NCBI GenBank assembly: GCA_947168885.1
Contig: CAMVNQ010000014.1
Location: 1-64,000, forward strand
Direction: 5' to 3'
Source of the DNA: an uncultured Clostridia bacterium
Lineage (GTDB): Bacteria; Bacillota; Clostridia; Oscillospirales; Ruminococcaceae
Length of the DNA: 64,000 bases
Below are positions 1 to 64,000 of this stretch, in pieces (position 1 is the stretch's first letter; each line of letters starts with the position of its first letter). The notes below the pieces were generated by a model. The model was not told the origin of the DNA and made no database searches. It saw nothing but the letters and a program-made list of their open reading frames with translations. Made by a program: the position numbers and the translations under genes.

Positions 1-204
1 TAACTCCTTGTATAATACTGAATCTAATTATATTCCTTAACCCTTTATTTGTCAAAAGGTTTTTTTGTTTCGTGTTAGATTATCAATAACCTTGTTTCTA
101 CATTTTCATTATACACCATCCTTTTTGATTCGTCAAGAGGTTTTTAAAATATTTTTTAGGTTTTTTATAACCTTGCTGTCGCTGAGCGTTTTATACCTTA
201 TATA

Positions 205-252
205 TAAAAAAGACCCTCCCGACAGCTACACCGAAGTGTAACTGTCGAGAGG
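205..252 (-). terminator. Rho-independent terminator after the CHC2 gene
   Basis: Read on the minus strand, a long stem (CCTC-CGACAG paired with CTGTCG-GAGG, positions 215-252) with a small CTTCGG-type inner loop is followed by a run of T residues (205-211). It lies directly after the stop codon of the gene ending at 259. Positions 1-204 are AT-rich and I see no gene in them. Confidence 0.8.
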
Positions 253-258
253 TTTTCT

Positions 259-867
259 CTACATTGTGAGTTCAGCAGAAGGCTTACTGAACTTCATAAC
301 TGTCTTTTCTATTTTTGCAATACTGCCGTTCTCGTCCTTAACAATATCCGCAACATCATCTTTTGTGCCTGATACAAAACAATCAAGCAGACTTTCAATA
401 TAGTCAGTTTCCGTCAAAGCCTTTATAAATAGCGGATTAGGCTGTTCTTCTGCCGACTTCGGAGCGTATTCTGTACGCCAGTCTTTAAGCAGATGAAGAT
501 AATCACAAAGGACTCTGAAAGTGTGATTTTTCTTTGCGTTTTCCTGTTCCCGTCGTATCTTGGCAATAACGCTGTCCTTGCTTGGCTTGTATTCGCCATA
601 TTGCTTGTCATAGCTTATGCCAAAATCGTGTGCAATCTTTTCTGCCGCTTCTTTCGGGGATATTTCGAACAGCTCTCCTACCATATCTGTAACATCTCCG
701 TGCTTGGAGCAGCCAAAACAATAGAAATGGTCGTCGTACAGCTTCATAGACGGAGTTCGCTCATCGTGAAACAGACAGCTAACCATATCATTACGCACAT
801 CAATGCCGTAATAATCGGCTACCTGACGAGGACTTACATTCTCTTTTACAGCTTCAAACAAATTCAA
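259..867 (-). CDS. CHC2 zinc-finger protein of a conjugative element (DNA primase-like N-domain)
   Basis: 202 residues. The N-terminal 70 residues resemble the CHC2 zinc-binding domain of DnaG primases: C-x2-H (CLFH, about residue 31) followed about 16 residues later by C-x2-C (CFGC). The rest, including an acidic-basic middle, has no domain I recognise, and the primase catalytic TOPRIM part is absent. Short CHC2-only proteins are common in integrative conjugative elements of Firmicutes, where they are presumed to help element DNA replication. The start at 867 has a GGAGGTGGAG ribosome site just upstream. It sits in a minus-strand run with an SSB-like gene and another element-type small gene, so it is probably part of an element remnant. 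The function is inferred from the family. Confidence 0.8.
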   Translation of the reverse strand: MNLFEAVKENVSPRQVADYYGIDVRNDMVSCLFHDERTPSMKLYDDHFYCFGCSKHGDVTDMVGELFEISPKEAAEKIAHDFGISYDKQYGEYKPSKDSVIAKIRREQENAKKNHTFRVLCDYLHLLKDWRTEYAPKSAEEQPNPLFIKALTETDYIESLLDCFVSGTKDDVADIVKDENGSIAKIEKTVMKFSKPSAELTM

Positions 868-923
868 ATCTCCACCTCCTAAAAAGAATTGCTCCCCTTG
901 CCGTAAGACAAGAGGAGCTGTTT

Positions 924-1793
924 TTAGCTGATTTCAGAGGTTTTGTCCTTTGTCGGAGTCTTTTCCTTTGGGATATTACCAGCCTGAGCCGACTGCATTT
1001 CCTTTATTCTGTCGAGAATAGACGTCTTCCTTTCAGGAAATACATTCCTCATCGGCTTTACTTCGTCAGCAGAAATCGGAATATCAGGCTTCTTTTCTGC
1101 CGCAACAGCAGCATTTTCAATGGCGTTTTCGTCAATGTTAAGGAGTGTGTTCAGCTCTGCAAGTCTGGCGAGCTTTTCTGTAAGTTCCGCTTCTTGTGGA
1201 AACGGCTTGCCAAGCTCTGCCTTTGCTGTGCTTAACTGCTCATTCAGCGTTTCAAGCTGTTCCTTGCTGTTTTCGATACGCTTTTCAATAGAATCCAAAG
1301 CGTTGTCGATACGGAGGATATTACCGCTTTCGGAAGTTCCGAGCGTTACCGTGTATGACATTTCACGCTGTAATTCAAGGTGGAATTCCTGAGCGAAGCT
1401 GTCATACGAAAGTGACATATCAAATCCCTTGTATGAGCCTATTTCAAGGTTTTCCTTTGACTTTATCTGCTTGCAGGCAAGTAAAAGTGCCTTGCCCGCT
1501 TCTTCCTTGTCGGTAAAGGTCTTGTTGAGTATCGTCATAACAGCGGTATTATCAGGAGCCATCCTGAGCGAGCCAACAAAGGTAATTGTACAGCCTTTTG
1601 AGTAGAGGAAACTCACGGACTTAGCATTTTCATCAAATGTGAGGCAGGTGAATATGTCTGTCTCGACCGTATCAATACCGTTGCATTTTGGCTGATCTAC
1701 TGCGATACTGAATTTGCAGTAGCTGTGATTCTCCTCTGTTACAACGTTCAAATCGGTGGTGATACGTCCTGTCATCATGATTTTATTCAACAT
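924..1793 (-). CDS. SSB-like OB-fold protein fused to the C-terminal tail of an element helicase/methylase
   Basis: 289 residues. Residues 1 to about 91 look like a divergent single-stranded DNA-binding protein: MxNKIMMTGRITTDL start, then beta strands as in an OB fold. From about residue 94 on (EEAGKALLLACKQI, IGSYKGFDMSL, GNILRIDNAL, then KPFPQEAEL) the sequence instead resembles the extreme C-terminus of the very large SNF2/DEAD-type helicase-methylase proteins carried by Firmicutes conjugative elements. A coiled coil is likely at about 165-215. A lysine/threonine-rich tail follows. The protein is therefore an apparent chimera. It may be a functional SSB with a borrowed tail or a deletion product of a larger element module. 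Start at 1793 has a GGAGC-type ribosome site. Neighbours are conjugative-element genes on the same strand. Confidence 0.7.
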   Translation of the reverse strand: MLNKIMMTGRITTDLNVVTEENHSYCKFSIAVDQPKCNGIDTVETDIFTCLTFDENAKSVSFLYSKGCTITFVGSLRMAPDNTAVMTILNKTFTDKEEAGKALLLACKQIKSKENLEIGSYKGFDMSLSYDSFAQEFHLELQREMSYTVTLGTSESGNILRIDNALDSIEKRIENSKEQLETLNEQLSTAKAELGKPFPQEAELTEKLARLAELNTLLNIDENAIENAAVAAEKKPDIPISADEVKPMRNVFPERKTSILDRIKEMQSAQAGNIPKEKTPTKDKTSEIS

Positions 1794-1805
1794 AGTCTGC
1801 TCCTT

Positions 1806-2015
1806 TCAGTCCTCGTCGCTGCACTTATCAAGTCCGTGAAGTAGCTGAATGTATACGCACTCCGCACGATCATGCTCCTCGCCCTCAGTAGACATCATAA
1901 GTTCAAGAAAAAATGCCTTTGCTTGTTCGTAGTTATTCCAGACCTCACGTCTGCCGTTGCAAATGGTAGTGACCTTGCGTGACTTCGGCATTGCCAATTC
2001 TGAGATTTTCAACAT
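1806..2015 (-). CDS. Small conserved conjugative-element protein
   Basis: 69 residues beginning MLKISELAMPKSRKVTTI. I chose the start at 2015 because a clear GGAGG lies 8 bases upstream; the longer frame to 2180 has no such site and its extra N-terminus reads like untranslated DNA. The centre (REVWNNYEQAKAFFLEL, then EGEEHDRAECVYIQLLHGL) matches my memory of small hypothetical proteins found beside SSB and CHC2 genes in integrative conjugative elements. No catalytic motif is visible. It ends 12 bases before the SSB-like gene start, so the three minus-strand genes at 259-2015 probably form one transcription unit. Function unknown. Confidence 0.7.
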   Translation of the reverse strand: MLKISELAMPKSRKVTTICNGRREVWNNYEQAKAFFLELMMSTEGEEHDRAECVYIQLLHGLDKCSDED

Positions 2016-2216
2016 AGCTGTGACCTCCATAAGTTTTATTGTGACTCCATTATAGCTGATAAAGCAACAAGAGTCCAGCTCTGCGGCAAATCTGTAACCA
2101 TTCTTGTGAAATGCGCAGCAGTACCGACACTTTCCCCGGTGCATAATAACGTGAGTGATAGTATCGCTTACCTGTGGCATACTATCAATAACAGATCATC
2201 AAATCAAATCTATCGG

Positions 2217-2283
2217 TTTCTGAATAACATTTCACTGAATTTTTATTCAGAAACTTGACAATAGCAAAGCACTGTGGTATAAT
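2217..2283 (+). promoter_or_regulatory. Consensus promoter with an adjoining inverted repeat for the ATPase gene
   Basis: TTGACA at 2255-2260 and TATAAT at 2278-2283 are separated by exactly 17 bases, a perfect sigma-70/SigA consensus. Immediately upstream an 11-bp inverted repeat (TTTCTGAATAA at 2217-2227, TTATTCAGAAA at 2243-2253) abuts the -35 box and could be an operator. It drives the plus-strand gene at 2339. Confidence 0.75.
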
Positions 2284-2338
2284 ATCATTATGCTGAAAAA
2301 CCATTCAGAGAAAATATTTTCAGAAAAGATGTGATTCT

Positions 2339-3718
2339 ATGTTTATCGGCAGAGAAAAAGAACTCCGGCAGTTAAACGCCGAGCTTTCCTCATGGAAACG
2401 CAAAACGGCGGTTTTGGTCTACGGCAAGCGCAGAGTCGGAAAATCCACACTGCTGAGTGAAGCTGCAAAAGGATTTGACGGTGTTGTCATCAATCATATG
2501 TGCGTGACAAGTACCTTTGAAGGCAATCTTGAACTGATATACCAAAGCGTTTCGGAGGGGCTTGGGCTGCCGAATATCAGGTTCGGTTCGCTTTTTGAAA
2601 TGATGGATTACCTGAAAACACTCGATAAAAAGATACTGCTCATCATCGACGAATACCCCTACCTCAAACAGACCAAAAAGAAAAACGAGGTTGATTCCTA
2701 TATGCAGGCAGTCATCGACAAGCTGCCTGAAAACGTCAAGCTGGTACTCTGCGGTTCGTACATCACCGTAATGAAGGAACTGCTGGAGGAGGGCAACCCA
2801 CTGTTCGGCAGGTTCTCACTGATACAGCATATCCGTGACTTTGACTACCTTGATGCAGCGAAATTCTATCCCGATCTTTCCGTTCGTGACAAGGTCGCTT
2901 TCTATGCCATATTCGGCGGAAGCCCCTATGTTCTGGAAAATCTTGATACGGGTCTGACTATTCAGGAAAACATCGAGCGTCTGCTTCTGCCCGAAACGGG
3001 TCTGGTGCGTTCACACATCGAGAATGTTATGCTCAAAGAGATACAGAAGACATTCGATGCGAGGATATTGGAAATTCTCGGCAACGGCAAGAAGCGTTAC
3101 AGCGAGATACGGGACAAAATTATAAGCAGCGAGACAGGTCTGCTCGACAAGCAGTTGAAAATTCTGCTCGACATGGAGACCATTCAGAAGACCGAACCCA
3201 TCAACCGCCGGAACGACAAGAAAAAGCAGTTCTATGAGATCGTGGATAATCTGATGCGGTTCTATTTCACGTTCATTTTCGGCAAGGCAGGAACGATCGC
3301 ACGTATCGGTGAGGAGCAGTTCTTCAATCGAAATATTGACGCTGTACTGGAGCAATTCGTCAGCAGACGACTTGAAGGCATCGCACTGCAATACTTCCAC
3401 AGAGCCGCTATGCTGGGCAAATACCCCGATATTGACGATTTCGGCAGCTATTGGTACGATGACCCTGCCACGAAAACAAACGGTGAATTTGACTGCGTTA
3501 TCAGGCGTGGTGAGCATTATGATTTCTACGAATGCAAATATTTTGACCGCCCCATGACCCTTGAAGAATGCCGTCAGGAAAAGGATCAGCTCGACAGCAT
3601 CAAGGGTATCACTGTGTCAGGCGTGGGTTTTGTCTGCACCGGGGGATTTGCGTTCAAGAGTGCGGAGGGATTTACACTCATTGACGGAAACGTGCTTTAC
3701 TTCAACGATAGAGCGTAA
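2339..3718 (+). CDS. AAA-family ATP-binding protein with DUF234-type C-terminus
   Basis: 459 residues. Walker A is YGKRRVGKSTLL (about residues 29-39) and Walker B is KILLIIDEYPYL (about 98-109), followed by a sensor-like CGSYITVMKELL. The middle has a winged-helix-like part (about 240-290), and the end has an acidic nuclease-like stretch (GEFDCVI, DFYECKYF) reminiscent of the PD-(D/E)xK-like DUF234 region. This architecture is the archaeal/bacterial ATPase_2-DUF234 family, of unclear role, often spread by horizontal transfer. It stands alone: a perfect promoter upstream, a hairpin terminator downstream. The ribosome site before the ATG at 2339 is weak. A second, different AAA protein of the DUF4143 type lies at 41251-42546. 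Confidence 0.85.
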   Translation: MFIGREKELRQLNAELSSWKRKTAVLVYGKRRVGKSTLLSEAAKGFDGVVINHMCVTSTFEGNLELIYQSVSEGLGLPNIRFGSLFEMMDYLKTLDKKILLIIDEYPYLKQTKKKNEVDSYMQAVIDKLPENVKLVLCGSYITVMKELLEEGNPLFGRFSLIQHIRDFDYLDAAKFYPDLSVRDKVAFYAIFGGSPYVLENLDTGLTIQENIERLLLPETGLVRSHIENVMLKEIQKTFDARILEILGNGKKRYSEIRDKIISSETGLLDKQLKILLDMETIQKTEPINRRNDKKKQFYEIVDNLMRFYFTFIFGKAGTIARIGEEQFFNRNIDAVLEQFVSRRLEGIALQYFHRAAMLGKYPDIDDFGSYWYDDPATKTNGEFDCVIRRGEHYDFYECKYFDRPMTLEECRQEKDQLDSIKGITVSGVGFVCTGGFAFKSAEGFTLIDGNVLYFNDRA

Positions 3719-3762
3719 ATCTGCGCATTATCCTTATTTTGATAATTTGACCATAACAAAAC

Positions 3763-3797
3763 ACCGCCGCTCAGGACGAACCTGAACGGCGGTTTAT
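3763..3797 (+). terminator. Terminator after the AAA ATPase
   Basis: A 13-bp stem, ACCGCCGCTCAGG with CCTGAACGGCGGT (one mismatch), encloses a 5-base loop and ends in TTT. It lies 45 bases after the stop codon. The stretch 3798-3920 holds nothing I recognise. Confidence 0.75.
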
Positions 3798-3920
3798 GAT
3801 TCTTGTCACCCGATTTTGTCATCCACTAAGAATTTAGGGTGACAAATGGGTGACAAATCGTGTTTTTGAGCTATTTGGTAAATACTGTTAAATCTTCTGA
3901 ATATCAGAAAACCACGTATT

Positions 3921-4922
3921 TTAGCCCTTCATAGCCTCTTCAACAGCAACTGCGCAAGCAACTGTTGCACCAACCATCGGGTTGTTGCCCATACCGATGA
4001 GACCCATCATCTCAACGTGTGCAGGAACAGAGGAAGAACCGGCGAACTGTGCGTCGGAGTGCATTCTTCCCATTGTATCTGTCATACCGTAGGAAGCGGG
4101 ACCTGCTGCCATATTGTCGGGGTGGAGCGTTCTGCCTGTACCGCCGCCGGAAGCAACAGAGAAGTACTTCTTGCCTGCATCTGTGCGCTCCTTCTTGTAT
4201 GTGCCCGCAACAGGATGCTGGAAACGGGTCGGGTTGGTGGAGTTACCTGTGATAGAAACGTCAACGTTCTCTTTCCACATGATAGCAACGCCCTCAACAA
4301 CATCGTTTGCACCGTAGCAGTTTACCTTAGCGCGGAGGCCGTTCGAGTAAGCCTTGCGGAATACTTCCTTGACTTCGCCTGTGTGGTAATCCATCTCTGT
4401 CTCAACGTAAGTAAAGCCGTTGATACGAGCGATTATCTGGGCAGCGTCCTTTCCGAGACCGTTAAGGATAACTCTTAAGGGCTTCTGACGAACCTTGTTT
4501 GCCTTCTCGGCAATACCGATAGCGCCTTCGGCAGCTGCGAATGATTCGTGACCGGCGAGGAACGCGAAGCACTCTGTATCCTCTTCAAGAAGCATCTTAC
4601 CGAGGTTGCCGTGGCCGAGACCTACCTTACGCTGGTCTGCAACGGAGCCGGGGATGCAGAAAGACTGTAAGCCTTCGCCGATAGCGGCAGCAGCGTCAGC
4701 AGCTCTTGTGCAGCCCTTCTTGATAGCGATAGCACAGCCTACAGTGTAAGCCCACTTTGCGTTCTCGAAGCAGATAGGCTGAATGCCTTCAACGATCTTA
4801 TAAGGATCAAGGCCCTTTGCCTTGCAGACTTCTGCACATTCCTCGATCGAATTGATACCGTATTCCTTTATTACAGCAAGGATCTGCTTTTCTCTTCTGT
4901 CATAAGATTCAAATAATGCCAT
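3921..4922 (-). CDS. GGGtGRT family protein
   Basis: 333 residues. It carries the family's namesake motif SGGGTGRTLHP at about residues 258-268 and matches the usual full length. The family occurs in anaerobic Firmicutes next to a NifU-like iron-sulfur scaffold gene, exactly as here (13 bases downstream of it on the same strand). Its biochemical role is not established as far as I know; a link to iron-sulfur cluster or cysteine-derived chemistry is inference from the pairing. No signal peptide or membrane segment is visible, so it is probably cytoplasmic. A good AGGGGG ribosome site precedes the ATG at 4922. Confidence 0.9.
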   Translation of the reverse strand: MALFESYDRREKQILAVIKEYGINSIEECAEVCKAKGLDPYKIVEGIQPICFENAKWAYTVGCAIAIKKGCTRAADAAAAIGEGLQSFCIPGSVADQRKVGLGHGNLGKMLLEEDTECFAFLAGHESFAAAEGAIGIAEKANKVRQKPLRVILNGLGKDAAQIIARINGFTYVETEMDYHTGEVKEVFRKAYSNGLRAKVNCYGANDVVEGVAIMWKENVDVSITGNSTNPTRFQHPVAGTYKKERTDAGKKYFSVASGGGTGRTLHPDNMAAGPASYGMTDTMGRMHSDAQFAGSSSVPAHVEMMGLIGMGNNPMVGATVACAVAVEEAMKG

Positions 4923-4935
4923 AGTATCCGCCCCC

Positions 4936-5628
4936 TTATTCTTTTCTGGGGTCTACGAACTTAACAGCATCGCTGACTCTTCCGTACTGACCCTGAGCCT
5001 TCTCATAAGCAGAATTTGCGTCCTCGCCTGCTTTGATGAGGTCCATCATTTTGCCGAAGTTGATAAACTTGTAACCGATTATCTCGTTATCCTCGTTAAG
5101 AGCGAGCTGTGTAACATAGCCGTCGGTCATTTCAAGGTAGCGGGGACCCTTTGCGAGAGTACCGTACATTGTGCCGACCTGTGAACGAAGACCCTTACCG
5201 AGATCCTCAAGACCTGCACCTACAACAAGACCGCCTTCAGAGAAAGCAGACTGTGAACGGCCGTAAACGATCTGAAGGAAGAGCTCTCTCATAGCCGTGT
5301 TTATAGCGTCACAAACAAGGTCAGTATTGAGCGCTTCGAGGATAGTTCTTCCGGGGAGGATCTCCGCAGCCATAGCAGCGGAATGTGTCATACCGGAACA
5401 TCCGATAGTTTCAACGAGTGCTTCCTGGATGATACCGTCCTTAACGTTAAGGGTGAGCTTGCAGGTACCCTGCTGCGGTGCGCACCAACCGATGCCGTGT
5501 GTAAAGCCGGAAATATCCTTTATTTCCTTAGCCTTGACCCACTTTGCTTCCTCCGGTATCGGAGCCGCGCCGTGAGCTGCGCCCTGTGCAATGGGACACA
5601 TCGTTTCTACTTCATGAGAATAAATCAT
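4936..5628 (-). CDS. Iron-sulfur cluster assembly scaffold-like protein (NifU N-terminal type)
   Basis: 230 residues. Cysteines in GIGWCAPQQGTC (about 47-56) and in ETIGCSGMTHSA (about 73-84) fit a NifU/IscU-like scaffold fold, and the protein is longer than classical IscU by a C-terminal region of about 80 residues. This variant is the standard partner of the GGGtGRT protein, which follows it 13 bases downstream. The start at 5628 has AAAGGAG upstream. A near-consensus promoter lies at 5751-5779. The scaffold role is known for the fold; the recipient proteins of this variant are not known. Confidence 0.88.
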   Translation of the reverse strand: MIYSHEVETMCPIAQGAAHGAAPIPEEAKWVKAKEIKDISGFTHGIGWCAPQQGTCKLTLNVKDGIIQEALVETIGCSGMTHSAAMAAEILPGRTILEALNTDLVCDAINTAMRELFLQIVYGRSQSAFSEGGLVVGAGLEDLGKGLRSQVGTMYGTLAKGPRYLEMTDGYVTQLALNEDNEIIGYKFINFGKMMDLIKAGEDANSAYEKAQGQYGRVSDAVKFVDPRKE

Positions 5629-5750
5629 TATAAAACTCCTTTCATTTTAAAAAGCCCATGAAAGCCTGTGATCCCGCGCCGATACAGCACAAATCATCGG
5701 TTTGCGGAAAAAGACCGTCAACAGCTTTCCGGACTTTTACTTTCTTTCCT

Positions 5751-5779
5751 ATTATATACGATTTTCATCAAAAAGTCAA
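5751..5779 (-). promoter_or_regulatory. Promoter of the NifU-like/GGGtGRT operon
   Basis: On the minus strand TTGACT (5774-5779) and TATAAT (5751-5756) are 17 bases apart. The nearest gene reading that way is the scaffold gene starting at 5628. Confidence 0.75.
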
Positions 5780-5806
5780 TAGGTCACAGCAAGTTGGTAC
5801 ATTATA

Positions 5807-5963
5807 GGGCACCTCTAAAAACCGCTTTGAAAAGAGAAAATGAGATAATTGTGCCGAGAGCAAGGAGAGGCTCCGAAAGCGTGCTGGCGCACGGTGAGGA
5901 GGCTTGACGCAGCTATCGGTGCAAGTAGCTCTTTTTCTCTCAAATGGGTTTTTAGAGGTTCCC
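5807..5963 (+). mobile_element. Miniature inverted-repeat element, copy 1 (157 bp)
   Basis: The ends are imperfect inverted repeats of about 40 bp: GGGCACCTCTAAAAACC at the left and GGTTTTTAGAGGTTCCC at the right, continuing inward as AAAGAGAAAATGAGAT and the facing AGCTCTTTTTCTCTCA. The element is flanked by a 4-bp direct repeat, TATA at 5803-5806 and 5964-5967. It has no open frame of substance. A second copy lies at 53400-53557 in the opposite orientation; their middles share AGGAGGCTTGACGCAG exactly. It is a non-autonomous MITE-like element; the transposase that moves it is not in the window. Confidence 0.88.
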
Positions 5964-6006
5964 TATAGGCTATACCGCACAAAGAGCGTACGTTATAGCC
6001 TATAGG
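5964..6006. other. Inverted repeat abutting the MITE
   Basis: TATAGGCTATA (5964-5974) faces TATAGCCTATA (5994-6004). The left arm begins with the MITE target duplication, so the element appears to have inserted at the edge of an older hairpin. It may be an old terminator or a protein site; no function is shown. Confidence 0.5.
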
Positions 6007-6113
6007 TTTTCTCGGCGATGACTATACATTGGCAGGTTTTCATGCGGCACTGTTGTCATAATGCACAAATTCAACACAATTTTGGTAGTAAAATACAACA
6101 AACTTTTCAAAAA

Positions 6114-6157
6114 AAGACCGAAATGGTCTTCACGAACGACACTTTTTATGATATAAT
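6114..6157 (+). promoter_or_regulatory. Putative promoter and operator of the REC-XRE regulator
   Basis: TATAAT at 6152-6157 has a weaker -35 (TTCACG, 6129-6134) 17 bases upstream. A palindrome, AAGACC-gaaat-GGTCTT (6114-6130), overlaps the start of that -35 box and is well placed for repression or autoregulation. The leader from here to the gene at 6352 is about 190 bases long and contains another inverted repeat at 6291-6323. Confidence 0.5.
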
Positions 6158-6290
6158 AATCACATATAAATAATGGTTTTCTGTAATTTTCACCAAACTA
6201 CCGTAAGCTGCTTTCTGTCAGCGGAAATAACAGATATGTGTACTGTCCCCACAGAGACAGCGGTCAAAGCAGCTCCTTATGACAATTCTC

Positions 6291-6323
6291 TTATCATTAG
6301 CGTTCAGGTAACGGTAATGATAA
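6291..6323 (+). promoter_or_regulatory. Large inverted repeat in the leader of the regulator gene
   Basis: TTATCATTAGCGTT (6291-6304) faces AACGGTAATGATAA (6310-6323) across a 5-base loop, with 13 of 14 positions paired. It ends 18 bases before the CGGAGG ribosome site of the gene at 6352. It could be a regulator binding site or an RNA hairpin that affects translation. Confidence 0.5.
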
Positions 6324-6351
6324 CTTTCCCGATCTGATCCGGAGGTTAATT

Positions 6352-7095
6352 ATGAACATTCTTATACTTGACCACCACAAAGCCAGTCTCAGAGAACTGA
6401 TGCGCGAAATATCGGATATGTTTCCGGACGCTGAATGCGCGGGGGTTGAATCCGAAACAGATGCTCTCAGATACACAAGAAACAATAATGTAGATGTGGC
6501 ATTCCTTGATGTCAATGCACCCGATGATGACGGTATAAGAGCTGCCGAAAAAATGCAGAAGCGGAACCCGAACATCAATGTCATAATAATTACTGTCAAT
6601 CCGGAATTGGCGCAGGAAGCTTTCAGACTCTACGCAAGCGATTTCATTCTGAAGCCTGTCACCCGCGACGACCTGAAGCACGCATTCGATAATCTGCGGC
6701 ACCCTGTCGTTACGGCTTCCGACGAGAATATATCTCAGCATTACGCAGGTGCGGCAGTAATCGGCGAGCGCATAAAAAGATACCGCGAAAAAAACGGTAT
6801 GACAGCGAAAATGCTTGCGGAAAAGCTCGACGTTACGCTCAGAACTGTCAATCGCTGGGAACGCGGAGACCGTGTGCCGGATATAGCAAGGCTTACCCAG
6901 ATATCAAGAATACTTGGTATAAGCGTGAACGACCTTATGAACGAGGACACCTCGCAAGGTGACGTCGGAAACGAGGAAGACGGTCTGTACAGGCTGCCTC
7001 CGGAGATACTCGATATGCTTGCCGCCGGCAGGACCGAAGAGCTTCTGGAGCGCTACGGAAACAGCGAGCAGATTCACAACAGATACAGATCATAA
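6352..7095 (+). CDS. Response regulator with REC domain fused to an XRE-type helix-turn-helix
   Basis: 247 residues. Residues 1-120 are a receiver domain: D7 with the usual second acid replaced by His, phospho-acceptor D53 (AFLDVNAPD), T81 and K101 (ILKPV). Residues about 135-195 are an XRE/Cro-type helix-turn-helix (MTAKMLAEKL, RTVNRWERG, then ILGISVNDLM). REC joined to XRE is much rarer than REC with OmpR, NarL or LytTR output. No histidine kinase lies alongside. It opens the natural-product operon 105 bases before the radical SAM gene, so it is the probable cluster regulator. A strong CGGAGG site supports the start. The C-terminal 45 residues are acidic and unassigned. Confidence 0.88.
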   Translation: MNILILDHHKASLRELMREISDMFPDAECAGVESETDALRYTRNNNVDVAFLDVNAPDDDGIRAAEKMQKRNPNINVIIITVNPELAQEAFRLYASDFILKPVTRDDLKHAFDNLRHPVVTASDENISQHYAGAAVIGERIKRYREKNGMTAKMLAEKLDVTLRTVNRWERGDRVPDIARLTQISRILGISVNDLMNEDTSQGDVGNEEDGLYRLPPEILDMLAAGRTEELLERYGNSEQIHNRYRS

Positions 7096-7200
7096 TAACG
7101 GCTCGCCTGTTTTGAAACAATTAGTATCAGTGATAAAGACAGACAGCAGACGAGGTACTGTCTGTTCTGAACACAGAAAATCCTCGGAAATAATGATATT

Positions 7201-8694
7201 ATGTACTACAGACTGAAAGATGAATATGCGCTCCGCGGCTGGAAGGGACTTCCGTATGCGATCGGAAATTATCTGCTTCATGATACGAGCGGGAAAACCG
7301 GGTTCCTTCACTATTCAGCCAGCGGAAAACCGTACTTTTTCAACGAGGAACAGTTTGAAACTGTACGGAAGTTTGACGGAGTTACACCCATAGACGATAA
7401 CTCATTGTCACAACTACAGAAAGATCTTATACAAAACGCTCTGACCAGGGAGATCATCGACGTTTCCGAAACTCCCCTACCGGAGCTCACAGAGTTCCAG
7501 AAATACATATACTACCCCGCCATATACGTCCGTGAAGTTGTCTGGTCGATAACCGGAAAATGCAACTACCGCTGTCGGCACTGCATACTCTCAGCGCCGG
7601 ACGGGATACACCCCGAAGCCGGATTTGACGACTGCCGGCGGATAGCCGACCAGCTCGTCGAGTGCGGTATAAGGACGGTCACGCTTACCGGAGGAGAGCC
7701 CCTTGTAAGAAAGGATTTTCTGCGGGTTGCGGAAATGCTGACAGAGCGCGACATCGCGATCACTATGATAATGACCAACGGCAGGCTTATAACGCCGGAG
7801 ATACTCGACGGTCTTGAAAAGCTCGGACAGTTCCCTAAATTTCAGATAAGCTTTGACGGTATAGGACATCATGACAGTATGCGCGGGATAAAAGGCGCAG
7901 AAGAAGCGGCGCTTTCGGCTATGCGTCTGCTTGTGTCAAGACATTATGCGGTGACATCGTCGATGTGCATCGACCGTGAAAGCGCAGGCAGCATACGGGA
8001 CACGGTCAATCTCCTTGCGGAGATAGGGATAGACAGCGTCGGCGTGACGATACCGCAGAAGCTCGGCGCATGGGAAAAGGTCGGAAATGACCGCGTTTTA
8101 TCGTTTGATGAAAGCATGGAGATCTTTCTGGAGTATATCCCCCGTTTCTTTGAAGACGGTATGCCGCTGAGTGTGAATCTGGGCGGTGTATTCAACTGCA
8201 ACAAGGGCGGAACGGACTACAACATACCTTATGTGCGGAAATTTGATACCGATGAAGAACTCCAGAAGCATCTGATATGCACCTCCGCAAGATACATTTT
8301 ATATATTTCGGCAGAATGCCGGCTCATGCCCTGTCTTGGATACAGCACCACAGAATATGCGGACGAATTTCAGAATATACTTGAGATCCCGCTGAAAGAA
8401 GCTCTATCACGGTCACGGGCAAATGACATAATGATGTGCCGTATGAAAGAGTATTTCGCAAGGAACGAGAAGTGCCGCACCTGTGAAAAGCGTCTAAAAT
8501 GCGCGGGCGGGTGCAGAGTGAACGCTATGGTCGGCGGTAAGGATAATCTCAGCATAGACGAGGACACGTGCAGGTTCCACCTCGGCGGTTACGAAGACAG
8601 GATAAAAGAAACTGCACACAACGCCATTATACGTGCCGGATTAAAAGAAAACATTATCGGAATGATTCCAAGGGCAGTCCCCGGCGAAGGTTGA
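7201..8694 (+). CDS. Radical SAM/SPASM peptide-modifying enzyme (putative maturase of the Nif11-leader peptides)
   Basis: 497 residues. The radical SAM cluster motif is C121-NYR-C125-RH-C128, followed by TLTGGEPL (the GGE motif) and a TIM-barrel half. The C-terminal part has SPASM-type cysteines, including CRTCEKRLKCAGGC and a last Cys in DEDTC, to bind further iron-sulfur clusters. The first 100 residues look like a small leader-recognition or winged-helix domain, as in many RiPP maturases. Such enzymes make thioether, carbon-carbon or epimerised linkages in ribosomal peptides; which one here cannot be told. It lies directly upstream of seven precursor genes, which strongly suggests they are its substrates. 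The ribosome site before 7201 is weak (CTCGGAAAT). Confidence 0.88.
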   Translation: MYYRLKDEYALRGWKGLPYAIGNYLLHDTSGKTGFLHYSASGKPYFFNEEQFETVRKFDGVTPIDDNSLSQLQKDLIQNALTREIIDVSETPLPELTEFQKYIYYPAIYVREVVWSITGKCNYRCRHCILSAPDGIHPEAGFDDCRRIADQLVECGIRTVTLTGGEPLVRKDFLRVAEMLTERDIAITMIMTNGRLITPEILDGLEKLGQFPKFQISFDGIGHHDSMRGIKGAEEAALSAMRLLVSRHYAVTSSMCIDRESAGSIRDTVNLLAEIGIDSVGVTIPQKLGAWEKVGNDRVLSFDESMEIFLEYIPRFFEDGMPLSVNLGGVFNCNKGGTDYNIPYVRKFDTDEELQKHLICTSARYILYISAECRLMPCLGYSTTEYADEFQNILEIPLKEALSRSRANDIMMCRMKEYFARNEKCRTCEKRLKCAGGCRVNAMVGGKDNLSIDEDTCRFHLGGYEDRIKETAHNAIIRAGLKENIIGMIPRAVPGEG

Positions 8695-8736
8695 TACACT
8701 GTAATCATAAACGGTTTACATAAGGAGCAAAGCGCT

Positions 8737-9153
8737 ATGTCAATGAAAGACTTTATGCAATTACCCGAAGACGCAGCAACAAACGAGGAACTTGCTAAAA
8801 AGCTCTAAGAAGCGGACAGGCAAGCTCGCAAGACCGGCGACAAGGCAGTATTAATAAAGGCTGCCGCCGAACTCGGATATGAAGTAACCGAGCAGGACTT
8901 CCCCGACGACGATTTTGTAAAGCTTGACGAAAAGCAGCTCGACGATGTGGCGGGCGGATACCTCTGGTTCGACGAGGAAACCGAGGACGAACATGAGATA
9001 AGCTGTATACATTTGTGGTTTAAGGGCGTAGAATCTGCCAAATGCCCCAAAAGTAAATCCGGGAAACACCTTTTTGTGTTTAAAAACAAGAAGCTGTTTG
9101 AAGGTGGTTCATATTATAAATGTAAATATTGTGGAACAGAAGCATGGACATAA
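8737..9153 (+). pseudogene. Nif11-leader precursor 1, interrupted by a nonsense codon
   Basis: The gene starts at 8737 after AAGGAG and reads as a normal precursor except that codon 24 is TAA (8806-8808) where the sister genes have GAA. Past this codon the frame stays open to 9153 with a complete leader ending DDVAGG and a C-terminal part of 64 residues that keeps all four cysteines and the histidine of the family signature. A single base change (G to T) explains it. No translation restart with a good ribosome site is visible. Either the gene is freshly dead or the stop is read through. It is the first of seven tandem precursors, immediately after the maturase gene. Confidence 0.85.
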
Positions 9154-9197
9154 TTCCGCATATAATAAACGAATTCAAAATCAAGGAGGAAATCACT

Positions 9198-9611
9198 ATG
9201 TCAGTGAAAAATTTCAAACAACTTATGGAAGACGCAGCAACAAATGAGGAGCTCGCTAAAAAGCTCGAAGAGGCGGACAAGCAGGCTTGCAAGACCGGCG
9301 ATAAGGCGGCATTTATAAAGGCTGCCGCCGAACTCGGATATGAGGTGACCGAGCAGGATTTCCCAGGCAACGATCTTGAAAAACTCGACGATGAACAACT
9401 CGATGATGTGGCGGGCGGTTTATTCGGTTCACGCGGAGAAGACGAGGAAGGGTACGACTTAGGCTGCTTGTTCGATTGGTATAAGAGCGTTAAATCGTTA
9501 AAATGCAATAATAGCAGTTCCGGAAAACACCATTTTATTAATGAGCATGAAGAAAATGGTTTTAAAGTTTATGATTGCGAATACTGCGATATAAAAGCTT
9601 ATAGAAGATGA
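9198..9611 (+). CDS. Nif11-leader natural-product precursor 2
   Basis: 137 residues. Residues 1-74 are a Nif11-like leader: FKQLMEDAATNEELAKKL, then KAAAELGYEVTEQDFPG, ending LDDVAGG, the double-glycine cleavage site. The remaining 63 residues carry the family signature with Cys1-x12-Cys2 (C...KC), Cys2-x7-His (CNNSSSGKH) and a final CEYC. The start at 9198 follows AGGAGG by 7 bases; an in-frame ATG farther upstream lies in the previous gene. Spacing to both neighbouring precursors is about 44 bases, so all are co-transcribed. Export and cleavage are presumably done by the C39 transporter at 12569. Confidence 0.88.
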   Translation: MSVKNFKQLMEDAATNEELAKKLEEADKQACKTGDKAAFIKAAAELGYEVTEQDFPGNDLEKLDDEQLDDVAGGLFGSRGEDEEGYDLGCLFDWYKSVKSLKCNNSSSGKHHFINEHEENGFKVYDCEYCDIKAYRR

Positions 9612-9654
9612 TCCCGAAAACGTACACCAAATCCCGACACAAGGAGGAACATCT

Positions 9655-10083
9655 ATGGCAATGAAGAATTTCAAACAGTTAATGGAAGACACAGCAACAA
9701 ACAAGGAGCTTGCAGAAAAGATCGAAGAAGCGAATAAGCAGGCTCGCAAGACCGGCGACAAGGCATTATTTATAAAGACCGCAGCCGAACTCGGATATGA
9801 TGTGATCGAGCATGACTTTCCCGGCGATGATCTTGTAAAACTCGACGATGAACAGCTCGATGATGTGGCAGGAGGCTGGTTCGGCTTTACCGGGGATGCC
9901 GAAGACGGGAACGAATTAGGCTGCTTTAAGGATTATTATATTACCGTATGTCGTGAGAGATGCAATAACAGTCCGTCAGGAAAACACGGTTTTGTATTTG
10001 TGTGTTTTGAATATTTAAGTGATGATATTAAATATAATCGTTTAAAATGCAGGTACTGCGGCTTGAAAGCGTATAAATATTGA
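9655..10083 (+). CDS. Nif11-leader natural-product precursor 3
   Basis: 142 residues: leader of 74 ending LDDVAGG, then a 68-residue C-terminal part. The signature is kept (C-x12-C, CNNSPSGKH, CRYC), with two extra cysteines inside the variable spacers (TVCRE and FVCFE). The region between the histidine and the CxxC is 20 residues. AGGAGG lies 8 bases before the ATG. This leader diverges more than its sisters (DVIEHDF in place of EVTEQDF). Confidence 0.88.
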   Translation: MAMKNFKQLMEDTATNKELAEKIEEANKQARKTGDKALFIKTAAELGYDVIEHDFPGDDLVKLDDEQLDDVAGGWFGFTGDAEDGNELGCFKDYYITVCRERCNNSPSGKHGFVFVCFEYLSDDIKYNRLKCRYCGLKAYKY

Positions 10084-10127
10084 TTTCTCAAATCAGCTGA
10101 TGATACTGAAACAAGGAGGAATAAAAT

Positions 10128-10586
10128 ATGTCCATGAAAGACTTCAAGCATTTAATAGAAGACGCTGCAACCAACGAGGAGCTTGCCAAGAAGCTCGAAG
10201 AAGCGGACAAGGAGATGCGCAGAACCGGAGACAAGGCAGGTTTTATAAAGACTGCCGCCGAACTCGGATATGAAGTGACCGAGCAGGATTTCCCCGGCGA
10301 CGATCTTGTGAAGCTCGATGAAGAACAGCTCGATGATGTGGCGGGCGGTTGGTTCGGTCTAGGCACAGAAGCCGAGGATGAGCATGAGATAGGCTGCATA
10401 TATCTTTGGTACAAAGATGTTAACCCGGTATTATGTTCAGAAAGTTCGTCGGGAAAGCATGGTTTTGATTTCTGTTATGATGAAACGAAAAAAGTAGGCG
10501 AGCGTAGTATACCGACCTGTAAAATATTTAAGTGCAAGTACTGTGGGACAACAGCAAGAAGGACTGCAGAACTACTGTGGGACTAA
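10128..10586 (+). CDS. Nif11-leader natural-product precursor 4
   Basis: 152 residues, the longest of the set: leader of 74 ending LDDVAGG, then 78 residues. The signature cysteines and histidine are present (GC-x12-C, CSESSSGKH, CKYC) with a 24-residue spacer that includes two further cysteines (DFCYD and PTCK), and a tail of about 13 residues past the last CxxC. AAGGAGG precedes the start. The leader is almost identical to that of precursor 5, which suggests recent tandem duplication with faster change in the C-terminal part. Confidence 0.88.
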   Translation: MSMKDFKHLIEDAATNEELAKKLEEADKEMRRTGDKAGFIKTAAELGYEVTEQDFPGDDLVKLDEEQLDDVAGGWFGLGTEAEDEHEIGCIYLWYKDVNPVLCSESSSGKHGFDFCYDETKKVGERSIPTCKIFKCKYCGTTARRTAELLWD

Positions 10587-10653
10587 GTAAGACAACAGCA
10601 GAATTATATTTTCACAATCGCTGAACAAATCCGGACGCAAGGAGAACAAAACT

Positions 10654-11064
10654 ATGTCAACGAAAAATTACAAACAGTTAATGGAAGATGTAAGAACAAA
10701 CGAGGAGCTTGCCAAGAAGCTCGAAGAAGCGGACAAGGAGATGCGCAGAACCGGAGACAAGGCAGGTTTTATAAAGACTGCCGCCGAACTCGGCTATGAA
10801 GTGACCGAGCAGGACTTCTCCGGCGACGATCTTGTAAAACTCGACGATGAACAGCTCGATGATGTGGCGGGCGGTTGGTTCGGTCTAAGCACAGAGGCCG
10901 AGGACGAGCATGAAGTAGGCTGTATGATTCGGTGGTATAAGGGTGCCGCCAGTTCCTCATGCCCGAAAAGCAATTCCGGAAAACATAATTTCGTTTTCCA
11001 GAATGGAGAAGATGTCTTTAATAACTATATATGCAAATACTGTGGCATGGAAGCATTTTCGTGA
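10654..11064 (+). CDS. Nif11-leader natural-product precursor 5
   Basis: 136 residues: leader of 74, then 62 residues, the shortest intact C-terminal part. It shows the bare signature with no extra cysteine: VGC-x12-C, CPKSNSGKH, CKYC, ending soon after (GMEAFS). AAGGAG precedes the ATG. The first 40 codons are nearly identical to those of precursor 6. It is a useful minimal member of the family. Confidence 0.88.
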   Translation: MSTKNYKQLMEDVRTNEELAKKLEEADKEMRRTGDKAGFIKTAAELGYEVTEQDFSGDDLVKLDDEQLDDVAGGWFGLSTEAEDEHEVGCMIRWYKGAASSSCPKSNSGKHNFVFQNGEDVFNNYICKYCGMEAFS

Positions 11065-11109
11065 TATTTCACAAATCTGACAGATTCAGGCCTTAAGGAG
11101 GGAAACACT

Positions 11110-11559
11110 ATGTCAACGAAAAATTACAAACAGTTAATGGAAGATGTAAGAACAAACGAAGAGCTTGCCAAGGAGCTCGAAGAAGCGGACAAGGAGATGC
11201 GCAGAACCGGAGACAAGGCAGGTTTTATAAAGGCTGCCGCCAAACTCGGCTATGAAGTGACCGAGCAGGACTTCCCCGCCGACGATCTTGTGAAGCTGGA
11301 CGAAGAAGAACTCGACAATGTGGCAGGCGGATTTTTCTTCTTCGGCAACGAAGAAGAGAACGGACATGAGATGGGCTGCGGTTGCTGCTACTATGTACAG
11401 AGAGAAGATCTGCCGGTTCGGTGTCCGAACAACTCGTCAGGAAAGCATAAGTTTGAAGCCTCCGACGAAACGATACCGTGCCAGGGTGCTTTTTCTGTAT
11501 ACGGAAAAACAGTATTTGTCTGCAAATACTGTGAGGGCTGGACCTTTATAGCAAATTGA
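11110..11559 (+). CDS. Nif11-leader natural-product precursor 6
   Basis: 149 residues: leader of 74 (ending DNVAGG rather than DDVAGG), then 75 residues rich in cysteine: GCGCC near the front, CPNNSSGKH, an added IPCQG, and CKYC. Cys1 to Cys2 is 14 residues counted from the first Cys of GCGCC. The segment after GG starts with four phenylalanines. AAGGAGGG precedes the ATG. The extra cysteines make it the most divergent product in terms of possible cross-links. Confidence 0.87.
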   Translation: MSTKNYKQLMEDVRTNEELAKELEEADKEMRRTGDKAGFIKAAAKLGYEVTEQDFPADDLVKLDEEELDNVAGGFFFFGNEEENGHEMGCGCCYYVQREDLPVRCPNNSSGKHKFEASDETIPCQGAFSVYGKTVFVCKYCEGWTFIAN

Positions 11560-11605
11560 TTGTAAATTAAAACAATAAGATATGTCTGCATGGAGGATAG
11601 AAATT

Positions 11606-12052
11606 ATGTCAATGAAATATTTCAAGCAATTACAGGAAGACGCAGCAAACGATAAAGAGCTCGCAAAAAAACTCGAAGAAGCGGACAGAGAACTTCATAA
11701 ATCAGGTGATATGAATTCTTTTATAAAAGCAGCCGCGGAACTCGGATATGAAGTGACCGAGCAGGACATTTCCGCCGGAGATGATCTCGTAAAGCTTGAC
11801 GAAGAAGAACTTGACGATGTGGCAGGAGGAGTATTCGGTTTTGGAAACGATGCCCCGGACGGACATGAGATAGGCTGTATATTCAACTTCTCATACTATG
11901 TGAGTGCTTCAGCGTACTGTCCCCAAAACCCGGATAACGGTCATGAGTATGTTTTTATCGGACTTGATCCGCAAGACGAAGACTATGAACTTTACAAATG
12001 CAAACACTGCGGTTATGAAAGTTTCGAGTTCATCGGCGGCGCAGTAGAATGA
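11606..12052 (+). CDS. Nif11-leader natural-product precursor 7
   Basis: 148 residues: leader of 75 ending LDDVAGG, then 73 residues. The start at 11606 is chosen because GGAGG at 11592-11596 is correctly spaced and the protein then begins MSMKYFKQL like its sisters; the in-frame ATG at 11582 has no such site. SGKH is replaced by DNGH, but the histidine still lies 8 residues after Cys2 (CPQNPDNGH), which marks the His and not the Lys as the conserved feature. The closing motif is CKHC. It is the last precursor, 20 bases before the HlyD-like gene. Confidence 0.88.
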   Translation: MSMKYFKQLQEDAANDKELAKKLEEADRELHKSGDMNSFIKAAAELGYEVTEQDISAGDDLVKLDEEELDDVAGGVFGFGNDAPDGHEIGCIFNFSYYVSASAYCPQNPDNGHEYVFIGLDPQDEDYELYKCKHCGYESFEFIGGAVE

Positions 12053-12072
12053 TAATAATATGGTAAAATAAT

Positions 12073-12576
12073 ATGGAAAAATCAGTATTCAGGAAAAGCA
12101 GTATCGAGAGCCTTAACTCTCCCGAACAGCTCAACGACTACATAAAAGCGGCAAGCCCGGCTGTATGGATAATCCTTGCGGCAATAATCGCTCTGCTCTG
12201 CGCTGTATTCGCGTGGATATATTTCGGCTGCATCTATACGAGAGTCTCAGGAGTTGCCGTCAACGACAACGGCAAGCTCTCCTGCTATGTCCGCGCGGAG
12301 GATATGCTCAAAGCAGGAGATTCGGTCAAAGTCTCGGTCAACGGAACGGATTACACGACATCTGAGGTCTCCTCTGAACCGTTCAAGCTTGATCCCGCCG
12401 GAAATGTTGTAGATCAGATCATATCAACTATCGGCGGATTTACCGGCGATGACTGGCTCATAAAGCTCTCTCTCGCGGATAACACCGGTATCCCCGATCT
12501 TACCGTTGAGAGTGCGGTGGTAACGATCGAGGAGATAAGACCGTTGACATTCATCACGGGAGGAAGCAATGGATAA
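12073..12576 (+). CDS. Short HlyD-like NHLP-system secretion protein
   Basis: 167 residues. The N-terminus (FRKSSIESLNSPEQLNDYI) followed by one membrane segment at about 30-52 (WIILAAIIALLCAVFAWIYF) matches the start of the NHLP bacteriocin secretion protein (HlyD family). The family is usually near 400 residues with a long coiled coil; here only a lipoyl-like beta part of about 110 residues remains, and the frame is open and clean. It overlaps the next gene by 8 bases. A compact adaptor makes sense in a Gram-positive cell, where no outer membrane needs to be spanned. The ribosome site is poor, so translation may be coupled. Confidence 0.8.
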   Translation: MEKSVFRKSSIESLNSPEQLNDYIKAASPAVWIILAAIIALLCAVFAWIYFGCIYTRVSGVAVNDNGKLSCYVRAEDMLKAGDSVKVSVNGTDYTTSEVSSEPFKLDPAGNVVDQIISTIGGFTGDDWLIKLSLADNTGIPDLTVESAVVTIEEIRPLTFITGGSNG

Positions 12577-14749
12577 AAAGGCAGTAAGATCTCCCATTAC
12601 GAAGGGTGCGGCGAAAGTACCGGTCGTTATGCAGATGGAAGCCCTTGAATGCGGCGCGGCTTGTCTGACGATGATACTCGCTTATTACGGTAAATGGATA
12701 CCGCTTGAACAGGTGCGCTCGGACTGCGGCGTTTCCCGCGACGGCTCAAAAGCGAGCAAGATACTAAAAGCCGCAAGAAACTACGGTCTTGATGCCGACG
12801 GGTTTCGCGCCGAGAAGATAGAGACTGTCCGCAGCAAGGCCAAGTTCCCCTGCATCATACACTGGAACTATAACCATTTTGTTGTGCTTGACGGTATCAA
12901 GGGCAACAAGGCATATCTCAACGACCCTGCCAAAGGAAATGTCGTTGTGACGCTCGAAGAGCTCGACAAGTCTTTCACAGGCATCATTATGATGTTCGAG
13001 CCTACGGATAAATTCGAGCCGGGCGGCAAGCCCAAAGGCGTTATGGAATATGCGAAACAGCACCTTAAAGGAACGAGGACCGCAGTCATTTTCGTTGTGC
13101 TTACAACACTGATAACAACGCTTATCGGCATTATTAACCCGATATTCTCGCGGATATTCTTTGACCGGCTTCTTACCGGACAGAATCCCGACTGGCTGCT
13201 GCCGTTCATGATAGCGCTTATACTTATATCGTCGGTGCAGCTTATCAATTCATGGATAAACACCGTCAGCAACCTGAAGATAAACGGCAAGATGTCGGTT
13301 GTCGGCAGTATGACTTTCATGTGGCATATACTGCACCTGCCGATGGAGTTCTTCTCTCAGAGAATGGCAGGCGATGTACTGAGCCGAAAGGACTCTAACG
13401 CAAATATCTCACAGAGCATAGTAAACACAGTAGCGCCGCTGTTCCTGAACACCTGCCTTATGATATTCTACCTCGTGGTAATGCTCGGATACAGTATCCC
13501 TCTGACAATGGTGGGCATAGGTTCCATAGTTGTAAATATGCTTGTGTCGAACATAATATCAAAGAAACGGCTCAACATTTCCCGTTCGCAGATGCGCGAC
13601 AGCGGAAAGCTCGCGGGAACAACGGTCTCAGGCATTGAGATGATAGAAACGATAAAAGCCTGCGGAGCCGAGAACGGATTCTTTGAGAAGTGGTCCGGTT
13701 ATCAGGCAAGCGTCAACACAGGTTCTTACAACACAATAAAGACAGATCTTTATCTCGGTACTATTCCCGAGATAGTATCTTTGCTTACCAATATCGCTGT
13801 GCTTGTCTCGGGTGTGTTCCTTGTACTGAACGGACAGTTTTCGATAGGTATGGTAATGGCGTTCCAGTCATATCTCGGAGCTTTCACCGGTCCTGCACAT
13901 TCGATCATCGCGGCTCGCAGCACTATCCAGCAGATGAAAGCCGAAATGGAACGTGTCGAAGACGTAATGGGATACAATGAGGACGTTATCGAGAGTTCCG
14001 AGGAAGAAGAGGACGACGATTACGAAAAGCTGTCCGGCGAATTTGAGCTGAACAACATAACGTTCGGTTACTCAAAGCTTGACAAGCCGCTTATAACCGA
14101 TTTCAGCATAAAAGTCGAACAGGGACAGAGAATTGCTCTGGTAGGCTCCTCCGGCTGCGGCAAATCCACACTTTCAAAGCTTATCTCCGGTCTGTACAGA
14201 CCATGGAGCGGTGAGATCCTTTTCGACGGAAAGCCGATATCCGAGATAAACAAGAATGTATTCAGAAGCTCGGTTGCGGTTGTGGATCAGGATATTACGC
14301 TTTTTGAGGACACTATCGCCAGCAATATCAAGATGTTTGATTCCACGATAGAAGACTTTGAAATGATAATCGCTGCGCGTGACGCACAGATACATGACGA
14401 TATAATGCACCGTACAGGCGGTTATAAATACAGTCTGAAGGAAGGCGGCGGAGATCTTTCCGGCGGTCAGCGTCAGAGAATGGAAATAGCCCGTGTGCTT
14501 GCTCAGGACCCGAAGATTATCATTCTTGATGAAGCCACTTCCGCACTTGACGCAAAAACCGAGTATGATGTGGTAAATGCGATAAAAGAGCGCGGCATAA
14601 CCTGTGTAGTCGTTGCCCACAGGCTTTCGACAATACGCGACTGTGACGAGATACTTGTGCTTGACAAGGGAGTTGTGGTCGAGCGCGGAACGCATGACGA
14701 GCTGTTCGCCAAGGGCGGTTATTATACAAAGCTCGTAACTAATGAGTAA
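12569..14749 (+). CDS. NHLP-type peptidase-containing ABC exporter (C39 peptidase, membrane and ATPase domains)
   Basis: 726 residues. Residues about 15-135 are a C39 double-glycine peptidase with catalytic Cys28 (ALECGAACLTMI), His103 (NHFVVLD) and Asp119 (LNDP). Residues about 155-450 are a type I exporter membrane domain with about six segments. The ATPase domain follows: Walker A GSSGCGKST, signature LSGGQRQR, Walker B IIILDEATSALD. It should cut the Nif11 leaders after the VAGG and export the remainder. It overlaps the HlyD-like gene and is followed 9 bases later by a second ABC exporter, the usual pairing in NHLM clusters. Confidence 0.93.
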   Translation: MDKKAVRSPITKGAAKVPVVMQMEALECGAACLTMILAYYGKWIPLEQVRSDCGVSRDGSKASKILKAARNYGLDADGFRAEKIETVRSKAKFPCIIHWNYNHFVVLDGIKGNKAYLNDPAKGNVVVTLEELDKSFTGIIMMFEPTDKFEPGGKPKGVMEYAKQHLKGTRTAVIFVVLTTLITTLIGIINPIFSRIFFDRLLTGQNPDWLLPFMIALILISSVQLINSWINTVSNLKINGKMSVVGSMTFMWHILHLPMEFFSQRMAGDVLSRKDSNANISQSIVNTVAPLFLNTCLMIFYLVVMLGYSIPLTMVGIGSIVVNMLVSNIISKKRLNISRSQMRDSGKLAGTTVSGIEMIETIKACGAENGFFEKWSGYQASVNTGSYNTIKTDLYLGTIPEIVSLLTNIAVLVSGVFLVLNGQFSIGMVMAFQSYLGAFTGPAHSIIAARSTIQQMKAEMERVEDVMGYNEDVIESSEEEEDDDYEKLSGEFELNNITFGYSKLDKPLITDFSIKVEQGQRIALVGSSGCGKSTLSKLISGLYRPWSGEILFDGKPISEINKNVFRSSVAVVDQDITLFEDTIASNIKMFDSTIEDFEMIIAARDAQIHDDIMHRTGGYKYSLKEGGGDLSGGQRQRMEIARVLAQDPKIIILDEATSALDAKTEYDVVNAIKERGITCVVVAHRLSTIRDCDEILVLDKGVVVERGTHDELFAKGGYYTKLVTNE

Positions 14750-14758
14750 AGGGGGCGA

Positions 14759-16948
14759 ATGACATTGTCCTTTCTTGACAGTCAGATCAAGGAGCGTATC
14801 GAAAAAGAAGATGCCGAACTTGCCGAAGCACTTGCCGAGGCTGCTGATGCGGTAATGGGAAGGCGTGTCTCCGCAGCTATGAACGATGACAGAATAGCTG
14901 CCAGAAACGCCATTGAACGGATACTCAAATACTATCACGCAAAGCCGAGAGAACTGCCCGATGAAATATCGGACGTGAACGATCAGATAGACTATCAGAT
15001 GCGTCCGCACGGGATAATGACACGTCGTGTGAAGCTTGAAAAAGGCTGGCACAAGAACGCGATAGGCGCGATGATAGGCGTACGGAAGTCTGACAACGGA
15101 GTTGTTGCACTTCTCCCCCACGGCTTTACCGGCTACAGATACATAGACGAAAAGACCGAAAAGTCTGTAAAGATAACTTCAAAGACCGAAGCGCTTCTTG
15201 AGGATGAGGCTATAGTTTTCTACCGCCCCTTCCCTGTTAAAAAGATGAAGCTGTACGATCTCATAAAGTATATCTTCTCTACGATCCCCAAAACAGATGT
15301 AGCAATGCTGCTTATAATAACGGCAGCAGTAACGGGCATAGGCTTTTTCACTCCCATGATAAAAAACTTCATCTTCTCCGACGTTATCATGACAGGAAGC
15401 AATATGCTGCTTGTCGGTGCGGCTATCGCGCTTATAAGCATGACGCTGTGCTCCGTTTTTATAGGAATGCTTAACAGGCTGATGAATATGCGCATCAATA
15501 CAAGGCTTTCGCTGACCATACAGGCGGCTACTATGATGCGTGTGCTTTCACTTCCGGCAGATTTCTTCAAAAAATACAATTCCGGTGAAATGACAACAAG
15601 GTCGCAAAGTATGAGGTCGCTTTGCAATATGCTTATGAACACGATCTTCACTGCCTCACTTACATCGGTTTTCTCACTGGTATATATCGGACAGATCTTT
15701 GTTTATGCTCCCGCGCTGGTAGTACCGTCACTCCTGATAACAGCCGCGACACTTGGCTTTTCACTTATAACGACTTTTACGCAGATGAAAATAAGCCGTG
15801 AACAAATGAAACATTCTTCCAAGGAATACGGAATGTCCTATGCTATGATGCAGGGTGTTCAGAAGATAAAGCTTGCGGGGGCGGAAAAAAGGATTTTCGC
15901 CCGCTGGGGCAAGATTTATGCGGAGGGTGCGAGACTTACTTATGCTCCGCCTGCATTTCTCGTACTGAACCCTGTCATAAGTGCCGCTATCTCCCTTGCG
16001 GGAACGATCGTGATGTACTTCATGGCTGTGAGCAGCGGCGTTTCGGCAGCGGATTACATAGCATTCAATGCGGCTTACGGAATGGTATCCGGCGCATTCT
16101 CGGGTATATCGTCCATAGCAACGACCGCGGCGCGCATCAAGCCGGTGCTCGAAATGGTAGAGCCGATAATGAATGTCGAACCTGAGACCTCTGATGACAA
16201 GGAGATACTCACTTCGGTAAACGGTATGATCGAGCTTGACAGCGTTTCATTCAGATATGACGAATCCATGCCGCAGGTAATTGATGATCTGAACCTCAGG
16301 ATCCGCCCAGGACAGTATGTGGCGATAGTCGGAAAAACAGGCTGCGGGAAATCAACTCTTGTAAGACTTCTTCTGGGCTTTGAAAAGCCGCAGAAAGGAA
16401 GCATATTCTTCGACGGCAAGGATATAAACTCGGTTGATCTCAGATCACTCAGGAATAAAATTGGTGTTGTTCTTCAGAACGGGAAGCTGTTCAACGGAGA
16501 CATATACTCAAACATCGTCATCTCTGCCCCGACTCTCACAGTCGATGACGCATGGGAGGCGGCCGAGACCGCAGGATTAGCTGATGATATACGTGCTATG
16601 CCCATGGGTATGTTCACGATGATATCAGAAGGAAGCGGCGGTATTTCCGGCGGTCAGAAACAGCGTCTCATGATAGCACGCGCAGTAGCGCCGAAGCCGA
16701 GAATACTGATACTTGACGAAGCGACGAGCGCACTTGACAACATTACGCAGAAGAAAGTCTCCGAAGCTCTCGATAAGCTGAACTGTACCAGAATAGTAAT
16801 TGCGCACCGCCTTTCAACGATAAAGCAGTGCGACAGGATAATCGTTCTCGACAAGGGTAAGATCATCGAGGATGGCAAATATGATGAACTGATAGCAAAA
16901 AACGGATTTTTTGCTGAACTTGTAGAAAGGCAGAGAGTCAACGACTAA
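14759..16948 (+). CDS. NHLP-type ABC exporter without peptidase (second subunit)
   Basis: 729 residues. The first 160 residues are a soluble region with no Cys peptidase motif (FLDSQIKERIEKEDAEL start, then beta-rich), followed by about six membrane segments (about 170-440) and an ATPase with Walker A GKTGCGKST, signature ISGGQKQR and Walker B ILILDEATSALD. In known NHLM clusters this protein is thought to form a heterodimer with the peptidase-bearing exporter encoded just upstream. GGGGGCG supports the start at 14759. It is followed after 62 bases by the STAS gene. Confidence 0.9.
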   Translation: MTLSFLDSQIKERIEKEDAELAEALAEAADAVMGRRVSAAMNDDRIAARNAIERILKYYHAKPRELPDEISDVNDQIDYQMRPHGIMTRRVKLEKGWHKNAIGAMIGVRKSDNGVVALLPHGFTGYRYIDEKTEKSVKITSKTEALLEDEAIVFYRPFPVKKMKLYDLIKYIFSTIPKTDVAMLLIITAAVTGIGFFTPMIKNFIFSDVIMTGSNMLLVGAAIALISMTLCSVFIGMLNRLMNMRINTRLSLTIQAATMMRVLSLPADFFKKYNSGEMTTRSQSMRSLCNMLMNTIFTASLTSVFSLVYIGQIFVYAPALVVPSLLITAATLGFSLITTFTQMKISREQMKHSSKEYGMSYAMMQGVQKIKLAGAEKRIFARWGKIYAEGARLTYAPPAFLVLNPVISAAISLAGTIVMYFMAVSSGVSAADYIAFNAAYGMVSGAFSGISSIATTAARIKPVLEMVEPIMNVEPETSDDKEILTSVNGMIELDSVSFRYDESMPQVIDDLNLRIRPGQYVAIVGKTGCGKSTLVRLLLGFEKPQKGSIFFDGKDINSVDLRSLRNKIGVVLQNGKLFNGDIYSNIVISAPTLTVDDAWEAAETAGLADDIRAMPMGMFTMISEGSGGISGGQKQRLMIARAVAPKPRILILDEATSALDNITQKKVSEALDKLNCTRIVIAHRLSTIKQCDRIIVLDKGKIIEDGKYDELIAKNGFFAELVERQRVND

Positions 16949-17010
16949 CCGCTGTCAGCTAAAAGTTTCATTCGATTTCTGTAAACAATAAATAACCGGA
17001 GGATAATAAA

Positions 17011-17328
17011 ATGGCATCATTACTTAAGATCAAAAGCAAAGTAGAGGCGGGATCCGTCGTTGTTATTCCTGAGGGACGCATAGATGCAAACACGGCTTCC
17101 ATTCTCGACAAGGAGATATCGTCTGTCATAGATAACACCGATTCTATCGTTATAGACTTTGACAGTGTGGAGTATATCTCATCGGCAGGTCTTCGCGTGC
17201 TTCTCGGTACGAGCAAGGTAATGCTTAAAAAGAACGGCGACTTCAAGCTCATAAATGTTTCTGAAAATATCATGGATGTTTTTGCAGTGACCGGATTCAT
17301 AAACAAGCTCAACATCGTTAAAAAATAA
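17011..17328 (+). CDS. STAS-domain anti-sigma-factor antagonist
   Basis: 105 residues, a full-length single STAS domain. The core is VEYISSAGLRVLLGTSKVM, with the serine pair before AGLR at the position phosphorylated in SpoIIAA/RsbV proteins. It should be dephosphorylated by the SpoIIE-type phosphatase encoded next and phosphorylated by the small kinase two genes on. CGGAGG precedes the start. The short gap from the exporter gene suggests shared transcription with the natural-product operon. Confidence 0.93.
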   Translation: MASLLKIKSKVEAGSVVVIPEGRIDANTASILDKEISSVIDNTDSIVIDFDSVEYISSAGLRVLLGTSKVMLKKNGDFKLINVSENIMDVFAVTGFINKLNIVKK

Positions 17329-17340
17329 GGAAGAGTTATT

Positions 17341-18906
17341 ATGCAGATCTCTGATAATGTACGTTTTTTTCTGAGCCGTCAGAAATGGCTGGTCAACAGT
17401 TGTTTTTATTTCTGCCTTGTACTTACAATAGGTTCACTGATATTATGCAGATTAGACGGTACCGATAATCTCACTCAGGCAAACTGCATAAGTATCGGTG
17501 CGGATATGGTATCGCTGGCTATATGCACGACTCTGCTTTACAGCTGCAAGCAGGATAAGGATATGAACAGCGGTCATACGCAGATCTTCGTTTTCCTTAT
17601 AACTATGGAAGCGTGCGAGATATTTACCGATATGGCAAGCTGGCTTGTTTCCGGCTCCCCAAAGCTGATACTGTGGAATAAGATATTCTGTGTCGGCAAT
17701 TACGTCAGCGCAACACTGCTTGTATTCTTTTTCTGGCGTTATGTAGCAACAACGCTTGAACTTGAAGGCAAACTCGTCTCCGCACTCAATTTGCTGATGA
17801 ATCTGCTTATTATACCGGATATTATCAGCTCCTGCGTAAATTTCTTCTACCCGCTTCATTTCAGCATAGACGCGGAAGGTATATATCATCGCGAAAGTAT
17901 GTATATGCTGAGCCATGTGTACAATGTTGTAGCAGTAGCTGCCGGTGTTATCGGATTCATAAAATCCAAGTCAGCACCGCGCGTCAAGATAATTACAGCT
18001 TCATTTATACTTATCCCTATCTTTGCGCAGATCATGACAGGATATAACCCGGGGCTCACAACACAGTATTCGGCTATGCTTGTATCTATCGTACTAATCT
18101 ACGGTGTGCTCTTTGCGGAACGGGAAATGCGGCTCGTTGCGACAGAAAAGGAGCTTTCGATGGCTACAAGCATACAGAGCAGCGTTATGCCCAATATGTT
18201 CCCTGCTTTTCCGGAACGTGAGGAATTTGACATCTATGCGTCAATGGATCCGGCAAAAGAAGTCGGCGGTGATTTCTACGATTTCTTTTTCGTTGACAAT
18301 GACCACCTTGCAATGGTGATCGCCGATGTTTCCGGAAAGGGTATCCCGGCAGCATTGTTTATGATGTCCGCAAAGATAGTGATAAACGACAGGACAATGA
18401 TGGGCGGTACACCCGCAGAGATACTGAAATACGCAAACAACCGTATCTGTGACAAGAACGAAGAAGGGCTTTTCGTAACGGTTTGGCTCGGCATTCTTGA
18501 CCTGAGAACCGGAAAGCTTATCTGTGCGAATGCGGGTCATGAATTCCCGGCATTATGCCGTAACGGAAAGTTTGAGCTTTTCCAGGACGAACACGGATTC
18601 GTCGTTGGCGGATTTGAAGACGAGGAATATACGGATTACGAGATACAGCTGTCTCCCGGGGATAAGATATTCGTATATACCGACGGTGTGCCGGAAGCGA
18701 CCGATGCGAAGGGCGAGATGTTCAACACAGACAGAATGACGGAATCGCTTAATAAACACAGGGATTTGTCTCCGGAACATCTTCTGAAAGCTGTTAAGGA
18801 AGATGTCAAGGAGTTCGTTAAAGATGCACCTCAGTTTGATGATCTCACCATGCTTACGCTGACATTCAAAGGCAGCAATGCAGGAAAGGACGGATTCAAT
18901 GAATAA
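17341..18906 (+). CDS. Membrane SpoIIE-family (PP2C) serine phosphatase
   Basis: 521 residues. The N-terminal half has about seven membrane segments (about 18-265), a 7TM-like sensor module, then a short linker with ATEKELSMATSIQSSVMP, and a PP2C/SpoIIE domain from about 290. Metal-site motifs are KEVGGDFYDFF, IADVSGKGIPAAL and a late QFDDLTML. It probably dephosphorylates the STAS protein encoded 12 bases upstream in response to a membrane signal. It overlaps the following kinase gene. The homologue at 19494-21224 has the same catalytic core but a different sensor. Confidence 0.92.
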   Translation: MQISDNVRFFLSRQKWLVNSCFYFCLVLTIGSLILCRLDGTDNLTQANCISIGADMVSLAICTTLLYSCKQDKDMNSGHTQIFVFLITMEACEIFTDMASWLVSGSPKLILWNKIFCVGNYVSATLLVFFFWRYVATTLELEGKLVSALNLLMNLLIIPDIISSCVNFFYPLHFSIDAEGIYHRESMYMLSHVYNVVAVAAGVIGFIKSKSAPRVKIITASFILIPIFAQIMTGYNPGLTTQYSAMLVSIVLIYGVLFAEREMRLVATEKELSMATSIQSSVMPNMFPAFPEREEFDIYASMDPAKEVGGDFYDFFFVDNDHLAMVIADVSGKGIPAALFMMSAKIVINDRTMMGGTPAEILKYANNRICDKNEEGLFVTVWLGILDLRTGKLICANAGHEFPALCRNGKFELFQDEHGFVVGGFEDEEYTDYEIQLSPGDKIFVYTDGVPEATDAKGEMFNTDRMTESLNKHRDLSPEHLLKAVKEDVKEFVKDAPQFDDLTMLTLTFKGSNAGKDGFNE

Positions 18907-19309
18907 ACTTGTTGTTCCGGCTGAAATGGATAAACTTGATGATGTCATAGCTTTCGTTGACACTTCTCTCGACGGCCATGAATATTCCGACAAGACACTG
19001 ATGGAGATAGAGATAGCGATCGAAGAGATCTTTGTTAATATTGCAAGTTATGCCTACACGCCCGGAACGGGAGAAGTGTCAGTCGAGACGGATATCAGCG
19101 GCAAACCGGAAACACTTACCGCCAGATTTATTGACAACGGTATAAAATATGATCCCCTTGAAAAAGACGATCCAAACACCAGACTTTCCGTCGAGGACAC
19201 TCCGATAGGCGGTCTCGGTATCTTTATGACCAAAGCGAGCATGGATGATGTAATTTACGAATATAAAGAGAATAAAAACATTCTTACCATAACGAAAGTA
19301 CTGTGTTAA
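18899..19309 (+). CDS. RsbW/SpoIIAB-like serine kinase (anti-sigma factor)
   Basis: 136 residues. It is a HATPase_c_2-type domain with the N box IEEIFVNIASYAY and the glycine-rich DTPIGGLGIFM. It overlaps the end of the phosphatase gene by 8 bases, with a purine-rich AGGAAAGGACGG site inside it, which fixes the start at 18899. With the STAS and SpoIIE genes it completes a partner-switching set. No sigma-factor gene lies beside it, so its target is unknown; it may control the operon or act on other STAS proteins in this region. Confidence 0.9.
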   Translation: MNKLVVPAEMDKLDDVIAFVDTSLDGHEYSDKTLMEIEIAIEEIFVNIASYAYTPGTGEVSVETDISGKPETLTARFIDNGIKYDPLEKDDPNTRLSVEDTPIGGLGIFMTKASMDDVIYEYKENKNILTITKVLC

Positions 19310-19391
19310 TGGATTTGTAACTGATGAGCAGTATTGATACAGCTGTCCGGCAGTTCATTCCGGGATTTCATAACTATCCGCATCAAATACA

Positions 19392-19430
19392 ATTAAAGCT
19401 CCACCGGAACAACCGATGGAGCTTTAATTT
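19392..19430 (+). terminator. Terminator of the natural-product/partner-switch operon
   Basis: TTAAAGCTCCACCGG faces CCGATGGAGCTTTAA with a 6-base loop and one mismatch, then TTT. It is the first strong terminator after the regulator gene at 6352, so it marks the likely 3' end of the 13-kb unit. It may also serve the convergent gene ending at 19494. Confidence 0.85.
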
Positions 19431-19493
19431 ACAATGTCGGTTTTACAGAGCCGTGAGATCTCAATGACCTGTCCGGCATAAGATCGTTACTTC

Positions 19494-21224
19494 CTACCCG
19501 TTATATCTGATACAAAGCATGGTCTGATCGTCAGACAGCTCGGTGTCACCGGTGAAATCGGCTACGCTTCTCTTTACGGCATTGACCAGAACTTCCGGCT
19601 CCGTTGTTCCGGAAGCATTCAGCGTACTGAGCAGACGTTCCGATCCATAAAACTGCTTTTCACTGTTGATTGCTTCGGTTATGCCGTCGGTATATACAAA
19701 GAGCACATCTCCCGGGTTCATGGAAATTTCGTAATCCGTGTAAACCGAGTGTTTGAAACCGCCCAGCACTATGCCGTGTTTATCATGAATATACTCAAAC
19801 CCGCTGTTTTCGCGCCGCAGTACAGGCTCCTCATGCCCGCCGTTGCAGGCAGCCAGCAAGCCAGATCCAAGATCAAGAACGCCAAGCCATACTGTAACAA
19901 ACATTTTTGTCGGATTGTTTTCACAAAGCCGCAGATTGACATCCGACAGTATCTCGGCGGGTGTTCCGCCTGCCTGTGCACGGCTGCTTATCATGACTTT
20001 TGCTTTCATCATTAATAGTGCCGCGGGAATACCTTTTCCGGATACGTCGGCGATCACAAAAGCAAAGCGGTCATTGTCAAGGCGGAAAAAGTCGTAAAAA
20101 TCGCCGCCGACCTCTTTAGCAGTTATCATAGAAGCGCCAAGCGAGAATTTGCTTTCACCATAAAGCTCCGGTGACACTGACGGAATTGCAGAAGACTGTA
20201 TGCGCGCGGCAAGATCGAGCTCCGTTTTTATACGCTCCTTTTCGGCAGTGATCTTTGTAAGCTCTTCGGTATTCTGTACTATGTTAATCTGCATATCGCG
20301 TATTTCGTGATACAGATCGCCTATCTCATCACGGTTTTTCAGATCAATTTCAATAACGTCTGCCATTGTGTAACCGTTGTTGTCGTTGTCACCTGTCTTC
20401 TTCCCTTCTGAAAATCTCATCGTACCCTGCTGAAGCAGACGGAGCGGCTTTACAGCGATAAACCGGACGAACAGCATACTAACAAGGATCGAGACAATGG
20501 TCAGAACGGCAATAAAGATAATACTGTTGTACAAAAACCAATTCTGTCTATGAACGATCTCGTTCATATCTATGTCCACAACGGCAAACGCTATGGCCCT
20601 CCCGCTTTCGGGAACGACAATAGGCTCGCAGGAAGTACAGAGCCACCCGTATATACTGCGATAAATAGTAGCGGGAATGCGATCATTATTATAATGACCT
20701 GCGAACACTTCCATGTACGGTTCCGGTGAACCCACAAACAAAAGATCCTCATCGGGCTTGACGAGATTATAAGTCACACTTTCTTTGTCATACTGATAAT
20801 ATACGTCGGCGATAGGAAATGCCTCCTTGATCTCTCTTATCATATCACACAAAAACGTATAATCATCATAAAGAGAATATTCTTGTGCTAAATCAGTCAA
20901 TGTACCTCTCTTGCTTTTCATCCATTCACAGATAGCATCAGGATCGTTTTCGGCTTCGGCTTTCGAGCGTACAGAACGGAATTCGTCCGTTTCTATATTA
21001 TCTATCAGGAACTCAACACAATCCGGATATGCATATTTTCCGGCAATACAGGCAGCCTGTTCCGTCTGATCACATAATAATTCGTTGATACGGGTGCAGT
21101 GAACAGTATATGTGATTGCAAGCAGCCCTATCGAAGTGACCAGTATGCTGGCTCCGATAAGAATATTCATTTTCAGCCGAAGCGAAAAACGCACTCGCTT
21201 TGTTTTCCCCGGTTGCTTGTTCAT
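19494..21224 (-). CDS. Sensor SpoIIE-family phosphatase with HAMP domain
   Basis: 576 residues. One membrane segment at about 18-40, an extracellular sensor region of about 185 residues, a second segment at about 232-255, a HAMP-like and coiled-coil linker to about 345, and a PP2C/SpoIIE domain (KEVGGDFYDFF, IADVSGKGIPAAL, LSDDQTML). It probably senses an external ligand and dephosphorylates a STAS protein. It is convergent with the operon phosphatase at 17341 and shares its catalytic core, so both could act on the same STAS partner. It seems to be a single-gene unit. Confidence 0.9.
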   Translation of the reverse strand: MNKQPGKTKRVRFSLRLKMNILIGASILVTSIGLLAITYTVHCTRINELLCDQTEQAACIAGKYAYPDCVEFLIDNIETDEFRSVRSKAEAENDPDAICEWMKSKRGTLTDLAQEYSLYDDYTFLCDMIREIKEAFPIADVYYQYDKESVTYNLVKPDEDLLFVGSPEPYMEVFAGHYNNDRIPATIYRSIYGWLCTSCEPIVVPESGRAIAFAVVDIDMNEIVHRQNWFLYNSIIFIAVLTIVSILVSMLFVRFIAVKPLRLLQQGTMRFSEGKKTGDNDNNGYTMADVIEIDLKNRDEIGDLYHEIRDMQINIVQNTEELTKITAEKERIKTELDLAARIQSSAIPSVSPELYGESKFSLGASMITAKEVGGDFYDFFRLDNDRFAFVIADVSGKGIPAALLMMKAKVMISSRAQAGGTPAEILSDVNLRLCENNPTKMFVTVWLGVLDLGSGLLAACNGGHEEPVLRRENSGFEYIHDKHGIVLGGFKHSVYTDYEISMNPGDVLFVYTDGITEAINSEKQFYGSERLLSTLNASGTTEPEVLVNAVKRSVADFTGDTELSDDQTMLCIRYNG

Positions 21225-21378
21225 TAATTATACACCTCGGTCATTTCACATATCACTGTCTTTTCTGAAACACTGCTATAATCCTTTTCTTGTCCGGATT
21301 GGCGGCATTTACTTAATTTATGGATATTGAATGTACATTACTTCACCATATATGGTCAATTTCAGCTTTTCAGATCTC

Positions 21379-22200
21379 TTAATTGCCAATAAAGTTCAGA
21401 ATGAGATCAACAGTGATTTTCTGCTGCTCTTCGGCAGTAATATCGGCAGGCATATCACCGTCCTGTGGGCCGTAGCAGCCGAATCCCGCGTGATTACCGC
21501 CCTCGATCGTAAGTATCCCGGCATCTGCGGGGAGGTTTTTTCTGCACTCGTTGAATTTGTCCAGGTTGAGACAGCCGTCCCTGGAACCGTATATAGCACA
21601 GGTTTCGAGTTCCGCGGGCAGACACACGATCGAATACGCCGCCAGCATTATCAGTCCGTCCATATTGCCGGGCGTTTCGCAGTACATCGCGGCTACAGCA
21701 CCTCCCAGCGAATGACCTGCGATATACCATTTGTCGTAGTCGTACTGCTCCTTTATCCTGTCGGCACATCGCGGATCCAGAAATGCCACGGAAAGCGGCA
21801 TACGCACCAGAAAACAGTCTATTCCGCTTTCTGCCGCCTTTTTCATCAGAGGAGCATAGGCGGTATACTCCACTTTCGCACCGGGATAGAATATAAGTGC
21901 AGTGCCCTCGCCTGCCCCGTCAAAGAAGTACCAGTCGGGTTCATTCTCGACGGTAACATTCGCATCGCTCACAAGGTACTCCTGCACCGACAGGTCGGCA
22001 TGGTAATAAAACGCCGTATATATAAGGAACGCAAGTACTGCCGTCACCGGGATCTCGGTCACGATGAACAATACTCTGAGTACAACATTCTTCCTGCCCT
22101 TTTTTTTGTTTATGATGCTTACGATGACATATACCGCTATCAGCACCACAAACACAATAGATGTTATTATCAGCTGTTTCATCCACACACTTCCATTCAT
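21379..22200 (-). CDS. Membrane-anchored alpha/beta hydrolase
   Basis: 273 residues. Two N-terminal membrane segments (about 8-28 and 40-63) precede an alpha/beta hydrolase domain with the nucleophile elbow GHSLGG, an acid in YGSRDGC and a late EGGNHAGF that supplies the catalytic histidine. The domain is probably outside the cell. Substrate unknown. The start may be 22200 or the in-frame ATG at 22182; neither has a decisive ribosome site. Confidence 0.85.
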   Translation of the reverse strand: MNGSVWMKQLIITSIVFVVLIAVYVIVSIINKKKGRKNVVLRVLFIVTEIPVTAVLAFLIYTAFYYHADLSVQEYLVSDANVTVENEPDWYFFDGAGEGTALIFYPGAKVEYTAYAPLMKKAAESGIDCFLVRMPLSVAFLDPRCADRIKEQYDYDKWYIAGHSLGGAVAAMYCETPGNMDGLIMLAAYSIVCLPAELETCAIYGSRDGCLNLDKFNECRKNLPADAGILTIEGGNHAGFGCYGPQDGDMPADITAEEQQKITVDLILNFIGN

Positions 22201-22373
22201 AGCCGGATTTTCCGGTCATTGTTTTACTCATTGCAGAAAGCGGTATTTTCCCGCATTATTCACTGAATATTCTGCAGTGTAATACCGCTTCATTACCTTC
22301 TTATAAGATCATTATATCATAAAACTCCGTAATATTCAAGTAGTTTGACCTTATCAAATAATTGTACAGAAAG

Positions 22374-22415
22374 CGGCAAAGCACCTTGTCCGATCAACAA
22401 GGTGCTTTACCGTGT
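22374..22415 (-). terminator. Terminator of the small EF-hand-like protein gene
   Basis: AAAGCACCTTGT and ACAAGGTGCTTT form a perfect 12-bp stem about 50 bases past the stop codon at 22464. A second, longer-range inverted repeat (AAGCGGTATT with AATACCGCTT, about 22236-22292) lies beyond it; its role is unknown. Confidence 0.65.
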
Positions 22416-22463
22416 TCTGTTACACTGAGTCGCCGCAGATGACCGCGGACAGCATCCGAATCC

Positions 22464-22634
22464 TCACGAAGCTATCTTATGCTGCTCAACGAGATAAACG
22501 TCGTCCAGACAAGCGTCGTAAATAACGTTATCCTTATTTTCGATCGGGTCTTCGGTAATGCGCTGACCAAACCAGTCATCTTCCCAGCTCATGATACCGT
22601 CATTGTCAAAATCAAATCCAAAACTTGCACACAT
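22464..22634 (-). CDS. Small acidic protein with an EF-hand-like segment
   Basis: 56 residues, starting MCASFGFDFDNDGIMSWED. The DFDNDGIMSWED segment resembles a calcium-binding EF-hand or dockerin loop (D-x-D-x-G spacing followed by an acid). The rest, IENKDNVIYDACLDDVYLVEQ, is not recognised. AAGGAG is 8 bases before the ATG, and the gene has its own terminator, so it is probably real though short. No signal peptide is visible. Function unknown. Confidence 0.65.
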   Translation of the reverse strand: MCASFGFDFDNDGIMSWEDDWFGQRITEDPIENKDNVIYDACLDDVYLVEQHKIAS

Positions 22635-22719
22635 AGTATTTTCTCCTTACAAAAAATGAAGTCACACAGGCTTTCTTTTCCTTTTGTGACTTCATTATAC
22701 CATATCAGTTTTTCAAATG

Positions 22720-23694
22720 TTATACTTCTGAGTACAAATCCGAGATTTTTTCAAGTTTTTTTGAAAAATTCCTGCGAATTTCTTCGGGTTCGGTTATTTC
22801 AACGCTGTCACCGTACTTCAATACCCACAGGTAGAATCTGTCGTTTATACCGACTTTTGCCTTAACAAGCACGCTGTCGGCGTTTTCGGGATCATCGCTG
22901 AAACTTCCGTACTCTCCGAGCTGTTCGAGCATCTCGTCAAGAAGAAAACGCTTTACACGCATTGTGACATACCGGAAACTTTCAGGCACGAACATATCCG
23001 CAACAAATCCGTCGTATTTCTTATCGTCGGGAACTTTTTTGCGGCTCTTTTTACCTACTTCAATATCCTTCATACGGTCGATCCGGTAGGTACGGAACTG
23101 TTCGTTTTCCTCATTGAAGCAGCGAAGATAGAAATGCTCGTCGAAATATACCACACGAACGGGTATCATCTCGCGGCTCTTGCTGTAATAGTTCATCTGC
23201 TTTTTCGTGTCGAATTTCCCGTACTTGAAATTGATCTTCCTGTGTTCGGAGATAATGTAATGTATCTTATCAAGGTTTTCAAGCAGATCAAGCGAAGGAG
23301 CCGCGCTGCTGTTCAGCGACACACGGCTTAACAGATTGCGTATCTCAGCATCCGTACACATACCCTCGAATTTGTGTATCAGCTTCTTTTTCTGTTCGGC
23401 GGACAGAAACTTGTTTATCGAGATCGAGTCCACCATAAAGCGTATCTCGTTGAACGTGAATCCCTTGTCTATCAGAGCATACATGGCGGTGTTGTGCGGA
23501 CCGTTTGTTCTCCGGACATCATTTCCGGCAGCACACAGCCTGTCAATATCACGCCTTATCGTAAGCGGCGAAACGTTATCGAGATTGGCATTCCTTGCAA
23601 GATAATCGCGGATATCGTTCAGTGTTACGCTGTGCTTCTCATCTGTATTCCGACAAAGATAGTCATATATGTATATGATTCTTTCATGCTCCAT
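22720..23694 (-). CDS. WYL-domain transcriptional regulator
   Basis: 324 residues from the start chosen at 23694, which has GAGGT upstream; an in-frame ATG at 23724 is possible. An N-terminal winged helix (about 1-70, SPLTIRRDIDRL) is followed by a WYL domain (about 135-200: KINFKYGKFD, MIPVRVVYFDEHFYLRCF, FRTYRIDRM) and a WCX-like C-terminus. Such proteins bind nucleic-acid ligands or act as repressors, and several control defence genes. No obvious target lies beside it; the YhhN gene follows upstream on the same strand. Confidence 0.88.
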   Translation of the reverse strand: MEHERIIYIYDYLCRNTDEKHSVTLNDIRDYLARNANLDNVSPLTIRRDIDRLCAAGNDVRRTNGPHNTAMYALIDKGFTFNEIRFMVDSISINKFLSAEQKKKLIHKFEGMCTDAEIRNLLSRVSLNSSAAPSLDLLENLDKIHYIISEHRKINFKYGKFDTKKQMNYYSKSREMIPVRVVYFDEHFYLRCFNEENEQFRTYRIDRMKDIEVGKKSRKKVPDDKKYDGFVADMFVPESFRYVTMRVKRFLLDEMLEQLGEYGSFSDDPENADSVLVKAKVGINDRFYLWVLKYGDSVEITEPEEIRRNFSKKLEKISDLYSEV

Positions 23695-23746
23695 AGTTTG
23701 ACCTCGTTTCAATTGTTTATTCAAGCTATCCGTTATAGCGGGATCT

Positions 23747-24439
23747 TCACAAGACGTGTTTTTCCCTTGCGATCATAAGAAATGAATCGGCAAGAATAAT
23801 CTCGGAAATGTAGTAGAGAGAAAGGCTTATCTGATGAATTACCGGTATATTTCCCATAAAGCCATACAGCGCAAGCAGTAAGTCAGATACCATAAACAAA
23901 CCCGTTCCGATCAGCATATACAGGAAAAACGGTGTTTTCACACCTATAAAGTTGCTTATCGCTTTTCCGGTCATGACCGATACAATGGCTGCGTAAAAAG
24001 TACATACCACGATCATTGTGACAGTCCTTAATTCAATCGGCGCGATCATCAATACAGCCATATCGGCGAAAAACACGATAACTGCACAGATAATATCTCT
24101 TTTAACGCTTCTCTTGTCACGTGGACAAACAGAGCGCTGCGCAGCATAGAAAAAAATATGTCCCGCAGCAAAAGCGACAGCTCCCGCAACAAAATTGTGA
24201 TTTATAGCGAGGTCTCCGGTCATTGCCAAAAACAGACCACACAGAAGCAGAACAGAAAAAGTCCTGAGTTCCTTGAGTGCTTTCCTTGTCAGGAAGAAGT
24301 TTAATACACCGATCATAACGAAGCATATACTCGCGCCCGCCTTGGACAACAAGCTTCCTGTAGCAAGGTAGATGACGGCAAGCAGTAAGACCGTACAGGA
24401 TAAAACAGCATTGACCGCCAATGTTGTTTTTTTGATCAC
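23747..24439 (-). CDS. YhhN/TMEM86-family membrane protein (lysoplasmalogenase-like)
   Basis: 230 residues with about eight membrane segments. Family-like features are LFLAMTGDLAI and AFAAGHIFFYAA, plus a late MVSDLLLAL. YhhN relatives hydrolyse the vinyl-ether bond of lysoplasmalogens or are of unknown role; plasmalogens occur in anaerobic Clostridia. The regulator gene at 22720 starts 52 bases after its stop, so they may be co-transcribed. Confidence 0.75.
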   Translation of the reverse strand: MIKKTTLAVNAVLSCTVLLLAVIYLATGSLLSKAGASICFVMIGVLNFFLTRKALKELRTFSVLLLCGLFLAMTGDLAINHNFVAGAVAFAAGHIFFYAAQRSVCPRDKRSVKRDIICAVIVFFADMAVLMIAPIELRTVTMIVVCTFYAAIVSVMTGKAISNFIGVKTPFFLYMLIGTGLFMVSDLLLALYGFMGNIPVIHQISLSLYYISEIILADSFLMIAREKHVL

Positions 24440-24552
24440 AGTATCACCTTATTCCGCATAAATACTGAATTGTTCGTTATCCATATTATACCACGATTTA
24501 TTAAGATAATCAAGCGTTCCGAAACGATTCTTCAGTAATATCGGCGGGAATT

Positions 24553-24587
24553 AAAACACCGCCCCGGCATTCCTGTCAGGGCGGCAA
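24553..24587 (-). terminator. Terminator of the five-gene minus-strand operon
   Basis: On the minus strand GCCGCCCTG pairs with C-GGGGCGG around a 9-base loop, then TTTTAATT. It lies just after the ArsC-like gene. Confidence 0.75.
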
Positions 24588-24609
24588 ACCGCTATTCACA
24601 ATCCTGCAG

Positions 24610-24963
24610 TCACAGCAGCTTTTCCTTCCACTCGTCTTCTCTTAACCCGGTCAGCACGAAATCATCACCGACAACAAGCGGGCGCTTCACAAGCATACCG
24701 TCGGACGCGAGAAGTCTGAACTGATCGTCCTCGTTCATATCCGGCAGCTTCTTTGAAAGCTCCAGCTCGCGATATTGAGTGCCGCTCGTATTGAAGAACC
24801 GTTTCAGCGGAAGTCCGCTTATCCTGTGGTATTTTCTGAGCATCTTCTCGTCCGGGTGATCGGTCTTAATGTCGAACAGCTTATATTCTACATTGTTATC
24901 GTCAAGCCATTTCAGCGCCTTTTTGCAGGTCGTGCATCTGTTGTAGCAATAGACTTTCAGCAT
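24610..24963 (-). CDS. ArsC/Spx-family thioredoxin-fold protein
   Basis: 117 residues from the start at 24963 (GGAGG 7 bases upstream). CYNRCTTCKKALKWL gives the C-x2-C near the N-terminus, and LVVGDDFVLTGLREDEW is typical of the ArsC/YffB/MgsR group. It is either a glutaredoxin-like reductase or a redox regulator; the sequence does not decide. It is the last gene of an operon that runs from 27436. Confidence 0.88.
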   Translation of the reverse strand: MLKVYCYNRCTTCKKALKWLDDNNVEYKLFDIKTDHPDEKMLRKYHRISGLPLKRFFNTSGTQYRELELSKKLPDMNEDDQFRLLASDGMLVKRPLVVGDDFVLTGLREDEWKEKLL

Positions 24964-24990
24964 GGTCTTACCTCCGTTTTCTGTACGCAA

Positions 24991-25554
24991 TCATGTTTCT
25001 ACACTGATTTTGACCATCGTTTCATCAAGTATCTTCTCTCTGAGTTCAGTCAGCCATTCCGAAAATGATACTGCATCAAAACCATACACCTTGTTGAGTT
25101 CATATTCGTTTTCCGACCATGTATCTATCGGTGACTCATTGTGTTGTATCAGAGCTTCGAGCTTGTCGAGAGCCTTATATATTTTGGCTTCGGCAGTTTT
25201 CTGTTCATTCATTTCCTTGTACAGCGCAGCAAGATAATCAGACACTTCTTTCGGCAGCGAATCTACCCATTTTTCAAGCAGCATATCCTCTGTTTCTCTG
25301 TCATTATCTGTCTTTTCAAAAGAGGGAATGTCTCCCGTGAAACACTCACCCATATCATGTATGAGACACATTGCAACGACCTTGTCGATATCAACAGACC
25401 GAAACTCATTCCTTAGCAGAAGCGCCATAAGAGCGACTCTCCAGCTATGTTCTGCCACACTTTCCGTCCTTCGTTCTGATGTAGTACAATGCCTTGGCGT
25501 GTCTTTCAGTTTTTCTGCTGTATGCAGTATTTTCAGAAATTCTGTGGTATCCAT
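24991..25554 (-). CDS. HD-domain phosphohydrolase (YfbR/HDDC2-like)
   Basis: 187 residues. Metal-binding residues appear as ESVAEHSWRVALM (first His), CLIHDMGECFTGDIP (HD pair) and a later ALDKLEALIQH (Asp). This matches the YfbR-type 5'-deoxynucleotidase family. Its ATG overlaps the stop of the 68-residue gene upstream (TAATG), so they are translationally coupled. Confidence 0.88.
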   Translation of the reverse strand: MDTTEFLKILHTAEKLKDTPRHCTTSERRTESVAEHSWRVALMALLLRNEFRSVDIDKVVAMCLIHDMGECFTGDIPSFEKTDNDRETEDMLLEKWVDSLPKEVSDYLAALYKEMNEQKTAEAKIYKALDKLEALIQHNESPIDTWSENEYELNKVYGFDAVSFSEWLTELREKILDETMVKISVET

Positions 25555-25760
25555 TATTTGCAGTATCTCTCCAATTCATCGCTTGTCACTGTTGTACCGA
25601 CGTCCCATCTGAGCCGATACGCGAGCATATCCGGCAGCTGCACTTTTCTTTCGTTTCCGCTTTCATCGGACAGTATCAGCGTTACCATAGGTTCTTCGCC
25701 GGGCATAAAGCCCTCGCAGCCGTTGTCCGGTTCTATAAGATCAGTAATTCTGTAGTTCAT
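25554..25760 (-). CDS. Small uncharacterised protein
   Basis: 68 residues, acidic, with mixed alpha/beta character (TLILSDESGNERKVQLPD, then SDELERYC). No domain recognised. It is locked between the aldo/keto reductase gene (1-base gap) and the HD gene (overlap), which supports it being real and expressed. Confidence 0.75.
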   Translation of the reverse strand: MNYRITDLIEPDNGCEGFMPGEEPMVTLILSDESGNERKVQLPDMLAYRLRWDVGTTVTSDELERYCK

Positions 25761-25761
25761 C

Positions 25762-26685
25762 TTACTGCGGCTCCCACATTCCCTGCTGGCGAATGCCGGT
25801 CGCTGCCGCTTCCTTTTCCAGCATTGCTATTTCGTCCGTTGTCAATTCGACTTTCATTGCCTCTGCAAGCTTCTCTGCGTGCGAAGGCTTTGTTATTCCC
25901 ACGATCGGGATCGCGCCTTTTCCGATTACCCAGAGTATCGGTATCTGCGACGGGTCAACATTGTATTTTCCCGCAAGCTCTTTTATTTTTTCAAGCAATC
26001 CTTCGATCTTCCTGAACTTACTTTTTGGGAACGCGAAATTCCGCATCGAGAACGTCGGGAAATGGTGTGCGGCACTGTAATGACCGGACAATGCACCCTG
26101 TTCAAGGACCATGTAAGCATAGTAGCTTATACCGTGTCCGCTGCAATAATCAATTATCGGCTGCTGATCGTTTCTGAGCAGGCTGAAATGGTTCTGCACC
26201 GCGGAGAGTTTCAGACCTTCCTTTGCAAGCAGTTCCTCGGCAGCTTTTATGTGAGAAAGCGAGACATTCGACACGCCGATACCACCGATTTTTCCGTCTT
26301 TTATCAGCGGTATTGCTTCGTTCAGATTTTCGGCAAGATTATTCGGAACGTGTATCCAGTAAAGGTCTGCTCTGTCGCGTCCGAGCCGCGTCATGCTGTC
26401 CTCGAACGATTTTTTCAGCGAACCGGATCTGTACTTTTTATCCGGCATAAACTTAGTCGATATAAATATATCATCACGCTTTGCGATAAGCGTTCCGAGC
26501 AGCGTTTCGCAGGTTCCCATGCCATAAACCGCCGCCGTATCCCAGTTTGTGAAACCGTTACCGACAGCCTTTTCAAACGATTGTTTCAGAATCCCGGGAT
26601 CCTGTTTATTTCCGAAAACCATTGACGAGCCGTTAGAGCCTGTTCCCCACGCCCAGGTGCCTATCATGATCTTATTATCTGACAT
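25762..26685 (-). CDS. Aldo/keto reductase
   Basis: 307 residues, close to the family length. Family features are NWDTAAVYGMG (catalytic Asp and Tyr), ISTKFMP (Lys), DLYWIHVPN (His), GGIGVSN, and AVQNHFSLL. It uses NADPH to reduce carbonyls; the substrate is unknown. It lies 19 bases after the histidine phosphatase gene in the same operon. AGGATTAA supplies a modest ribosome site. Confidence 0.92.
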   Translation of the reverse strand: MSDNKIMIGTWAWGTGSNGSSMVFGNKQDPGILKQSFEKAVGNGFTNWDTAAVYGMGTCETLLGTLIAKRDDIFISTKFMPDKKYRSGSLKKSFEDSMTRLGRDRADLYWIHVPNNLAENLNEAIPLIKDGKIGGIGVSNVSLSHIKAAEELLAKEGLKLSAVQNHFSLLRNDQQPIIDYCSGHGISYYAYMVLEQGALSGHYSAAHHFPTFSMRNFAFPKSKFRKIEGLLEKIKELAGKYNVDPSQIPILWVIGKGAIPIVGITKPSHAEKLAEAMKVELTTDEIAMLEKEAAATGIRQQGMWEPQ

Positions 26686-26704
26686 AATTTAATCCTCCAC
26701 TTCC

Positions 26705-27436
26705 TCAGTCGTGCCGTTCATCGTAATTTGAGTACATCTCGCAGAACCTTCCGGAGAATGCGGGAGACTCACCGCCCGCATACAGATGCGATATGTCTCC
26801 GAATCCGCTCATGCGGAATGACGCTATTCCCTCGCGGCGTTCTTCCGTGCAAAGTGTAGTTACCGATGTCGGCAGAGCTATCGTTCCGTGCCACAGAGCC
26901 ATTGGTGAAATGCCGAGAAGATGCCCGACAAGAACGCAGGAAACTCCGAAATGACAGAAGAAAACGAGTGTGTCCGTGTTCGGCTTTTCCGCAAGATAAT
27001 AGTTCCCGTGACGGGTATATCCATGCTCTGCGAGCACAGCGTCGAGCGAACCGGTGACATTGTTCACCGTGTCAGCCATATTCTCCGCCTTCATCATCGG
27101 GACATTAACCCATTCGTCCTTGTCGTAGAACTCGCGGACATTCGTCCACATCGCCGGGAGCTGATCCCACGCAAGGCGCATTTTCGCTGTTTCTGCGTCT
27201 TTTACGAGAACCGTGTCGAATTCCCGAAGCCAGTCGCAGGTGACTGCGCTGCGCCCGGCGCGTTCAAGTGTGTAAGAGGCGGTCTTTTGTGCCCGTCCGA
27301 GCGGTGAGCAGTAATACTGCTTCACATCAAGCGGAGCTATCCTGTCCGCAAGAAGCTTTGCTTCACGCTCGCCCTTTGCGGTAAGAGTGTCGTTTTCATA
27401 ATCCGGGTCACCGTGTCTTATAATCAGTAATTTCAT
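26705..27436 (-). CDS. Histidine-phosphatase (phosphoglycerate mutase-like) family protein
   Basis: 243 residues. LLIIRHGDPDYEND is the RHG motif with the phospho-accepting His, YCSPLGRAQKTA the second Arg, and FFCHFGVS the second His. It is the first gene of a five-gene operon. The stretch 27437-27722 upstream is AT-rich and I see no gene in it. Confidence 0.9.
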   Translation of the reverse strand: MKLLIIRHGDPDYENDTLTAKGEREAKLLADRIAPLDVKQYYCSPLGRAQKTASYTLERAGRSAVTCDWLREFDTVLVKDAETAKMRLAWDQLPAMWTNVREFYDKDEWVNVPMMKAENMADTVNNVTGSLDAVLAEHGYTRHGNYYLAEKPNTDTLVFFCHFGVSCVLVGHLLGISPMALWHGTIALPTSVTTLCTEERREGIASFRMSGFGDISHLYAGGESPAFSGRFCEMYSNYDERHD

Positions 27437-27722
27437 TTATTCACCTTCCGCGCTGTATATAATTCGTGATGAATACTTAATCAATGTCTCATTTATACAG
27501 GCCATTCTTTGCATTCCTAAATCTGCGTTTTCTTTGTATAAATAACATTATAACATAATTATTTGATATTTTCAAGCATAATGTAATTATTACGTCCTGA
27601 ATATTGAAATCAGTGTTGATCTGTGGTTTAATAAGTCATAACGGCAGCCGCGAAACCGGCAGTACCCGAAAGCGTATGTGCTTCAGCAGACATCTCTCTG
27701 ATGCAGTTCAGAGCATTTCTTA

Positions 27723-29789
27723 TCACATTTTGCTTTTGATTATATTTTTCCCGCAGAAATATGTTATCAGGAAATATCCGCCGTAAATTGCAGCTACAAT
27801 TGCAGCTGTAAGCAGCATTCCGGGAAGCATTTCGTCTGTTGTCACGAACACTCCGAGGACGTTCAGCGCGAACTTCATTCCGAAGATCGTATGGATACCC
27901 GCAAGCAGCAGCGGCAGCAGAAAGAAAATGCCTGTCTGACGGAACAGCGAACGGTCTATGTCTTTTTCGTCCGCGCCGATCTTGCGGAGAATATCATATC
28001 GCGGTATGCTGTCGATGTTCTCGGAAAGCGCCTTTATGCTGAGTATAGCACCGCATGAGATAAGGAAAACTATGCCGATGTACAATCCTATGAAGGTCGC
28101 AAACGCTCCCAGTCCGACCGCGGAATCTGTGAGATCAAGCCGCGTATTCATAATATAAACGGCAGATCTACCGTCCGGATCCGCATGTTCGCTCAGTACC
28201 GTATCTATTCTGTCACGTGCATTTAAGAACAGAGAATCTATACTGCGCTTATCGGCTTTTGACTGTGCCTTGTAATTGCCCGCAAGCAGCGTAGCTTTGC
28301 GTGCAAGGTCGTTCTCTCCGAATGTCAGACTGTCGGGGATTATAATGATACCGGTATTAATATCGGTGTTGGATATCATATCAAATCCTAACCTGCATTC
28401 CGAATATGCGGGCTTAAGGGTGCGACCTGCTATTGTAAGTTCATGACCGTGAGAAAGCGGGATATTACGCGCTCTTATTGTCTCTGCGAAATTACCTGCT
28501 ACCGCGTACTCATCGTCACCGACAGTTAGCTGCTCCAGACCGTAAAGCCCGGCAAGACGGTTGTATTCCGAAACATACATCATTTCTTCGGCAACACCGC
28601 CGATAAACAGATGCTCCATTTCCTTCCCTGCTTCTTCCATATAATCACCGAAGAAAGCATCTCCGTTGATATCGCCGGAAGTGTACTCGTGTACAACAAC
28701 ATACTCCGAGAGATACTCGTCCGGATCAATTCCAGCGGATCTCATCACAGAAACAACATCCTGCGGTGTATTTTCGCTTACGTCCGATATTAATATGTTC
28801 ATATCGGCGGGAGCATTCCTGTTTATGCTGTTTTCAAGAGACGATTTAAGCGAGAACGCCGAAGCAAACGTGCAGATCGTCACAAACAGCATAAGGCAGA
28901 TGATCCCGGCAGATATCACCATTGTGTTTATACGGCTTCCTATCTGACGATAGGTGAAGCAGTTGAGTCCGCGGTAATAAGAGCGCTTTGACGACATTAC
29001 AAGACGCGTAAGCATACCCGATACCGACCAGAATATCATAAATGTCGCAGCCCCGCCCATTGCGATATACACAAGCATTATCCATTCATCTTCTATACTG
29101 CCGAAATCGAACGCGACTTTGTAATAGGCATATCCAAGCATTACCGCCGCAGCAAGAAAAACGATCACGCAGACAACGGGCTTTTTCATTTTCTGGACTT
29201 CGGCTTTCTTGTCCGAACTCATAAGGTCTATCAGCTTGAAGCGACCCACAGCGCCCGCGTTGAATATCATCGTGACTACATAGATCAGTCCGAAATATAT
29301 CAGCGTTTTAACTGCTGCCGGGGCGGAAAATACAAACTGATAGCTCGTCATATCCGCATCAAACATTTTTACGACCAGAGCGCTCATAAGCTGAGAAAGG
29401 CCGATGCCGGCAAGAAGTCCGGACACAAGGGAAAGAATGCCTATCATAAGCGTCTCGGTCAAAAGAATGGCAGAGACCTTGCCCTTGCTCATACCAAGCG
29501 TCATATACAGCGCAAACTCCTTTTTTCTGCGGCGCATCAGAAATCTGCTCGCATAAACGATAAGTCCGCCGAGAACGCAGGAAACGAATACACTTACACC
29601 CGAAAGCACGTTCATCATCAAAACGACGATCTGTCTTGTGCTTGCGGATATATGGAGGAATGCGGCCTGTGACTCTATCGCGTTGAACACATAGAATACC
29701 GCAACTCCGATAAGTAATGTAAAAAAGTATATCGTATAGTCACGCAGACTTCTGCGGACATTTCCGAGAGGGAGTTTAAAGAGCATCAC
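27723..29789 (-). CDS. BceB-type ABC transporter permease
   Basis: 688 residues with an FtsX-like layout: about ten membrane segments, with a large external domain between the middle segments (about 310-560), characteristic of peptide-antibiotic detoxification permeases such as BceB. RRRKKEFALYMTLGMSKGKV is the typical FtsX coupling region. It overlaps the ATPase gene upstream by 14 bases and shares the locus with a two-component system. It probably removes or detects cell-wall-active peptides. Confidence 0.9.
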   Translation of the reverse strand: MMLFKLPLGNVRRSLRDYTIYFFTLLIGVAVFYVFNAIESQAAFLHISASTRQIVVLMMNVLSGVSVFVSCVLGGLIVYASRFLMRRRKKEFALYMTLGMSKGKVSAILLTETLMIGILSLVSGLLAGIGLSQLMSALVVKMFDADMTSYQFVFSAPAAVKTLIYFGLIYVVTMIFNAGAVGRFKLIDLMSSDKKAEVQKMKKPVVCVIVFLAAAVMLGYAYYKVAFDFGSIEDEWIMLVYIAMGGAATFMIFWSVSGMLTRLVMSSKRSYYRGLNCFTYRQIGSRINTMVISAGIICLMLFVTICTFASAFSLKSSLENSINRNAPADMNILISDVSENTPQDVVSVMRSAGIDPDEYLSEYVVVHEYTSGDINGDAFFGDYMEEAGKEMEHLFIGGVAEEMMYVSEYNRLAGLYGLEQLTVGDDEYAVAGNFAETIRARNIPLSHGHELTIAGRTLKPAYSECRLGFDMISNTDINTGIIIIPDSLTFGENDLARKATLLAGNYKAQSKADKRSIDSLFLNARDRIDTVLSEHADPDGRSAVYIMNTRLDLTDSAVGLGAFATFIGLYIGIVFLISCGAILSIKALSENIDSIPRYDILRKIGADEKDIDRSLFRQTGIFFLLPLLLAGIHTIFGMKFALNVLGVFVTTDEMLPGMLLTAAIVAAIYGGYFLITYFCGKNIIKSKM

Positions 29790-30540
29790 TCACGTCACCT
29801 CCCAGAAGCGTTACGACATCTATTATCTTGTCGAAGAGCTGCTTTCGCGTATTATCGCCGCGGTTAAGCTCATGGAATATCTTGCCGTCCTTTATGAAGA
29901 TAACGCGGCTCGCATAGCTTGCCGTAAAGCTGTCGTGCGTTACCATCATTATCGTTGTGCCGACTTCCTTGTTCAGATAATTGAAGCGTTCAAGCAGAAG
30001 CTTGGCGGATCTTGAATCAAGAGCACCTGTGGGCTCGTCGGCAAGCACTATCTTCGGGTCTGTGACTATTGCGCGCGCAGACGCAACTCGCTGTTTCTGT
30101 CCGCCGGACATCTGATACGGATATTTTTGCAGTACATCTGTTATCCCAAGCTGTTCCGCAACTTCGTTCACATGCTTTGACGTTTCCTTCTCGTCACGCT
30201 TTTGTATTGACAGCGCAAGTGCGATATTCTCAAATGCCGTAAGTGTATCGAGAAGGTTGAAATCCTGAAAAATGAAACCGAGCTTGTCACGGCGGAACTT
30301 GTTGAGCTGACTTCCCCTGAGCGTGGTAATATCCGTTTGTTCAAGAAAGATATGCCCCGCGGTCACGGTGTCTATCGTGGAAATGCAGTTCAGAAGCGTG
30401 GTCTTTCCGCTTCCGGATGCCCCCATTATTGCTGTGAATTCACCTTGTTCCACTGTGAAAGAAATGTCATCAAGCGCTTTGGTCAGGCTTGATCTGCTGC
30501 CGTAGTATTTTTCGACGTTCTGTATTCTGAGTAGTTCCAT
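29776..30540 (-). CDS. BceA-type ABC transporter ATPase
   Basis: 254 residues. Walker [13 protein letters not shown]-loop FIFQDFNLL, signature MSGGQKQR, Walker [13 protein letters not shown], and His-switch VTHDS. Partner of the permease with which it overlaps. Confidence 0.93.
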
Positions 30541-30631
30541 TTGTATTCTCCTTTGCTGTTTTCTTTATTATACAGCAAATTCTTTTGTCTGTCGCTGTTT
30601 TAATCTTACAGAACATTACAATTTTGTAACC

Positions 30632-31639
30632 TTACATCTTGTAATAATCATTTTTGGCAAAAGTTATGACAAACTCGGTATATGCAGCAGCATCCGAGTG
30701 CACTTCTATCCTGTGCCCGAGTTTTTCACAGAGATTCTTCACAACGTAAAGTCCCATACCTGTGGACTTTGCACCTTTTCTTCCGTTTTCACCCGTGAAT
30801 GATTTGTCAAATATACGCGGAAGATCGGCGGCAGGTATGCCTATACCGTTATCAAAGAAACGCAGCTTAACGAAGTCCTGAAGATCCTCGGCAGTAATGC
30901 GTATATCCGGTTCTCTCGCCTCTGAGAAGTATTTGAGACTGTTCGACAAAAGCTGTCCGAGTATGTAACCGAGCCACTTTCCGTCGGTCATCACAGTAAC
31001 ATCCGGAATATCAGTCTCAATCGTGACCCCGCGTGACGTAAGGTCGTCGCGGTATTTTATCACAGCTTCCCTTACTGTATTTTTCAGCGGTATTTCGGTT
31101 ATTATATAATCTTTCTCCGCATTCCCGCTGCGTGCGTAATAAAGCACCGTATCCGTATAGTTGTCAATGCGTCGGAGCTGTTCAAGCGCTTTTGAGGTAT
31201 CATCGCCGTTGTGAAGTATCAGCTGCAGGCTCGCCACGGGAAGTTTTACTTCGTGTACCCAAAGCTCGATGAATTCGCGGAAGGAAGCATTTTCACGCCG
31301 GTACCCGGCGATCTGTTCACACATTGATTTATCTGCTTCACGAAGTATGTCATACATGAGCCGTCCCTCATAAAAATCCGGACGTTCCGCGGTTTCGGCT
31401 ATAAGATATTTCTTGTCGAGTTCACGGATATTGTTCTGCATAGCATCATAAAACTTACGCTTACGAAGGAATTCCCACAACTCTGCACTTCCTACCGCAA
31501 GCATAAGAACTATCACAGCAATTATACACATAAATATCGGAGTGTTAATCGCGAGCGCAAATATCAGCATTATTACGCCTGCCGCAGCATATATCGCGTA
31601 CACGGGAAGGCGGTCTTTCAGAAAATCGGATAATCTCAT
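30632..31639 (-). CDS. BceS-type sensor histidine kinase
   Basis: 335 residues. Two membrane segments within the first 55 residues with a very short outside loop, the intramembrane-sensing layout. The phospho-acceptor is H129 (WVHEVKLPVASL); the ATPase part has LLSNSLKYF, FFDNGIGIP and STGMGLYVV. Such kinases sense their target through the BceAB transporter encoded next. It overlaps the regulator gene by 4 bases. Confidence 0.92.
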   Translation of the reverse strand: MRLSDFLKDRLPVYAIYAAAGVIMLIFALAINTPIFMCIIAVIVLMLAVGSAELWEFLRKRKFYDAMQNNIRELDKKYLIAETAERPDFYEGRLMYDILREADKSMCEQIAGYRRENASFREFIELWVHEVKLPVASLQLILHNGDDTSKALEQLRRIDNYTDTVLYYARSGNAEKDYIITEIPLKNTVREAVIKYRDDLTSRGVTIETDIPDVTVMTDGKWLGYILGQLLSNSLKYFSEAREPDIRITAEDLQDFVKLRFFDNGIGIPAADLPRIFDKSFTGENGRKGAKSTGMGLYVVKNLCEKLGHRIEVHSDAAAYTEFVITFAKNDYYKM

Positions 31640-32298
31640 TTCAGCACATACCCCTGTTTCTTTCGCGTCTCGATCGCATTGTCAAAACCGAGCTCTGCAA
31701 GCTTTACACGCAGACGGCTTATGTTCACGGAAAGCGCATTGTCGTTCACGAACTCGTCGTTGTCCCACAGAGCGGTCATAAGCATATCCCGGGTTACGAT
31801 CTCGCCCTGCCTGTCAAGCATCAGCCGGAAAATAATCATTTCGTTTTTCGTGAGTATCATCTCATGTCCGCCGTGCTTTATGCTTCCTTTGGCAGTATTC
31901 ACCTCTGCGCCATGATAGGTCTGGGCCGAAACAGTCTTCCCGCTGCGTTTTAGTATCGCCGATATGCGAAGCAGCAGAATTGTGGGGTCATAAGGCTTTG
32001 TTATGTAATCATCCGCGCCGTAGCTTAGTGAGATGACCTCATCAAGTCCGGAACTGCGGCTCGTAAGCATTATCACAGGTGTGCTGCTTTGCCTGCGATA
32101 TTCCTGAAGGAGCTGTTCACCGTTGATGTCCGGGAGATTTATGTCGAGCAGCACAAGGTCTGCATCAGCGCTTAACATCTCATCAAGTGCGTTTCCGAAA
32201 TCATTAATACCGATTGCGGAATATCCTGAATTATCAAGCAGTTTCGCGAGTTCCGAACAGAGAACCACATCGTCCTCAACTATCATTATCTTGTTCAT
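31636..32298 (-). CDS. BceR-type OmpR-family response regulator
   Basis: 220 residues from the start at 32298, chosen because MNKIMIVEDD is the normal receiver start and AAGGGTGAT lies upstream; the longer frame to 32475 runs through the terminator. Acceptor Asp52 (VLLDINLPD), K in YITKPYDP, and a C-terminal winged helix (RDMLMTALWDND, ETRKKQGYVLK). It likely activates the BceAB genes when the kinase detects peptide stress. Confidence 0.92.
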   Translation of the reverse strand: MNKIMIVEDDVVLCSELAKLLDNSGYSAIGINDFGNALDEMLSADADLVLLDINLPDINGEQLLQEYRRQSSTPVIMLTSRSSGLDEVISLSYGADDYITKPYDPTILLLRISAILKRSGKTVSAQTYHGAEVNTAKGSIKHGGHEMILTKNEMIIFRLMLDRQGEIVTRDMLMTALWDNDEFVNDNALSVNISRLRVKLAELGFDNAIETRKKQGYVLK

Positions 32299-32428
32299 TA
32301 TATCACCCTTTTGAAGAATATTCCTTATTATATCACAGATCGGTAAATATTTCAATACATTATGAAAGCATCCGTTCCGATCATTCCGCACGGATTTCCC
32401 GCTGTGTTCAGACGTAACAAATAATATT

Positions 32429-32470
32429 AAAAAGCCGTACATCGTTTGTGACAACGATGTACAGCCTTTT
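32429..32470. terminator. Bidirectional terminator-like hairpin upstream of bceR-like gene
   Basis: AAAAGCCGTACATCGTT faces AACGATGTACAGCCTTTT with a short loop, a near-perfect stem flanked by A and T runs, so it could work in both directions. Confidence 0.75.
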
Positions 32471-32526
32471 CGCAAATCAGGTTAAACGGCAGATCATTCA
32501 TGCTTTCTCGGACATATCGGCGTATG

Positions 32527-32568
32527 TCATTTTATCTTACTCTGAAGCTTATCGAGAAGTTCACCGAA
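32527..32568 (-). pseudogene. Remnant of a cotJC 3' end
   Basis: 42 bases match the last 42 bases of the intact cotJC gene (63130-63171) with five differences by my count, and still encode FGELLDKLQSKIK and a stop. Nothing upstream matches further. The rest of 32569-32744 has an open plus-strand frame (ending 32742) without a ribosome site; I do not call it a gene. Confidence 0.6.
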
Positions 32569-32744
32569 TTTAGCAATTTAAACGTATCGGCTCAAACCCT
32601 TATGCAGAGCGGGATTAAAGCGGTTTGCAAAACCCGGGATTTTGTGCTGAAAAGCGTGTTTTTTGAAGAAACAGATCGGTCCGCAGTAGATCGGCTAAGA
32701 AAAAATGCAAGCAGAAAAGGTGACAGGTTAAAATCCGCATAACC

Positions 32745-32772
32745 AAAAGCGCAGAGCCGAAGCCCTGCGCCT
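32745..32772 (-). terminator. Terminator of the first surface-protein gene
   Basis: On the minus strand GGCGCAGGG-cttcg-GCTCTGCGC is followed by TTTTGG. The same 23-base hairpin occurs unchanged at 39417-39439. Confidence 0.8.
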
Positions 32773-32777
32773 TTCTG

Positions 32778-35700
32778 TTATTTCACCTTGACTGTCGCTT
32801 TTGAAGCCGTTCCGATCTTCGTCCAGTCGCCGCCTACAAACGCCTTTACTGCGTACCTGTACGTCTTACCGGACTTAACTCCGCTTATCGTCTGCGTCAG
32901 CTTCGTAGTCTCTTTCACGAGGGTCCACTTGCCGTTAACGTACTTGTACACTGTGTACTTGTCCGCGCCGTTGACAGCGTTCCATTTCAGCGTGATCGTG
33001 CCGTTCTTTGTCGTTGCTTTCAGAACGGGCTTGTAGCACACCTTCACGGTGAGTTTGTAAGACTCGCTGACGGGGGTGAGCTTTCCGTTCACCTTCGCGC
33101 GAACGAGGAATTTGTACGTCTTGTTGTTTTTCAGCTTCAGAACATCTATCGTCGTTTTCTTTGTCGTTGCGAGCTTCGACCACTTGCCGTTCTTCGCGAC
33201 ATAGACATTGTAGTTCGCCGCGCCGGAAACTGCGTCCCATGTCAGCTTCACGCTGCTGCCACTGACTGTCGCATTTATCACGGGCGAGCCGAGCGAATGA
33301 TCGTCGATAATGATCGCGTAATCAGATGCGTGGTTGAAGTCGAGGTCTGCATTTCCGTCTGCATCGATCACAGAGCTCGATACGAATTCCAGCGCTTTGG
33401 TCAGCGGATTGTAATAGAACAGGTTCGCGATAAGTCCCACGTCCTGCTTGCGGAGCGGAAGTGTCATGACAGCCTTGAAACCGAACACTCCGCTGTGGTT
33501 GAGATGAAGCGTCGCGCTGTATTTCTCGCCTGTCACCTTGTTCCTGACTTCGACGGGAATGCCCGATGTTCCGAGCTTCACTCCGAGGTCGATCGAGCCG
33601 TTGACGCTTGCGATGTCCTTTCCGTTTATCGTCCACTTGATGCCGTCGCCCATGTCAAGCACAAGGTCAACATCCATGCCCTTGAGCACTTCGATTATCT
33701 CCTTCGGGAGCTCCGTCGTGCCGTTCATGTTGATCGGCAAAGTGCCGCCCTCGGGTATCTTCCCGATCTCTTCGATTATTGCCGGAACGCCTTCTTTATC
33801 TCCGACCTTCGGTACCTTTACAGGTGTCGGTGTAGGCTGCGGAGTAGGTGTAGGTGTAGGTGTAGGTGTAGGCGTAGGCGTAGGCTGCGGAGTAGGTGTG
33901 GGTTCCGGAGTGGGTTTCGGCTCTGGAGTAGGAGTGGGTGTTGGAGTCGGTTCAGGCGCATCGGTAACTGCGGCGGTAGGATCAGATTCGCCCTTATTCG
34001 CGGGCGATGTGGACTCTACATAAACGCTTATCTTATGCCCCTTGTCGTTTTTGGTAAGAGTGTAGACTTTTGCAACTGCGCCTACGACATTATCATCGTC
34101 TCTCTTCCACTGATATGTGTATGTTCCGCCTTCTTCTGAGGTGACATTCGCGGTAAGCATTTTCCCGACCTGAGCGGTGCCTCTTATCTCAACAAGGAGC
34201 AGCGTGGAAACATCCTCACTGTAAAAACCTCCCGCAGCCTGAGTAGATGTCGCTTTTATACGTGCGCAGACGGTAAATGACTTACCCGGAGCAAGATTGG
34301 TAAATTCGGGACTGTCCTGCCATGTCTCGCCGCCGTCTATGCTGTATTCACAGCTTCCTGCCAACGTCTCGTCAACAGAAAAAACAATGCTTGTTTCGGT
34401 AACGCTCACAGTAAAATCTATCGCGGCGGGGCCTTCGGCAGGTGTTACAGTAAACGCCTTTACCGCCGTTGCTGTACCAACGGTCACCGCTGCGTAGTAA
34501 TATCCCGGGTCGGTAGGCGCAGAGGCGAGCAGAGTGCCACCCGTCGTCGCCCCTTCGGTCGTTACCTGATAATAGCTTATCGACGGAACAGCGGGAAGCC
34601 CGTTCGTCGTTGTCCATGTCGAGTTCGGCGTTATCGTCGCGGTCTTGGGGTTAGCATCATAAGCAAGGTCTTCGGACGCGTTGAGCGTAAGGGTCGGAGC
34701 CGTAGTCACGTCGCAGGTTCCGGTACCGGAGCACGTTGCCGTTATAACGTCGTCTGTCGCACCGTATCTCCAATTATGAGTGTGAGTGATTCTCTGCTGC
34801 ACGGCAGGAAGCGTCATAGTCACATCTGCGGACGGTGTACCCGTGACAGTGAGAACGGTGTCGTCCTCGCTCAGAGTATAGGTAAAGCCCGTGGGAGCAC
34901 CGGTAGCCGACGCGAAATAATAACCCTCGGCGGCTTTGCAGGTTATCGCTGCTATTGCGCCGGTCACATCATTCTGCGTGCCGTTACCCGATGTTATGGA
35001 CGAGTTGGCGCCTGCGATAAACCTCACATTACGAGACACGGGATTTATTGTGAAAGATTTTTGAACAGTGCCCGTAAAGTTGCCCTTGCCGGTTACAGTA
35101 CAGGTGTAGGTTCCCGCTTCCACAGCTTCGATAACCGTCGCATTGCTGCTGTTTTTCCATGCAACGGTGTAATCTGTGTCGGCGGTCAGCACTGTATCGC
35201 CATGCTTTACGGTGACAGTCGGAAGCTGATTGCTGCCGCTGTAGGTGACAGAGGCAGCCGAAAGCGTGACCATTCCGCTTGTTATTTGTATAGCGGAGCC
35301 GGTATTTCCGTTTTCGTCGTAAGTCGCTTGTGCGATTTCTTCGCCGTTAACGGTGGAATTTTGGACGGTCGAGCTTGTTACGGTGCATTCTGTTACTGCG
35401 GAGTTTGAGATAATAGCTCCAGTTATTTCACTATTTGATATGCTTGTTGTGGATTGAGCCGCATTGGCATATTGATAGTTTGAAACGGTACAGTTGTTTA
35501 TTTCTGAATCGGTTATAGTAATGCTCGAATCACAATTGGAAATGCCGCCATTTATCACAGAGTCTGTTATAGTGGTTGTTGTTCTTTCACAATCCAAAAA
35601 ACCGTTCAATACGGTTCCATTCCGGACATTAAGTCTTCCTCCGACTGTGTTTATTGCAGGAACGTTACTGCAATTATCGAGAACGGTCGTGCCTTCAAAC

Positions 35701-36263
35701 CGCATACTCTTACTGTTTGCGGTAAATTCAACATTTGTCAAAGTAACACTATCGCTGGATTCGTTACCCCCAATGGAATTACCGCTGCAAGATTCGGCTT
35801 CAATAATGGTATTTTCAATTGTTAAATTTGTAGCCCATGAAAATGTAATTGCATCAAATCCATTATATCCGCTTGTAAGTTTTAATTTGCCTTTTGCATT
35901 TCCGGAACCGCCGTTTATAGTGACAGTTGGTCCCCATACCAAGTCTATATATGTTGCCTGTAGGGTATTACCGTTGAGATTTATTATTATGGGAGCTGCT
36001 GTGTCGTTAATTTCTATGTTCCCACTAAACACAGCGTTAGCATTAAGAGCATAATAGCCGGCTGAAAGATATGTTTCGTCTGTTGAATCGCTGCCTGTCA
36101 ATATCGTCGGATTATCTGCGGTTCCTCCATTAAGATAAGTATCCGCCGCGCTCGCAACAATGCTGAACCCCGGCAGCACCCCGTCGGGGACTGCACCTAT
36201 ACCGCCGACAGCTACGACTGCCGCAGTTATAACGCTTGCGATTTTTCTTGTAAACTTGTTCAT
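32778..36263 (-). CDS. Large secreted beta-helix / Ig-like / fibronectin III protein, paralogue A
   Basis: 1161 residues. A signal peptide spans about residues 1-40 ([13 protein letters not shown], then VASAAD cleavage region). Residues about 45-330 read as a right-handed beta helix with many short N/T/S-rich turns. Ig-like or MBG-like repeats follow (about 335-760, for example [20 protein letters not shown]). A threonine-proline repeat linker lies at about 770-811, then a domain of about 170 residues ([18 protein letters not shown]), and two fibronectin III-like repeats to the end ([31 protein letters not shown]). No LPxTG anchor is seen. AAAGGAC precedes the start. The C-terminal 350 residues closely resemble those of the gene at 36559. 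Likely adhesion or glycan binding, by inference. Confidence 0.85.
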
Positions 36264-36520
36264 ATATGTTGTCCTTTCAATTCGACCGTGCGAAAGCGAA
36301 GAATTGTTGTTATATACACTTTATTATATTACCGCAAGGACGATTTGTCAACATTTTCACCGCAAATCAACGCTAAAATTGGCGTTTGCGTATAATTTTC
36401 ACGCGCAGCCGTGCTGCTTTCCGTCGATATGACGATACAGGGTTACAATTTAGCTCAGGAAGATTTTCGTATACGCCGATCGATCGGGAACCATATAAGG
36501 ATCCGATATGTCTGAACCAA

Positions 36521-36553
36521 AGAAAAAGACGCAGAGCATTTCGCCCTGCGCCT
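36521..36553 (-). terminator. Terminator of the second surface-protein gene
   Basis: On the minus strand GGCGCAGGGC-gaaat-GCTCTGCGTC is followed by TTTTTC. It is a diverged version of the hairpin at 32745. Confidence 0.75.
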
Positions 36554-36558
36554 TTCTG

Positions 36559-39271
36559 TTATTTTACTTTTACTGTCGCTTTTGAAGCAGTTCCTACGCT
36601 TGTCCATTTTCCGTTTACATAAGCGCTTACAGCGTACCTGTACGTCTTACCGGACTTAACTCCGCTTATCGTCTGCGAGAGTTTTGTGGTCTCTTTCACG
36701 AGGGTCCACTTGCCGTTAACGTACTTGTACACTGCGTACTTCTCCGCACCGTTGACAGCGTTCCATTTCAGCGTGATCTTGCTGTCCTTTACGCTCGCTT
36801 TGAGCACGGGTTTGTAGCTCACCTTTGCGTCTGCTGTGAGCGCGTCATCCTTCGCTACAAGCTTTCCGCCGACCGTCGCGCGAACCATGAATCTGTACGT
36901 TTTGTTGTTTGCGAGTTTTGAAACCGTGAGTTCCGTTCTGCCGGTCGTCTTAAGCAGCTTCCATTTGCTGTCCTTGACGTAATAAACGTTGTAGCTCGTC
37001 GCGCCGCTTACGGGATCCCACGCGAGCTTCACGCTGCTTCCGTCCGCCGTCGCCGTGAGCTGCGGGTTATCGAGCGGATGATCGTCAACGATTATCGTGT
37101 AATCCGACGCGTGTCCGAATTCGAGATCGACCGTTCCGTCGTCTTTTATCTTGCCGCTCGCGATAAGTTCGAGAGCCTTCGTCTTCGGGTTGTAGTAATA
37201 AAGATTTGCGAAAAGTCCCGCGTCCTGCTTGCGAAGTTCGACTGTCAGAGTCGCGGTAAAGCCGAACGGACCGTTGTGCTTGAGGCTTAAAACAACGTTG
37301 TACTTCTCCCCTGTTACCTTGTTCAATACGTCGGAGGGGATCCCCGATTTTCCGACGGTCACGCCGAGGTCGATATTTTTAGTCGCGTCTGTGACGGATT
37401 TTCCGTTTATCGTCCACTTGATGCCGCCGCCCATATCGAGCTCGATGTTCACGTCCTTGCCCGCGATAGCCGAGATTATCTCCTTCGGAAGCTCCGTCGT
37501 GCCGTTCATGTCGATCGGCAGAGTTCCGCCCTCTGGAATCTTCCCGATCTCTTCAACTACCGCCGGAATGCCTTCTTTATCGCCGATCTTAGGCTCTGCC
37601 TTCTTCACGGGAGCCGAGGGTGTTGACGGTGTCGGAGAGGGTGTCGGGTCCGGAGTAGGTGTCGGTGTCGGAGTCGGCTCAGGCTCAGGCTCCTTATAAT
37701 TCGGGTCTTTTGCGCCGCAGCGCGTGCATTTGCCGTCTTTATAGTCATGCCCAAGAGCGGGTATATCGAGTGTGCTCTCGTTCTCTATCAGAGTGTATGT
37801 TTCGCCGTTCTTGCTGTAAGGCCTTCCGTCCTCGGCCTCGTAATGTGATTTTTTGCCTTTTGCAGTGCAGGACGCAGCCTTTTCGGGAACGAGCTTGTAG
37901 GTCGCATCTTTCCACTGCGCAGTCACGGTTATTTTATCGAGTAAAATATGTTTATTTAATATTCCTAATGTCTGTTCGGGGTAATAAATGCCATCATCAC
38001 CGGTTATCTCCCAATTACTGAACACCTTGTTCGCGGGTGCTGTAAAACCGCAGGCGGGAAATGTGAATATATCGCTGATCTTAGCGGTCGTATCCGCCAT
38101 TGTGCCGGAGCCGCCGTTCGCATCATATTTTACGGGGTAGGTTACTGCAGTTATCGTAAATTCTACCACTGCGGTCGCTCCCGTGATTGTTACGCTCGCC
38201 TTATATGTTCCCTCGCCTGTGGGGGCAGTCGTTGTCGCGGTATCCCAGGTGTTTTCACCGGTCTTTTTCTGATAGCTTATCGTGGGGTCGGCTGCCGTAA
38301 TGTTAGCCGTCCATGTCGCATTTTTCGACAGAGTCGCGGGCTTCGCCGAGCCGTCGTATGTAAGGTTTGCGGGCGCGTTAAGCGTCAGAGTCGGAGCGGG
38401 AGAAACGCTGCAGGTTCCTGCGCCGGAACACGTCGCCGTTATAACGTTACCGTTCGCGCTATAGCCCCACGAATGGGTATGAGGGCTTCTCCACTGTGCG
38501 ACAAGTGTCAAATCAGAATTTACGGTCACGTTTGCCTCGTTAGCGTAGGTAGTGGTGCTATTTTCGACCTTCCAGCCGTCAAAGGCTGTACCCGTAGGCG
38601 GGGTGAACGCACAGGCTTTAAGCTTTACCGTGCTTCCGCTAACGACTTTCTGTGCCGACATTGTTCCGCTGCCGCTGTTAGATAAATACTGTATTGATCG
38701 TAAAGCAGGCATTCCAGTGCCTCCCTCTATAGATCCGCCGGTCTGATTGATAGTCGTATTTGTACTATTATTTGAAAAATATGCTATAGTACCGCCGGTC
38801 ATATTGACGGTCGAACCGTTAGCAGGAGCTAATATAGTCAAATTGTTGACAGTACCGCCATTAACGTTACAAATGCCACTATTACTTAAAGCTATTTTTG
38901 TAACTGTTCCACTGTTTATTGTAATGTTAAAACCATATAGATAAGTATTAATTCCATAACCCATAATAGCTCCCCCCGGGTTTAGATGATGAAATGGTAA
39001 GTCCGATATTAGGCATACTGTTCTCGATATCATATCTTCCTGTTGTAATAGTCTTACCATTAAGATCAATCGTACAATCGCCTTGGAGCATTAAATAAGT
39101 GTTTAACGTAACATTTTCTTTAAGTACATAAGTACCGCCGGTTAAAAGAGTATTGTTATCAATCAAACTCTGAGTTATCTCAATCACTTCCGCCCCCGCA
39201 GTGACAGAGAACCCCACAAAGCAGGAAACAATTATACAGAACGAGAGAAAAACAGATAGAAACTTTTTCAT
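36559..39271 (-). pseudogene. Large secreted repeat protein, paralogue B, with a frameshift in a G run
   Basis: Read in two frames. Frame one starts at 39271 (AAAGGACGG upstream) with a signal peptide (KKFLSVFLSFCIIVSCFVGFS, cut after TAGA or so) and runs to a stop at 38948. Frame two continues from the G run at 38972-38977 (six G on the minus strand) to 36559. Removing one G joins them (SSKPGGAIMGYGIN) into about 903 residues: short beta-helix region, Ig-like repeats, a T-P-rich linker, the [18 protein letters not shown] domain and two fibronectin III-like repeats, as in paralogue A. The defect is a true mutation, a reversible slippage switch or a sequencing error; the sequence alone cannot decide. 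Confidence 0.8.
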
Positions 39272-39416
39272 AATTACCGTCCTTTCAGAAACGCGTTTTG
39301 AATATATACCGTAATAGTATAACACAAAGTGGGGTGAATTGTCAATATTTTTTCATGAATTGTCAAGTTTTTTGTGAGGAAGGACAGAATGAATATACAA
39401 TTTGCAGAGAAATAAA

Positions 39417-39481
39417 GCGCAGAGCCGAAGCCCTGCGCCTACAGAGGAACGACAAACCGCCCACAATGTGAGCGGTTTTTT
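39417..39481. terminator. Two adjacent terminator-like hairpins
   Basis: The first (39417-39439) is the same 23-base hairpin as after paralogue A. The second (AACCGCCCACA with TGTGAGCGGTT, 39455-39475) is followed on the plus strand by six T. The first can end the minus-strand transcript coming from the phosphoesterase operon; the second points to plus-strand termination. Confidence 0.65.
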
Positions 39482-39509
39482 CGTATTCTTAAAAGACAAT
39501 ACTGCGCAG

Positions 39510-39683
39510 TCAATGCGGTTCGTTGTTTTTGTTATCGGGTGTTCCGACACCTTTCTGCATCTGCTCGATAAATACTTCATAAGTTTTGTAATTATTTAAC
39601 TCGCATGAGGGACACGGGTTTACGATCGTCTGGATAATTCCCAGCTTATACGGGCATTTTTCGCACGGTTTGATGAGTTTCAC
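39510..39683 (-). CDS. Small protein with two CxxC pairs
   Basis: 57 residues starting at GTG (39683) with AGGAGG 7 bases upstream. The sequence KPCEKCPYKLG then NPCPSCELNNY gives C-x2-C-x(n)-C-x2-C, a zinc-ribbon-like pattern; the tail is EVFIEQMQKGVGTPDN. It begins 19 bases after the phosphoesterase stop codon, so it is the second gene of that operon. Function unknown; it was short enough to be missed easily. Confidence 0.7.
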   Translation of the reverse strand: MKLIKPCEKCPYKLGIIQTIVNPCPSCELNNYKTYEVFIEQMQKGVGTPDNKNNEPH

Positions 39684-39702
39684 GATAATTCCTCCTGTCT
39701 TT

Positions 39703-40476
39703 TTATTTTGCGTAATATTCTTTCATGTCGTCAAGTCTGAGGCAGCCGAGCTGGCCTCTGTCGCCCATAGCACAGCCGCAGTCAACTCCGATACGGTTAT
39801 GGTGATGCCATATTTTATTGCTCGGCGTTTTGGGAAGTCCGAATCCGAGCGGTTCTCTGACAAAGCGGATGTTTTCGTCTTCCTGCTGCAGCATAGGAGT
39901 GGGGGTATGTCCGAAGATGTACATAATATCATAGCTCGACGGCTGTTCAACTCCTGCCGAGCTTAAATGCGGCATCATCGGAGTTCTCTCCCACACGCTG
40001 AACTCTGCTTCGTTCAGATAATCGTCGTAACTGCCTTTTTCAAACTCTTCTGTTGGTGCGGCGTGAACGAGTTTGTACTTCTGTCCGTTTACCTCAACAT
40101 CATAATTCAGCGGCAGAGCAAGCAGGAACTTTCTGATCTTGTCCTGTTCATCCTCTGTCAGTTCATCCCAGCCGTTATGTGTGACCTCGCCGCCGTTTCT
40201 GTACCAAAGCATGAGAAGCCTGTTCTGTGGTTCGTCGGCAGTCGCTCCGCCATACGGGAAACCAAGTGCTTTCATCATCATATACTCATGATTTCCGAGC
40301 AGCATCCTGACGTTCGGCATCTCTGTGATCTTCTGCAGTATTCTGATACCGTCCTTCCCGCGGTCAATGACATCTCCGAGTATGTACAGCGTATCGTCGT
40401 CCTGTAAGTCGATCATCCTGAGCATCTTTTCAAACCGGTCAAGCCTTCCGTGAATATCAGATAAAACATAGATCAT
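39703..40476 (-). CDS. Calcineurin-like metallophosphoesterase (PPP/ApaH type)
   Basis: 257 residues. The signature blocks are YVLSDIHGRLDRF (D-x-H), ILGDVIDRGKDG (GDxxDRG), LLGNHEYMM (GNHE), and later KLVHAAPTE and FGHTPTP (His ligands). This is the serine/threonine protein phosphatase or diadenosine tetraphosphatase type. Cytoplasmic. A CGGAGG site precedes the ATG. Confidence 0.92.
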   Translation of the reverse strand: MIYVLSDIHGRLDRFEKMLRMIDLQDDDTLYILGDVIDRGKDGIRILQKITEMPNVRMLLGNHEYMMMKALGFPYGGATADEPQNRLLMLWYRNGGEVTHNGWDELTEDEQDKIRKFLLALPLNYDVEVNGQKYKLVHAAPTEEFEKGSYDDYLNEAEFSVWERTPMMPHLSSAGVEQPSSYDIMYIFGHTPTPMLQQEDENIRFVREPLGFGLPKTPSNKIWHHHNRIGVDCGCAMGDRGQLGCLRLDDMKEYYAK

Positions 40477-40553
40477 AGTTATTTCCTCCGCATTATATTA
40501 AACAAATTATATCACATTTTCGGAAAATGGTCAAATATTATCATTTTCGCTCC

Positions 40554-40859
40554 TTATACCGTTTCCGCAAATCCGTTCTCTGTATAATAATGTTCCTCAA
40601 GCTCACCGAATTTCTCTATAAGCTTCATCGGCAGATCTGTGTGTTCGGAAACGTAACGGTAAACGTCCTCCGATTTGACACAAGGTGCATTTTCAGGATC
40701 CGCTTTCTCATAAACGAAGTCAGGGTTACCGTAACCGCTAATACCTATCTCAGAAAGGTAAAATTCCTCGTTTTCGAGATAGTCGTACACTTGTCTCAGA
40801 GAGCTTCCGCTTTCTTTGGCAATATACCGTGCAAGGTCGTCAAAATCAAGTTCAGCCAT
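40554..40859 (-). CDS. Uncharacterised acidic small protein
   Basis: 101 residues, mostly helical (DDLARYIAKESGSSLRQVYDYL, then SEDVYRYVSEHTDLPMKLI). No motif I can name. AAGGAGAAATT precedes the start. The gene at 40876 begins just upstream on the same strand, with a 16-base gap, so the two are probably co-transcribed. Confidence 0.7.
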   Translation of the reverse strand: MAELDFDDLARYIAKESGSSLRQVYDYLENEEFYLSEIGISGYGNPDFVYEKADPENAPCVKSEDVYRYVSEHTDLPMKLIEKFGELEEHYYTENGFAETV

Positions 40860-40875
40860 AATTTCTCCTTTCAGT

Positions 40876-41097
40876 TTACCGAACGTTAGTTATCATCCAT
40901 CTCAGGCTTTCAAGAGAGCAAATCAAGCCGTCCATACCTTCCGAAACGGTTACTTCTTCGCCTGCATCGACTTTTTCACAGAAGCGCATGGACTGGTTCA
41001 AGTGTTCCTCGCAGTTGAACGCTCCCATCAGCTTTTCGTAAACGCTGTCTGCGATCTCGTCCTCATCGGGAATACTCTCACGCAGAGCGTTTATCAT
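40876..41097 (-). CDS. Uncharacterised small protein
   Basis: 73 residues, acidic and helical (IPDEDEIADSVYEKLMGAFNCEE, shown in part), no known domain. The start at 41097 has no clear ribosome site. Conserved spacing with the next gene supports it weakly. The 153 bases between it and the ATPase gene hold nothing I recognise. Confidence 0.55.
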   Translation of the reverse strand: MINALRESIPDEDEIADSVYEKLMGAFNCEEHLNQSMRFCEKVDAGEEVTVSEGMDGLICSLESLRWMITNVR

Positions 41098-41250
41098 ATT
41101 TTTGATATATCATTATTTGCGTACTGCACGACAGGCGTAAAACAATGATTGCGATTTTGTTGTTATATGCAGATGCGAAACTCAAGTGACGAACGATGTT
41201 TCTGGTCGTACTCATACCTGAAAAAGTCCATACTTCGGATAGAGTGTTAC

Positions 41251-42546
41251 TTACATATTCATCGACTCGTGATCCAGCAGAAAATCGTAAATGTTAAGAG
41301 TCAGGATCCCGTATTCATCATAATGTGCGGGAACCATGTCTTTGGTAATAATAATTTTTTTGAAAGAATCGTTTATATTTCTGAACGGACGTATTTCCTG
41401 AGTGCGTTTATTCTCATCCGGTATAGCGTATGCAGACTGAATGTAGCAGCGTTTAGAGCCGAGATTGCAAACGAAATCAACCTCAAGCTGCTTGCGTACA
41501 GAGTTGTTATTTGCATTTTTCTCGGTTACTTGTACGACTCCGACATCAACACTATACCCACGCATACGAAGTTCATTGTAGATAATGTTTTCCAGAATGT
41601 GGGTCTCCTCATACTGACGGAAGTTTATGCGGGCATTGCGAAGACCGAGATCAGAGAAATAGTATTTCTTGGGTGTCTCAATATACTCTCTTCCTTTAAT
41701 ATCATATCGCTGTGCCGATTCCATAAGAAATGAATCCTCAAAGTATTCAAGGTATTTAGTAACAGTTCCGGCAGTGATCCTTGATTTTTTCTCGCTGCGG
41801 AAAGTGTTTTTCAGTTTCTCGGGATTTGTGAGAGAACCTACTGCCGATGACAGCACATTAAGAAGATCTTCAAGCTCGCTCTGATTGCGGACTTTATGCC
41901 GCTTTATTATATCGCTGATATAGATCTCGCTGAAAAGATTATTGAGAAAAGCAGCCTTGTCGTTTGCGTCTTTACGCAGCACAATAAGCGGTATTCCTCC
42001 ATAAAGCATATATTCGGCAAGTCCTGCATATTTGTCACCGCTGTATACAGACATAAACTCCGAAAAGCTGAGAGGGTACATGTGTATCTCGTCGCCTCTG
42101 CCTGAAAACTCAGTGATTATATCCTTTGATAGAAATTTAGCATTGCTGCCTGTAACATAAACATCTACATTATCCTTGCGAAGATAGCTGTTCAGTACCG
42201 CTTCAAAGGAATCGAGCATCTGCACCTCGTCGAGCAGGAGATAATAAATACCGCTGTCTGCTACCTTAGTGCGGATATATGCCATAAACTTTTCTGGATC
42301 GGCTTTCCGGTTATTCTTCTGCATTTCGATCAGACTCTCGCCTATGAGCACCAGATCATCAGCGGAATCAAAGGCAAAGCGGATAATATGATCTTCCTGT
42401 ACACCGGATTCAAGCAGATGATGATAGAAGATAGTGTTCAGAAGATAGGACTTTCCGCATCTGCGAATACCTGTTATGACCTTGATGAGGCCATTTCCTT
42501 TCCGGTCTGTCATCTTTTTCAGGTAATAATCACGTTTTATCTCCAT
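41251..42546 (-). CDS. AAA ATPase with DUF4143 C-terminus
   Basis: 431 residues. Walker A is GIRRCGKSYLL (about residues 27-37), Walker B is YYLLLDEVQML, and VYVTGSNAKFLS is the sensor-like strand. The C-terminal DUF4143 part contains KKYYFSDLGLRNAR and the nuclease-like QLEVDFVCN. This family is widespread and mobile among gut anaerobes; its role is unproven. It is the same broad class as the ATPase at 2339 but a different subfamily. It has its own perfect promoter at 42593-42621. Confidence 0.9.
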   Translation of the reverse strand: MEIKRDYYLKKMTDRKGNGLIKVITGIRRCGKSYLLNTIFYHHLLESGVQEDHIIRFAFDSADDLVLIGESLIEMQKNNRKADPEKFMAYIRTKVADSGIYYLLLDEVQMLDSFEAVLNSYLRKDNVDVYVTGSNAKFLSKDIITEFSGRGDEIHMYPLSFSEFMSVYSGDKYAGLAEYMLYGGIPLIVLRKDANDKAAFLNNLFSEIYISDIIKRHKVRNQSELEDLLNVLSSAVGSLTNPEKLKNTFRSEKKSRITAGTVTKYLEYFEDSFLMESAQRYDIKGREYIETPKKYYFSDLGLRNARINFRQYEETHILENIIYNELRMRGYSVDVGVVQVTEKNANNNSVRKQLEVDFVCNLGSKRCYIQSAYAIPDENKRTQEIRPFRNINDSFKKIIITKDMVPAHYDEYGILTLNIYDFLLDHESMNM

Positions 42547-42592
42547 ACGATTTACTCCTACAATAGATTTTTGCAGCTTTATATGTATTTCT

Positions 42593-42621
42593 ATTATAGC
42601 ATGTTATGCTTTACATGTCAA
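42593..42621 (-). promoter_or_regulatory. Consensus promoter of the DUF4143 ATPase
   Basis: On the minus strand TTGACA (42616-42621) and TATAAT (42593-42598) are exactly 17 bases apart. Within the spacer AGCAT-aac-ATGCT forms a small palindrome that could bind a regulator. Confidence 0.8.
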
Positions 42622-42775
42622 TATATAATAATAGATTTGCGCATATAGGTGCAAATTTCTATTCTATATGTCTTGATGGGCGTGCAAGCATTATCATATT
42701 TCTGAATCTGAAGTATAATATTCGTAATGCTCAGGTCTGGGATTCGAGTTCGTTCACCAGTTTCACTCAAACGGG

Positions 42776-42812
42776 TTAACCACGCGGCTTATCGACTGCA
42801 TGGTTAAATTAT
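42776..42812 (+). terminator. Orphan terminator-like hairpin
   Basis: TTAACCA and TGGTTAA pair across about 18 bases, then ATTATTTTTG. No gene reading toward it is visible between 42650 and 42775, so it may be a leftover of a lost gene. Confidence 0.5.
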
Positions 42813-42939
42813 TTTTGTGTTAAAAGACCAACTATTACCTATCGGGGATTTATTGGAGACTTACGCGAAAAAGCATGAAGATACGGCAGAAACGGCTTGT
42901 AAGTCCAGTACAAGAGGGATCAAAATATTTTTCAACAAA

Positions 42940-42971
42940 TGCTTGCAATTGCAAGCAAAATGTGTTATAAT
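42940..42971 (+). promoter_or_regulatory. Promoter and palindromic operator of the toxin-antitoxin pair
   Basis: TTGCAA (42943-42948) and TATAAT (42966-42971) are 17 bases apart. The -35 box lies inside a perfect 18-bp palindrome, TGCTTGCAATTGCAAGCA (42940-42957), the expected kind of site for antitoxin autorepression. The antitoxin ATG follows 28 bases after the -10 box. Confidence 0.8.
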
Positions 42972-42999
42972 AATAAAAACATATTCGGGAGGCGATATC

Positions 43000-43305
43000 A
43001 TGGCAAATACAACAGCCGTTTACGCGAGGATAGATACTGACCTTAAAGAGAACGCAGAGGGTATTCTGTCAAAGCTTGGAATTACTCCGGCAAGTGCGAT
43101 ACAGATGCTTTACAGTCAGATTGTGCTGCGGCAGGGTATGCCGTTTGAGTTGAAGCTGCCCGCTCCTGCACCTGTAGCTATCGGCAGTCTGAGCAAGGAG
43201 CAGCTTGACGCTGAATTACAAAAGGGCATTGATTCCTTGAAAACCGGCAAACGTTACACAGCCGATGAGGTCGATGAAATGCTGCGTAAGGAGTTCGGGA
43301 TATAA
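43000..43305 (+). CDS. RelB/DinJ-family antitoxin
   Basis: 101 residues from the start at 43000 (CGGGAGG upstream); a longer frame to 42817 runs through the promoter and is rejected. The N-terminus is a ribbon-helix-helix DNA-binding part (TAVYARIDTDLKENAEGIL, GITPASAIQMLYSQIV), and the C-terminus (TADEVDEMLRKEFGI) would wrap the toxin. It overlaps the toxin start (TAATG). Confidence 0.9.
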   Translation: MANTTAVYARIDTDLKENAEGILSKLGITPASAIQMLYSQIVLRQGMPFELKLPAPAPVAIGSLSKEQLDAELQKGIDSLKTGKRYTADEVDEMLRKEFGI

Positions 43306-43622
43306 TGGAAACTTATACTTTGATCTATTCTCCGGAAGCTGCAAATGACCTGCGCTTGATATATTCTTACATTGCATTTACGCTCCAAGAGCCGGATACT
43401 GCTGAAAACCTTGTAAATGAGATAAGAGCAGAGATACGAAAGCTAGATCAGCAGCCGGAACGGTATGCGCCTGTCGATTGGGAGCCGTGGCAGAGTATGA
43501 GTATGCGAAAGCTGCCGGTAAAAAATTACGTTGCTTTTTATTTGGTTGACAACGATAGCAACGAAGTCTATATCACCCGAATATTTTACGGCGGCAGAAA
43601 TATCGAGAATATAATCAAATAA
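43305..43622 (+). CDS. RelE/ParE-family toxin
   Basis: 105 residues. SPEAANDLRLIYSYIAFTL at the front and YVAFYLVDNDSNEVYITRIFY at the end are typical of ParE/RelE folds. The residues do not let me choose between gyrase inhibition and mRNA cleavage. It is coupled to the antitoxin by a one-base overlap. Confidence 0.88.
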   Translation: METYTLIYSPEAANDLRLIYSYIAFTLQEPDTAENLVNEIRAEIRKLDQQPERYAPVDWEPWQSMSMRKLPVKNYVAFYLVDNDSNEVYITRIFYGGRNIENIIK

Positions 43623-43717
43623 CAGTAAAATGCCACCTGTTCTTTGTAGGAGGGCATACCTTATGTAAAAAAATGAATAGTGCTGCAGTCGTTTCTTGCA
43701 AAATCTGATATGAGAAA

Positions 43718-43758
43718 CCCTGCTGCCGACATTAAGTCGGTGGCAGGGTGTTTTTTTT
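43718..43758 (+). terminator. Terminator of the toxin-antitoxin operon
   Basis: CCCTGCTGCCGAC and GTCGGTGGCAGGG pair (one mismatch), followed by a run of eight T. The stem also contains the stop codon of the convergent gene at 43732, so both genes end in the same hairpin. Confidence 0.85.
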
Positions 43759-44232
43759 CTTGTTAACTATACTCTGTATGAGCGTCCATATCTCAGATTT
43801 TTGTAAATCCCTTCTTTTCCTATGAATGGTATTATAATTCGGGAAGTCGTTTGGCCATTGCCCTCTACTCACATTATTTACTTCAATATATATAATTGTT
43901 TCAATTACCTCTTTAAGTGATAACTTTTGAGGGTTGTAAACAGCTTTGATTTGAGGCGCAATTTCTTCCCATTCAGCATCGGTAAAAATAGACTGCTTTG
44001 ATGACGAATGATTTTCGTATAGAATACCAAACCCATGTGAAAAAGAAAAATTAATATCATCTTTCGCAGCAATAGAATATAAACGGCAAATCTGTTTTCT
44101 ATAATTCTCAGTTTCCAATTGAAAGCTACGCTTATAATAGTTTTCACAAAAGCATTTAATAGTTTTACCATCTATAATCATAGGAATATCAGTATAATGA
44201 TACTTATTATCCCTTTTCACGTATTGTGCCAA
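43732..44232 (-). CDS. Uncharacterised protein of an AT-rich two-gene island, gene 2
   Basis: 166 residues, probably starting at TTG (44232), two bases after the stop of the gene upstream. It is basic, with no membrane segment. Some stretches (MIIDGKTIKCFCENYYKR, then FTDAEWEEIAPQIKAV and NYNTIHRKRRDL) look like a compact DNA- or RNA-associated protein, but I recognise no family. Its base composition is clearly richer in A and T than the flanking genes. Together with the gene at 44235 it may be a transferred module; a defence or element-borne role is speculation. Confidence 0.65.
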   Translation of the reverse strand: MAQYVKRDNKYHYTDIPMIIDGKTIKCFCENYYKRSFQLETENYRKQICRLYSIAAKDDINFSFSHGFGILYENHSSSKQSIFTDAEWEEIAPQIKAVYNPQKLSLKEVIETIIYIEVNNVSRGQWPNDFPNYNTIHRKRRDLQKSEIWTLIQSIVNKKKNTLPPT

Positions 44233-44234
44233 CT

Positions 44235-45242
44235 TTAATGTTCTGCTTTTACGAATGTATTTTCTAGCAGCATTAAATTTTTCCCTATAAAATCAGCTTT
44301 TTTTAATCCGCGTAATTTAGGAATTTCATACGGAGTAACACGTTTTCCTATATACAAAATATATTTGTTGAATTTATTCCAGAAATCACAGATGTGATTA
44401 TATAGGAGAGCAGTATTTTTTCCTCTATTTGAATCAAGGTACGAAAGATAATCATTATTAGCATCATCAATAACTATCTTCCACTGGTCAAATTTTTCAA
44501 TTAAGTCAATATCAACGCCTGATGAAGGATCAACATTCTCAATGAAGTGTTTTATACCTTCCTGAGAGAGAATATTTATAAAACTTGAAAAAATATAACG
44601 ATGAGGTATAGTAATTTTTAGTTCATTACAATCCCATTTATAATCAGAAGTATATGGATTAGATGCTATTTTTCTACAAATGTCATTTAAGCCTGAAAGC
44701 TCCTCTTTACTAGCACCACCAGTGTTTCTTATTTTGCCTAAAACTACATAGAACAATGTCTGTTGTAAAAGCTCATTAAATATATAAGAGCTTTGGTGAA
44801 GAAATGATTCTTTGTCTTGATCAAAAAAACGCGTAAAATGGTTATAGCTCTCTTGCTCAACGGAAGTGTCTTTCTCAATAAGATAAAAAATTGATAAAAT
44901 AATGAGAGGCTTGTCGTCTTCAGAAAACATATCAGAAAGGTTATCTGTAATCTGTTCCTTTAGTTCTTTTATTTTCCGAGTAGATAAGGTTTCATATTCC
45001 AATTGTTGGACATGAGGTATATCTCTTTTACAGTTTTTTACTTTATTAACCAAAGTATGCTCCGGTTCTATTTCGTCTGAATATTGGGTCGAGAAAAAAA
45101 TGGAGATACTTCTATCATACAAGTCTTCAAAAGTATTATTATTGCGTACGTAATTACCTCTGTTTACATCATTTACGTTCTTAGTATCGGTCATACGATA
45201 GTAATTTAATATGCTGAGCAACATTCCTGGGCACAAGATCAT
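44235..45242 (-). CDS. Uncharacterised protein of an AT-rich two-gene island, gene 1
   Basis: 335 residues, starting after CGGAGGAAAT. It is soluble and mainly helical (KIKELKEQITDNLSDMF, LIILSIFYLIEKDTS, NELLQQTLFYVVLGKIR), with an acidic-aromatic C-terminal half (NDYLSYLDSNRGKNTALLYN). I do not recognise the family. AT-rich codon use sets the pair apart from neighbours. It begins the unit; the 166-residue gene follows 2 bases after its stop. Confidence 0.7.
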   Translation of the reverse strand: MILCPGMLLSILNYYRMTDTKNVNDVNRGNYVRNNNTFEDLYDRSISIFFSTQYSDEIEPEHTLVNKVKNCKRDIPHVQQLEYETLSTRKIKELKEQITDNLSDMFSEDDKPLIILSIFYLIEKDTSVEQESYNHFTRFFDQDKESFLHQSSYIFNELLQQTLFYVVLGKIRNTGGASKEELSGLNDICRKIASNPYTSDYKWDCNELKITIPHRYIFSSFINILSQEGIKHFIENVDPSSGVDIDLIEKFDQWKIVIDDANNDYLSYLDSNRGKNTALLYNHICDFWNKFNKYILYIGKRVTPYEIPKLRGLKKADFIGKNLMLLENTFVKAEH

Positions 45243-45667
45243 TTTTATTTCCTCCGTATATATTAATCAGGGTTTGACATTTGAAGGTGGGTTATACAGG
45301 TACTGCACACAAAAATGAAAATATCAAAACCGGCGAATAGTCGAAGTGCTGTATTATTATAGGTAATAATGCAGCACTCTTTTGTCAACCGTATGTCACT
45401 TTAATACTGCAAAAAGTGTGGTAAAATATTATTGTCGAAAGGGACCATTCCCTTCTCGATGCCGGCTAATTATTATTGAGCGCTTTACAGCAAATGCTGT
45501 CGTTGTAATATAAATATTTCCTTGCAAGTATGCTGGGAGGCTGTATAGCGTTCAAGCTAAGGCGGGTTTAGCGAACGGATGCGCTGAGCCGTGTTAGAGG
45601 AAGATCCACTTAAATTGTTAAACGACGGCTGGACGAAGGTCACCACATAAGAAAGGAGGAGAGCTCG
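45243..45667. other. Intergenic stretch with one strong hairpin
   Basis: A hairpin (AGTGCTGTATTATTA facing TAATAATGCAGCACT, 45345-45378) lies here; with CTCTTTTG after it, it could be a plus-strand terminator or a processed RNA. The rest (45400-45660) reads like a long leader before the ribosome site AAGGAGGAG of the frame at 45668. No gene found. Confidence 0.5.
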
Positions 45668-45985
45668 ATGAGAGACTTCAGATTTCCAGACTGTTTCGAC
45701 AAAATGAGGAAAGACAGTTCTTCTGCGGAGCAGGAGGCACGTCTTCAAAATGTCGAGACCGAGAAGACCATACCTTTTAAAAAGGTATGGGAGAAGTTGA
45801 AGAGAGCGGAAAAAGCGATAATATATGTACTTACCTTAATCACCGCTACTATTAATAATAGTTGGCTGTGTCACAACATTTTGTTGGTTTTTTTAGGCGC
45901 CGCCTCAAACTCCGCTGGCCGCTCCGCATCGCCACAGGATGCGACAAGCGTGACCGCCAAAAGTGTTTTCGACGCGCGCATTTAA
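45668..45985 (+). CDS. Possible small protein with one membrane segment
   Basis: 105 residues starting MRDFRFPDCFDKMRK. A very strong AAAGGAGGAG site lies 8 bases before the ATG. Residues about 45-80 could be a membrane segment (AIIYVLTLITATINN, ILLVFLGAAS). The end (SNSAGRSASPQDATSVTAKS) looks like translated non-coding DNA. A related FRF-S/P-DC string appears in a broken frame at about 46285, hinting at partial duplication. No function assigned. Confidence 0.35.
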   Translation: MRDFRFPDCFDKMRKDSSSAEQEARLQNVETEKTIPFKKVWEKLKRAEKAIIYVLTLITATINNSWLCHNILLVFLGAASNSAGRSASPQDATSVTAKSVFDARI

Positions 45986-46308
45986 GCTGTCAGCGACAGA
46001 CGCAGGCCAGGGTTTAACTCTGGGACCTTTGAGTGCGTTTTATTCAGATAAGGGGGCTCTGCCCCCGTTTCACCCACGCCGGGGGTTATTCAGCCCCCGG
46101 GCCCTTAAACCAGCGTAATGCTGACCACGAACATGCGCTTCGCGCAAATGTTAACCATTTGCAGTGACAGAACCTAATAGTTATGTCTGTCATCCATAAA
46201 GTGGCAGCATAATTATGGTTCATTGATAAAATTTTAACATTTGCTTCTTCTTCAGCTTCTTCTCTTAATAATACAGCATATGCAAAACCGTAAATTCAGG
46301 TTTTCTGA
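45986..46308. other. Intergenic stretch with two GC-rich hairpins
   Basis: GGGGGCTCTGCCCCC (46052-46066) and a second stem GCCGGGGG with CCCCCGGGC (46078-46102) stand out from the local composition. After them a frame ending in AYAKP and a stop at about 46282 resembles the tail of a signal peptide. It may be the broken 5' end of the M23 gene. Confidence 0.45.
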
Positions 46309-48021
46309 CTGTATGCTCATGAAGAGAAGAAGTACTACAAGAATGATGAAGCGGCGGAGCGCAAGGACGATATCCGGGTATGCGCCCGGGCGGCGCTTCC
46401 CGACCCCGCATATCTCGCGCTGGGTTGGGACGAAACGGCGATGTTCCCGACAGTACGCATGAGAGTGTCGCCGTTGGTATTGAAGGCTGTCTTCAGACCG
46501 AATACGGAAATGAGCTATACAGACATGTGCGACAGTATTCCGTCAATAATTGCGGTATATCCCGACGGAACGGCCGCAGAGCTTGAAGCGGGTCTCCCGA
46601 AGCCAGAAAATATCTCCGGCGAACAGTGGTGGAGCGTACTATATGTCCCCGCTTCTCCCGATACACCCTCGCTTCGCGCTGCGGAAAAAGTCATAATGAA
46701 CGGCGAAGAGATATCCTTCGATCTGCTGAGCACAGACGAGCTGACCGATATCACTGAAGCGACGGGCATGGTGCTCGAATTCACGGATATGACCGCTGAA
46801 ATACTGAGTGTTGATTATGACGGTCATTTCCTTCGTGTGATCTACACAGCCGATTATAACGGGAAGCCCTACAATCCCGAAAGGGATAACTACCTCGGTG
46901 TTTATGAATATCAGAGCACCTTAAAACGGCACTGGTTCAACAGTACTGCTAAAATACCCGAGCTCGGGGACAATGTGTATATGGTCACATACGAGCTGGA
47001 GCTTGCACCCGGCGAGACCACAGACCGCCTCGCGTTTGAATATTGCCCCACAGATCAGCCGTATGATGAGAGCACGCTACAGAGAACGGGTTTTTACAAA
47101 GTGACGGGCATAGGTGACGATATGCACCCGGAGAAGTACTATGCCGCACCGACAGACACCGGCGACATAAAGGGTATCGTGATCTCGCCGCTCGGCGCGT
47201 ATGTCCTCGATGAGACGGGTAAGGCATATTTCCACGCGGCGGACAGCCTGATATTCAGCTTTAAGGACGGTACGACGGAGGACTTCACGATAGCAAATGG
47301 TCTTTCTATGGTAGAATACTATACCGATGAGCCCGACCATGATACTGAGGCAAAATTCAGCTACGTTATGAATGCACTGGGTCTGTCGGACACTTCTCCC
47401 GTGGGGCTCGCCATAACAACTATGATATGGCCGGATCATGATTATATTAATGTGGACAATATCTCGGCGGTAATTCTGGACGGTACGATAATAACGAATA
47501 ATATATATCTCTCGCAGATTGCGGGAATATACGGACCCGGTGAGGAACCGTATGAAGTAGTCGAGAGCGAGGAAACTACAGAAAACACGACTGTTGCAGA
47601 TCTCCCCGAATTTCCCATAGCGATAGACAATGGGAACGGCTTTTACGGCGAATATCTCGAAACTCCGCTCACGGGCGAAGAAGCATGGGAGCTCGTAAAA
47701 GAGCGCGGCGGCATAGACTTTGACTATGACCTGCCGTATGACAAGAGTCTGTTTACCTATAACGGCTGTGAGTTTTGCATAGAATACGCCGATTGTGATG
47801 TTACGGCATTTGTCGGCGGCACGGTGGAATACTCGGGCTGGTGTAGCGGTTACGGTCTTGCTGTGCTGATACGCGACGACAACGGACATTACTGGTTCTG
47901 GGGACATCTCAGTGAGGTAAGCGCCGCGGAAGGCGACACCGTATGCGCCGGTGATGTTATCGGACATACCGGAAGCACCGGATATGCGACAAATCAGCGC
48001 TACGCAATGAGCGTAGGATAA
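46309..48021 (+). pseudogene. Degraded secreted M23-type peptidase gene
   Basis: The frame is open from 46309 (after a stop) to 48021, about 570 codons, with first usable ATG at 46441 but no ribosome site there. Its N-terminal 400 residues are an unrecognised beta-rich, acidic secreted region (for example YMVTYELELAPGETTDRLAF). The C-terminus enters a LytM/M23 domain (HYWFWGHLSEVSAAEGDT, CAGDVIGHTGSTGYATN) but is cut off just before the essential H-x-H strand and replaced by QRYAMSVG. Missing start, missing signal peptide and missing catalytic end together indicate a pseudogene. Confidence 0.65.
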
Positions 48022-48654
48022 AACCCAATACCCCGTATCGCTGAAATCCGGCGGTACGGGGCTAATTTCTGACAATTCCTACGCAACAGTTCCTCTGCAC
48101 CCCTGATCGTCACAGCCAAAAATTGGGAGTATGATCCCGAATCGAACTGTTCGTTTCGGGACGAATCCGGGAATAAAAACATCCAGTTAACTGCGTTGTA
48201 CAGCGCCCGGAATCGACAGGTAATATACTTACCCTGCCCGATACCTTGACGGGCTTAAAACGCGATATTTTTCTCGGTGCAGAAAACAGGACAAGTGAGA
48301 TCATCGCCTGTCCTGTTCCTGAATATTCGACTGTCTAACTATGATTGCTGGGTCAACTCGTGGTCAACAAACTTACTTTTGGTCAACTGAAAATGCTTAA
48401 TTCCGTTTGACTATACCAGACGGAAACTGCGGTATAATGCAGGTTGACACACTTTGCTATATTTGGCAACAAGCGTTGGGCTTTTGGACAAAAAAAGGTC
48501 AGAATGAACGGAATCTAAACACATCATACTGTTTCAAAACATTACTGCGGTAATTCTTTTAAAATATTGACCATTTTACGAATTTATGATATAATAAATT
48601 AGTAAAACAGCATTGGTATAAATCGCTATTATTTTCAATCCAAGGAGGACTACC
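48022..48654. other. Intergenic stretch with hairpins, repeated heptamers and the promoter of the next gene
   Basis: A stem around the sequence CCCCGTATCG/CGGTACGGGG (about 48031-48061) could be a terminator. A second small stem, ACAGGACA with TGTCCTGT (about 48286-48317), follows. GGTCAAC occurs three times at 48352-48388. No gene found. The last 90 bases hold the promoter for the gene at 48655. Confidence 0.5.
48567..48595 (+). promoter_or_regulatory. Promoter of the methyltransferase-STAS gene
   Basis: TTGACC (48567-48572) and TATAAT (48590-48595) are 17 bases apart, 60 bases before the ATG, which has AAGGAGG upstream. Confidence 0.78.
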
Positions 48655-49923
48655 ATGTCAGAAGAACTCAACATGGAAAAGCTCAGAGAAGAAGTCAACC
48701 CTGTTTACAGCACGGCGCAGTCGTGTATGCAGCAGATTGCGAAGCTGGGTGACGCAGACTCGGAAGAATTGCGCAAGACGCTTGGTTTTGCCGAATTTGG
48801 TGCGGACTCAAAGGAACGTGCAGCCGCTGTTCCTCCTGAGATACTCAGCGCTCTTATGAGAGCCATGCCGGTATTCATGGCAACGATCGAATCACGCTTT
48901 TTCTCGTGCAACAACCTTATCGTAAGCTCGGGAGTAAAGAATGTGCTTGACCTTCCGTGCGGTTATACCGCGCGCGGCATAAAACTCGCAAAGAGCGGCA
49001 TCAACTACATCGGCACAGATCTTCCCGCAGTCATAGACGCGATGAATCCCGCAGTCAGCAAGGTAATAGGTGATAACAAGAACATTACATATCACGGAGT
49101 TGACGCAACGAACTACGCGTCGATCAGAAAGGCTCTCGAAAATGTCAAGGGCGAGCTGCACATAACCACCGAGGGTCTGCTGATGTATCTCACACAGTCC
49201 GAGCTTGAAACGGTGTTCGGCAACATCAGAAAGATACTGCTCGAATTCGGCGGAAAGTGGGTCACAGTAGATAATGACCTTGACGGCACATCGGCTGTTG
49301 CTATGAGCGCGGTATTCGCGGATATGCCCGGCGGAAAGGGCGATGAGCTCGGTCGCACGGTGGCAGGTATCGTATCAAAGACCACGCTTGCGAACAACAT
49401 CTTCTTCGACAAGGACAAGGATAAGGTGAAGAAGTTCGTTTCCGACATGGGCTTTGACCTCGAACTTATCCCCATGAAGAAATATATGCCCGAAAAGCTG
49501 TTATCTGTTGCACAGCTTCCCGATGATCTTTGTCAGAAAGTGACCGAAGCGTTCGGCTCGACAAACTTCTGGGTGATGACCGCAAAGCCCGGCACAGTCG
49601 AAAAATTCGAGTGCAAGGAAGACAACTTCAAAGCTGACGTAAAGCTGTCCGACGATACTCTGAACGTATCGCTCGCAGGTCGTCTCGATACTATCACGGC
49701 TCCCGGTCTGCTGGCGCTCTACAAGGACGCGGAGGCAAAGGGGAAGATAACCAGCGTTTGCGTTGATATGAAGGAGCTTGAATACATCTCGTCCGCAGGA
49801 CTGCGCGTGCTTATGATAATGAGAAAAGCGCTTGACGACGGGAAGAATTTCAGCCTTATCAACATGAATGATACGGTAAAGGAGATCATCGAAACCACCG
49901 GATTCGATACTATTTTCTGTTGA
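48655..49923 (+). CDS. Methyltransferase (leucine carboxyl methyltransferase-like) fused to a STAS domain
   Basis: 422 residues. Residues about 15-310 resemble the Ppm1/LCM group of SAM-dependent methyltransferases: SAM-binding VLDLPCGYTARG (about 96-107), acidic YIGTDLPAVI, and ITTEGLLMYLT. Residues about 325-422 are a complete STAS domain (MKELEYISSAGLRVLMIMRKAL), nearly the same core as the STAS proteins at 17011 and 51963. The fusion suggests that an enzyme of small-molecule or protein methylation is controlled by partner switching. Substrate unknown. Confidence 0.88.
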   Translation: MSEELNMEKLREEVNPVYSTAQSCMQQIAKLGDADSEELRKTLGFAEFGADSKERAAAVPPEILSALMRAMPVFMATIESRFFSCNNLIVSSGVKNVLDLPCGYTARGIKLAKSGINYIGTDLPAVIDAMNPAVSKVIGDNKNITYHGVDATNYASIRKALENVKGELHITTEGLLMYLTQSELETVFGNIRKILLEFGGKWVTVDNDLDGTSAVAMSAVFADMPGGKGDELGRTVAGIVSKTTLANNIFFDKDKDKVKKFVSDMGFDLELIPMKKYMPEKLLSVAQLPDDLCQKVTEAFGSTNFWVMTAKPGTVEKFECKEDNFKADVKLSDDTLNVSLAGRLDTITAPGLLALYKDAEAKGKITSVCVDMKELEYISSAGLRVLMIMRKALDDGKNFSLINMNDTVKEIIETTGFDTIFC

Positions 49924-49931
49924 TATGAAAC

Positions 49932-49970
49932 ATAACGGCGGCACGCGAGATCCATTTGCCGCCGTTATCG
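49932..49970 (+). terminator. Terminator after the methyltransferase-STAS gene
   Basis: ATAACGGCGGCA and TGCCGCCGTTAT form a perfect 12-bp stem 9 bases after the stop codon. The tail is only moderately T-rich. Confidence 0.7.
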
Positions 49971-50012
49971 TGTTTATCAGATATAGAACAACCCCTGACA
50001 AGGAGACTTTAG

Positions 50013-50936
50013 ATGAGAAAAACAACTTCTTTACTGCTTACGGCAATAACAGCAGTGCTTATGCTGTCGTCCTGCGGGAGCTCCGGAAGTTCTGCTACTC
50101 CGAATGCGCCGATAATTAAAGAGAACGCTGCGGTGAGCTATCTCGGACCGGAAGGTACATACACCGAGGAAGCAGCGAAATACTTCTTTACCTCCGGCGG
50201 CAGTTTCAATCCAAAGAGTACAGTTGATGAAGCTATCGAGGATGCGGCTTCGGGAATATCCGATTACGCTGTAATACCGCAGGAAAACACAATCGGCGGT
50301 GCGGTAACGAACTATGTTGACGCATTTCTCAGCCGTGACGATGTTTATGTGGTGGGTGAGGTCGTTCTGCCGATAAGCCAGACGCTTATGGGTATTCCCG
50401 GTACGACTATCGCAGATATTAAGACTGTGTGCTCTCACGCACAGGGCATAAAACAGTCCGAGCAGTGGCGAAAGGAAAATATGCCGGATGCCGTCACCGA
50501 AGAAATGGGCAGTACCGCCGCCGCAGCCGCCTATGTTGCCGAACAGAAGGACAAGTCGATAGCCGCAGTTGCAGCTCCGGGAGCCGCAGGGCTGTACGGA
50601 CTTGAAGTGCTCGCAGAGAATGTTCAGATAACAGACGCCAACAAAACGCGCTTCTATGTGCTGTCAAAGGAGCGTGTTACAGGCGGTACCAATGCCGTAT
50701 TCGCCGCGACCTGTGAAGCGAACATGATAGACGATATCATAGTGGAGATACACAATGCGGGGCTTGAACTTGTCACGATACACGATCGCCCCGAGGGCAG
50801 CAAGCTTGGAAAGTACAACTACATCATCGAGGTCGAATCCCCCGGCGGCATAACAAATGAGCAGATAAACAAGGCCTCCAAAACAACTGATGTCAGATTC
50901 TGCGGCAGCTTCAATGCTGTCTCTATACACGCTTGA
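50013..50936 (+). CDS. Lipoprotein with a prephenate dehydratase and ACT-like domain
   Basis: 307 residues. The N-terminus is a lipoprotein signal (basic start, hydrophobic stretch, lipobox LSSC with Cys21) followed by a Ser/Gly spacer. From about residue 40 it is a prephenate dehydratase: VSYLGPEGTYTEEAA, VIPQENTIGG, CSHAQGIKQSEQW, and NKTRFYVLS with the catalytic Thr-Arg-Phe. An ACT-like domain (about 230-300) follows with DRPEG in place of the usual ESRP. Cytoplasmic enzymes of this fold make phenylpyruvate; anchoring it outside the membrane is odd. It might bind an amino acid as a sensor. AAGGAG precedes the start. Confidence 0.85.
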   Translation: MRKTTSLLLTAITAVLMLSSCGSSGSSATPNAPIIKENAAVSYLGPEGTYTEEAAKYFFTSGGSFNPKSTVDEAIEDAASGISDYAVIPQENTIGGAVTNYVDAFLSRDDVYVVGEVVLPISQTLMGIPGTTIADIKTVCSHAQGIKQSEQWRKENMPDAVTEEMGSTAAAAAYVAEQKDKSIAAVAAPGAAGLYGLEVLAENVQITDANKTRFYVLSKERVTGGTNAVFAATCEANMIDDIIVEIHNAGLELVTIHDRPEGSKLGKYNYIIEVESPGGITNEQINKASKTTDVRFCGSFNAVSIHA

Positions 50937-51014
50937 AAAGGAGCTTGGCGTGACAAACGCGGAGCTCATACAGCTCAGAGAAAAATATCTGTGTAACACG
51001 GAGGAAACGGCAAA

Positions 51015-51949
51015 ATGAAAATAGGAAAAAGACATTTAAGTCAAATATTATTAAACGCAGCAATGCTCGTGTTCTTTGGAGTTTTGTTCATAACGGGAAC
51101 ATTTTTAGACGAATCTATATCCAAGACGCTTTTCTCACCAGGCATTATGCCCGTGGAATTGATAACATCAACGGGTGTATATCCGTTTTTTGCAGCATTT
51201 GTGCTTTTTTCAGGTGTTCTTTTTGAACGTGCTGTTGATTACATAGACGCTAAGCCGCTGAAAATCATCCTTTGTATCGTTTGTATCGGTATCGCGGCAG
51301 GCGTAGGTTATTTTGGCGGTAGTACGCTCGCGTCGAAAAGCTGTTTCGGCAGCGTGTTCCCGTCAATTATCGGAATATCCCGATTATCGCTGCAATTTTT
51401 GCGGTTTTCGAGCTTCCGCTTTTCTTTATAGGATACCATTTTGCAAAAAAAACGGATGACGAGCTGCTTGTGCGCCGTATAATCGGACTGTTTATAGTTT
51501 TGCTTGCCGCGTATCTTACAATGACTCTGCTGAAAAGTGTATTCCCTCGGCCCCGGTATCGTACTGTTGTTCTGGGTTATGAAGGTATCGGATTTGTTCC
51601 GTGGTATTCGCCAGTGTCCGGCGCAGCCGATCTCGAGCAAGCGTTTGGCCTGAGCAGTGATGAGTTTCGCTCTTTCCCCAGCGGACACAGTATTCTGAGC
51701 GCGTCGGCCGTGTACATACTTCCGTCGCTTTCGTGGATCATTCCGAAGTTAAAGGATAAGCAGCTGGTTCTCAGTATTGTAGGCTTAGTGTTTGGCTGTA
51801 CCATAATGTTCACAAGAATTATTGTCGGCGCGCATTATCTGAGCGATGTCTCCGCCGGTGCGATCATCGGCACTTTGCTTTCAATCGTATATACGATCAT
51901 ACAGCTTCGCTTATCTGTAAAGCAAAACCAATCAATCGGTTCAACATGA
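51015..51949 (+). pseudogene. PAP2-family membrane phosphatase gene with a frameshift
   Basis: The first frame (51015-51431) gives three membrane segments and ends early. The second frame carries the rest: KSVFPRPRYR, FPSGHSILSASA and RIIVGAHYLSDV, the three motifs of PAP2 phosphatases. The protein sense is restored if the frame changes near 51345-51350 (reading SVPVNYRNIPIIAAIFAV); two extra bases in GTGTTCCC are the simplest cause. As written the protein is truncated before the active site. Family members dephosphorylate undecaprenyl pyrophosphate or lipids. Confidence 0.8.
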
Positions 51950-51962
51950 AAGGAATTAAACC

Positions 51963-53138
51963 ATGAAAACTACAACCGAAAACAATACACTTACTGTTTA
52001 TCTTGAAGGCAGGATAGATACCAACAACGCCCCGCAGGTCGAAAAGGATATTTTCGCTGCGGTCGAGGGCGAGTCGGGAGATATCGTTATCGACGCGGAA
52101 AAGCTCGAATACATATCGAGTGCAGGACTTCGTGTTTTGATGAAGCTTCGCAAGAGCATCGACAAACCGCTGCCTGTAATCAACGTTTCGCGTGATGTAT
52201 ACGACATCTTCGAGACGACGGGATTTACCGAGCTGCTTGATATAAAAAAAGCATACCGCAAGGTCGATGTAAGCGGCTTGAAGCTCATGGGTCAGGGTCA
52301 GACCGGAAGTGTTTACCGTGCTGATGAAGAGACAGTCATAAAAGTGTTCAACAAGGGTGTAAACTTCGACATGATCATAAATGCCGAGAATGACAAGGCG
52401 CGAAAGGCGTTCATAAGCGGAGTTCCGACAGCTATCCCGTATGATATCGTAAAGGTCGGCGACTGCTACGGAACGGTCTATGAAATGCTCAATGCGAAAG
52501 ATCTTGTAAGCGTTATTACGGAGGACAGATCGCACCTTGAAGACTACATAAAGCTGTTTGCAAAGACTGTAAGAGAGATGCACAGCATAAAGGCTGACCA
52601 CGAAAAGTTTCTGCCTGCAAAAGCTGCATCGTTACAGGCGCTGCCCATGCTGGCATCAGTCCTTGATGCGGAAGAAATGCGCAAGGTGAAAGAAATTTAT
52701 GAGAATATCCCGGACAGAGATACATTCGTACACGGCGACTGCCACATCGGAAACGTCATGCTCAAAGACGGAGAGCTAATGTTTATCGACCTTGTGGCGG
52801 CAGGTGCCGGTCACCCGATATTTGACATGATAAGTATGTACTCACTGTTTGTCGAGCGCGCAAATGATAAGGCTGCGATCACTCAAAGTCCCGTTCTTCG
52901 CAATTTCACGACTGATGAAATAAACAGGATATGGAATACATTTATCCGTGCTTATCTCGATACCGACGACGAAGCTCTGATAAAGAAAGCGGAATATCAG
53001 ATATGCGGGTTCAGCGCTGTAAGACGCTTGTTTGCAGTCATTTTCATGCCCGGATTATTGTCTCCGGAGGCAATACAGGCAATGAAGAAGCAGATCTCAG
53101 ATTATTACGACAACGGACTTGAACCGATATGTTTTTAA
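51963..53138 (+). CDS. STAS domain fused to an aminoglycoside-phosphotransferase-like kinase (TIGR02172 type)
   Basis: 391 residues. Residues 1-95 are a STAS domain (AEKLEYISSAGLRVLMKLRK). Residues about 103-391 are a kinase of the APH/choline kinase fold: glycine-rich LMGQGQTGSVYRA, VIKVF with the ATP-binding Lys, catalytic VHGDCHIGNVML and metal-binding FIDLVAAG. Kinases of this paralogous family expand in fibre-degrading anaerobes; substrates are unknown. It is the second STAS-fused enzyme in 5 kb. A truncated relative is at 56047. AAAGGAATT precedes the start. Confidence 0.88.
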   Translation: MKTTTENNTLTVYLEGRIDTNNAPQVEKDIFAAVEGESGDIVIDAEKLEYISSAGLRVLMKLRKSIDKPLPVINVSRDVYDIFETTGFTELLDIKKAYRKVDVSGLKLMGQGQTGSVYRADEETVIKVFNKGVNFDMIINAENDKARKAFISGVPTAIPYDIVKVGDCYGTVYEMLNAKDLVSVITEDRSHLEDYIKLFAKTVREMHSIKADHEKFLPAKAASLQALPMLASVLDAEEMRKVKEIYENIPDRDTFVHGDCHIGNVMLKDGELMFIDLVAAGAGHPIFDMISMYSLFVERANDKAAITQSPVLRNFTTDEINRIWNTFIRAYLDTDDEALIKKAEYQICGFSAVRRLFAVIFMPGLLSPEAIQAMKKQISDYYDNGLEPICF

Positions 53139-53227
53139 TTAGCGATCACCCTTATTCGTGAAGCAGATGTTCTGAGTTTTAAGAGGCCACCGTATGAAAA
53201 AGAACACCAAAAAGTCGATATCATATT

Positions 53228-53731
53228 GACGGCGGGCAGCGTGAAGCTGCACTTGCCCTCGGGTACAACGAAAATCAGGCGTTTTTCAGATTCATTTTCC
53301 CGCAGGCGGCAGTACGGTTCATACCTGTGTATAAGCAAGAAATAGTATCGCTGTTGAAAAGCACGTCGATAGTAGGTTACATCGCGATACAAGACCTTAG
53401 GGAACCTCTAAAAACCCATTTTGAGAGAAAAAGAGCTATCCGCATCATCTACTGCGTCAAGCCTCCTAACCGGGCGACAGCCTGCCTTCGTCGCCTTTCC
53501 TTGTATCTGACGCGCCTATCTCATTTTCTCTTTTCAAAGTGGTTTTTAGAGGTACCCCTTACAAAGATGAGCGATATAATCCGCAGCCGTACTTATGAAG
53601 CATTCTTCCCGCTGATAGCGACGACGATTATTTACTTTATTCTCGCGTGGATAATTACACTGATAATCAAAATGATCCTGAATTGCTTTGACCGCAGACG
53701 TAAAATGAGGTGCAAAGCGAATAGAGCATAG
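53228..53731 (+). pseudogene. 5'-truncated amino-acid ABC transporter permease split by a MITE
   Basis: The reading GGQREAALALGYNENQAFF to IVGYIAIQDL (53231-53398) is the C-terminal half of a HisM/GlnP-type permease, including the EAA loop that contacts the ATPase. The MITE at 53400-53557 interrupts it. The frame resumes TKMSDIIRSRTYEAFFP and ends in a membrane segment and a basic tail (stop at 53729-53731). Removing the element and one CTTA joins the two parts in frame with no base lost. The 5' half and the partner ATPase and binding protein are missing, so the gene was already a fragment or was truncated separately. Confidence 0.88.
53400..53557 (-). mobile_element. Miniature inverted-repeat element, copy 2 (158 bp)
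   Basis: Same element as at 5807-5963, inserted the other way round. Ends are GGGAACCTCTAAAAACC and GGTTTTTAGAGGTACCC. The flanking direct repeat is CTTA (53396-53399 and 53558-53561). The middle, when reversed, shares AGGAGGCTTGACGCAG with copy 1. It interrupts an amino-acid permease gene. Confidence 0.9.
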
Positions 53732-53750
53732 ATAAAAGGAGCCGCATAAA

Positions 53751-54482
53751 ATGAACCCAAACGATAAAACTAAAATGTTTCAGGTCTCGACTTTGCAAGC
53801 GTTGGCGCTGGGCTATTCGAGAGCGGTCATAAATGTCGCAGAGCTTATGAAGCACGGAGACATCGGGCTCGGGACATTCGAGGACGTAAACGGCGAGATG
53901 ATCGTCATTGACGGACATTGCTACAGAGCCGATGAAAACGGAGATGTAAACGAAGCCGACGGCGATATCGGGGTTCCTTTCTCGTCTGTGACATTCTTCA
54001 AAAAAGACAGAAGCTTTGACATAGGCTGTATGGAAAGCGTTGATAAGCTGAAAGAGTATCTGAACCTTCGTATTGATGAAAATTTCGGCTTGAATAGTAT
54101 GCACATGGCACGCATAGACGGCAGCTTTAAAAGGGTGTGCGCACGAAGCGAATCGGGTCACAGATCGCACCATGTAAGTCTCAAAGATGCATTAAGCAAG
54201 ACCCAGAGAGATTTTAACTTTGATGATGTAAGAGGTACGTTGGTCTGCGTCTATTATCCCGACTATATGGACGGTATCAATGCTTCGGGGTGGCATCTGC
54301 ACTTTATTTCGGAAGACAGGAAAACGGGAGGTCATGTTTTTGATGTTTCTATGACAAACGGAACATTATACCTGGACAAGGTAACGAATATCGAGATCAC
54401 ATTGCCGAACGAGCCTGCCTTTGACACATACACCTTGAAAAATGCTTCCAAGGACGAAATAAAGAGTGTTGAGCAAAAGTAG
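53751..54482 (+). CDS. budA: Alpha-acetolactate decarboxylase
   Basis: 243 residues, close to the family length. Features are GLGTFEDVNGEMIVIDG, the arginine-containing ARSESGHRSHHVSL, and the zinc ligands GWHLHFISE (two His) with GGHVFD (third His). It converts 2-acetolactate to acetoin in the cytoplasm, a route to dispose of pyruvate and of excess acid. It is not clustered with acetolactate synthase here. AAAGGAGCC precedes the start. The 19 bases after the permease remnant hold its leader, so its expression may now depend on the sequence left by the insertion. Confidence 0.92.
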   Translation: MNPNDKTKMFQVSTLQALALGYSRAVINVAELMKHGDIGLGTFEDVNGEMIVIDGHCYRADENGDVNEADGDIGVPFSSVTFFKKDRSFDIGCMESVDKLKEYLNLRIDENFGLNSMHMARIDGSFKRVCARSESGHRSHHVSLKDALSKTQRDFNFDDVRGTLVCVYYPDYMDGINASGWHLHFISEDRKTGGHVFDVSMTNGTLYLDKVTNIEITLPNEPAFDTYTLKNASKDEIKSVEQK

Positions 54483-54535
54483 CGAAAAGCATTTCAGAAA
54501 ACTAAACGGCAATTGATAAAGGTGAGGTGACTGAT

Positions 54536-56041
54536 ATGACATTTGAAAACAAGATAAACCGCTCGGAAGCGGTAAATTGTGTATTATGTGGCAACGCCCG
54601 CTGTGAACAAGCTTGTCCCGTAAAGCTCCCCGCAAAGGCTCTGCGCGGGATATGGTTCGATAACAGCAGATGCACTGCCGCGGAGCTTCCCGCCGAAAAC
54701 CCATGCGCAGGCTGTTCCGCTCCCTGCGAGAAGGCGTGCGTGAGAGCGGGAAAAGTGCCGATAAAGGAGCTTATGACGCGGCTGTATGAAGATGTGAAGC
54801 CCTCGCTCGAAATACCAGCGCCTGCGGACAAGAATAGGCTGAAAACCGACATTTGCGGCATACCGCTTGAAAATCCGTTCCTGCTGTCGTCTTCGGTGGT
54901 CGCAAGTACATACGACATGTGCGCGAGAGCCTTTGAAGCAGGTTGGGCAGGTGCGGCGTTCAAAACGATATGCTCTCTCGACATTCACGAAGCGTCACCG
55001 CGTTTCTCCGCAATAAAGGGTATCAGCGGAGAGATAATAGGCTTCAAGAACATTGAACAGCTCTCCGACCACAGCGTAGCCGAAAACATGGAGATATTCC
55101 GCAAACTCAAGCAAAACTACCCGACAAAGTTCATTCTCGCTTCTATTATGGGAAAGGACGAGGCGGAGTGGGCGGAGCTTGCGGGGCTGTGCGAGCAGAA
55201 CGGCGCGGACGCGGTGGAGCTGAACTTCTCCTGCCCGAATATGGCGGAAGACGGCTTGGGCTCGGATATAGGGCAGGTACCTGAGCTTGTCGAGCGTTTC
55301 ACCCGTGCGGCAAAGCGCGGCTGCAATATACCCGTGCTCGCGAAGCTCACCCCGAATGTGGCATCGATGATACCCGCGGGAGAAGCCGCAAAGCGCGGCG
55401 GTGCGGACGGTATAGCCGCGATAAACACGATAAAGAGCGTCACGGGCGTTAATCCGCATACATTGGTCGCCGCTCCCGCGGTACACGGACAGTCGGCGCT
55501 CGGCGGCTACAGCGGAAATGCCGTAAAACCGATAGCTCTGCGGTTCATTGCAGAGCTTGCAAACGGCAAGGCACTTAACGGGCTGCACATCAGCGGAATG
55601 GGCGGTATCGAAACATGGCAGGACGCGCTTGAATTCATACTTCTCGGCAGCGGCTCGTTACAGGTAACGACTGCCGTAATGCAGTACGGCTACCGTATAA
55701 TCGACGACCTCACGAGCGGGCTGAATTACTACCTCGCGGAAAAGGGATATAACAGCGTTAAGGAGCTTGTCGGGCTTGCAGCCAATACTGTCAGCGACTC
55801 AACAGATGTTCTTGAACGTGACACGGTGCTGTTCCCGAAATTCGACCATGCGAAGTGTATAGGCTGCGGAAGGTGCGCTATCTCGTGCAGCGACGGCGGT
55901 CACAGCGCTATAAAGCAAGATGATGACGGCAAACCGAAGCTCGACGGCAGCAAGTGCGTCGGCTGTCACCTGTGTCTGCTCGTCTGTCCCGAAAGAGCGA
56001 TAGGAACGGCAAAAAGGCGGATAGACCACAGAAAACAGTAA
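54536..56041 (+). CDS. PreA-like dihydropyrimidine/dihydroorotate dehydrogenase-type flavoprotein with extra iron-sulfur domains
   Basis: 501 residues. The start at 54536 follows AAGGTGAGG. An N-terminal cysteine-rich domain (VLCGNARCEQACPVKLP, NPCAGCSAPCEKACV) resembles the GltD/PreT iron-sulfur region. The TIM barrel (about 105-430) has NPFLLSSSVVAST, ELNFSCPNM, KLTPN and SGMGGIETWQDA, as in class 1 dihydroorotate and dihydropyrimidine dehydrogenases. Two C-terminal 4Fe-4S motifs follow (CIGCGRCAISC, CVGCHLCLLVC). It probably reduces or oxidises a pyrimidine with ferredoxin or NAD(P)H. No PreT partner lies adjacent; the fused N-domain may replace part of it. Confidence 0.87.
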   Translation: MTFENKINRSEAVNCVLCGNARCEQACPVKLPAKALRGIWFDNSRCTAAELPAENPCAGCSAPCEKACVRAGKVPIKELMTRLYEDVKPSLEIPAPADKNRLKTDICGIPLENPFLLSSSVVASTYDMCARAFEAGWAGAAFKTICSLDIHEASPRFSAIKGISGEIIGFKNIEQLSDHSVAENMEIFRKLKQNYPTKFILASIMGKDEAEWAELAGLCEQNGADAVELNFSCPNMAEDGLGSDIGQVPELVERFTRAAKRGCNIPVLAKLTPNVASMIPAGEAAKRGGADGIAAINTIKSVTGVNPHTLVAAPAVHGQSALGGYSGNAVKPIALRFIAELANGKALNGLHISGMGGIETWQDALEFILLGSGSLQVTTAVMQYGYRIIDDLTSGLNYYLAEKGYNSVKELVGLAANTVSDSTDVLERDTVLFPKFDHAKCIGCGRCAISCSDGGHSAIKQDDDGKPKLDGSKCVGCHLCLLVCPERAIGTAKRRIDHRKQ

Positions 56042-56046
56042 TATGC

Positions 56047-56277
56047 ATGAAAAGAAAAATGGTAATAAACAATAAGACCGACGAGAAAGAATACTGCCAT
56101 GTTTCCCTCGAAGGCTGTAAACTGCTTGGTCAGGGAAAGCACGGGCGGGTATATGAGCTCAACGATGAGCAGATAATCAAGATATACTATGATGATACCG
56201 CGCTCACGCAGATCGAACTGGAGCGCATAAACGGCCAAAAAGCATTTGTTAAGGGCGTGCCGAACGCAACACCTTAA
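56047..56277 (+). pseudogene. N-terminal fragment of a TIGR02172-type kinase
   Basis: 76 residues. CKLLGQGKHGRVYELNDEQ and IIKIYYDD, then KAFVKGVPNATP, align with the N-lobe of the STAS-kinase at 51963 (GQGQTGSVYRA, VIKVF, KAFISGVPTAIP). The frame stops right after that, before any catalytic residue. There is no STAS part. It is a decayed copy or a deletion end point; the 200 bases downstream contain no continuation. Confidence 0.8.
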
Positions 56278-56484
56278 TAACAATTATTTGGTAAAGTTTG
56301 GACGGTTGATTTTACAATAACAACCGAAAATATAAGGACTTGTCTCTGTTTACTCGGAGATAAGTCCTTATGATATGCACCTGCAATAATTTAATGTTCG
56401 GTTAATACAATTCGATTCTTCATGTAAGGCAGCTATCGTATCATGTATTCATACGATAAACCACTGCCCAAAGGAGAAATCAAT

Positions 56485-57306
56485 ATGAAAAGAATTATAT
56501 CGGCATTATCAGCATTTATTCTTGCAGTAACATCAATTGGAACAGGTCTTACAGCTTCGGCTGAGAGCAGTGAAGAATCCACCCCGTCGGGAATCGCTTA
56601 TAGTGACATCGGCAGCAGGATCGACAGCTATATCAAAGAACGTGAAGCGGGACTTGCTTCCTGCGCGGTTAGCGTATTTGATGCGAACGGTACTGTATTT
56701 GACGGATATTACGGCTATGCGGACATTGCGAACGGCATTACTGCTGATGCTGAGACCGTTTATGAATGGGGCAGCACCTCAAAAATGCTTGTATGGACTT
56801 CAATCATGCAGCAGTGGGAGCGTGGAAATATCGAACTTGATGCAGACATCCGCGATTATCTCCCCGACGGTTTTCTCACCAAATTGCAGTACCCCGACGA
56901 AAAGATAACCATGATAAACCTGATGAGCCACAATGCGGGCTTTCAGGAGAGCTTTTACGAAAATCAGGAAGCAGCACCTGATGATGTTTACGACACGCTT
57001 GAAGATGCTGTAAAAGCCTGCGAATGCTGGCAGGCATCTCATGTGGGAGAATACACGGTATATTCCAACTGGGGTACGGCTCTTGCGGCTTACATCGTTG
57101 AGCAGACAAGCGGCGAGGACTATGTTTCCTACGTTCACGAGAATATTTTTGAGCCGTTCGTAACAGAGAATACAGCAAGAACGGTCGGTCACGGAACGGG
57201 GCTGGGGCTTGCGGTCACAAAGCGCGTGATTGAGAACCATGGCGGAAAGATATGTGTGGAAACAGCAGATTCAGACTATACGAAGATGTTTGTCATAAGG
57301 CTGTAG
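56485..57306 (+). CDS. Chimera: beta-lactamase-fold serine hydrolase joined to a histidine-kinase ATPase tail
   Basis: 273 residues from the start at 56485 (AAAGGAG upstream). A signal peptide (about 1-27, ending TASAES) leads into a class C beta-lactamase-like domain with S97-T-S-K100 and Y193-S-N195. At about residue 221, IFEPF marks a join: the remainder (GHGTGLGLAVTKRVIENHGG, then VETADS) is the G2 box and end of a histidine-kinase ATPase domain. Both parent families carry a similar NIFEP-type string at that point. The hydrolase lost its third motif and the kinase its front, so the product is probably inactive, though the frame is intact. Confidence 0.82.
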   Translation: MKRIISALSAFILAVTSIGTGLTASAESSEESTPSGIAYSDIGSRIDSYIKEREAGLASCAVSVFDANGTVFDGYYGYADIANGITADAETVYEWGSTSKMLVWTSIMQQWERGNIELDADIRDYLPDGFLTKLQYPDEKITMINLMSHNAGFQESFYENQEAAPDDVYDTLEDAVKACECWQASHVGEYTVYSNWGTALAAYIVEQTSGEDYVSYVHENIFEPFVTENTARTVGHGTGLGLAVTKRVIENHGGKICVETADSDYTKMFVIRL

Positions 57307-57352
57307 TCTATTGGCGCACTCTGTTTCCGTTCCGCAAAAGTCCAAATCGGAA

Positions 57353-57472
57353 TTATGGCATATCCCATATAGAAAAAATACAGATACCACTGTTTAGCTC
57401 TTTGCGCAATCGATCAAGAACTGTCTCAGGTTTCTTTTTTATAGCGTAAATGCACCTGTTGGTATCGAGCAT
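57353..57472 (-). pseudogene. Truncated VapC-type PIN toxin
   Basis: 39 residues: MLDTNRCIYAIKKKPETV, then LNSGICIFSI and an early stop. The start resembles VapC toxins, with the first catalytic Asp (LDTN), but three of the four acids are missing and no VapB antitoxin is seen upstream. It is a remnant. It lies in the gap between the chimeric hydrolase and the Fic module, with nothing else recognisable in 57307-57496. Confidence 0.7.
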
Positions 57473-57496
57473 ATGCTTCATGCAGAGATATAATAC

Positions 57497-57525
57497 TTGA
57501 CAAATCCGTCCTCATATATTATAAT
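57497..57525 (+). promoter_or_regulatory. Perfect consensus promoter of the VbhA/Fic pair
   Basis: TTGACA (57497-57502) and TATAAT (57520-57525) are 17 bases apart. The antitoxin ATG is 45 bases downstream with GAGGTGG in between. Confidence 0.85.
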
Positions 57526-57569
57526 GTAATAAATAATATAAAGGTCAAGTGTCTTGAGGTGGTTATAAT

Positions 57570-57737
57570 ATGCAGGAAATGACAATTGACAGAGCTGTTA
57601 ACAATGCAATAGCTTCGGTTGAAATGGAAGGCTTTACCATTTCCGGAGACGAGCGTGCTCTTATATATAAGCTGGTACGCAAGGAGATAACGCTCGCGGA
57701 TGCGCTGAAACAGCTTAATGAAAAGAAGAGCGCGTAA
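57570..57737 (+). CDS. VbhA-like antitoxin of a Fic protein
   Basis: 55 residues, too short to be found by a length filter. It has the inhibitory motif S-x3-E-G (S16-V-E-M-E20-G21) in a helix (RAVNNAIASVEMEGF), followed by SGDERALIYKLVRKEIT and ADALKQLNEK. In VbhA the Glu of this helix blocks the ATP site of the Fic partner. It ends 2 bases before the Fic gene. GAGGTGG precedes the ATG. Confidence 0.85.
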   Translation: MQEMTIDRAVNNAIASVEMEGFTISGDERALIYKLVRKEITLADALKQLNEKKSA

Positions 57738-57739
57738 CT

Positions 57740-58330
57740 ATGCCTTATAGCTTAAATGCAACAGATGCCGATTGCTATGAGGGAACGACTGTCCTTATCA
57801 ATAAGCTCGGTATAAAGAATGAAACCGAGCTCGACAAGAATGAGCGTGTCATAACGGGATTCAAGACTGCGGAGCTTATCACAAAGCCACTGAAACCGGA
57901 CTTTGATTTCGGCGACTACAAGCTGATACACCGCGAACTATTCTCTGATTTGTACGTTTGGGCGGGTTGCATACGGACAATATCGTTGTCCAAGAGTGCG
58001 ACGGTGTTTACAGCGCCTGAGAAGATCGAGGAAATTGGTAATTCTGTCTTTAAACGGCTCAACGATTGCAATTTCTATGCAGATATGAACCGTTCTGACT
58101 TTATACGCGAAGCTGCCGAGCTGTATGATTCTCTCAATCGCCTGCATCCGTTCAGAGAGGGCAATGGCAGGACAGAACGCATTTTCTTCTCACGTCTTAT
58201 CAGAAATGCCGGATTTGACATAGACTTTTCCGCTACAAACTCCGACTTGCTTATGATCGGAAGCATTCAGGCAGCGAGCGGTGTTATGGATAACTTGATA
58301 AAATTCTTTGAAGAGAACATAACAGAGTAA
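57740..58330 (+). CDS. Fic-domain AMP transferase (toxin of a class I Fic pair)
   Basis: 196 residues. The active-site loop is HPFREGNGRT (136-145), matching the Fic consensus HxFx(D/E)GNGRxxR, with TERIFF after it; the flap region is SLSKSATVFTAP. Such proteins attach AMP to target proteins, often gyrase and topoisomerase IV in the VbhT group. The inhibitor is encoded separately upstream, so it belongs to class I. No C-terminal BID or DNA-binding domain is present. Confidence 0.92.
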   Translation: MPYSLNATDADCYEGTTVLINKLGIKNETELDKNERVITGFKTAELITKPLKPDFDFGDYKLIHRELFSDLYVWAGCIRTISLSKSATVFTAPEKIEEIGNSVFKRLNDCNFYADMNRSDFIREAAELYDSLNRLHPFREGNGRTERIFFSRLIRNAGFDIDFSATNSDLLMIGSIQAASGVMDNLIKFFEENITE

Positions 58331-58331
58331 A

Positions 58332-58380
58332 ATCCGCTGCCTATTCAGACAGCGGATCATTATTATTATTATTATTATTC
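58332..58380 (+). terminator. Terminator of the Fic gene with an (ATT)7 tail
   Basis: ATCCGCTG and CAGCGGAT pair around a 10-base loop right after the stop codon. The tail is seven ATT units (58359-58379), a trinucleotide repeat that could vary in length between strains. Confidence 0.75.
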
Positions 58381-58497
58381 GGTATCGTAAATGAGGTATG
58401 GCAGAATCCAATAACTCCGTCGGACTTCCGCCTATAAAAGTGGTATAAATGCCAATAGTTTTTATATAAAAACACCTTTAAATCAGTACGGTTTGTA

Positions 58498-58621
58498 TCA
58501 CCGAAACGCTGGAAATGCACTATCTCGCGTTCACGCAGATAGCGTATGATGTTCGTGACATCGGGGTCGTCAGATATGCGCAGTAAGTTGTCATAGGTAG
58601 CGCGGGCTTTCTGCTCTGCCG
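58498..58621 (-). pseudogene. Partial duplicate of cotJC
   Basis: 124 bases match positions 63164-63287 in the intact cotJC with about six differences. The frame still reads AEQKARATYDNLLRISDD and REREIVHFQRFG but has no start, ferritin-like front part or proper end; it runs on into unrelated sequence (NRTDLKVFLYKNYWHLY). With the fragment at 32527 it shows repeated copying of this locus. Confidence 0.8.
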
Positions 58622-58747
58622 ACACTGTGAGCTTGCGATAATGTCATGATTTTTAGCATAGAATACAAAAACGATCGTCTGTTATTTTGTGGGAAGTTTA
58701 ATACGATTCATCAAATCGCCTGCCATAATCGAACATACAAAACCGTA

Positions 58748-58791
58748 AAAAAGGGCAATGACTTCCATGTACGGAGGACATTGCCCTTTTA
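58748..58791 (-). terminator. Terminator of the carboxylate transporter gene
   Basis: AAAAGGGCAATG and CATTGCCCTTTT are perfectly paired across an 18-base loop, with A and T runs on both sides, so it may work in both directions. Confidence 0.85.
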
Positions 58792-58828
58792 TTAAACCGC
58801 CATAAATACCGAACAATCTATCCCGCAT

Positions 58829-60115
58829 TCAGAAAAAAAGCGGAATTATGATCGACGCCATAAGAATAATGAATGCTCCGCCGAGACGCGAAGAGATCTG
58901 TGCAAACGGCATCAGCTCCATTCTGTTCGCCGCCATAAGGACAGCAACATCACCGGTGCCGCCCATATTTGCCATACAGAGCCCCGCTGTTATTGCCGCT
59001 TCTATCGGGTAAAATCCGACAAGCCGTCCTATGAGAGCCGAGCCTGTAACAGCTCCGATAATTACGACCAGAACAAGTACAAGGTACATTGGAGAGAAAG
59101 CTTCGATTATCTGTCCCATATCTGTGTAAGCTATGCCTATTCCGAGCATAAGCGCAGCAGTCCAGTTCTTTGACACGAAGTTGTACCAGAGTGCAGCGTC
59201 ATCCTCATAGCGTTCCGGAATAAGCCCGAGACATTTTACAACAGCTACGGAAATAATCATCCATGCGTAAGGGTGAATATCAGCACCGAGCATTTTTACG
59301 AGTGAAGAGATAAGCGAACCGAATGAAAAGAAAGCAGTGGAGATGATAACACCGACAGCGTAATTCTCTATTCCGCTTACATTAAGTTCCTTCTTTTCTT
59401 CCTTCAGTGAAGCGTCTTTTGATATAACAAGCTGTCCGTTGCCGCTGAGTTTCGGGAAAGCCTTTCCGAGCCTGTTCAGAAGGCCGCCGAAAACTATCGC
59501 AAAAGCGTTGCCAAGTGCAACTGCCGGAACAAGCCGGCTAAGAATTGTTTCGGACGGAATCCCGAGAGCGCCCTCAAACACATTTGCAATAGGTACTGCT
59601 CCTGCACCCATACCGCCGCCCATTATCGGTATTCCGATATATGCAACGGATTCTCCGGCATTCATGCCAAAGAAGTTTCCAACTAGAGCAACAAGTCCAA
59701 GTGCTGCCGCAACAGCTCCGATAATACACGGAAGGTATCTTATGGCAGCCTTTATCAGAAGTTTGCGGTTCATTCCAAGAATAGAACCTGTGATGAGCGC
59801 AGATATGTAAAAATCGAGGAACCCTGCGCTTTTCATGAACGCAGTGCAGTTTTCCGTGACTTCAGCCGGTATAATATTCCAGTATGTAAGAGCAGCACCG
59901 CCGAAAATACATACTATCGCGCCGCCGCCGAGAAAAGTCTTGACAAAAGGCGTGATATTGCCAATTACGTTCAGGAGTGCGCCGAATATCATCAGAAACA
60001 GAAATGCTCCGACCATTCCAGTGGGAAGAACGTTGAGTGCACAACAAGCAACAACAATCAGCACAATAATTAAAAACCACTTCAGATCTAATCCGACAAT
60101 TTTTATGTTTTTCAT
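58829..60115 (-). CDS. 2-hydroxycarboxylate transporter family symporter (citrate/malate type)
   Basis: 428 residues with about eleven membrane segments. The two family re-entrant loops with GGxG motifs are GGGMGAGAVP (about residue 166-175) and MANMGGTGDVAV (about 389-400). Members such as CitS and MaeN move citrate or malate with sodium or exchange them for fermentation products. Which acid is carried here cannot be told. It is a single-gene unit between a terminator and the divergent hydrogenase-GGDEF gene. Confidence 0.92.
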   Translation of the reverse strand: MKNIKIVGLDLKWFLIIVLIVVACCALNVLPTGMVGAFLFLMIFGALLNVIGNITPFVKTFLGGGAIVCIFGGAALTYWNIIPAEVTENCTAFMKSAGFLDFYISALITGSILGMNRKLLIKAAIRYLPCIIGAVAAALGLVALVGNFFGMNAGESVAYIGIPIMGGGMGAGAVPIANVFEGALGIPSETILSRLVPAVALGNAFAIVFGGLLNRLGKAFPKLSGNGQLVISKDASLKEEKKELNVSGIENYAVGVIISTAFFSFGSLISSLVKMLGADIHPYAWMIISVAVVKCLGLIPERYEDDAALWYNFVSKNWTAALMLGIGIAYTDMGQIIEAFSPMYLVLVLVVIIGAVTGSALIGRLVGFYPIEAAITAGLCMANMGGTGDVAVLMAANRMELMPFAQISSRLGGAFIILMASIIIPLFF

Positions 60116-60307
60116 GGCAATTCAACAACTCCCTGATAAAAAGCATAAGATCATTTTTTGTATTATAGCACATATATCAGGATTATGCAAGATGCAGACG
60201 ACAATTCATGTATGTCCAGAAAAAAAGGCAATGATACTGTACCGGCAATACCGCACAAAAAGTGCGCGGTATGAGCTAAATTATTTTTGAAAGTTGATCG
60301 CGTTTTA

Positions 60308-60336
60308 TTGCATTTTTCAATCAATTGTGGTATAAT
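60308..60336 (+). promoter_or_regulatory. Promoter of the hydrogenase-GGDEF gene
   Basis: TTGCAT (60308-60313) and TATAAT (60331-60336) with 17 bases between, about 100 bases before the ATG at 60440. A small hairpin (ATACCGCAC with GTGCGCGGTAT, about 60249-60274) precedes it. Confidence 0.65.
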
Positions 60337-60439
60337 AAATATCAGCGACATTGCACAAATATACCAATGCTCTTTGTGCAGTATTACCAAACGATTAATA
60401 AACCGTGACTTATTATCATATCCACAGGAGATGAATACA

Positions 60440-62209
60440 ATGAAAAACGGTTTGATATTCACTAACGAAAACTGTATAGGATGCAACAGATGTGTTCGTA
60501 TCTGCTGTTCTTTCGGCGCTACAATATCCCATAACCGCCCTGATCACAGTTCTATACGAATTAATCCGGAACGATGCATCAACTGCGGAGCGTGCATCGA
60601 TGTATGCGGTCATTCTGCAAGAGAATATCATGATGATACCGAAACTTTTTTCGCAGACCTGAAAAAAGGAGAGCACATTTCTCTGCTCATAGCTCCGTCA
60701 TTTGAAGCGAAATATCCGGACGAATACCGAAAAGTCCTCGGTGCACTCAAAGCACTCGGCGTGAAGCGTATGCTTCCCGTGTCTCTCGGTGCTGATATAT
60801 GCACCTGGGGATACCTGAAACTGATAAACGAAAAGGGATATAAAGGAATGCTCTCAACGACGTGTCCCGTTGTTGTCTCATTTGTTGAGCACTGGAAGCC
60901 GTATCTTATCCCGCTTCTGATGCCAATAAAGAGCCCGATGATGTGCGCGGCCCGTTATTTCCGCGACAAACTCGGCATCACCGATAAATTTGCGTTTATA
61001 GGTCCGTGTATAGCTAAACGCATGGAAACAGATAAATATCCGGAGCTTGTTCAGTATAACATTACATTTCCGAAGCTAATCGAATATATAAACAAGAACG
61101 ATCTCGGAGATGAGGAGAGCTTTGAGGGTCTTGATGCGGGTCTTGGCACATTCTATCCTGCCCCCGGCGGTCTCAGCGATAATATAAAATGGTTTCTCGG
61201 TGATGATACGCCGGTTCGTGTTGTTTCGGGGAAAACATACCTGTATGAACGTTTCCTCACGAGCTGGAAAAAACTGCTCGAGGAAAATAAGCCTTTTGTA
61301 CTGTATGACGCGCTGAACTGCCGTGAAGGCTGTCTTGAAGGCACCGCCAAGGTATATACCGAAGACCGGGAATTCAAGGGAATTTCCAATATAAACGATA
61401 TCAGGACAAAAAGCAAGAAGTTTTCTCACGATTCACCGTGGTCTCCGGAGCTTTCTCCCGCACAGCGCCTCGAAAATCTGAACAGACAGTTCGGCGATCT
61501 TGATCTGAACGACTATATGACAGAGTTTGAAGACAAAAGCCAGACCTGCAGGATTTCCTATCCGACAGATGAAGAAGCCGAAGCAATATACCGCTCTATG
61601 CATAAGGACGATGAAAGCTCAAGAAATATCAACTGTTCTGCCTGCGGTTATGAGACATGCCGTGAAATGATGATCGCGATACATAACGGCTTCAACACCC
61701 GCCACAACTGTGTTTACAGCGAAAAAGAGGAAAGCATCTATCTCGCAAAGATGTCATTCAGCGACCAGCTCACCGGCGTTATGAACAGAAACGCCTATGA
61801 GAGAAAGCTTAACACTATGTTCGGGCGCGGCGGTTCGGTCGGTCTTATAGTTGCCGATGTCAACGGATTAAAATACGCTAACGATAATGAGGGTCACGGA
61901 GCCGGAGACCGTCTTATCATAGAAACTGCACATGCACTTGCGAACGAGTTCGGTGTGGAGCGGGTATTCCGTTCCGGCGGCGACGAGTTTCTTGTCGTTT
62001 TGCAGGATTTCACTGAGCAGGAACTTGAAAATGATATAGTTCTTGTAAAGGAATATCTTTCAAGTGTTAAAGTAAGCACCTCGTTCGGTCTTGCCTTCTC
62101 GGAACATTTCAACGGCGATATGAGTGCGCTCCAGGAGATCGCCGACAAGAAAATGTATGAGGATAAAGAGCGTTACTATAAAATGACCGGAAAGGTCCGC
62201 AGAATCTGA
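60440..62209 (+). CDS. Sensory [FeFe]-hydrogenase homologue fused to a GGDEF diguanylate cyclase
   Basis: 589 residues from 60440 (AGGAG 9 bases upstream). Two 4Fe-4S motifs lead (CIGCNRCVRIC at 12-22, CINCGACIDVC at 46-56). An H-cluster-like domain follows with TTCP (C142), GPCIAKRMETD (C190) and LNCREGCLEGT (C294, C298), in the order of the L1, L2 and L3 motifs of [FeFe]-hydrogenases, but altered as in sensory (HydS-like) members. A further cluster motif, CSACGYETC with C424, precedes the GGDEF domain (RSGGDEFLVV, active-site 513-517). It likely couples hydrogen or redox state to cyclic di-GMP synthesis. No PAS domain is seen. Confidence 0.9.
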   Translation: MKNGLIFTNENCIGCNRCVRICCSFGATISHNRPDHSSIRINPERCINCGACIDVCGHSAREYHDDTETFFADLKKGEHISLLIAPSFEAKYPDEYRKVLGALKALGVKRMLPVSLGADICTWGYLKLINEKGYKGMLSTTCPVVVSFVEHWKPYLIPLLMPIKSPMMCAARYFRDKLGITDKFAFIGPCIAKRMETDKYPELVQYNITFPKLIEYINKNDLGDEESFEGLDAGLGTFYPAPGGLSDNIKWFLGDDTPVRVVSGKTYLYERFLTSWKKLLEENKPFVLYDALNCREGCLEGTAKVYTEDREFKGISNINDIRTKSKKFSHDSPWSPELSPAQRLENLNRQFGDLDLNDYMTEFEDKSQTCRISYPTDEEAEAIYRSMHKDDESSRNINCSACGYETCREMMIAIHNGFNTRHNCVYSEKEESIYLAKMSFSDQLTGVMNRNAYERKLNTMFGRGGSVGLIVADVNGLKYANDNEGHGAGDRLIIETAHALANEFGVERVFRSGGDEFLVVLQDFTEQELENDIVLVKEYLSSVKVSTSFGLAFSEHFNGDMSALQEIADKKMYEDKERYYKMTGKVRRI

Positions 62210-62315
62210 CGATCGTATAACAAGCCCCGTTCCTTTATTTCCCGCGATTATCGTAGATGTTTTCTTCAGGTTCATAGTATTAGTTTCAATTATAAAGATA
62301 TATTGCTATTTTCAA

Positions 62316-62350
62316 AACAGGTTCGGAACAATCGCTCCGAACCTTTTGTT
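62316..62350 (+). terminator. Terminator of the hydrogenase-GGDEF gene
   Basis: GGTTCGGA and TCCGAACC pair around an 8-base loop, followed by TTTTGTT, about 110 bases after the stop codon. Confidence 0.8.
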
Positions 62351-62442
62351 ATGTACTCTGACCGCCATTATAAAGAAATACAGGCGACAGGCTCCGACAT
62401 TCTGAAATGGTATTGCTCATATTCCTTCATAGATCTGCTCAA

Positions 62443-63000
62443 TTAAAACGCATATACATTTCCCCTGAAATTACCGATAGTTTCCGGATCGAAATCCGTT
62501 TTATTATAGATCCCATGAATAGTGGCATCTATATATTCGCGTTCTGTCTGAGCTTCCATAGGAAGAGGTATTTCATCTCCATAGGTCATTCGTATATTCT
62601 CAAACTGAAAATACACTTCATTGTATTTTCTGAAAAATTCCGCATTTGTCTCTTTATTACAAAAATTGTCATATCCAAAATCATTATGAAATCCTATAAA
62701 GAAATCAACGATCGAATTATCGTCGGTCATATTGCCGATGAATTTAAGATCACCGTTCACTCCCGGCCCGCCTTCATAATAATTGTCCAATTTGACCTGT
62801 TTATCCGCAGCACATGATCTGTTGTATTCCTCGATATATTTTTCGACCTTGATTTGCAGTTCTGATTTTGGTGTAAAAATATAAAACATGGACAATTGAA
62901 TAATCGGATATAAAACCCATATAGCGGTCGCACCAACTATTATTATGATGAGTATGATTATATTTTTTCGGATTGCTTTTTTATCTTTCATATTCCTCAC
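62443..63000 (-). CDS. Uncharacterised membrane-anchored protein
   Basis: 185 residues. A basic start and one membrane segment (about 14-37, NIIILIIIIVGATAIWVLYP) precede an external acidic domain of about 145 residues (KYIEEYNRSCAADKQVKLD, ADFFIGFHN-type aromatic patches). No family recognised. Its only near neighbours are the hydrogenase-GGDEF gene (convergent) and the cotJ operon, from which it is separated by a terminator. Confidence 0.72.
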   Translation of the reverse strand: MRNMKDKKAIRKNIIILIIIIVGATAIWVLYPIIQLSMFYIFTPKSELQIKVEKYIEEYNRSCAADKQVKLDNYYEGGPGVNGDLKFIGNMTDDNSIVDFFIGFHNDFGYDNFCNKETNAEFFRKYNEVYFQFENIRMTYGDEIPLPMEAQTEREYIDATIHGIYNKTDFDPETIGNFRGNVYAF

Positions 63001-63082
63001 CGCCTTAATGCCATTTTACCACATACTGACATTAAAAGCAATTACAAACCGTTTACAATGTGGTTACAAAGCGATTACAAAA

Positions 63083-63113
63083 ACAAGCGCATCATTATCG
63101 CCGATGCGCTTGT
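63083..63113 (-). terminator. Terminator of the cotJ operon
   Basis: ACAAGCGCATC and GATGCGCTTGT form a perfect 11-bp stem; on the minus strand it is followed by TTTTTG. It lies 17 bases past the cotJC stop codon. Confidence 0.85.
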
Positions 63114-63129
63114 TTAATTTCTCATAAAG

Positions 63130-63687
63130 TCACTTTATCTTGCTCTGAAGCCTGTCGAGAAGCTCACCGAAACGCTGGAAATGCACTATCTCGCGTTCAC
63201 GCAGATAGCGTATGATGTTCGTCACATCGGGGTCGTCAGATATGCGCAGTATGTTGTCGTACGTCGCACGGGCTTTCTGCTCTGCCGCCATATCCTCCAT
63301 AATATCCGCTATCGGGTCCGCCTTGCTCTGAAGATATGCAGCACTGAACGGAACACCCGATGCACTTGCGGGATAGACTCCGTTCGCATGGTCGATGTAG
63401 TAATCCCCGACTCCGTATTTATCAAAGCTTTTCGCACCCTCGCCCTTTGTGAGCTGTGTAACTATGCTTCCGATCATCTCAAGATGTCCGAGCTCTTCGG
63501 TACCTATATCGGTAAGAAGTGCGATCCCGCATTTTTCGGTCTGCGCAAAACGCTGCGAGAGGTAGCGAAGAGATGCTCCGAGTTCTCCGTCGGGTCCACC
63601 GTACTGGCTCAGTATATAACTCGCGAGACGCGGGTTTTTGTTATTGATCTTTACGGGTATCTGCGTCATTTTTGTGAATATAAACAT
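63130..63687 (-). CDS. cotJC: Spore coat protein CotJC (manganese-catalase fold)
   Basis: 185 residues, full length for CotJC. A ferritin-like fold is indicated by GELGASLRYLSQRF, DIGTEELGHLEMIGSI (metal-binding Glu and His), AEQKARATYDNIL and REREIVHFQRFGELL. CotJC is a coat protein of sporulating Firmicutes and related to manganese catalases; homologues also occur in gut Clostridia not known to sporulate. GGAGGCGGC precedes the start. CotJB is encoded 12 bases upstream. Confidence 0.93.
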   Translation of the reverse strand: MFIFTKMTQIPVKINNKNPRLASYILSQYGGPDGELGASLRYLSQRFAQTEKCGIALLTDIGTEELGHLEMIGSIVTQLTKGEGAKSFDKYGVGDYYIDHANGVYPASASGVPFSAAYLQSKADPIADIMEDMAAEQKARATYDNILRISDDPDVTNIIRYLREREIVHFQRFGELLDRLQSKIK

Positions 63688-63699
63688 AGTGCCGCCTCC

Positions 63700-63966
63700 T
63701 TATGCCATTTTCTGCGACGGCCAGACGCCGACGAGCCATTCCCAGTTATCGCCGCAGTCCGCCGAAGCTGCAACAAGAGGATAACAGCGCTTCCCGAACG
63801 CGTCGAAGCAGGCTTTCGCATTTTCGCTTGCTTCCTCAAACATACGGAGAGCTTTCGTATCATCGGGGTGCGTATCGAGGTAGAGATTGAGGTCAGTCAG
63901 ATAGAAGAGAGCCTCGCTTACTTTCTTCATGAGCTGTGACTGAGTCATATTCATATTACCTGCCAT
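63700..63966 (-). CDS. cotJB: Spore coat protein CotJB
   Basis: 88 residues from the start at 63966, chosen because the AGGGGG site lies just upstream and because the longer frame overlaps the previous gene. LMKKVSEALFYLTDLNLYLDTHPDD and a tail with WEWLVGVWP are typical of CotJB. It forms the usual pair with CotJC. Confidence 0.88.
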   Translation of the reverse strand: MAGNMNMTQSQLMKKVSEALFYLTDLNLYLDTHPDDTKALRMFEEASENAKACFDAFGKRCYPLVAASADCGDNWEWLVGVWPSQKMA

Positions 63967-64000
63967 CGTAAAGCCCCCTCTCATATTCGCCGAGACCAAG
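63956..64000 (-). CDS. 3' end of the gene upstream of cotJB (CotJA position), cut by the window edge
   Basis: Fourteen codons (LGLGEYERGLYDGR, stop) read in a different frame and overlap the cotJB start by 11 bases. In many genomes CotJA occupies this place. The fragment is too short to prove it. Confidence 0.4.
   Translation of the reverse strand, partial: LGLGEYERGLYDGR

Follow-up and report, generated by a model that had tools for sequence, protein, structure and literature searches.

Nif11-type precursors with candidate zinc-ribbon tails between a radical SAM enzyme gene and NHLM export genes in a Clostridia bacterium

Genes of the precursor array and its neighbourhood

The window is the whole stretch of 64,000 nucleotides that was analysed. 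Seven consecutive precursor genes occupy positions 8737-12052 of its + strand, preceded by a gene for a radical SAM enzyme and followed by export and regulatory genes. The features are given below, with the codon starts of the conserved residues in each core, that is, the part after the double glycine.

7201-8694, +, predicted radical SAM/SPASM peptide maturase, 497 aa (PF04055, E=2.1e-20)
8737-9153, +, precursor copy 1, leader interrupted by a stop codon, probable pseudogene; core 8959-9150; Cys1 9004, Cys2 9043, His 9067, Cys3 9121, Cys4 9130
9198-9611, +, precursor copy 2, Nif11 leader (TIGR03798, PF07862, motif); core 9420-9608; Cys1 9465, Cys2 9504, His 9528, Cys3 9576, Cys4 9585
9655-10083, +, precursor copy 3 (PF07862, motif); core 9877-10080; Cys1 9922, Cys2 9961, His 9985, Cys3 10048, Cys4 10057
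10128-10586, +, precursor copy 4 (PF07862, motif); core 10350-10583; Cys1 10395, Cys2 10434, His 10458, Cys3 10533, Cys4 10542
10654-11064, +, precursor copy 5 (PF07862, AlphaFold); core 10876-11061, modelled alone; Cys1 10921, Cys2 10960, His 10984, Cys3 11032, Cys4 11041
11110-11559, +, precursor copy 6 (PF07862, motif); core 11332-11556; Cys1 11377, Cys2 11422, His 11446, Cys3 11521, Cys4 11530
11606-12052, +, precursor copy 7 (PF07862, AlphaFold of the whole precursor); core 11831-12049; Cys1 11876, Cys2 11918, His 11942, Cys3 11999, Cys4 12008
12073-12576, +, short HlyD-like secretion protein, 167 aa (TIGR03794, partial match)
12569-14749, +, NHLM ABC transporter with N-terminal C39 peptidase (TIGR03796, 924.6 bits, cut-off 853.3)
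14759-16948, +, probable second NHLM ABC transporter subunit (TIGR03797, 708.3 bits, just under the cut-off of 709.4)
17011-19309, +, STAS protein, SpoIIE-type phosphatase and RsbW-type kinase (PF01740, PF07228, PF13581)

A Shine-Dalgarno-like AAGGAG or GGAGG lies 5' of each precursor (7/7), and all seven leaders end in A-G-G. Codon 24 in the leader of copy 1 is an in-frame TAA, probably the mark of a pseudogene or of an error in the assembly; six intact precursors therefore remain. PF07862 scored above 23.8 bits in all six; TIGR03798, scored for two copies, gave 37.3 bits for copy 2 (cut-off 32.3) and 32.1 bits, just under the cut-off, for copy 6. The intact precursors belong to the Nif11-like leader peptide family (TIGR03798/PF07862), and their host is probably an animal gut bacterium.

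The upstream enzyme has the CxxxCxxC motif and SPASM-type cysteines, with a CxxC-x5-C-x3-C stretch kept in 9/9 aligned rows, the window included, and PF13186 (SPASM) matched it under the cut-off (E=0.011). Judged by these features, it is a putative radical SAM/SPASM peptide maturase in general. Its best NCBIfam match was TIGR04103 (nif11-class maturase 3), but its 84.7 bits lie far under the cut-off of 725, and no cut-off was reached among the 25 of 70 NCBIfam families listed. Among the genes named by HMM at 6352-19309 it is the sole modification enzyme, and no lanthionine synthetase (LanM or other) was found there.

The transporter at 12569-14749 is a TIGR03796 component of the NHLM/NHLP export system. 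Its C39 domain (PF03412, E=5e-36) contains the stretches ECGAAC, NHFVV and NDP, which we take to be the active site, and its PDB relatives over nearly the whole length include the bacteriocin transporters 4ry2/8vp3 and ComA. It would be expected to cut after Gly-Gly and to export the peptide; no peptidase domain was found in the second subunit. In the HlyD-like protein only residues 14-62 matched TIGR03794 (38.6 bits, cut-off 156.2), which makes it a short form rather than the full-length protein. A short HlyD-like gene with 77-80% identity also lies beside ABC1 in the two nearest clusters, L031 and L032, which share the order of the putative partner-switching regulators at 17011-19309 as well (78-89% identity).

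Core motif and predicted fold

An initial annotation of this DNA had claimed the pattern C-x(12-14)-C-x7-H-x(15-24)-C-x2-C for all precursor tails, with the four cysteines and the histidine invariant, the histidine always 8 residues past Cys2, and variable loops. All of this was borne out. The pattern matches 7/7 tails after the double glycine, the histidine spacing is constant in 7/7, and the five residues are exactly the five invariant columns among 84 alignment columns. In copies 1-7, the Cys1-Cys2 loops have 12, 12, 12, 12, 12, 14 and 13 residues and the His-Cys3 loops 17, 15, 20, 24, 15, 24 and 18. Mean amino acid identity over the seven copies is 37% in the cores versus 77% in the leaders, and extra cysteines bring the totals of copies 3, 4 and 6 to 6, 6 and 7. 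When all seven cores were shuffled in 20,000 rounds, one copy matched in 28 rounds and at least two in none; a chance origin of the motif in seven tails is excluded. Pfam and PDB sequence searches with six precursors, four cores and a core profile found no zinc-ribbon family above cut-off.

Structure prediction of the residues after the double glycine, a check proposed with that annotation, returned a ribbon-like strand order. The AlphaFold model of the copy 5 core alone (m0120ce4de4fd; mean pLDDT 76.8, pTM 0.64) has strands at 39-45, 48-53 and 59-61; C29 and H37 precede the first, C53 ends the second, and C56 stands before the third. Blocks 21-60 average 80-90 pLDDT and the Cys1 block has a mean of 62. 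The model of the whole copy 7 precursor (mf199bae8e0a5) repeats this strand order, and its head, Cys1 included, lies mostly below 50 pLDDT. The predicted arrangement combines a beta hairpin, which carries two knuckles and four Cys/His ligands, with a third strand, and this would be the layout of a zinc ribbon. Foldseek and VIA-align gave no significant fold match in the PDB for either model. The top Foldseek rows included a few zinc proteins (VdcD, ELOF1, Dof and XPA), and VIA-align ranked NrdR; none was significant, and the zinc-protein rows were not counted as evidence because SH3 domains rank there too.

Head motif, related clusters and alternative readings

Cys1 is residue 16 after Gly-Gly in 7/7 copies, a regularity absent from the initial annotation, and in the window cores Asp or Glu stands three residues ahead of it (D/E-x2-C head). 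We explored this head in a pool of 146 ORFs and proteins, from which 127 unique cores were obtained after 6 entries without a readable core were set aside and duplicates were merged. The head motif was found in 113 cores, the CHCC ribbon in 35 and both in 32, leaving 81 with the head and without the CHCC ribbon; three residues before the first Cys, E stood in 100/114 and D in 4/114. Several of the ribbon-less precursors with the head adjoin related radical SAM genes. A ribbon (C-x6-H or C-x7-H, then CxxC) without the head is found in L031:204-500 and L032:1145-1447, two precursors immediately upstream of the nearest radical SAM genes, and the homologue P0034 has the head with CxxC-x16-CxxC replacing the CHCC set. 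When profiles of the ribbon-only tails and of the window ribbons were compared, in an alignment beginning two residues before Cys2, the probability was 30% and the single-pair E 5.6e-4, which is suggestive only.

Because of its fixed register and the recurrence of the D/E-x2-C head in ribbon-less precursors, we infer that Cys1 is the target of the radical SAM enzyme; since 81 of the 113 head-bearing cores are without the CHCC set, the head is also where the most conserved candidate target lies. Sequences and models support a putative metal site formed by Cys2-His-Cys3-Cys4, with Cys1 outside. The proposal of a zinc-ribbon-like fold therefore stands for these four residues, in view of the core model, the CxxC...CxxC of P0034 and the ribbon or zinc-finger cores in some related clusters. 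It does not extend to the original five-ligand grouping, because Cys1 is part of its own head motif, whose distance from the cleavage site is constant and which is also found in precursors without such a ribbon, and because both models are less confident around Cys1. Metal mini-protein and cross-linked peptide, first set against each other, are probably not true alternatives: most likely the product combines a head modified by the enzyme with a tail folded by metal.

The same counts bear on a ranthipeptide- or sactipeptide-like reading, in which the enzyme would make thioethers of most or all four cysteines and no metal would be bound. The radical SAM/SPASM gene lies directly upstream of the precursors, and sections of PMC11002830 describe Cys-rich RiPP cores beside such enzymes as often thioether-linked, and QhpD and PapB as able to link Cys to Asp or Glu. 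However, thioethers need neither the invariant His at +8 nor the closing CxxC, most head-bearing cores do without the CHCC set, and the CHCC part is folded in the core model. We consider this reading unlikely.

Zinc-like cores recur in some clusters with related radical SAM enzymes and show no excess in others. Such cores are ribbons (CxxC...CxxC) or C2H2/C2HC fingers carried by double-glycine peptides, and CPxCG...CxxCG and C2H2 patterns occur in some of the clusters. The shuffle test used every double-glycine ORF whose core had 25 residues or more, found by regular expression on both strands with spurious frames included, and took in every locus fetched by each survey (for the window, 6001-14000 only). 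L055 together with all seven loci fetched from its family had 14/34 zinc-like cores (shuffled mean 1.00, maximum 4 of 500). L158-L173, from the order/class survey, had 30/50 (shuffled mean 6.73, maximum 13), many of the 30 coming from related arrays (L164, L166) and so not being independent. L150-L154 belong to the same survey as L055, L148 and L149, and L153 and L161 are apparently one contig. The other same-genus loci had 9/96, not above shuffles, which limits the recurrence claim and also speaks against the idea that any Cys-rich core after a double glycine commonly shows a zinc-like pattern.

The radical SAM tree was built without L057 and L066, which gave no usable enzyme frame, without L165, which sits on a long branch, and without L152, whose entry is identical to L064. 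The 13 zinc-core clusters fall in three separate groups and correspond to five label changes, four of them forced by well-supported branches; the changes rise to six if L051, whose single core of this kind lies 7 kb from the enzyme, is counted as zinc. L059 was labelled zinc-core after its core was read. Searching 396 family genomes with the core profile returned two weak matches outside G000, which were judged to be chance and showed no Nif11-like leader in three forward frames.

Several L055 cores have C2H2 or C2HC sites and only two or three cysteines, which argues against two disulfides formed after export with another role for the histidine. Disulfides are common in secreted mini-proteins, and four conserved cysteines in a probably exported product would suit them. 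However, copies 3, 4 and 6 carry extra cysteines, copy 6 an odd number, a CxxC ending a hairpin opposite a Cys/His pair is the metal pattern of ribbons, and the named relatives seem to be mostly gut anaerobes. Disulfides thus appear improbable.

We give still less weight to an iron site in a rubredoxin-like exported electron carrier. CxxC knuckles are common to rubredoxins, and the core L055:7066-7284 weakly matches the rubredoxin-like PF21349 (E=0.0013, under cut-off). However, rubredoxin iron sites have four cysteines, whereas one ligand here is a histidine and some relatives use two, as is usual for zinc; none of the genes identified at 6352-19309 stood out as a redox partner. Least probable are intracellular zinc proteins whose Nif11 leader serves only for binding by the radical SAM enzyme: zinc ribbons are usually intracellular and C39 cleavage is here a prediction, but all seven leaders share the A-G-G end and the C39/NHLM gene lies ~520 to 3,420 bases downstream of the precursors in the same direction, an order kept in L031 and L032.

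Proposed product and known systems

With a probability of roughly 0.6, we propose that this locus encodes a family of mini-proteins that are exported and have two parts, an enzyme-modified head and a zinc-ribbon tail. Each precursor would begin with a Nif11-type leader, followed by the double-glycine cut site and then by a short head and the ribbon tail. The leader would guide the radical SAM/SPASM enzyme, which would most likely modify Cys1 of the D/E-x2-C head, for example by a Cys-Glu/Asp thioether. The tail, through Cys2-x7-His and Cys3-x2-Cys4, may fold by itself round one structural metal ion, most likely zinc, into a small zinc ribbon; the C39 domain would then cut after Gly-Gly and the peptide be exported. 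The metal site would serve as a scaffold on which loops and surfaces differ between copies, and a constant leader with divergent cores would fit a weapon or signal between bacteria, although a role in bacterial competition is a guess. The basis of this proposal is the motif, the leader class, the exporter genes, the fixed head register, the ribbon-like model and the zinc-site-like cores in some clusters; metal binding and identity, cross-link chemistry, cutting, export and biological role we infer.

We slightly favour the wider view that zinc-ribbon or zinc-finger mini-proteins are a recurrent, undescribed type of exported, leader-cut product of radical SAM/NHLM clusters in gut Clostridia, spread over three enzyme-tree groups, in which the metal staples the peptide as thioethers do in other RiPPs and the enzyme edits a separate head. 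No description of this product type was found in the open-access literature. Should this hold, the secreted natural products of bacteria would include diversified mini-proteins folded by a metal, and RiPP searches aimed at short cross-linked cores would overlook them. Since the cores are small (62-78 aa), their folding, metal binding and activity are directly testable, and the separate head motif yields a sharp prediction about a subfamily of radical SAM enzymes that is still uncharacterised.

The closest known system is the N11P (TIGR03798)/NHLP system. In the parts of their paper considered here, Haft, Basu and Mitchell (2010, PMC2887384) described the same long Nif11 leader, double glycine, paralogous arrays and, beside the precursors, TIGR03796 and TIGR03797 transporters (the latter a match just under the cut-off in the window), with C-terminal regions rich in heterocyclizable residues and some lanthionine-forming N11P clusters. 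The window differs in its long core with a fixed C/H metal-site pattern and in the radical SAM enzyme as its only named modifier. Eggerthella lenta NHLP/Nif11 clusters have a leader of 71 aa and cores of 50-59 aa, and radical SAM proteins are suspected modifiers in several such clusters of anaerobes (PMC4289311, in part). In these respects they resemble the window; the portions consulted propose no metal site or ribbon, and the word zinc is absent from the main text.

Ranthipeptides (freyrasin/PapB, thermocellin/CteB) and QhpD share the radical SAM/SPASM enzyme with the window, and their Cys and Asp/Glu cross-link partners, as covered in sections of PMC11002830, would suit its D/E-x2-C head. 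However, the window peptides have one candidate site each, not a run of rings, and a predicted metal-site tail. With zinc ribbons and C2H2/C2HC fingers, the modelled cores would share two knuckles and a beta hairpin; unlike them, the window cores are not domains within larger intracellular proteins but parts of double-glycine-leader peptides encoded next to a peptide exporter.

Conserved residues of the precursor array

The precursor genes lie head to tail, with a radical SAM/SPASM gene on one side and an export operon on the other; the operon encodes a short HlyD-like protein, an NHLM ABC transporter with a C39 peptidase (ABC1) and a second ABC subunit.

7201-8694: radical SAM/SPASM gene
8737-12052, + strand: seven precursor genes (copies 1-7)
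8737-8808: leader of copy 1, with an in-frame TAA at codon 24
17011-19309: STAS, SpoIIE-type phosphatase and RsbW-type kinase genes

The leaders are of the Nif11 type, and PF07862 was matched above its cut-off in all six intact precursors. Copy 1 retains all five motif residues in its core despite the leader stop, which we attribute to recent loss or assembly error. Mean amino acid identity among the copies is 77% for the leaders and 37% (range 21-50%) for the cores, that is, the residues after Gly-Gly. The STAS, SpoIIE and RsbW genes also travel with L031 and L032 (the two nearest clusters), L042, L149 and L163, as if several of these clusters were under partner-switch control.

The initial annotation described the pattern C-x(12-14)-C-x7-H-x(15-24)-C-x2-C in the precursors, and all seven cores matched it. 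Only five of the 84 columns in the core alignment are invariant (C, C, H, C, C). When all seven cores were shuffled 20,000 times, one match arose in 28 rounds and two in none. The same columns were the sole invariant ones in an alignment of 18 cores (the seven plus 11 chosen metagenome relatives), where Glu stands three residues before Cys1 in at least 90%. The motif is not universal among the 39 precursor homologues: to give examples, P0033 is without Cys3, P0026 terminates early, and P0028, P0029 and P0035-P0039 have tails of other kinds. Judged by sequence, leader and core have been reshuffled among three homologues, P0022 combining the leader of P0023 with the core of P0024.

Head and ribbon as separate modules

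All seven copies have Cys1 at residue 16 after Gly-Gly, and the -3 residue is Glu in six and Asp in one; we call this D/E-x2-C motif the head. Unlike Cys1, Cys3 and Cys4 shift with loop length. We pooled Nif11 ORFs of 20 loci (from ten genomes of the same genus plus the second cluster of the window genome) with the 39 homologues, giving 127 unique cores. The head occurred in 113, the Cys2-x7-His...Cys3-x2-Cys4 (CHCC) ribbon in 35 and both in 32, so that 81 cores carried a head without this ribbon. Three residues before the first Cys, E stood in 100/114 and D in 4/114. In seven pooled loci (L037, L039, L042-L044, L048 and L050) head-only cores accompany a radical SAM gene that shares 34-39% identity with the window's; the remaining arrays, including L034, L038, L040 and L041, showed no radical SAM homologue in the stretch examined. 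L031 and L032 share the window's gene order (enzyme 80-81%, ABC1 90-93% identical), and both have a short precursor with a ribbon but no head immediately upstream of the radical SAM gene. Homologue P0034 has CxxC-x16-CxxC after its head.

Because head and ribbon occur separately in these sets, Cys1 is most likely part of the enzyme's target and Cys2-His-Cys3-Cys4 the metal site. Thus, of the metal fold of five residues proposed earlier, the last four are kept as proposed ligands, and Cys1 is assigned to the head on the grounds of its fixed register and the ribbon-less head cores.

A zinc ribbon runs knuckle, hairpin, knuckle, strand. The AlphaFold model of the copy 5 core alone (28-row alignment; mean pLDDT 76.8, pTM 0.64) is predicted to have this order, with strands at 39-45, 48-53 and 59-61 and ligands proposed from sequence at C29, H37, C53 and C56. 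Its pLDDT averages per ten-residue block were 57, 62, 80, 88, 82 and 90. The whole-precursor model of copy 7 has the same strand order (115-120, 127-132, 138-142). Confidence in this model is lower, 62.4 overall and below 50 at residues 67-88 and 90-96. Fold searches with the predicted models gave no significant match.

Several same-genus arrays (L034, L037-L044, L050) hold up to 23 Nif11 precursors (maximum in L041) with cores of the type APDGHEMGC..YH..WC..YYC. Some of these arrays have neighbours that Pfam (run on L034, L039, L040 and L042) reads as ketosynthase-like, short-chain dehydrogenase and GNAT genes, which suggests that the same pathway makes or attaches an acyl chain. The window genome's second NHLM cluster (L045, contig C6, 8570-14371) has one intact precursor of this type and no radical SAM homologue in the 20 kb examined. 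A ribbon-type precursor at L033:7874-8344 (genome G048) has no radical SAM homologue of the window type in the 16 kb examined.

Zinc-like cores in related clusters

A nine-enzyme profile scan of genome contigs gave at least 80 loci; among the first 21 analysed (L051-L071), three (L051, L055, L059) had zinc-like cores. L055, from a rumen Clostridiales genome, has NHLM transporters, a 39% identical enzyme and 14 double-glycine ORFs, nine of which have C2H2, C2HC or CxxC...CxxC cores as read by eye; their best Pfam match was zf-C2H2_4 (E = 1.4e-5, 25.8 bits, below the cut-off of 27). L059 combines the head with CPLCG...CHACK. At L055:11884-13164, a DUF7005 domain containing HELTH is fused to a double-glycine precursor that has both head and ribbon.

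Among 300 genomes of L055's family, 8 have an enzyme at E <= 1e-70, L055's own genome included. Of the seven other loci fetched from this family, zinc-like cores occur in L148 and L149 (the latter with CPSGGIH...CKKC) and not in L150-L154. The enzyme was found at E <= 1e-80 in 13/394 genomes of the window's order and 5/391 of its class, the window genome and G035 being counted in both. Six of the 16 other neighbourhoods had zinc-like cores (L162-L164, L166, L167, L169). Within the stretch examined, only L169 of these six has both ABC subunits; L164 and L167 have an ABC1 fragment, L162 and L163 weak ABC matches only (33-35%), and L166 no ABC match. L164, L166 and L167 carry large multi-cysteine core sets, many with Cys right after Gly-Gly, and these cores perhaps hold more than one metal site.

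Cores with zinc-like spacing (C4, CHCC or C2H2/C2HC) compared with 500 shuffles
Set; zinc-like cores; shuffled mean; shuffled maximum
Window; 7/7; 0.37; 4
L031 and L032; 6/7; 0.26; 3
L055 and all seven loci of its family; 14/34; 1.00; 4
Order/class survey; 30/50; 6.73; 13
Contig scan (9/11 from L055); 11/43; 1.61; 7
Other 18 same-genus loci (no enrichment); 9/96; 4.25; 11

Placing the 13 zinc-core clusters on the 43-row enzyme tree requires five changes, four of them forced by well-supported branches. They form three groups: the window with L031 and L032; L055, L059, L148 and L149; and L162-L169, in which non-zinc rows are interspersed. A history with fewer gains and several losses is possible.

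Proposed maturation and known radical SAM peptides

The precursors carry a Nif11-type leader, a cut-site sequence and the conserved site, and the locus also encodes a radical SAM enzyme and an exporter that includes a C39 domain. The leader would guide radical SAM modification of the head, the tail would fold around zinc, and cleavage and then export would follow. The metal may act as a staple that leaves the loops free to vary. The array tentatively suggests competition or signalling between bacteria.

In full-text searches of the open-access literature, titles and abstract openings reported no zinc-binding cores for Nif11/NHLP or radical SAM peptides, which does not establish their absence from print. 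The window enzyme reached no curated cut-off among the families listed, and other radical SAM chemistry on the head is possible. A thioether at the D/E-x2-C head is nevertheless plausible by analogy, because QhpD and PapB link Cys to Asp/Glu (PMC11002830).
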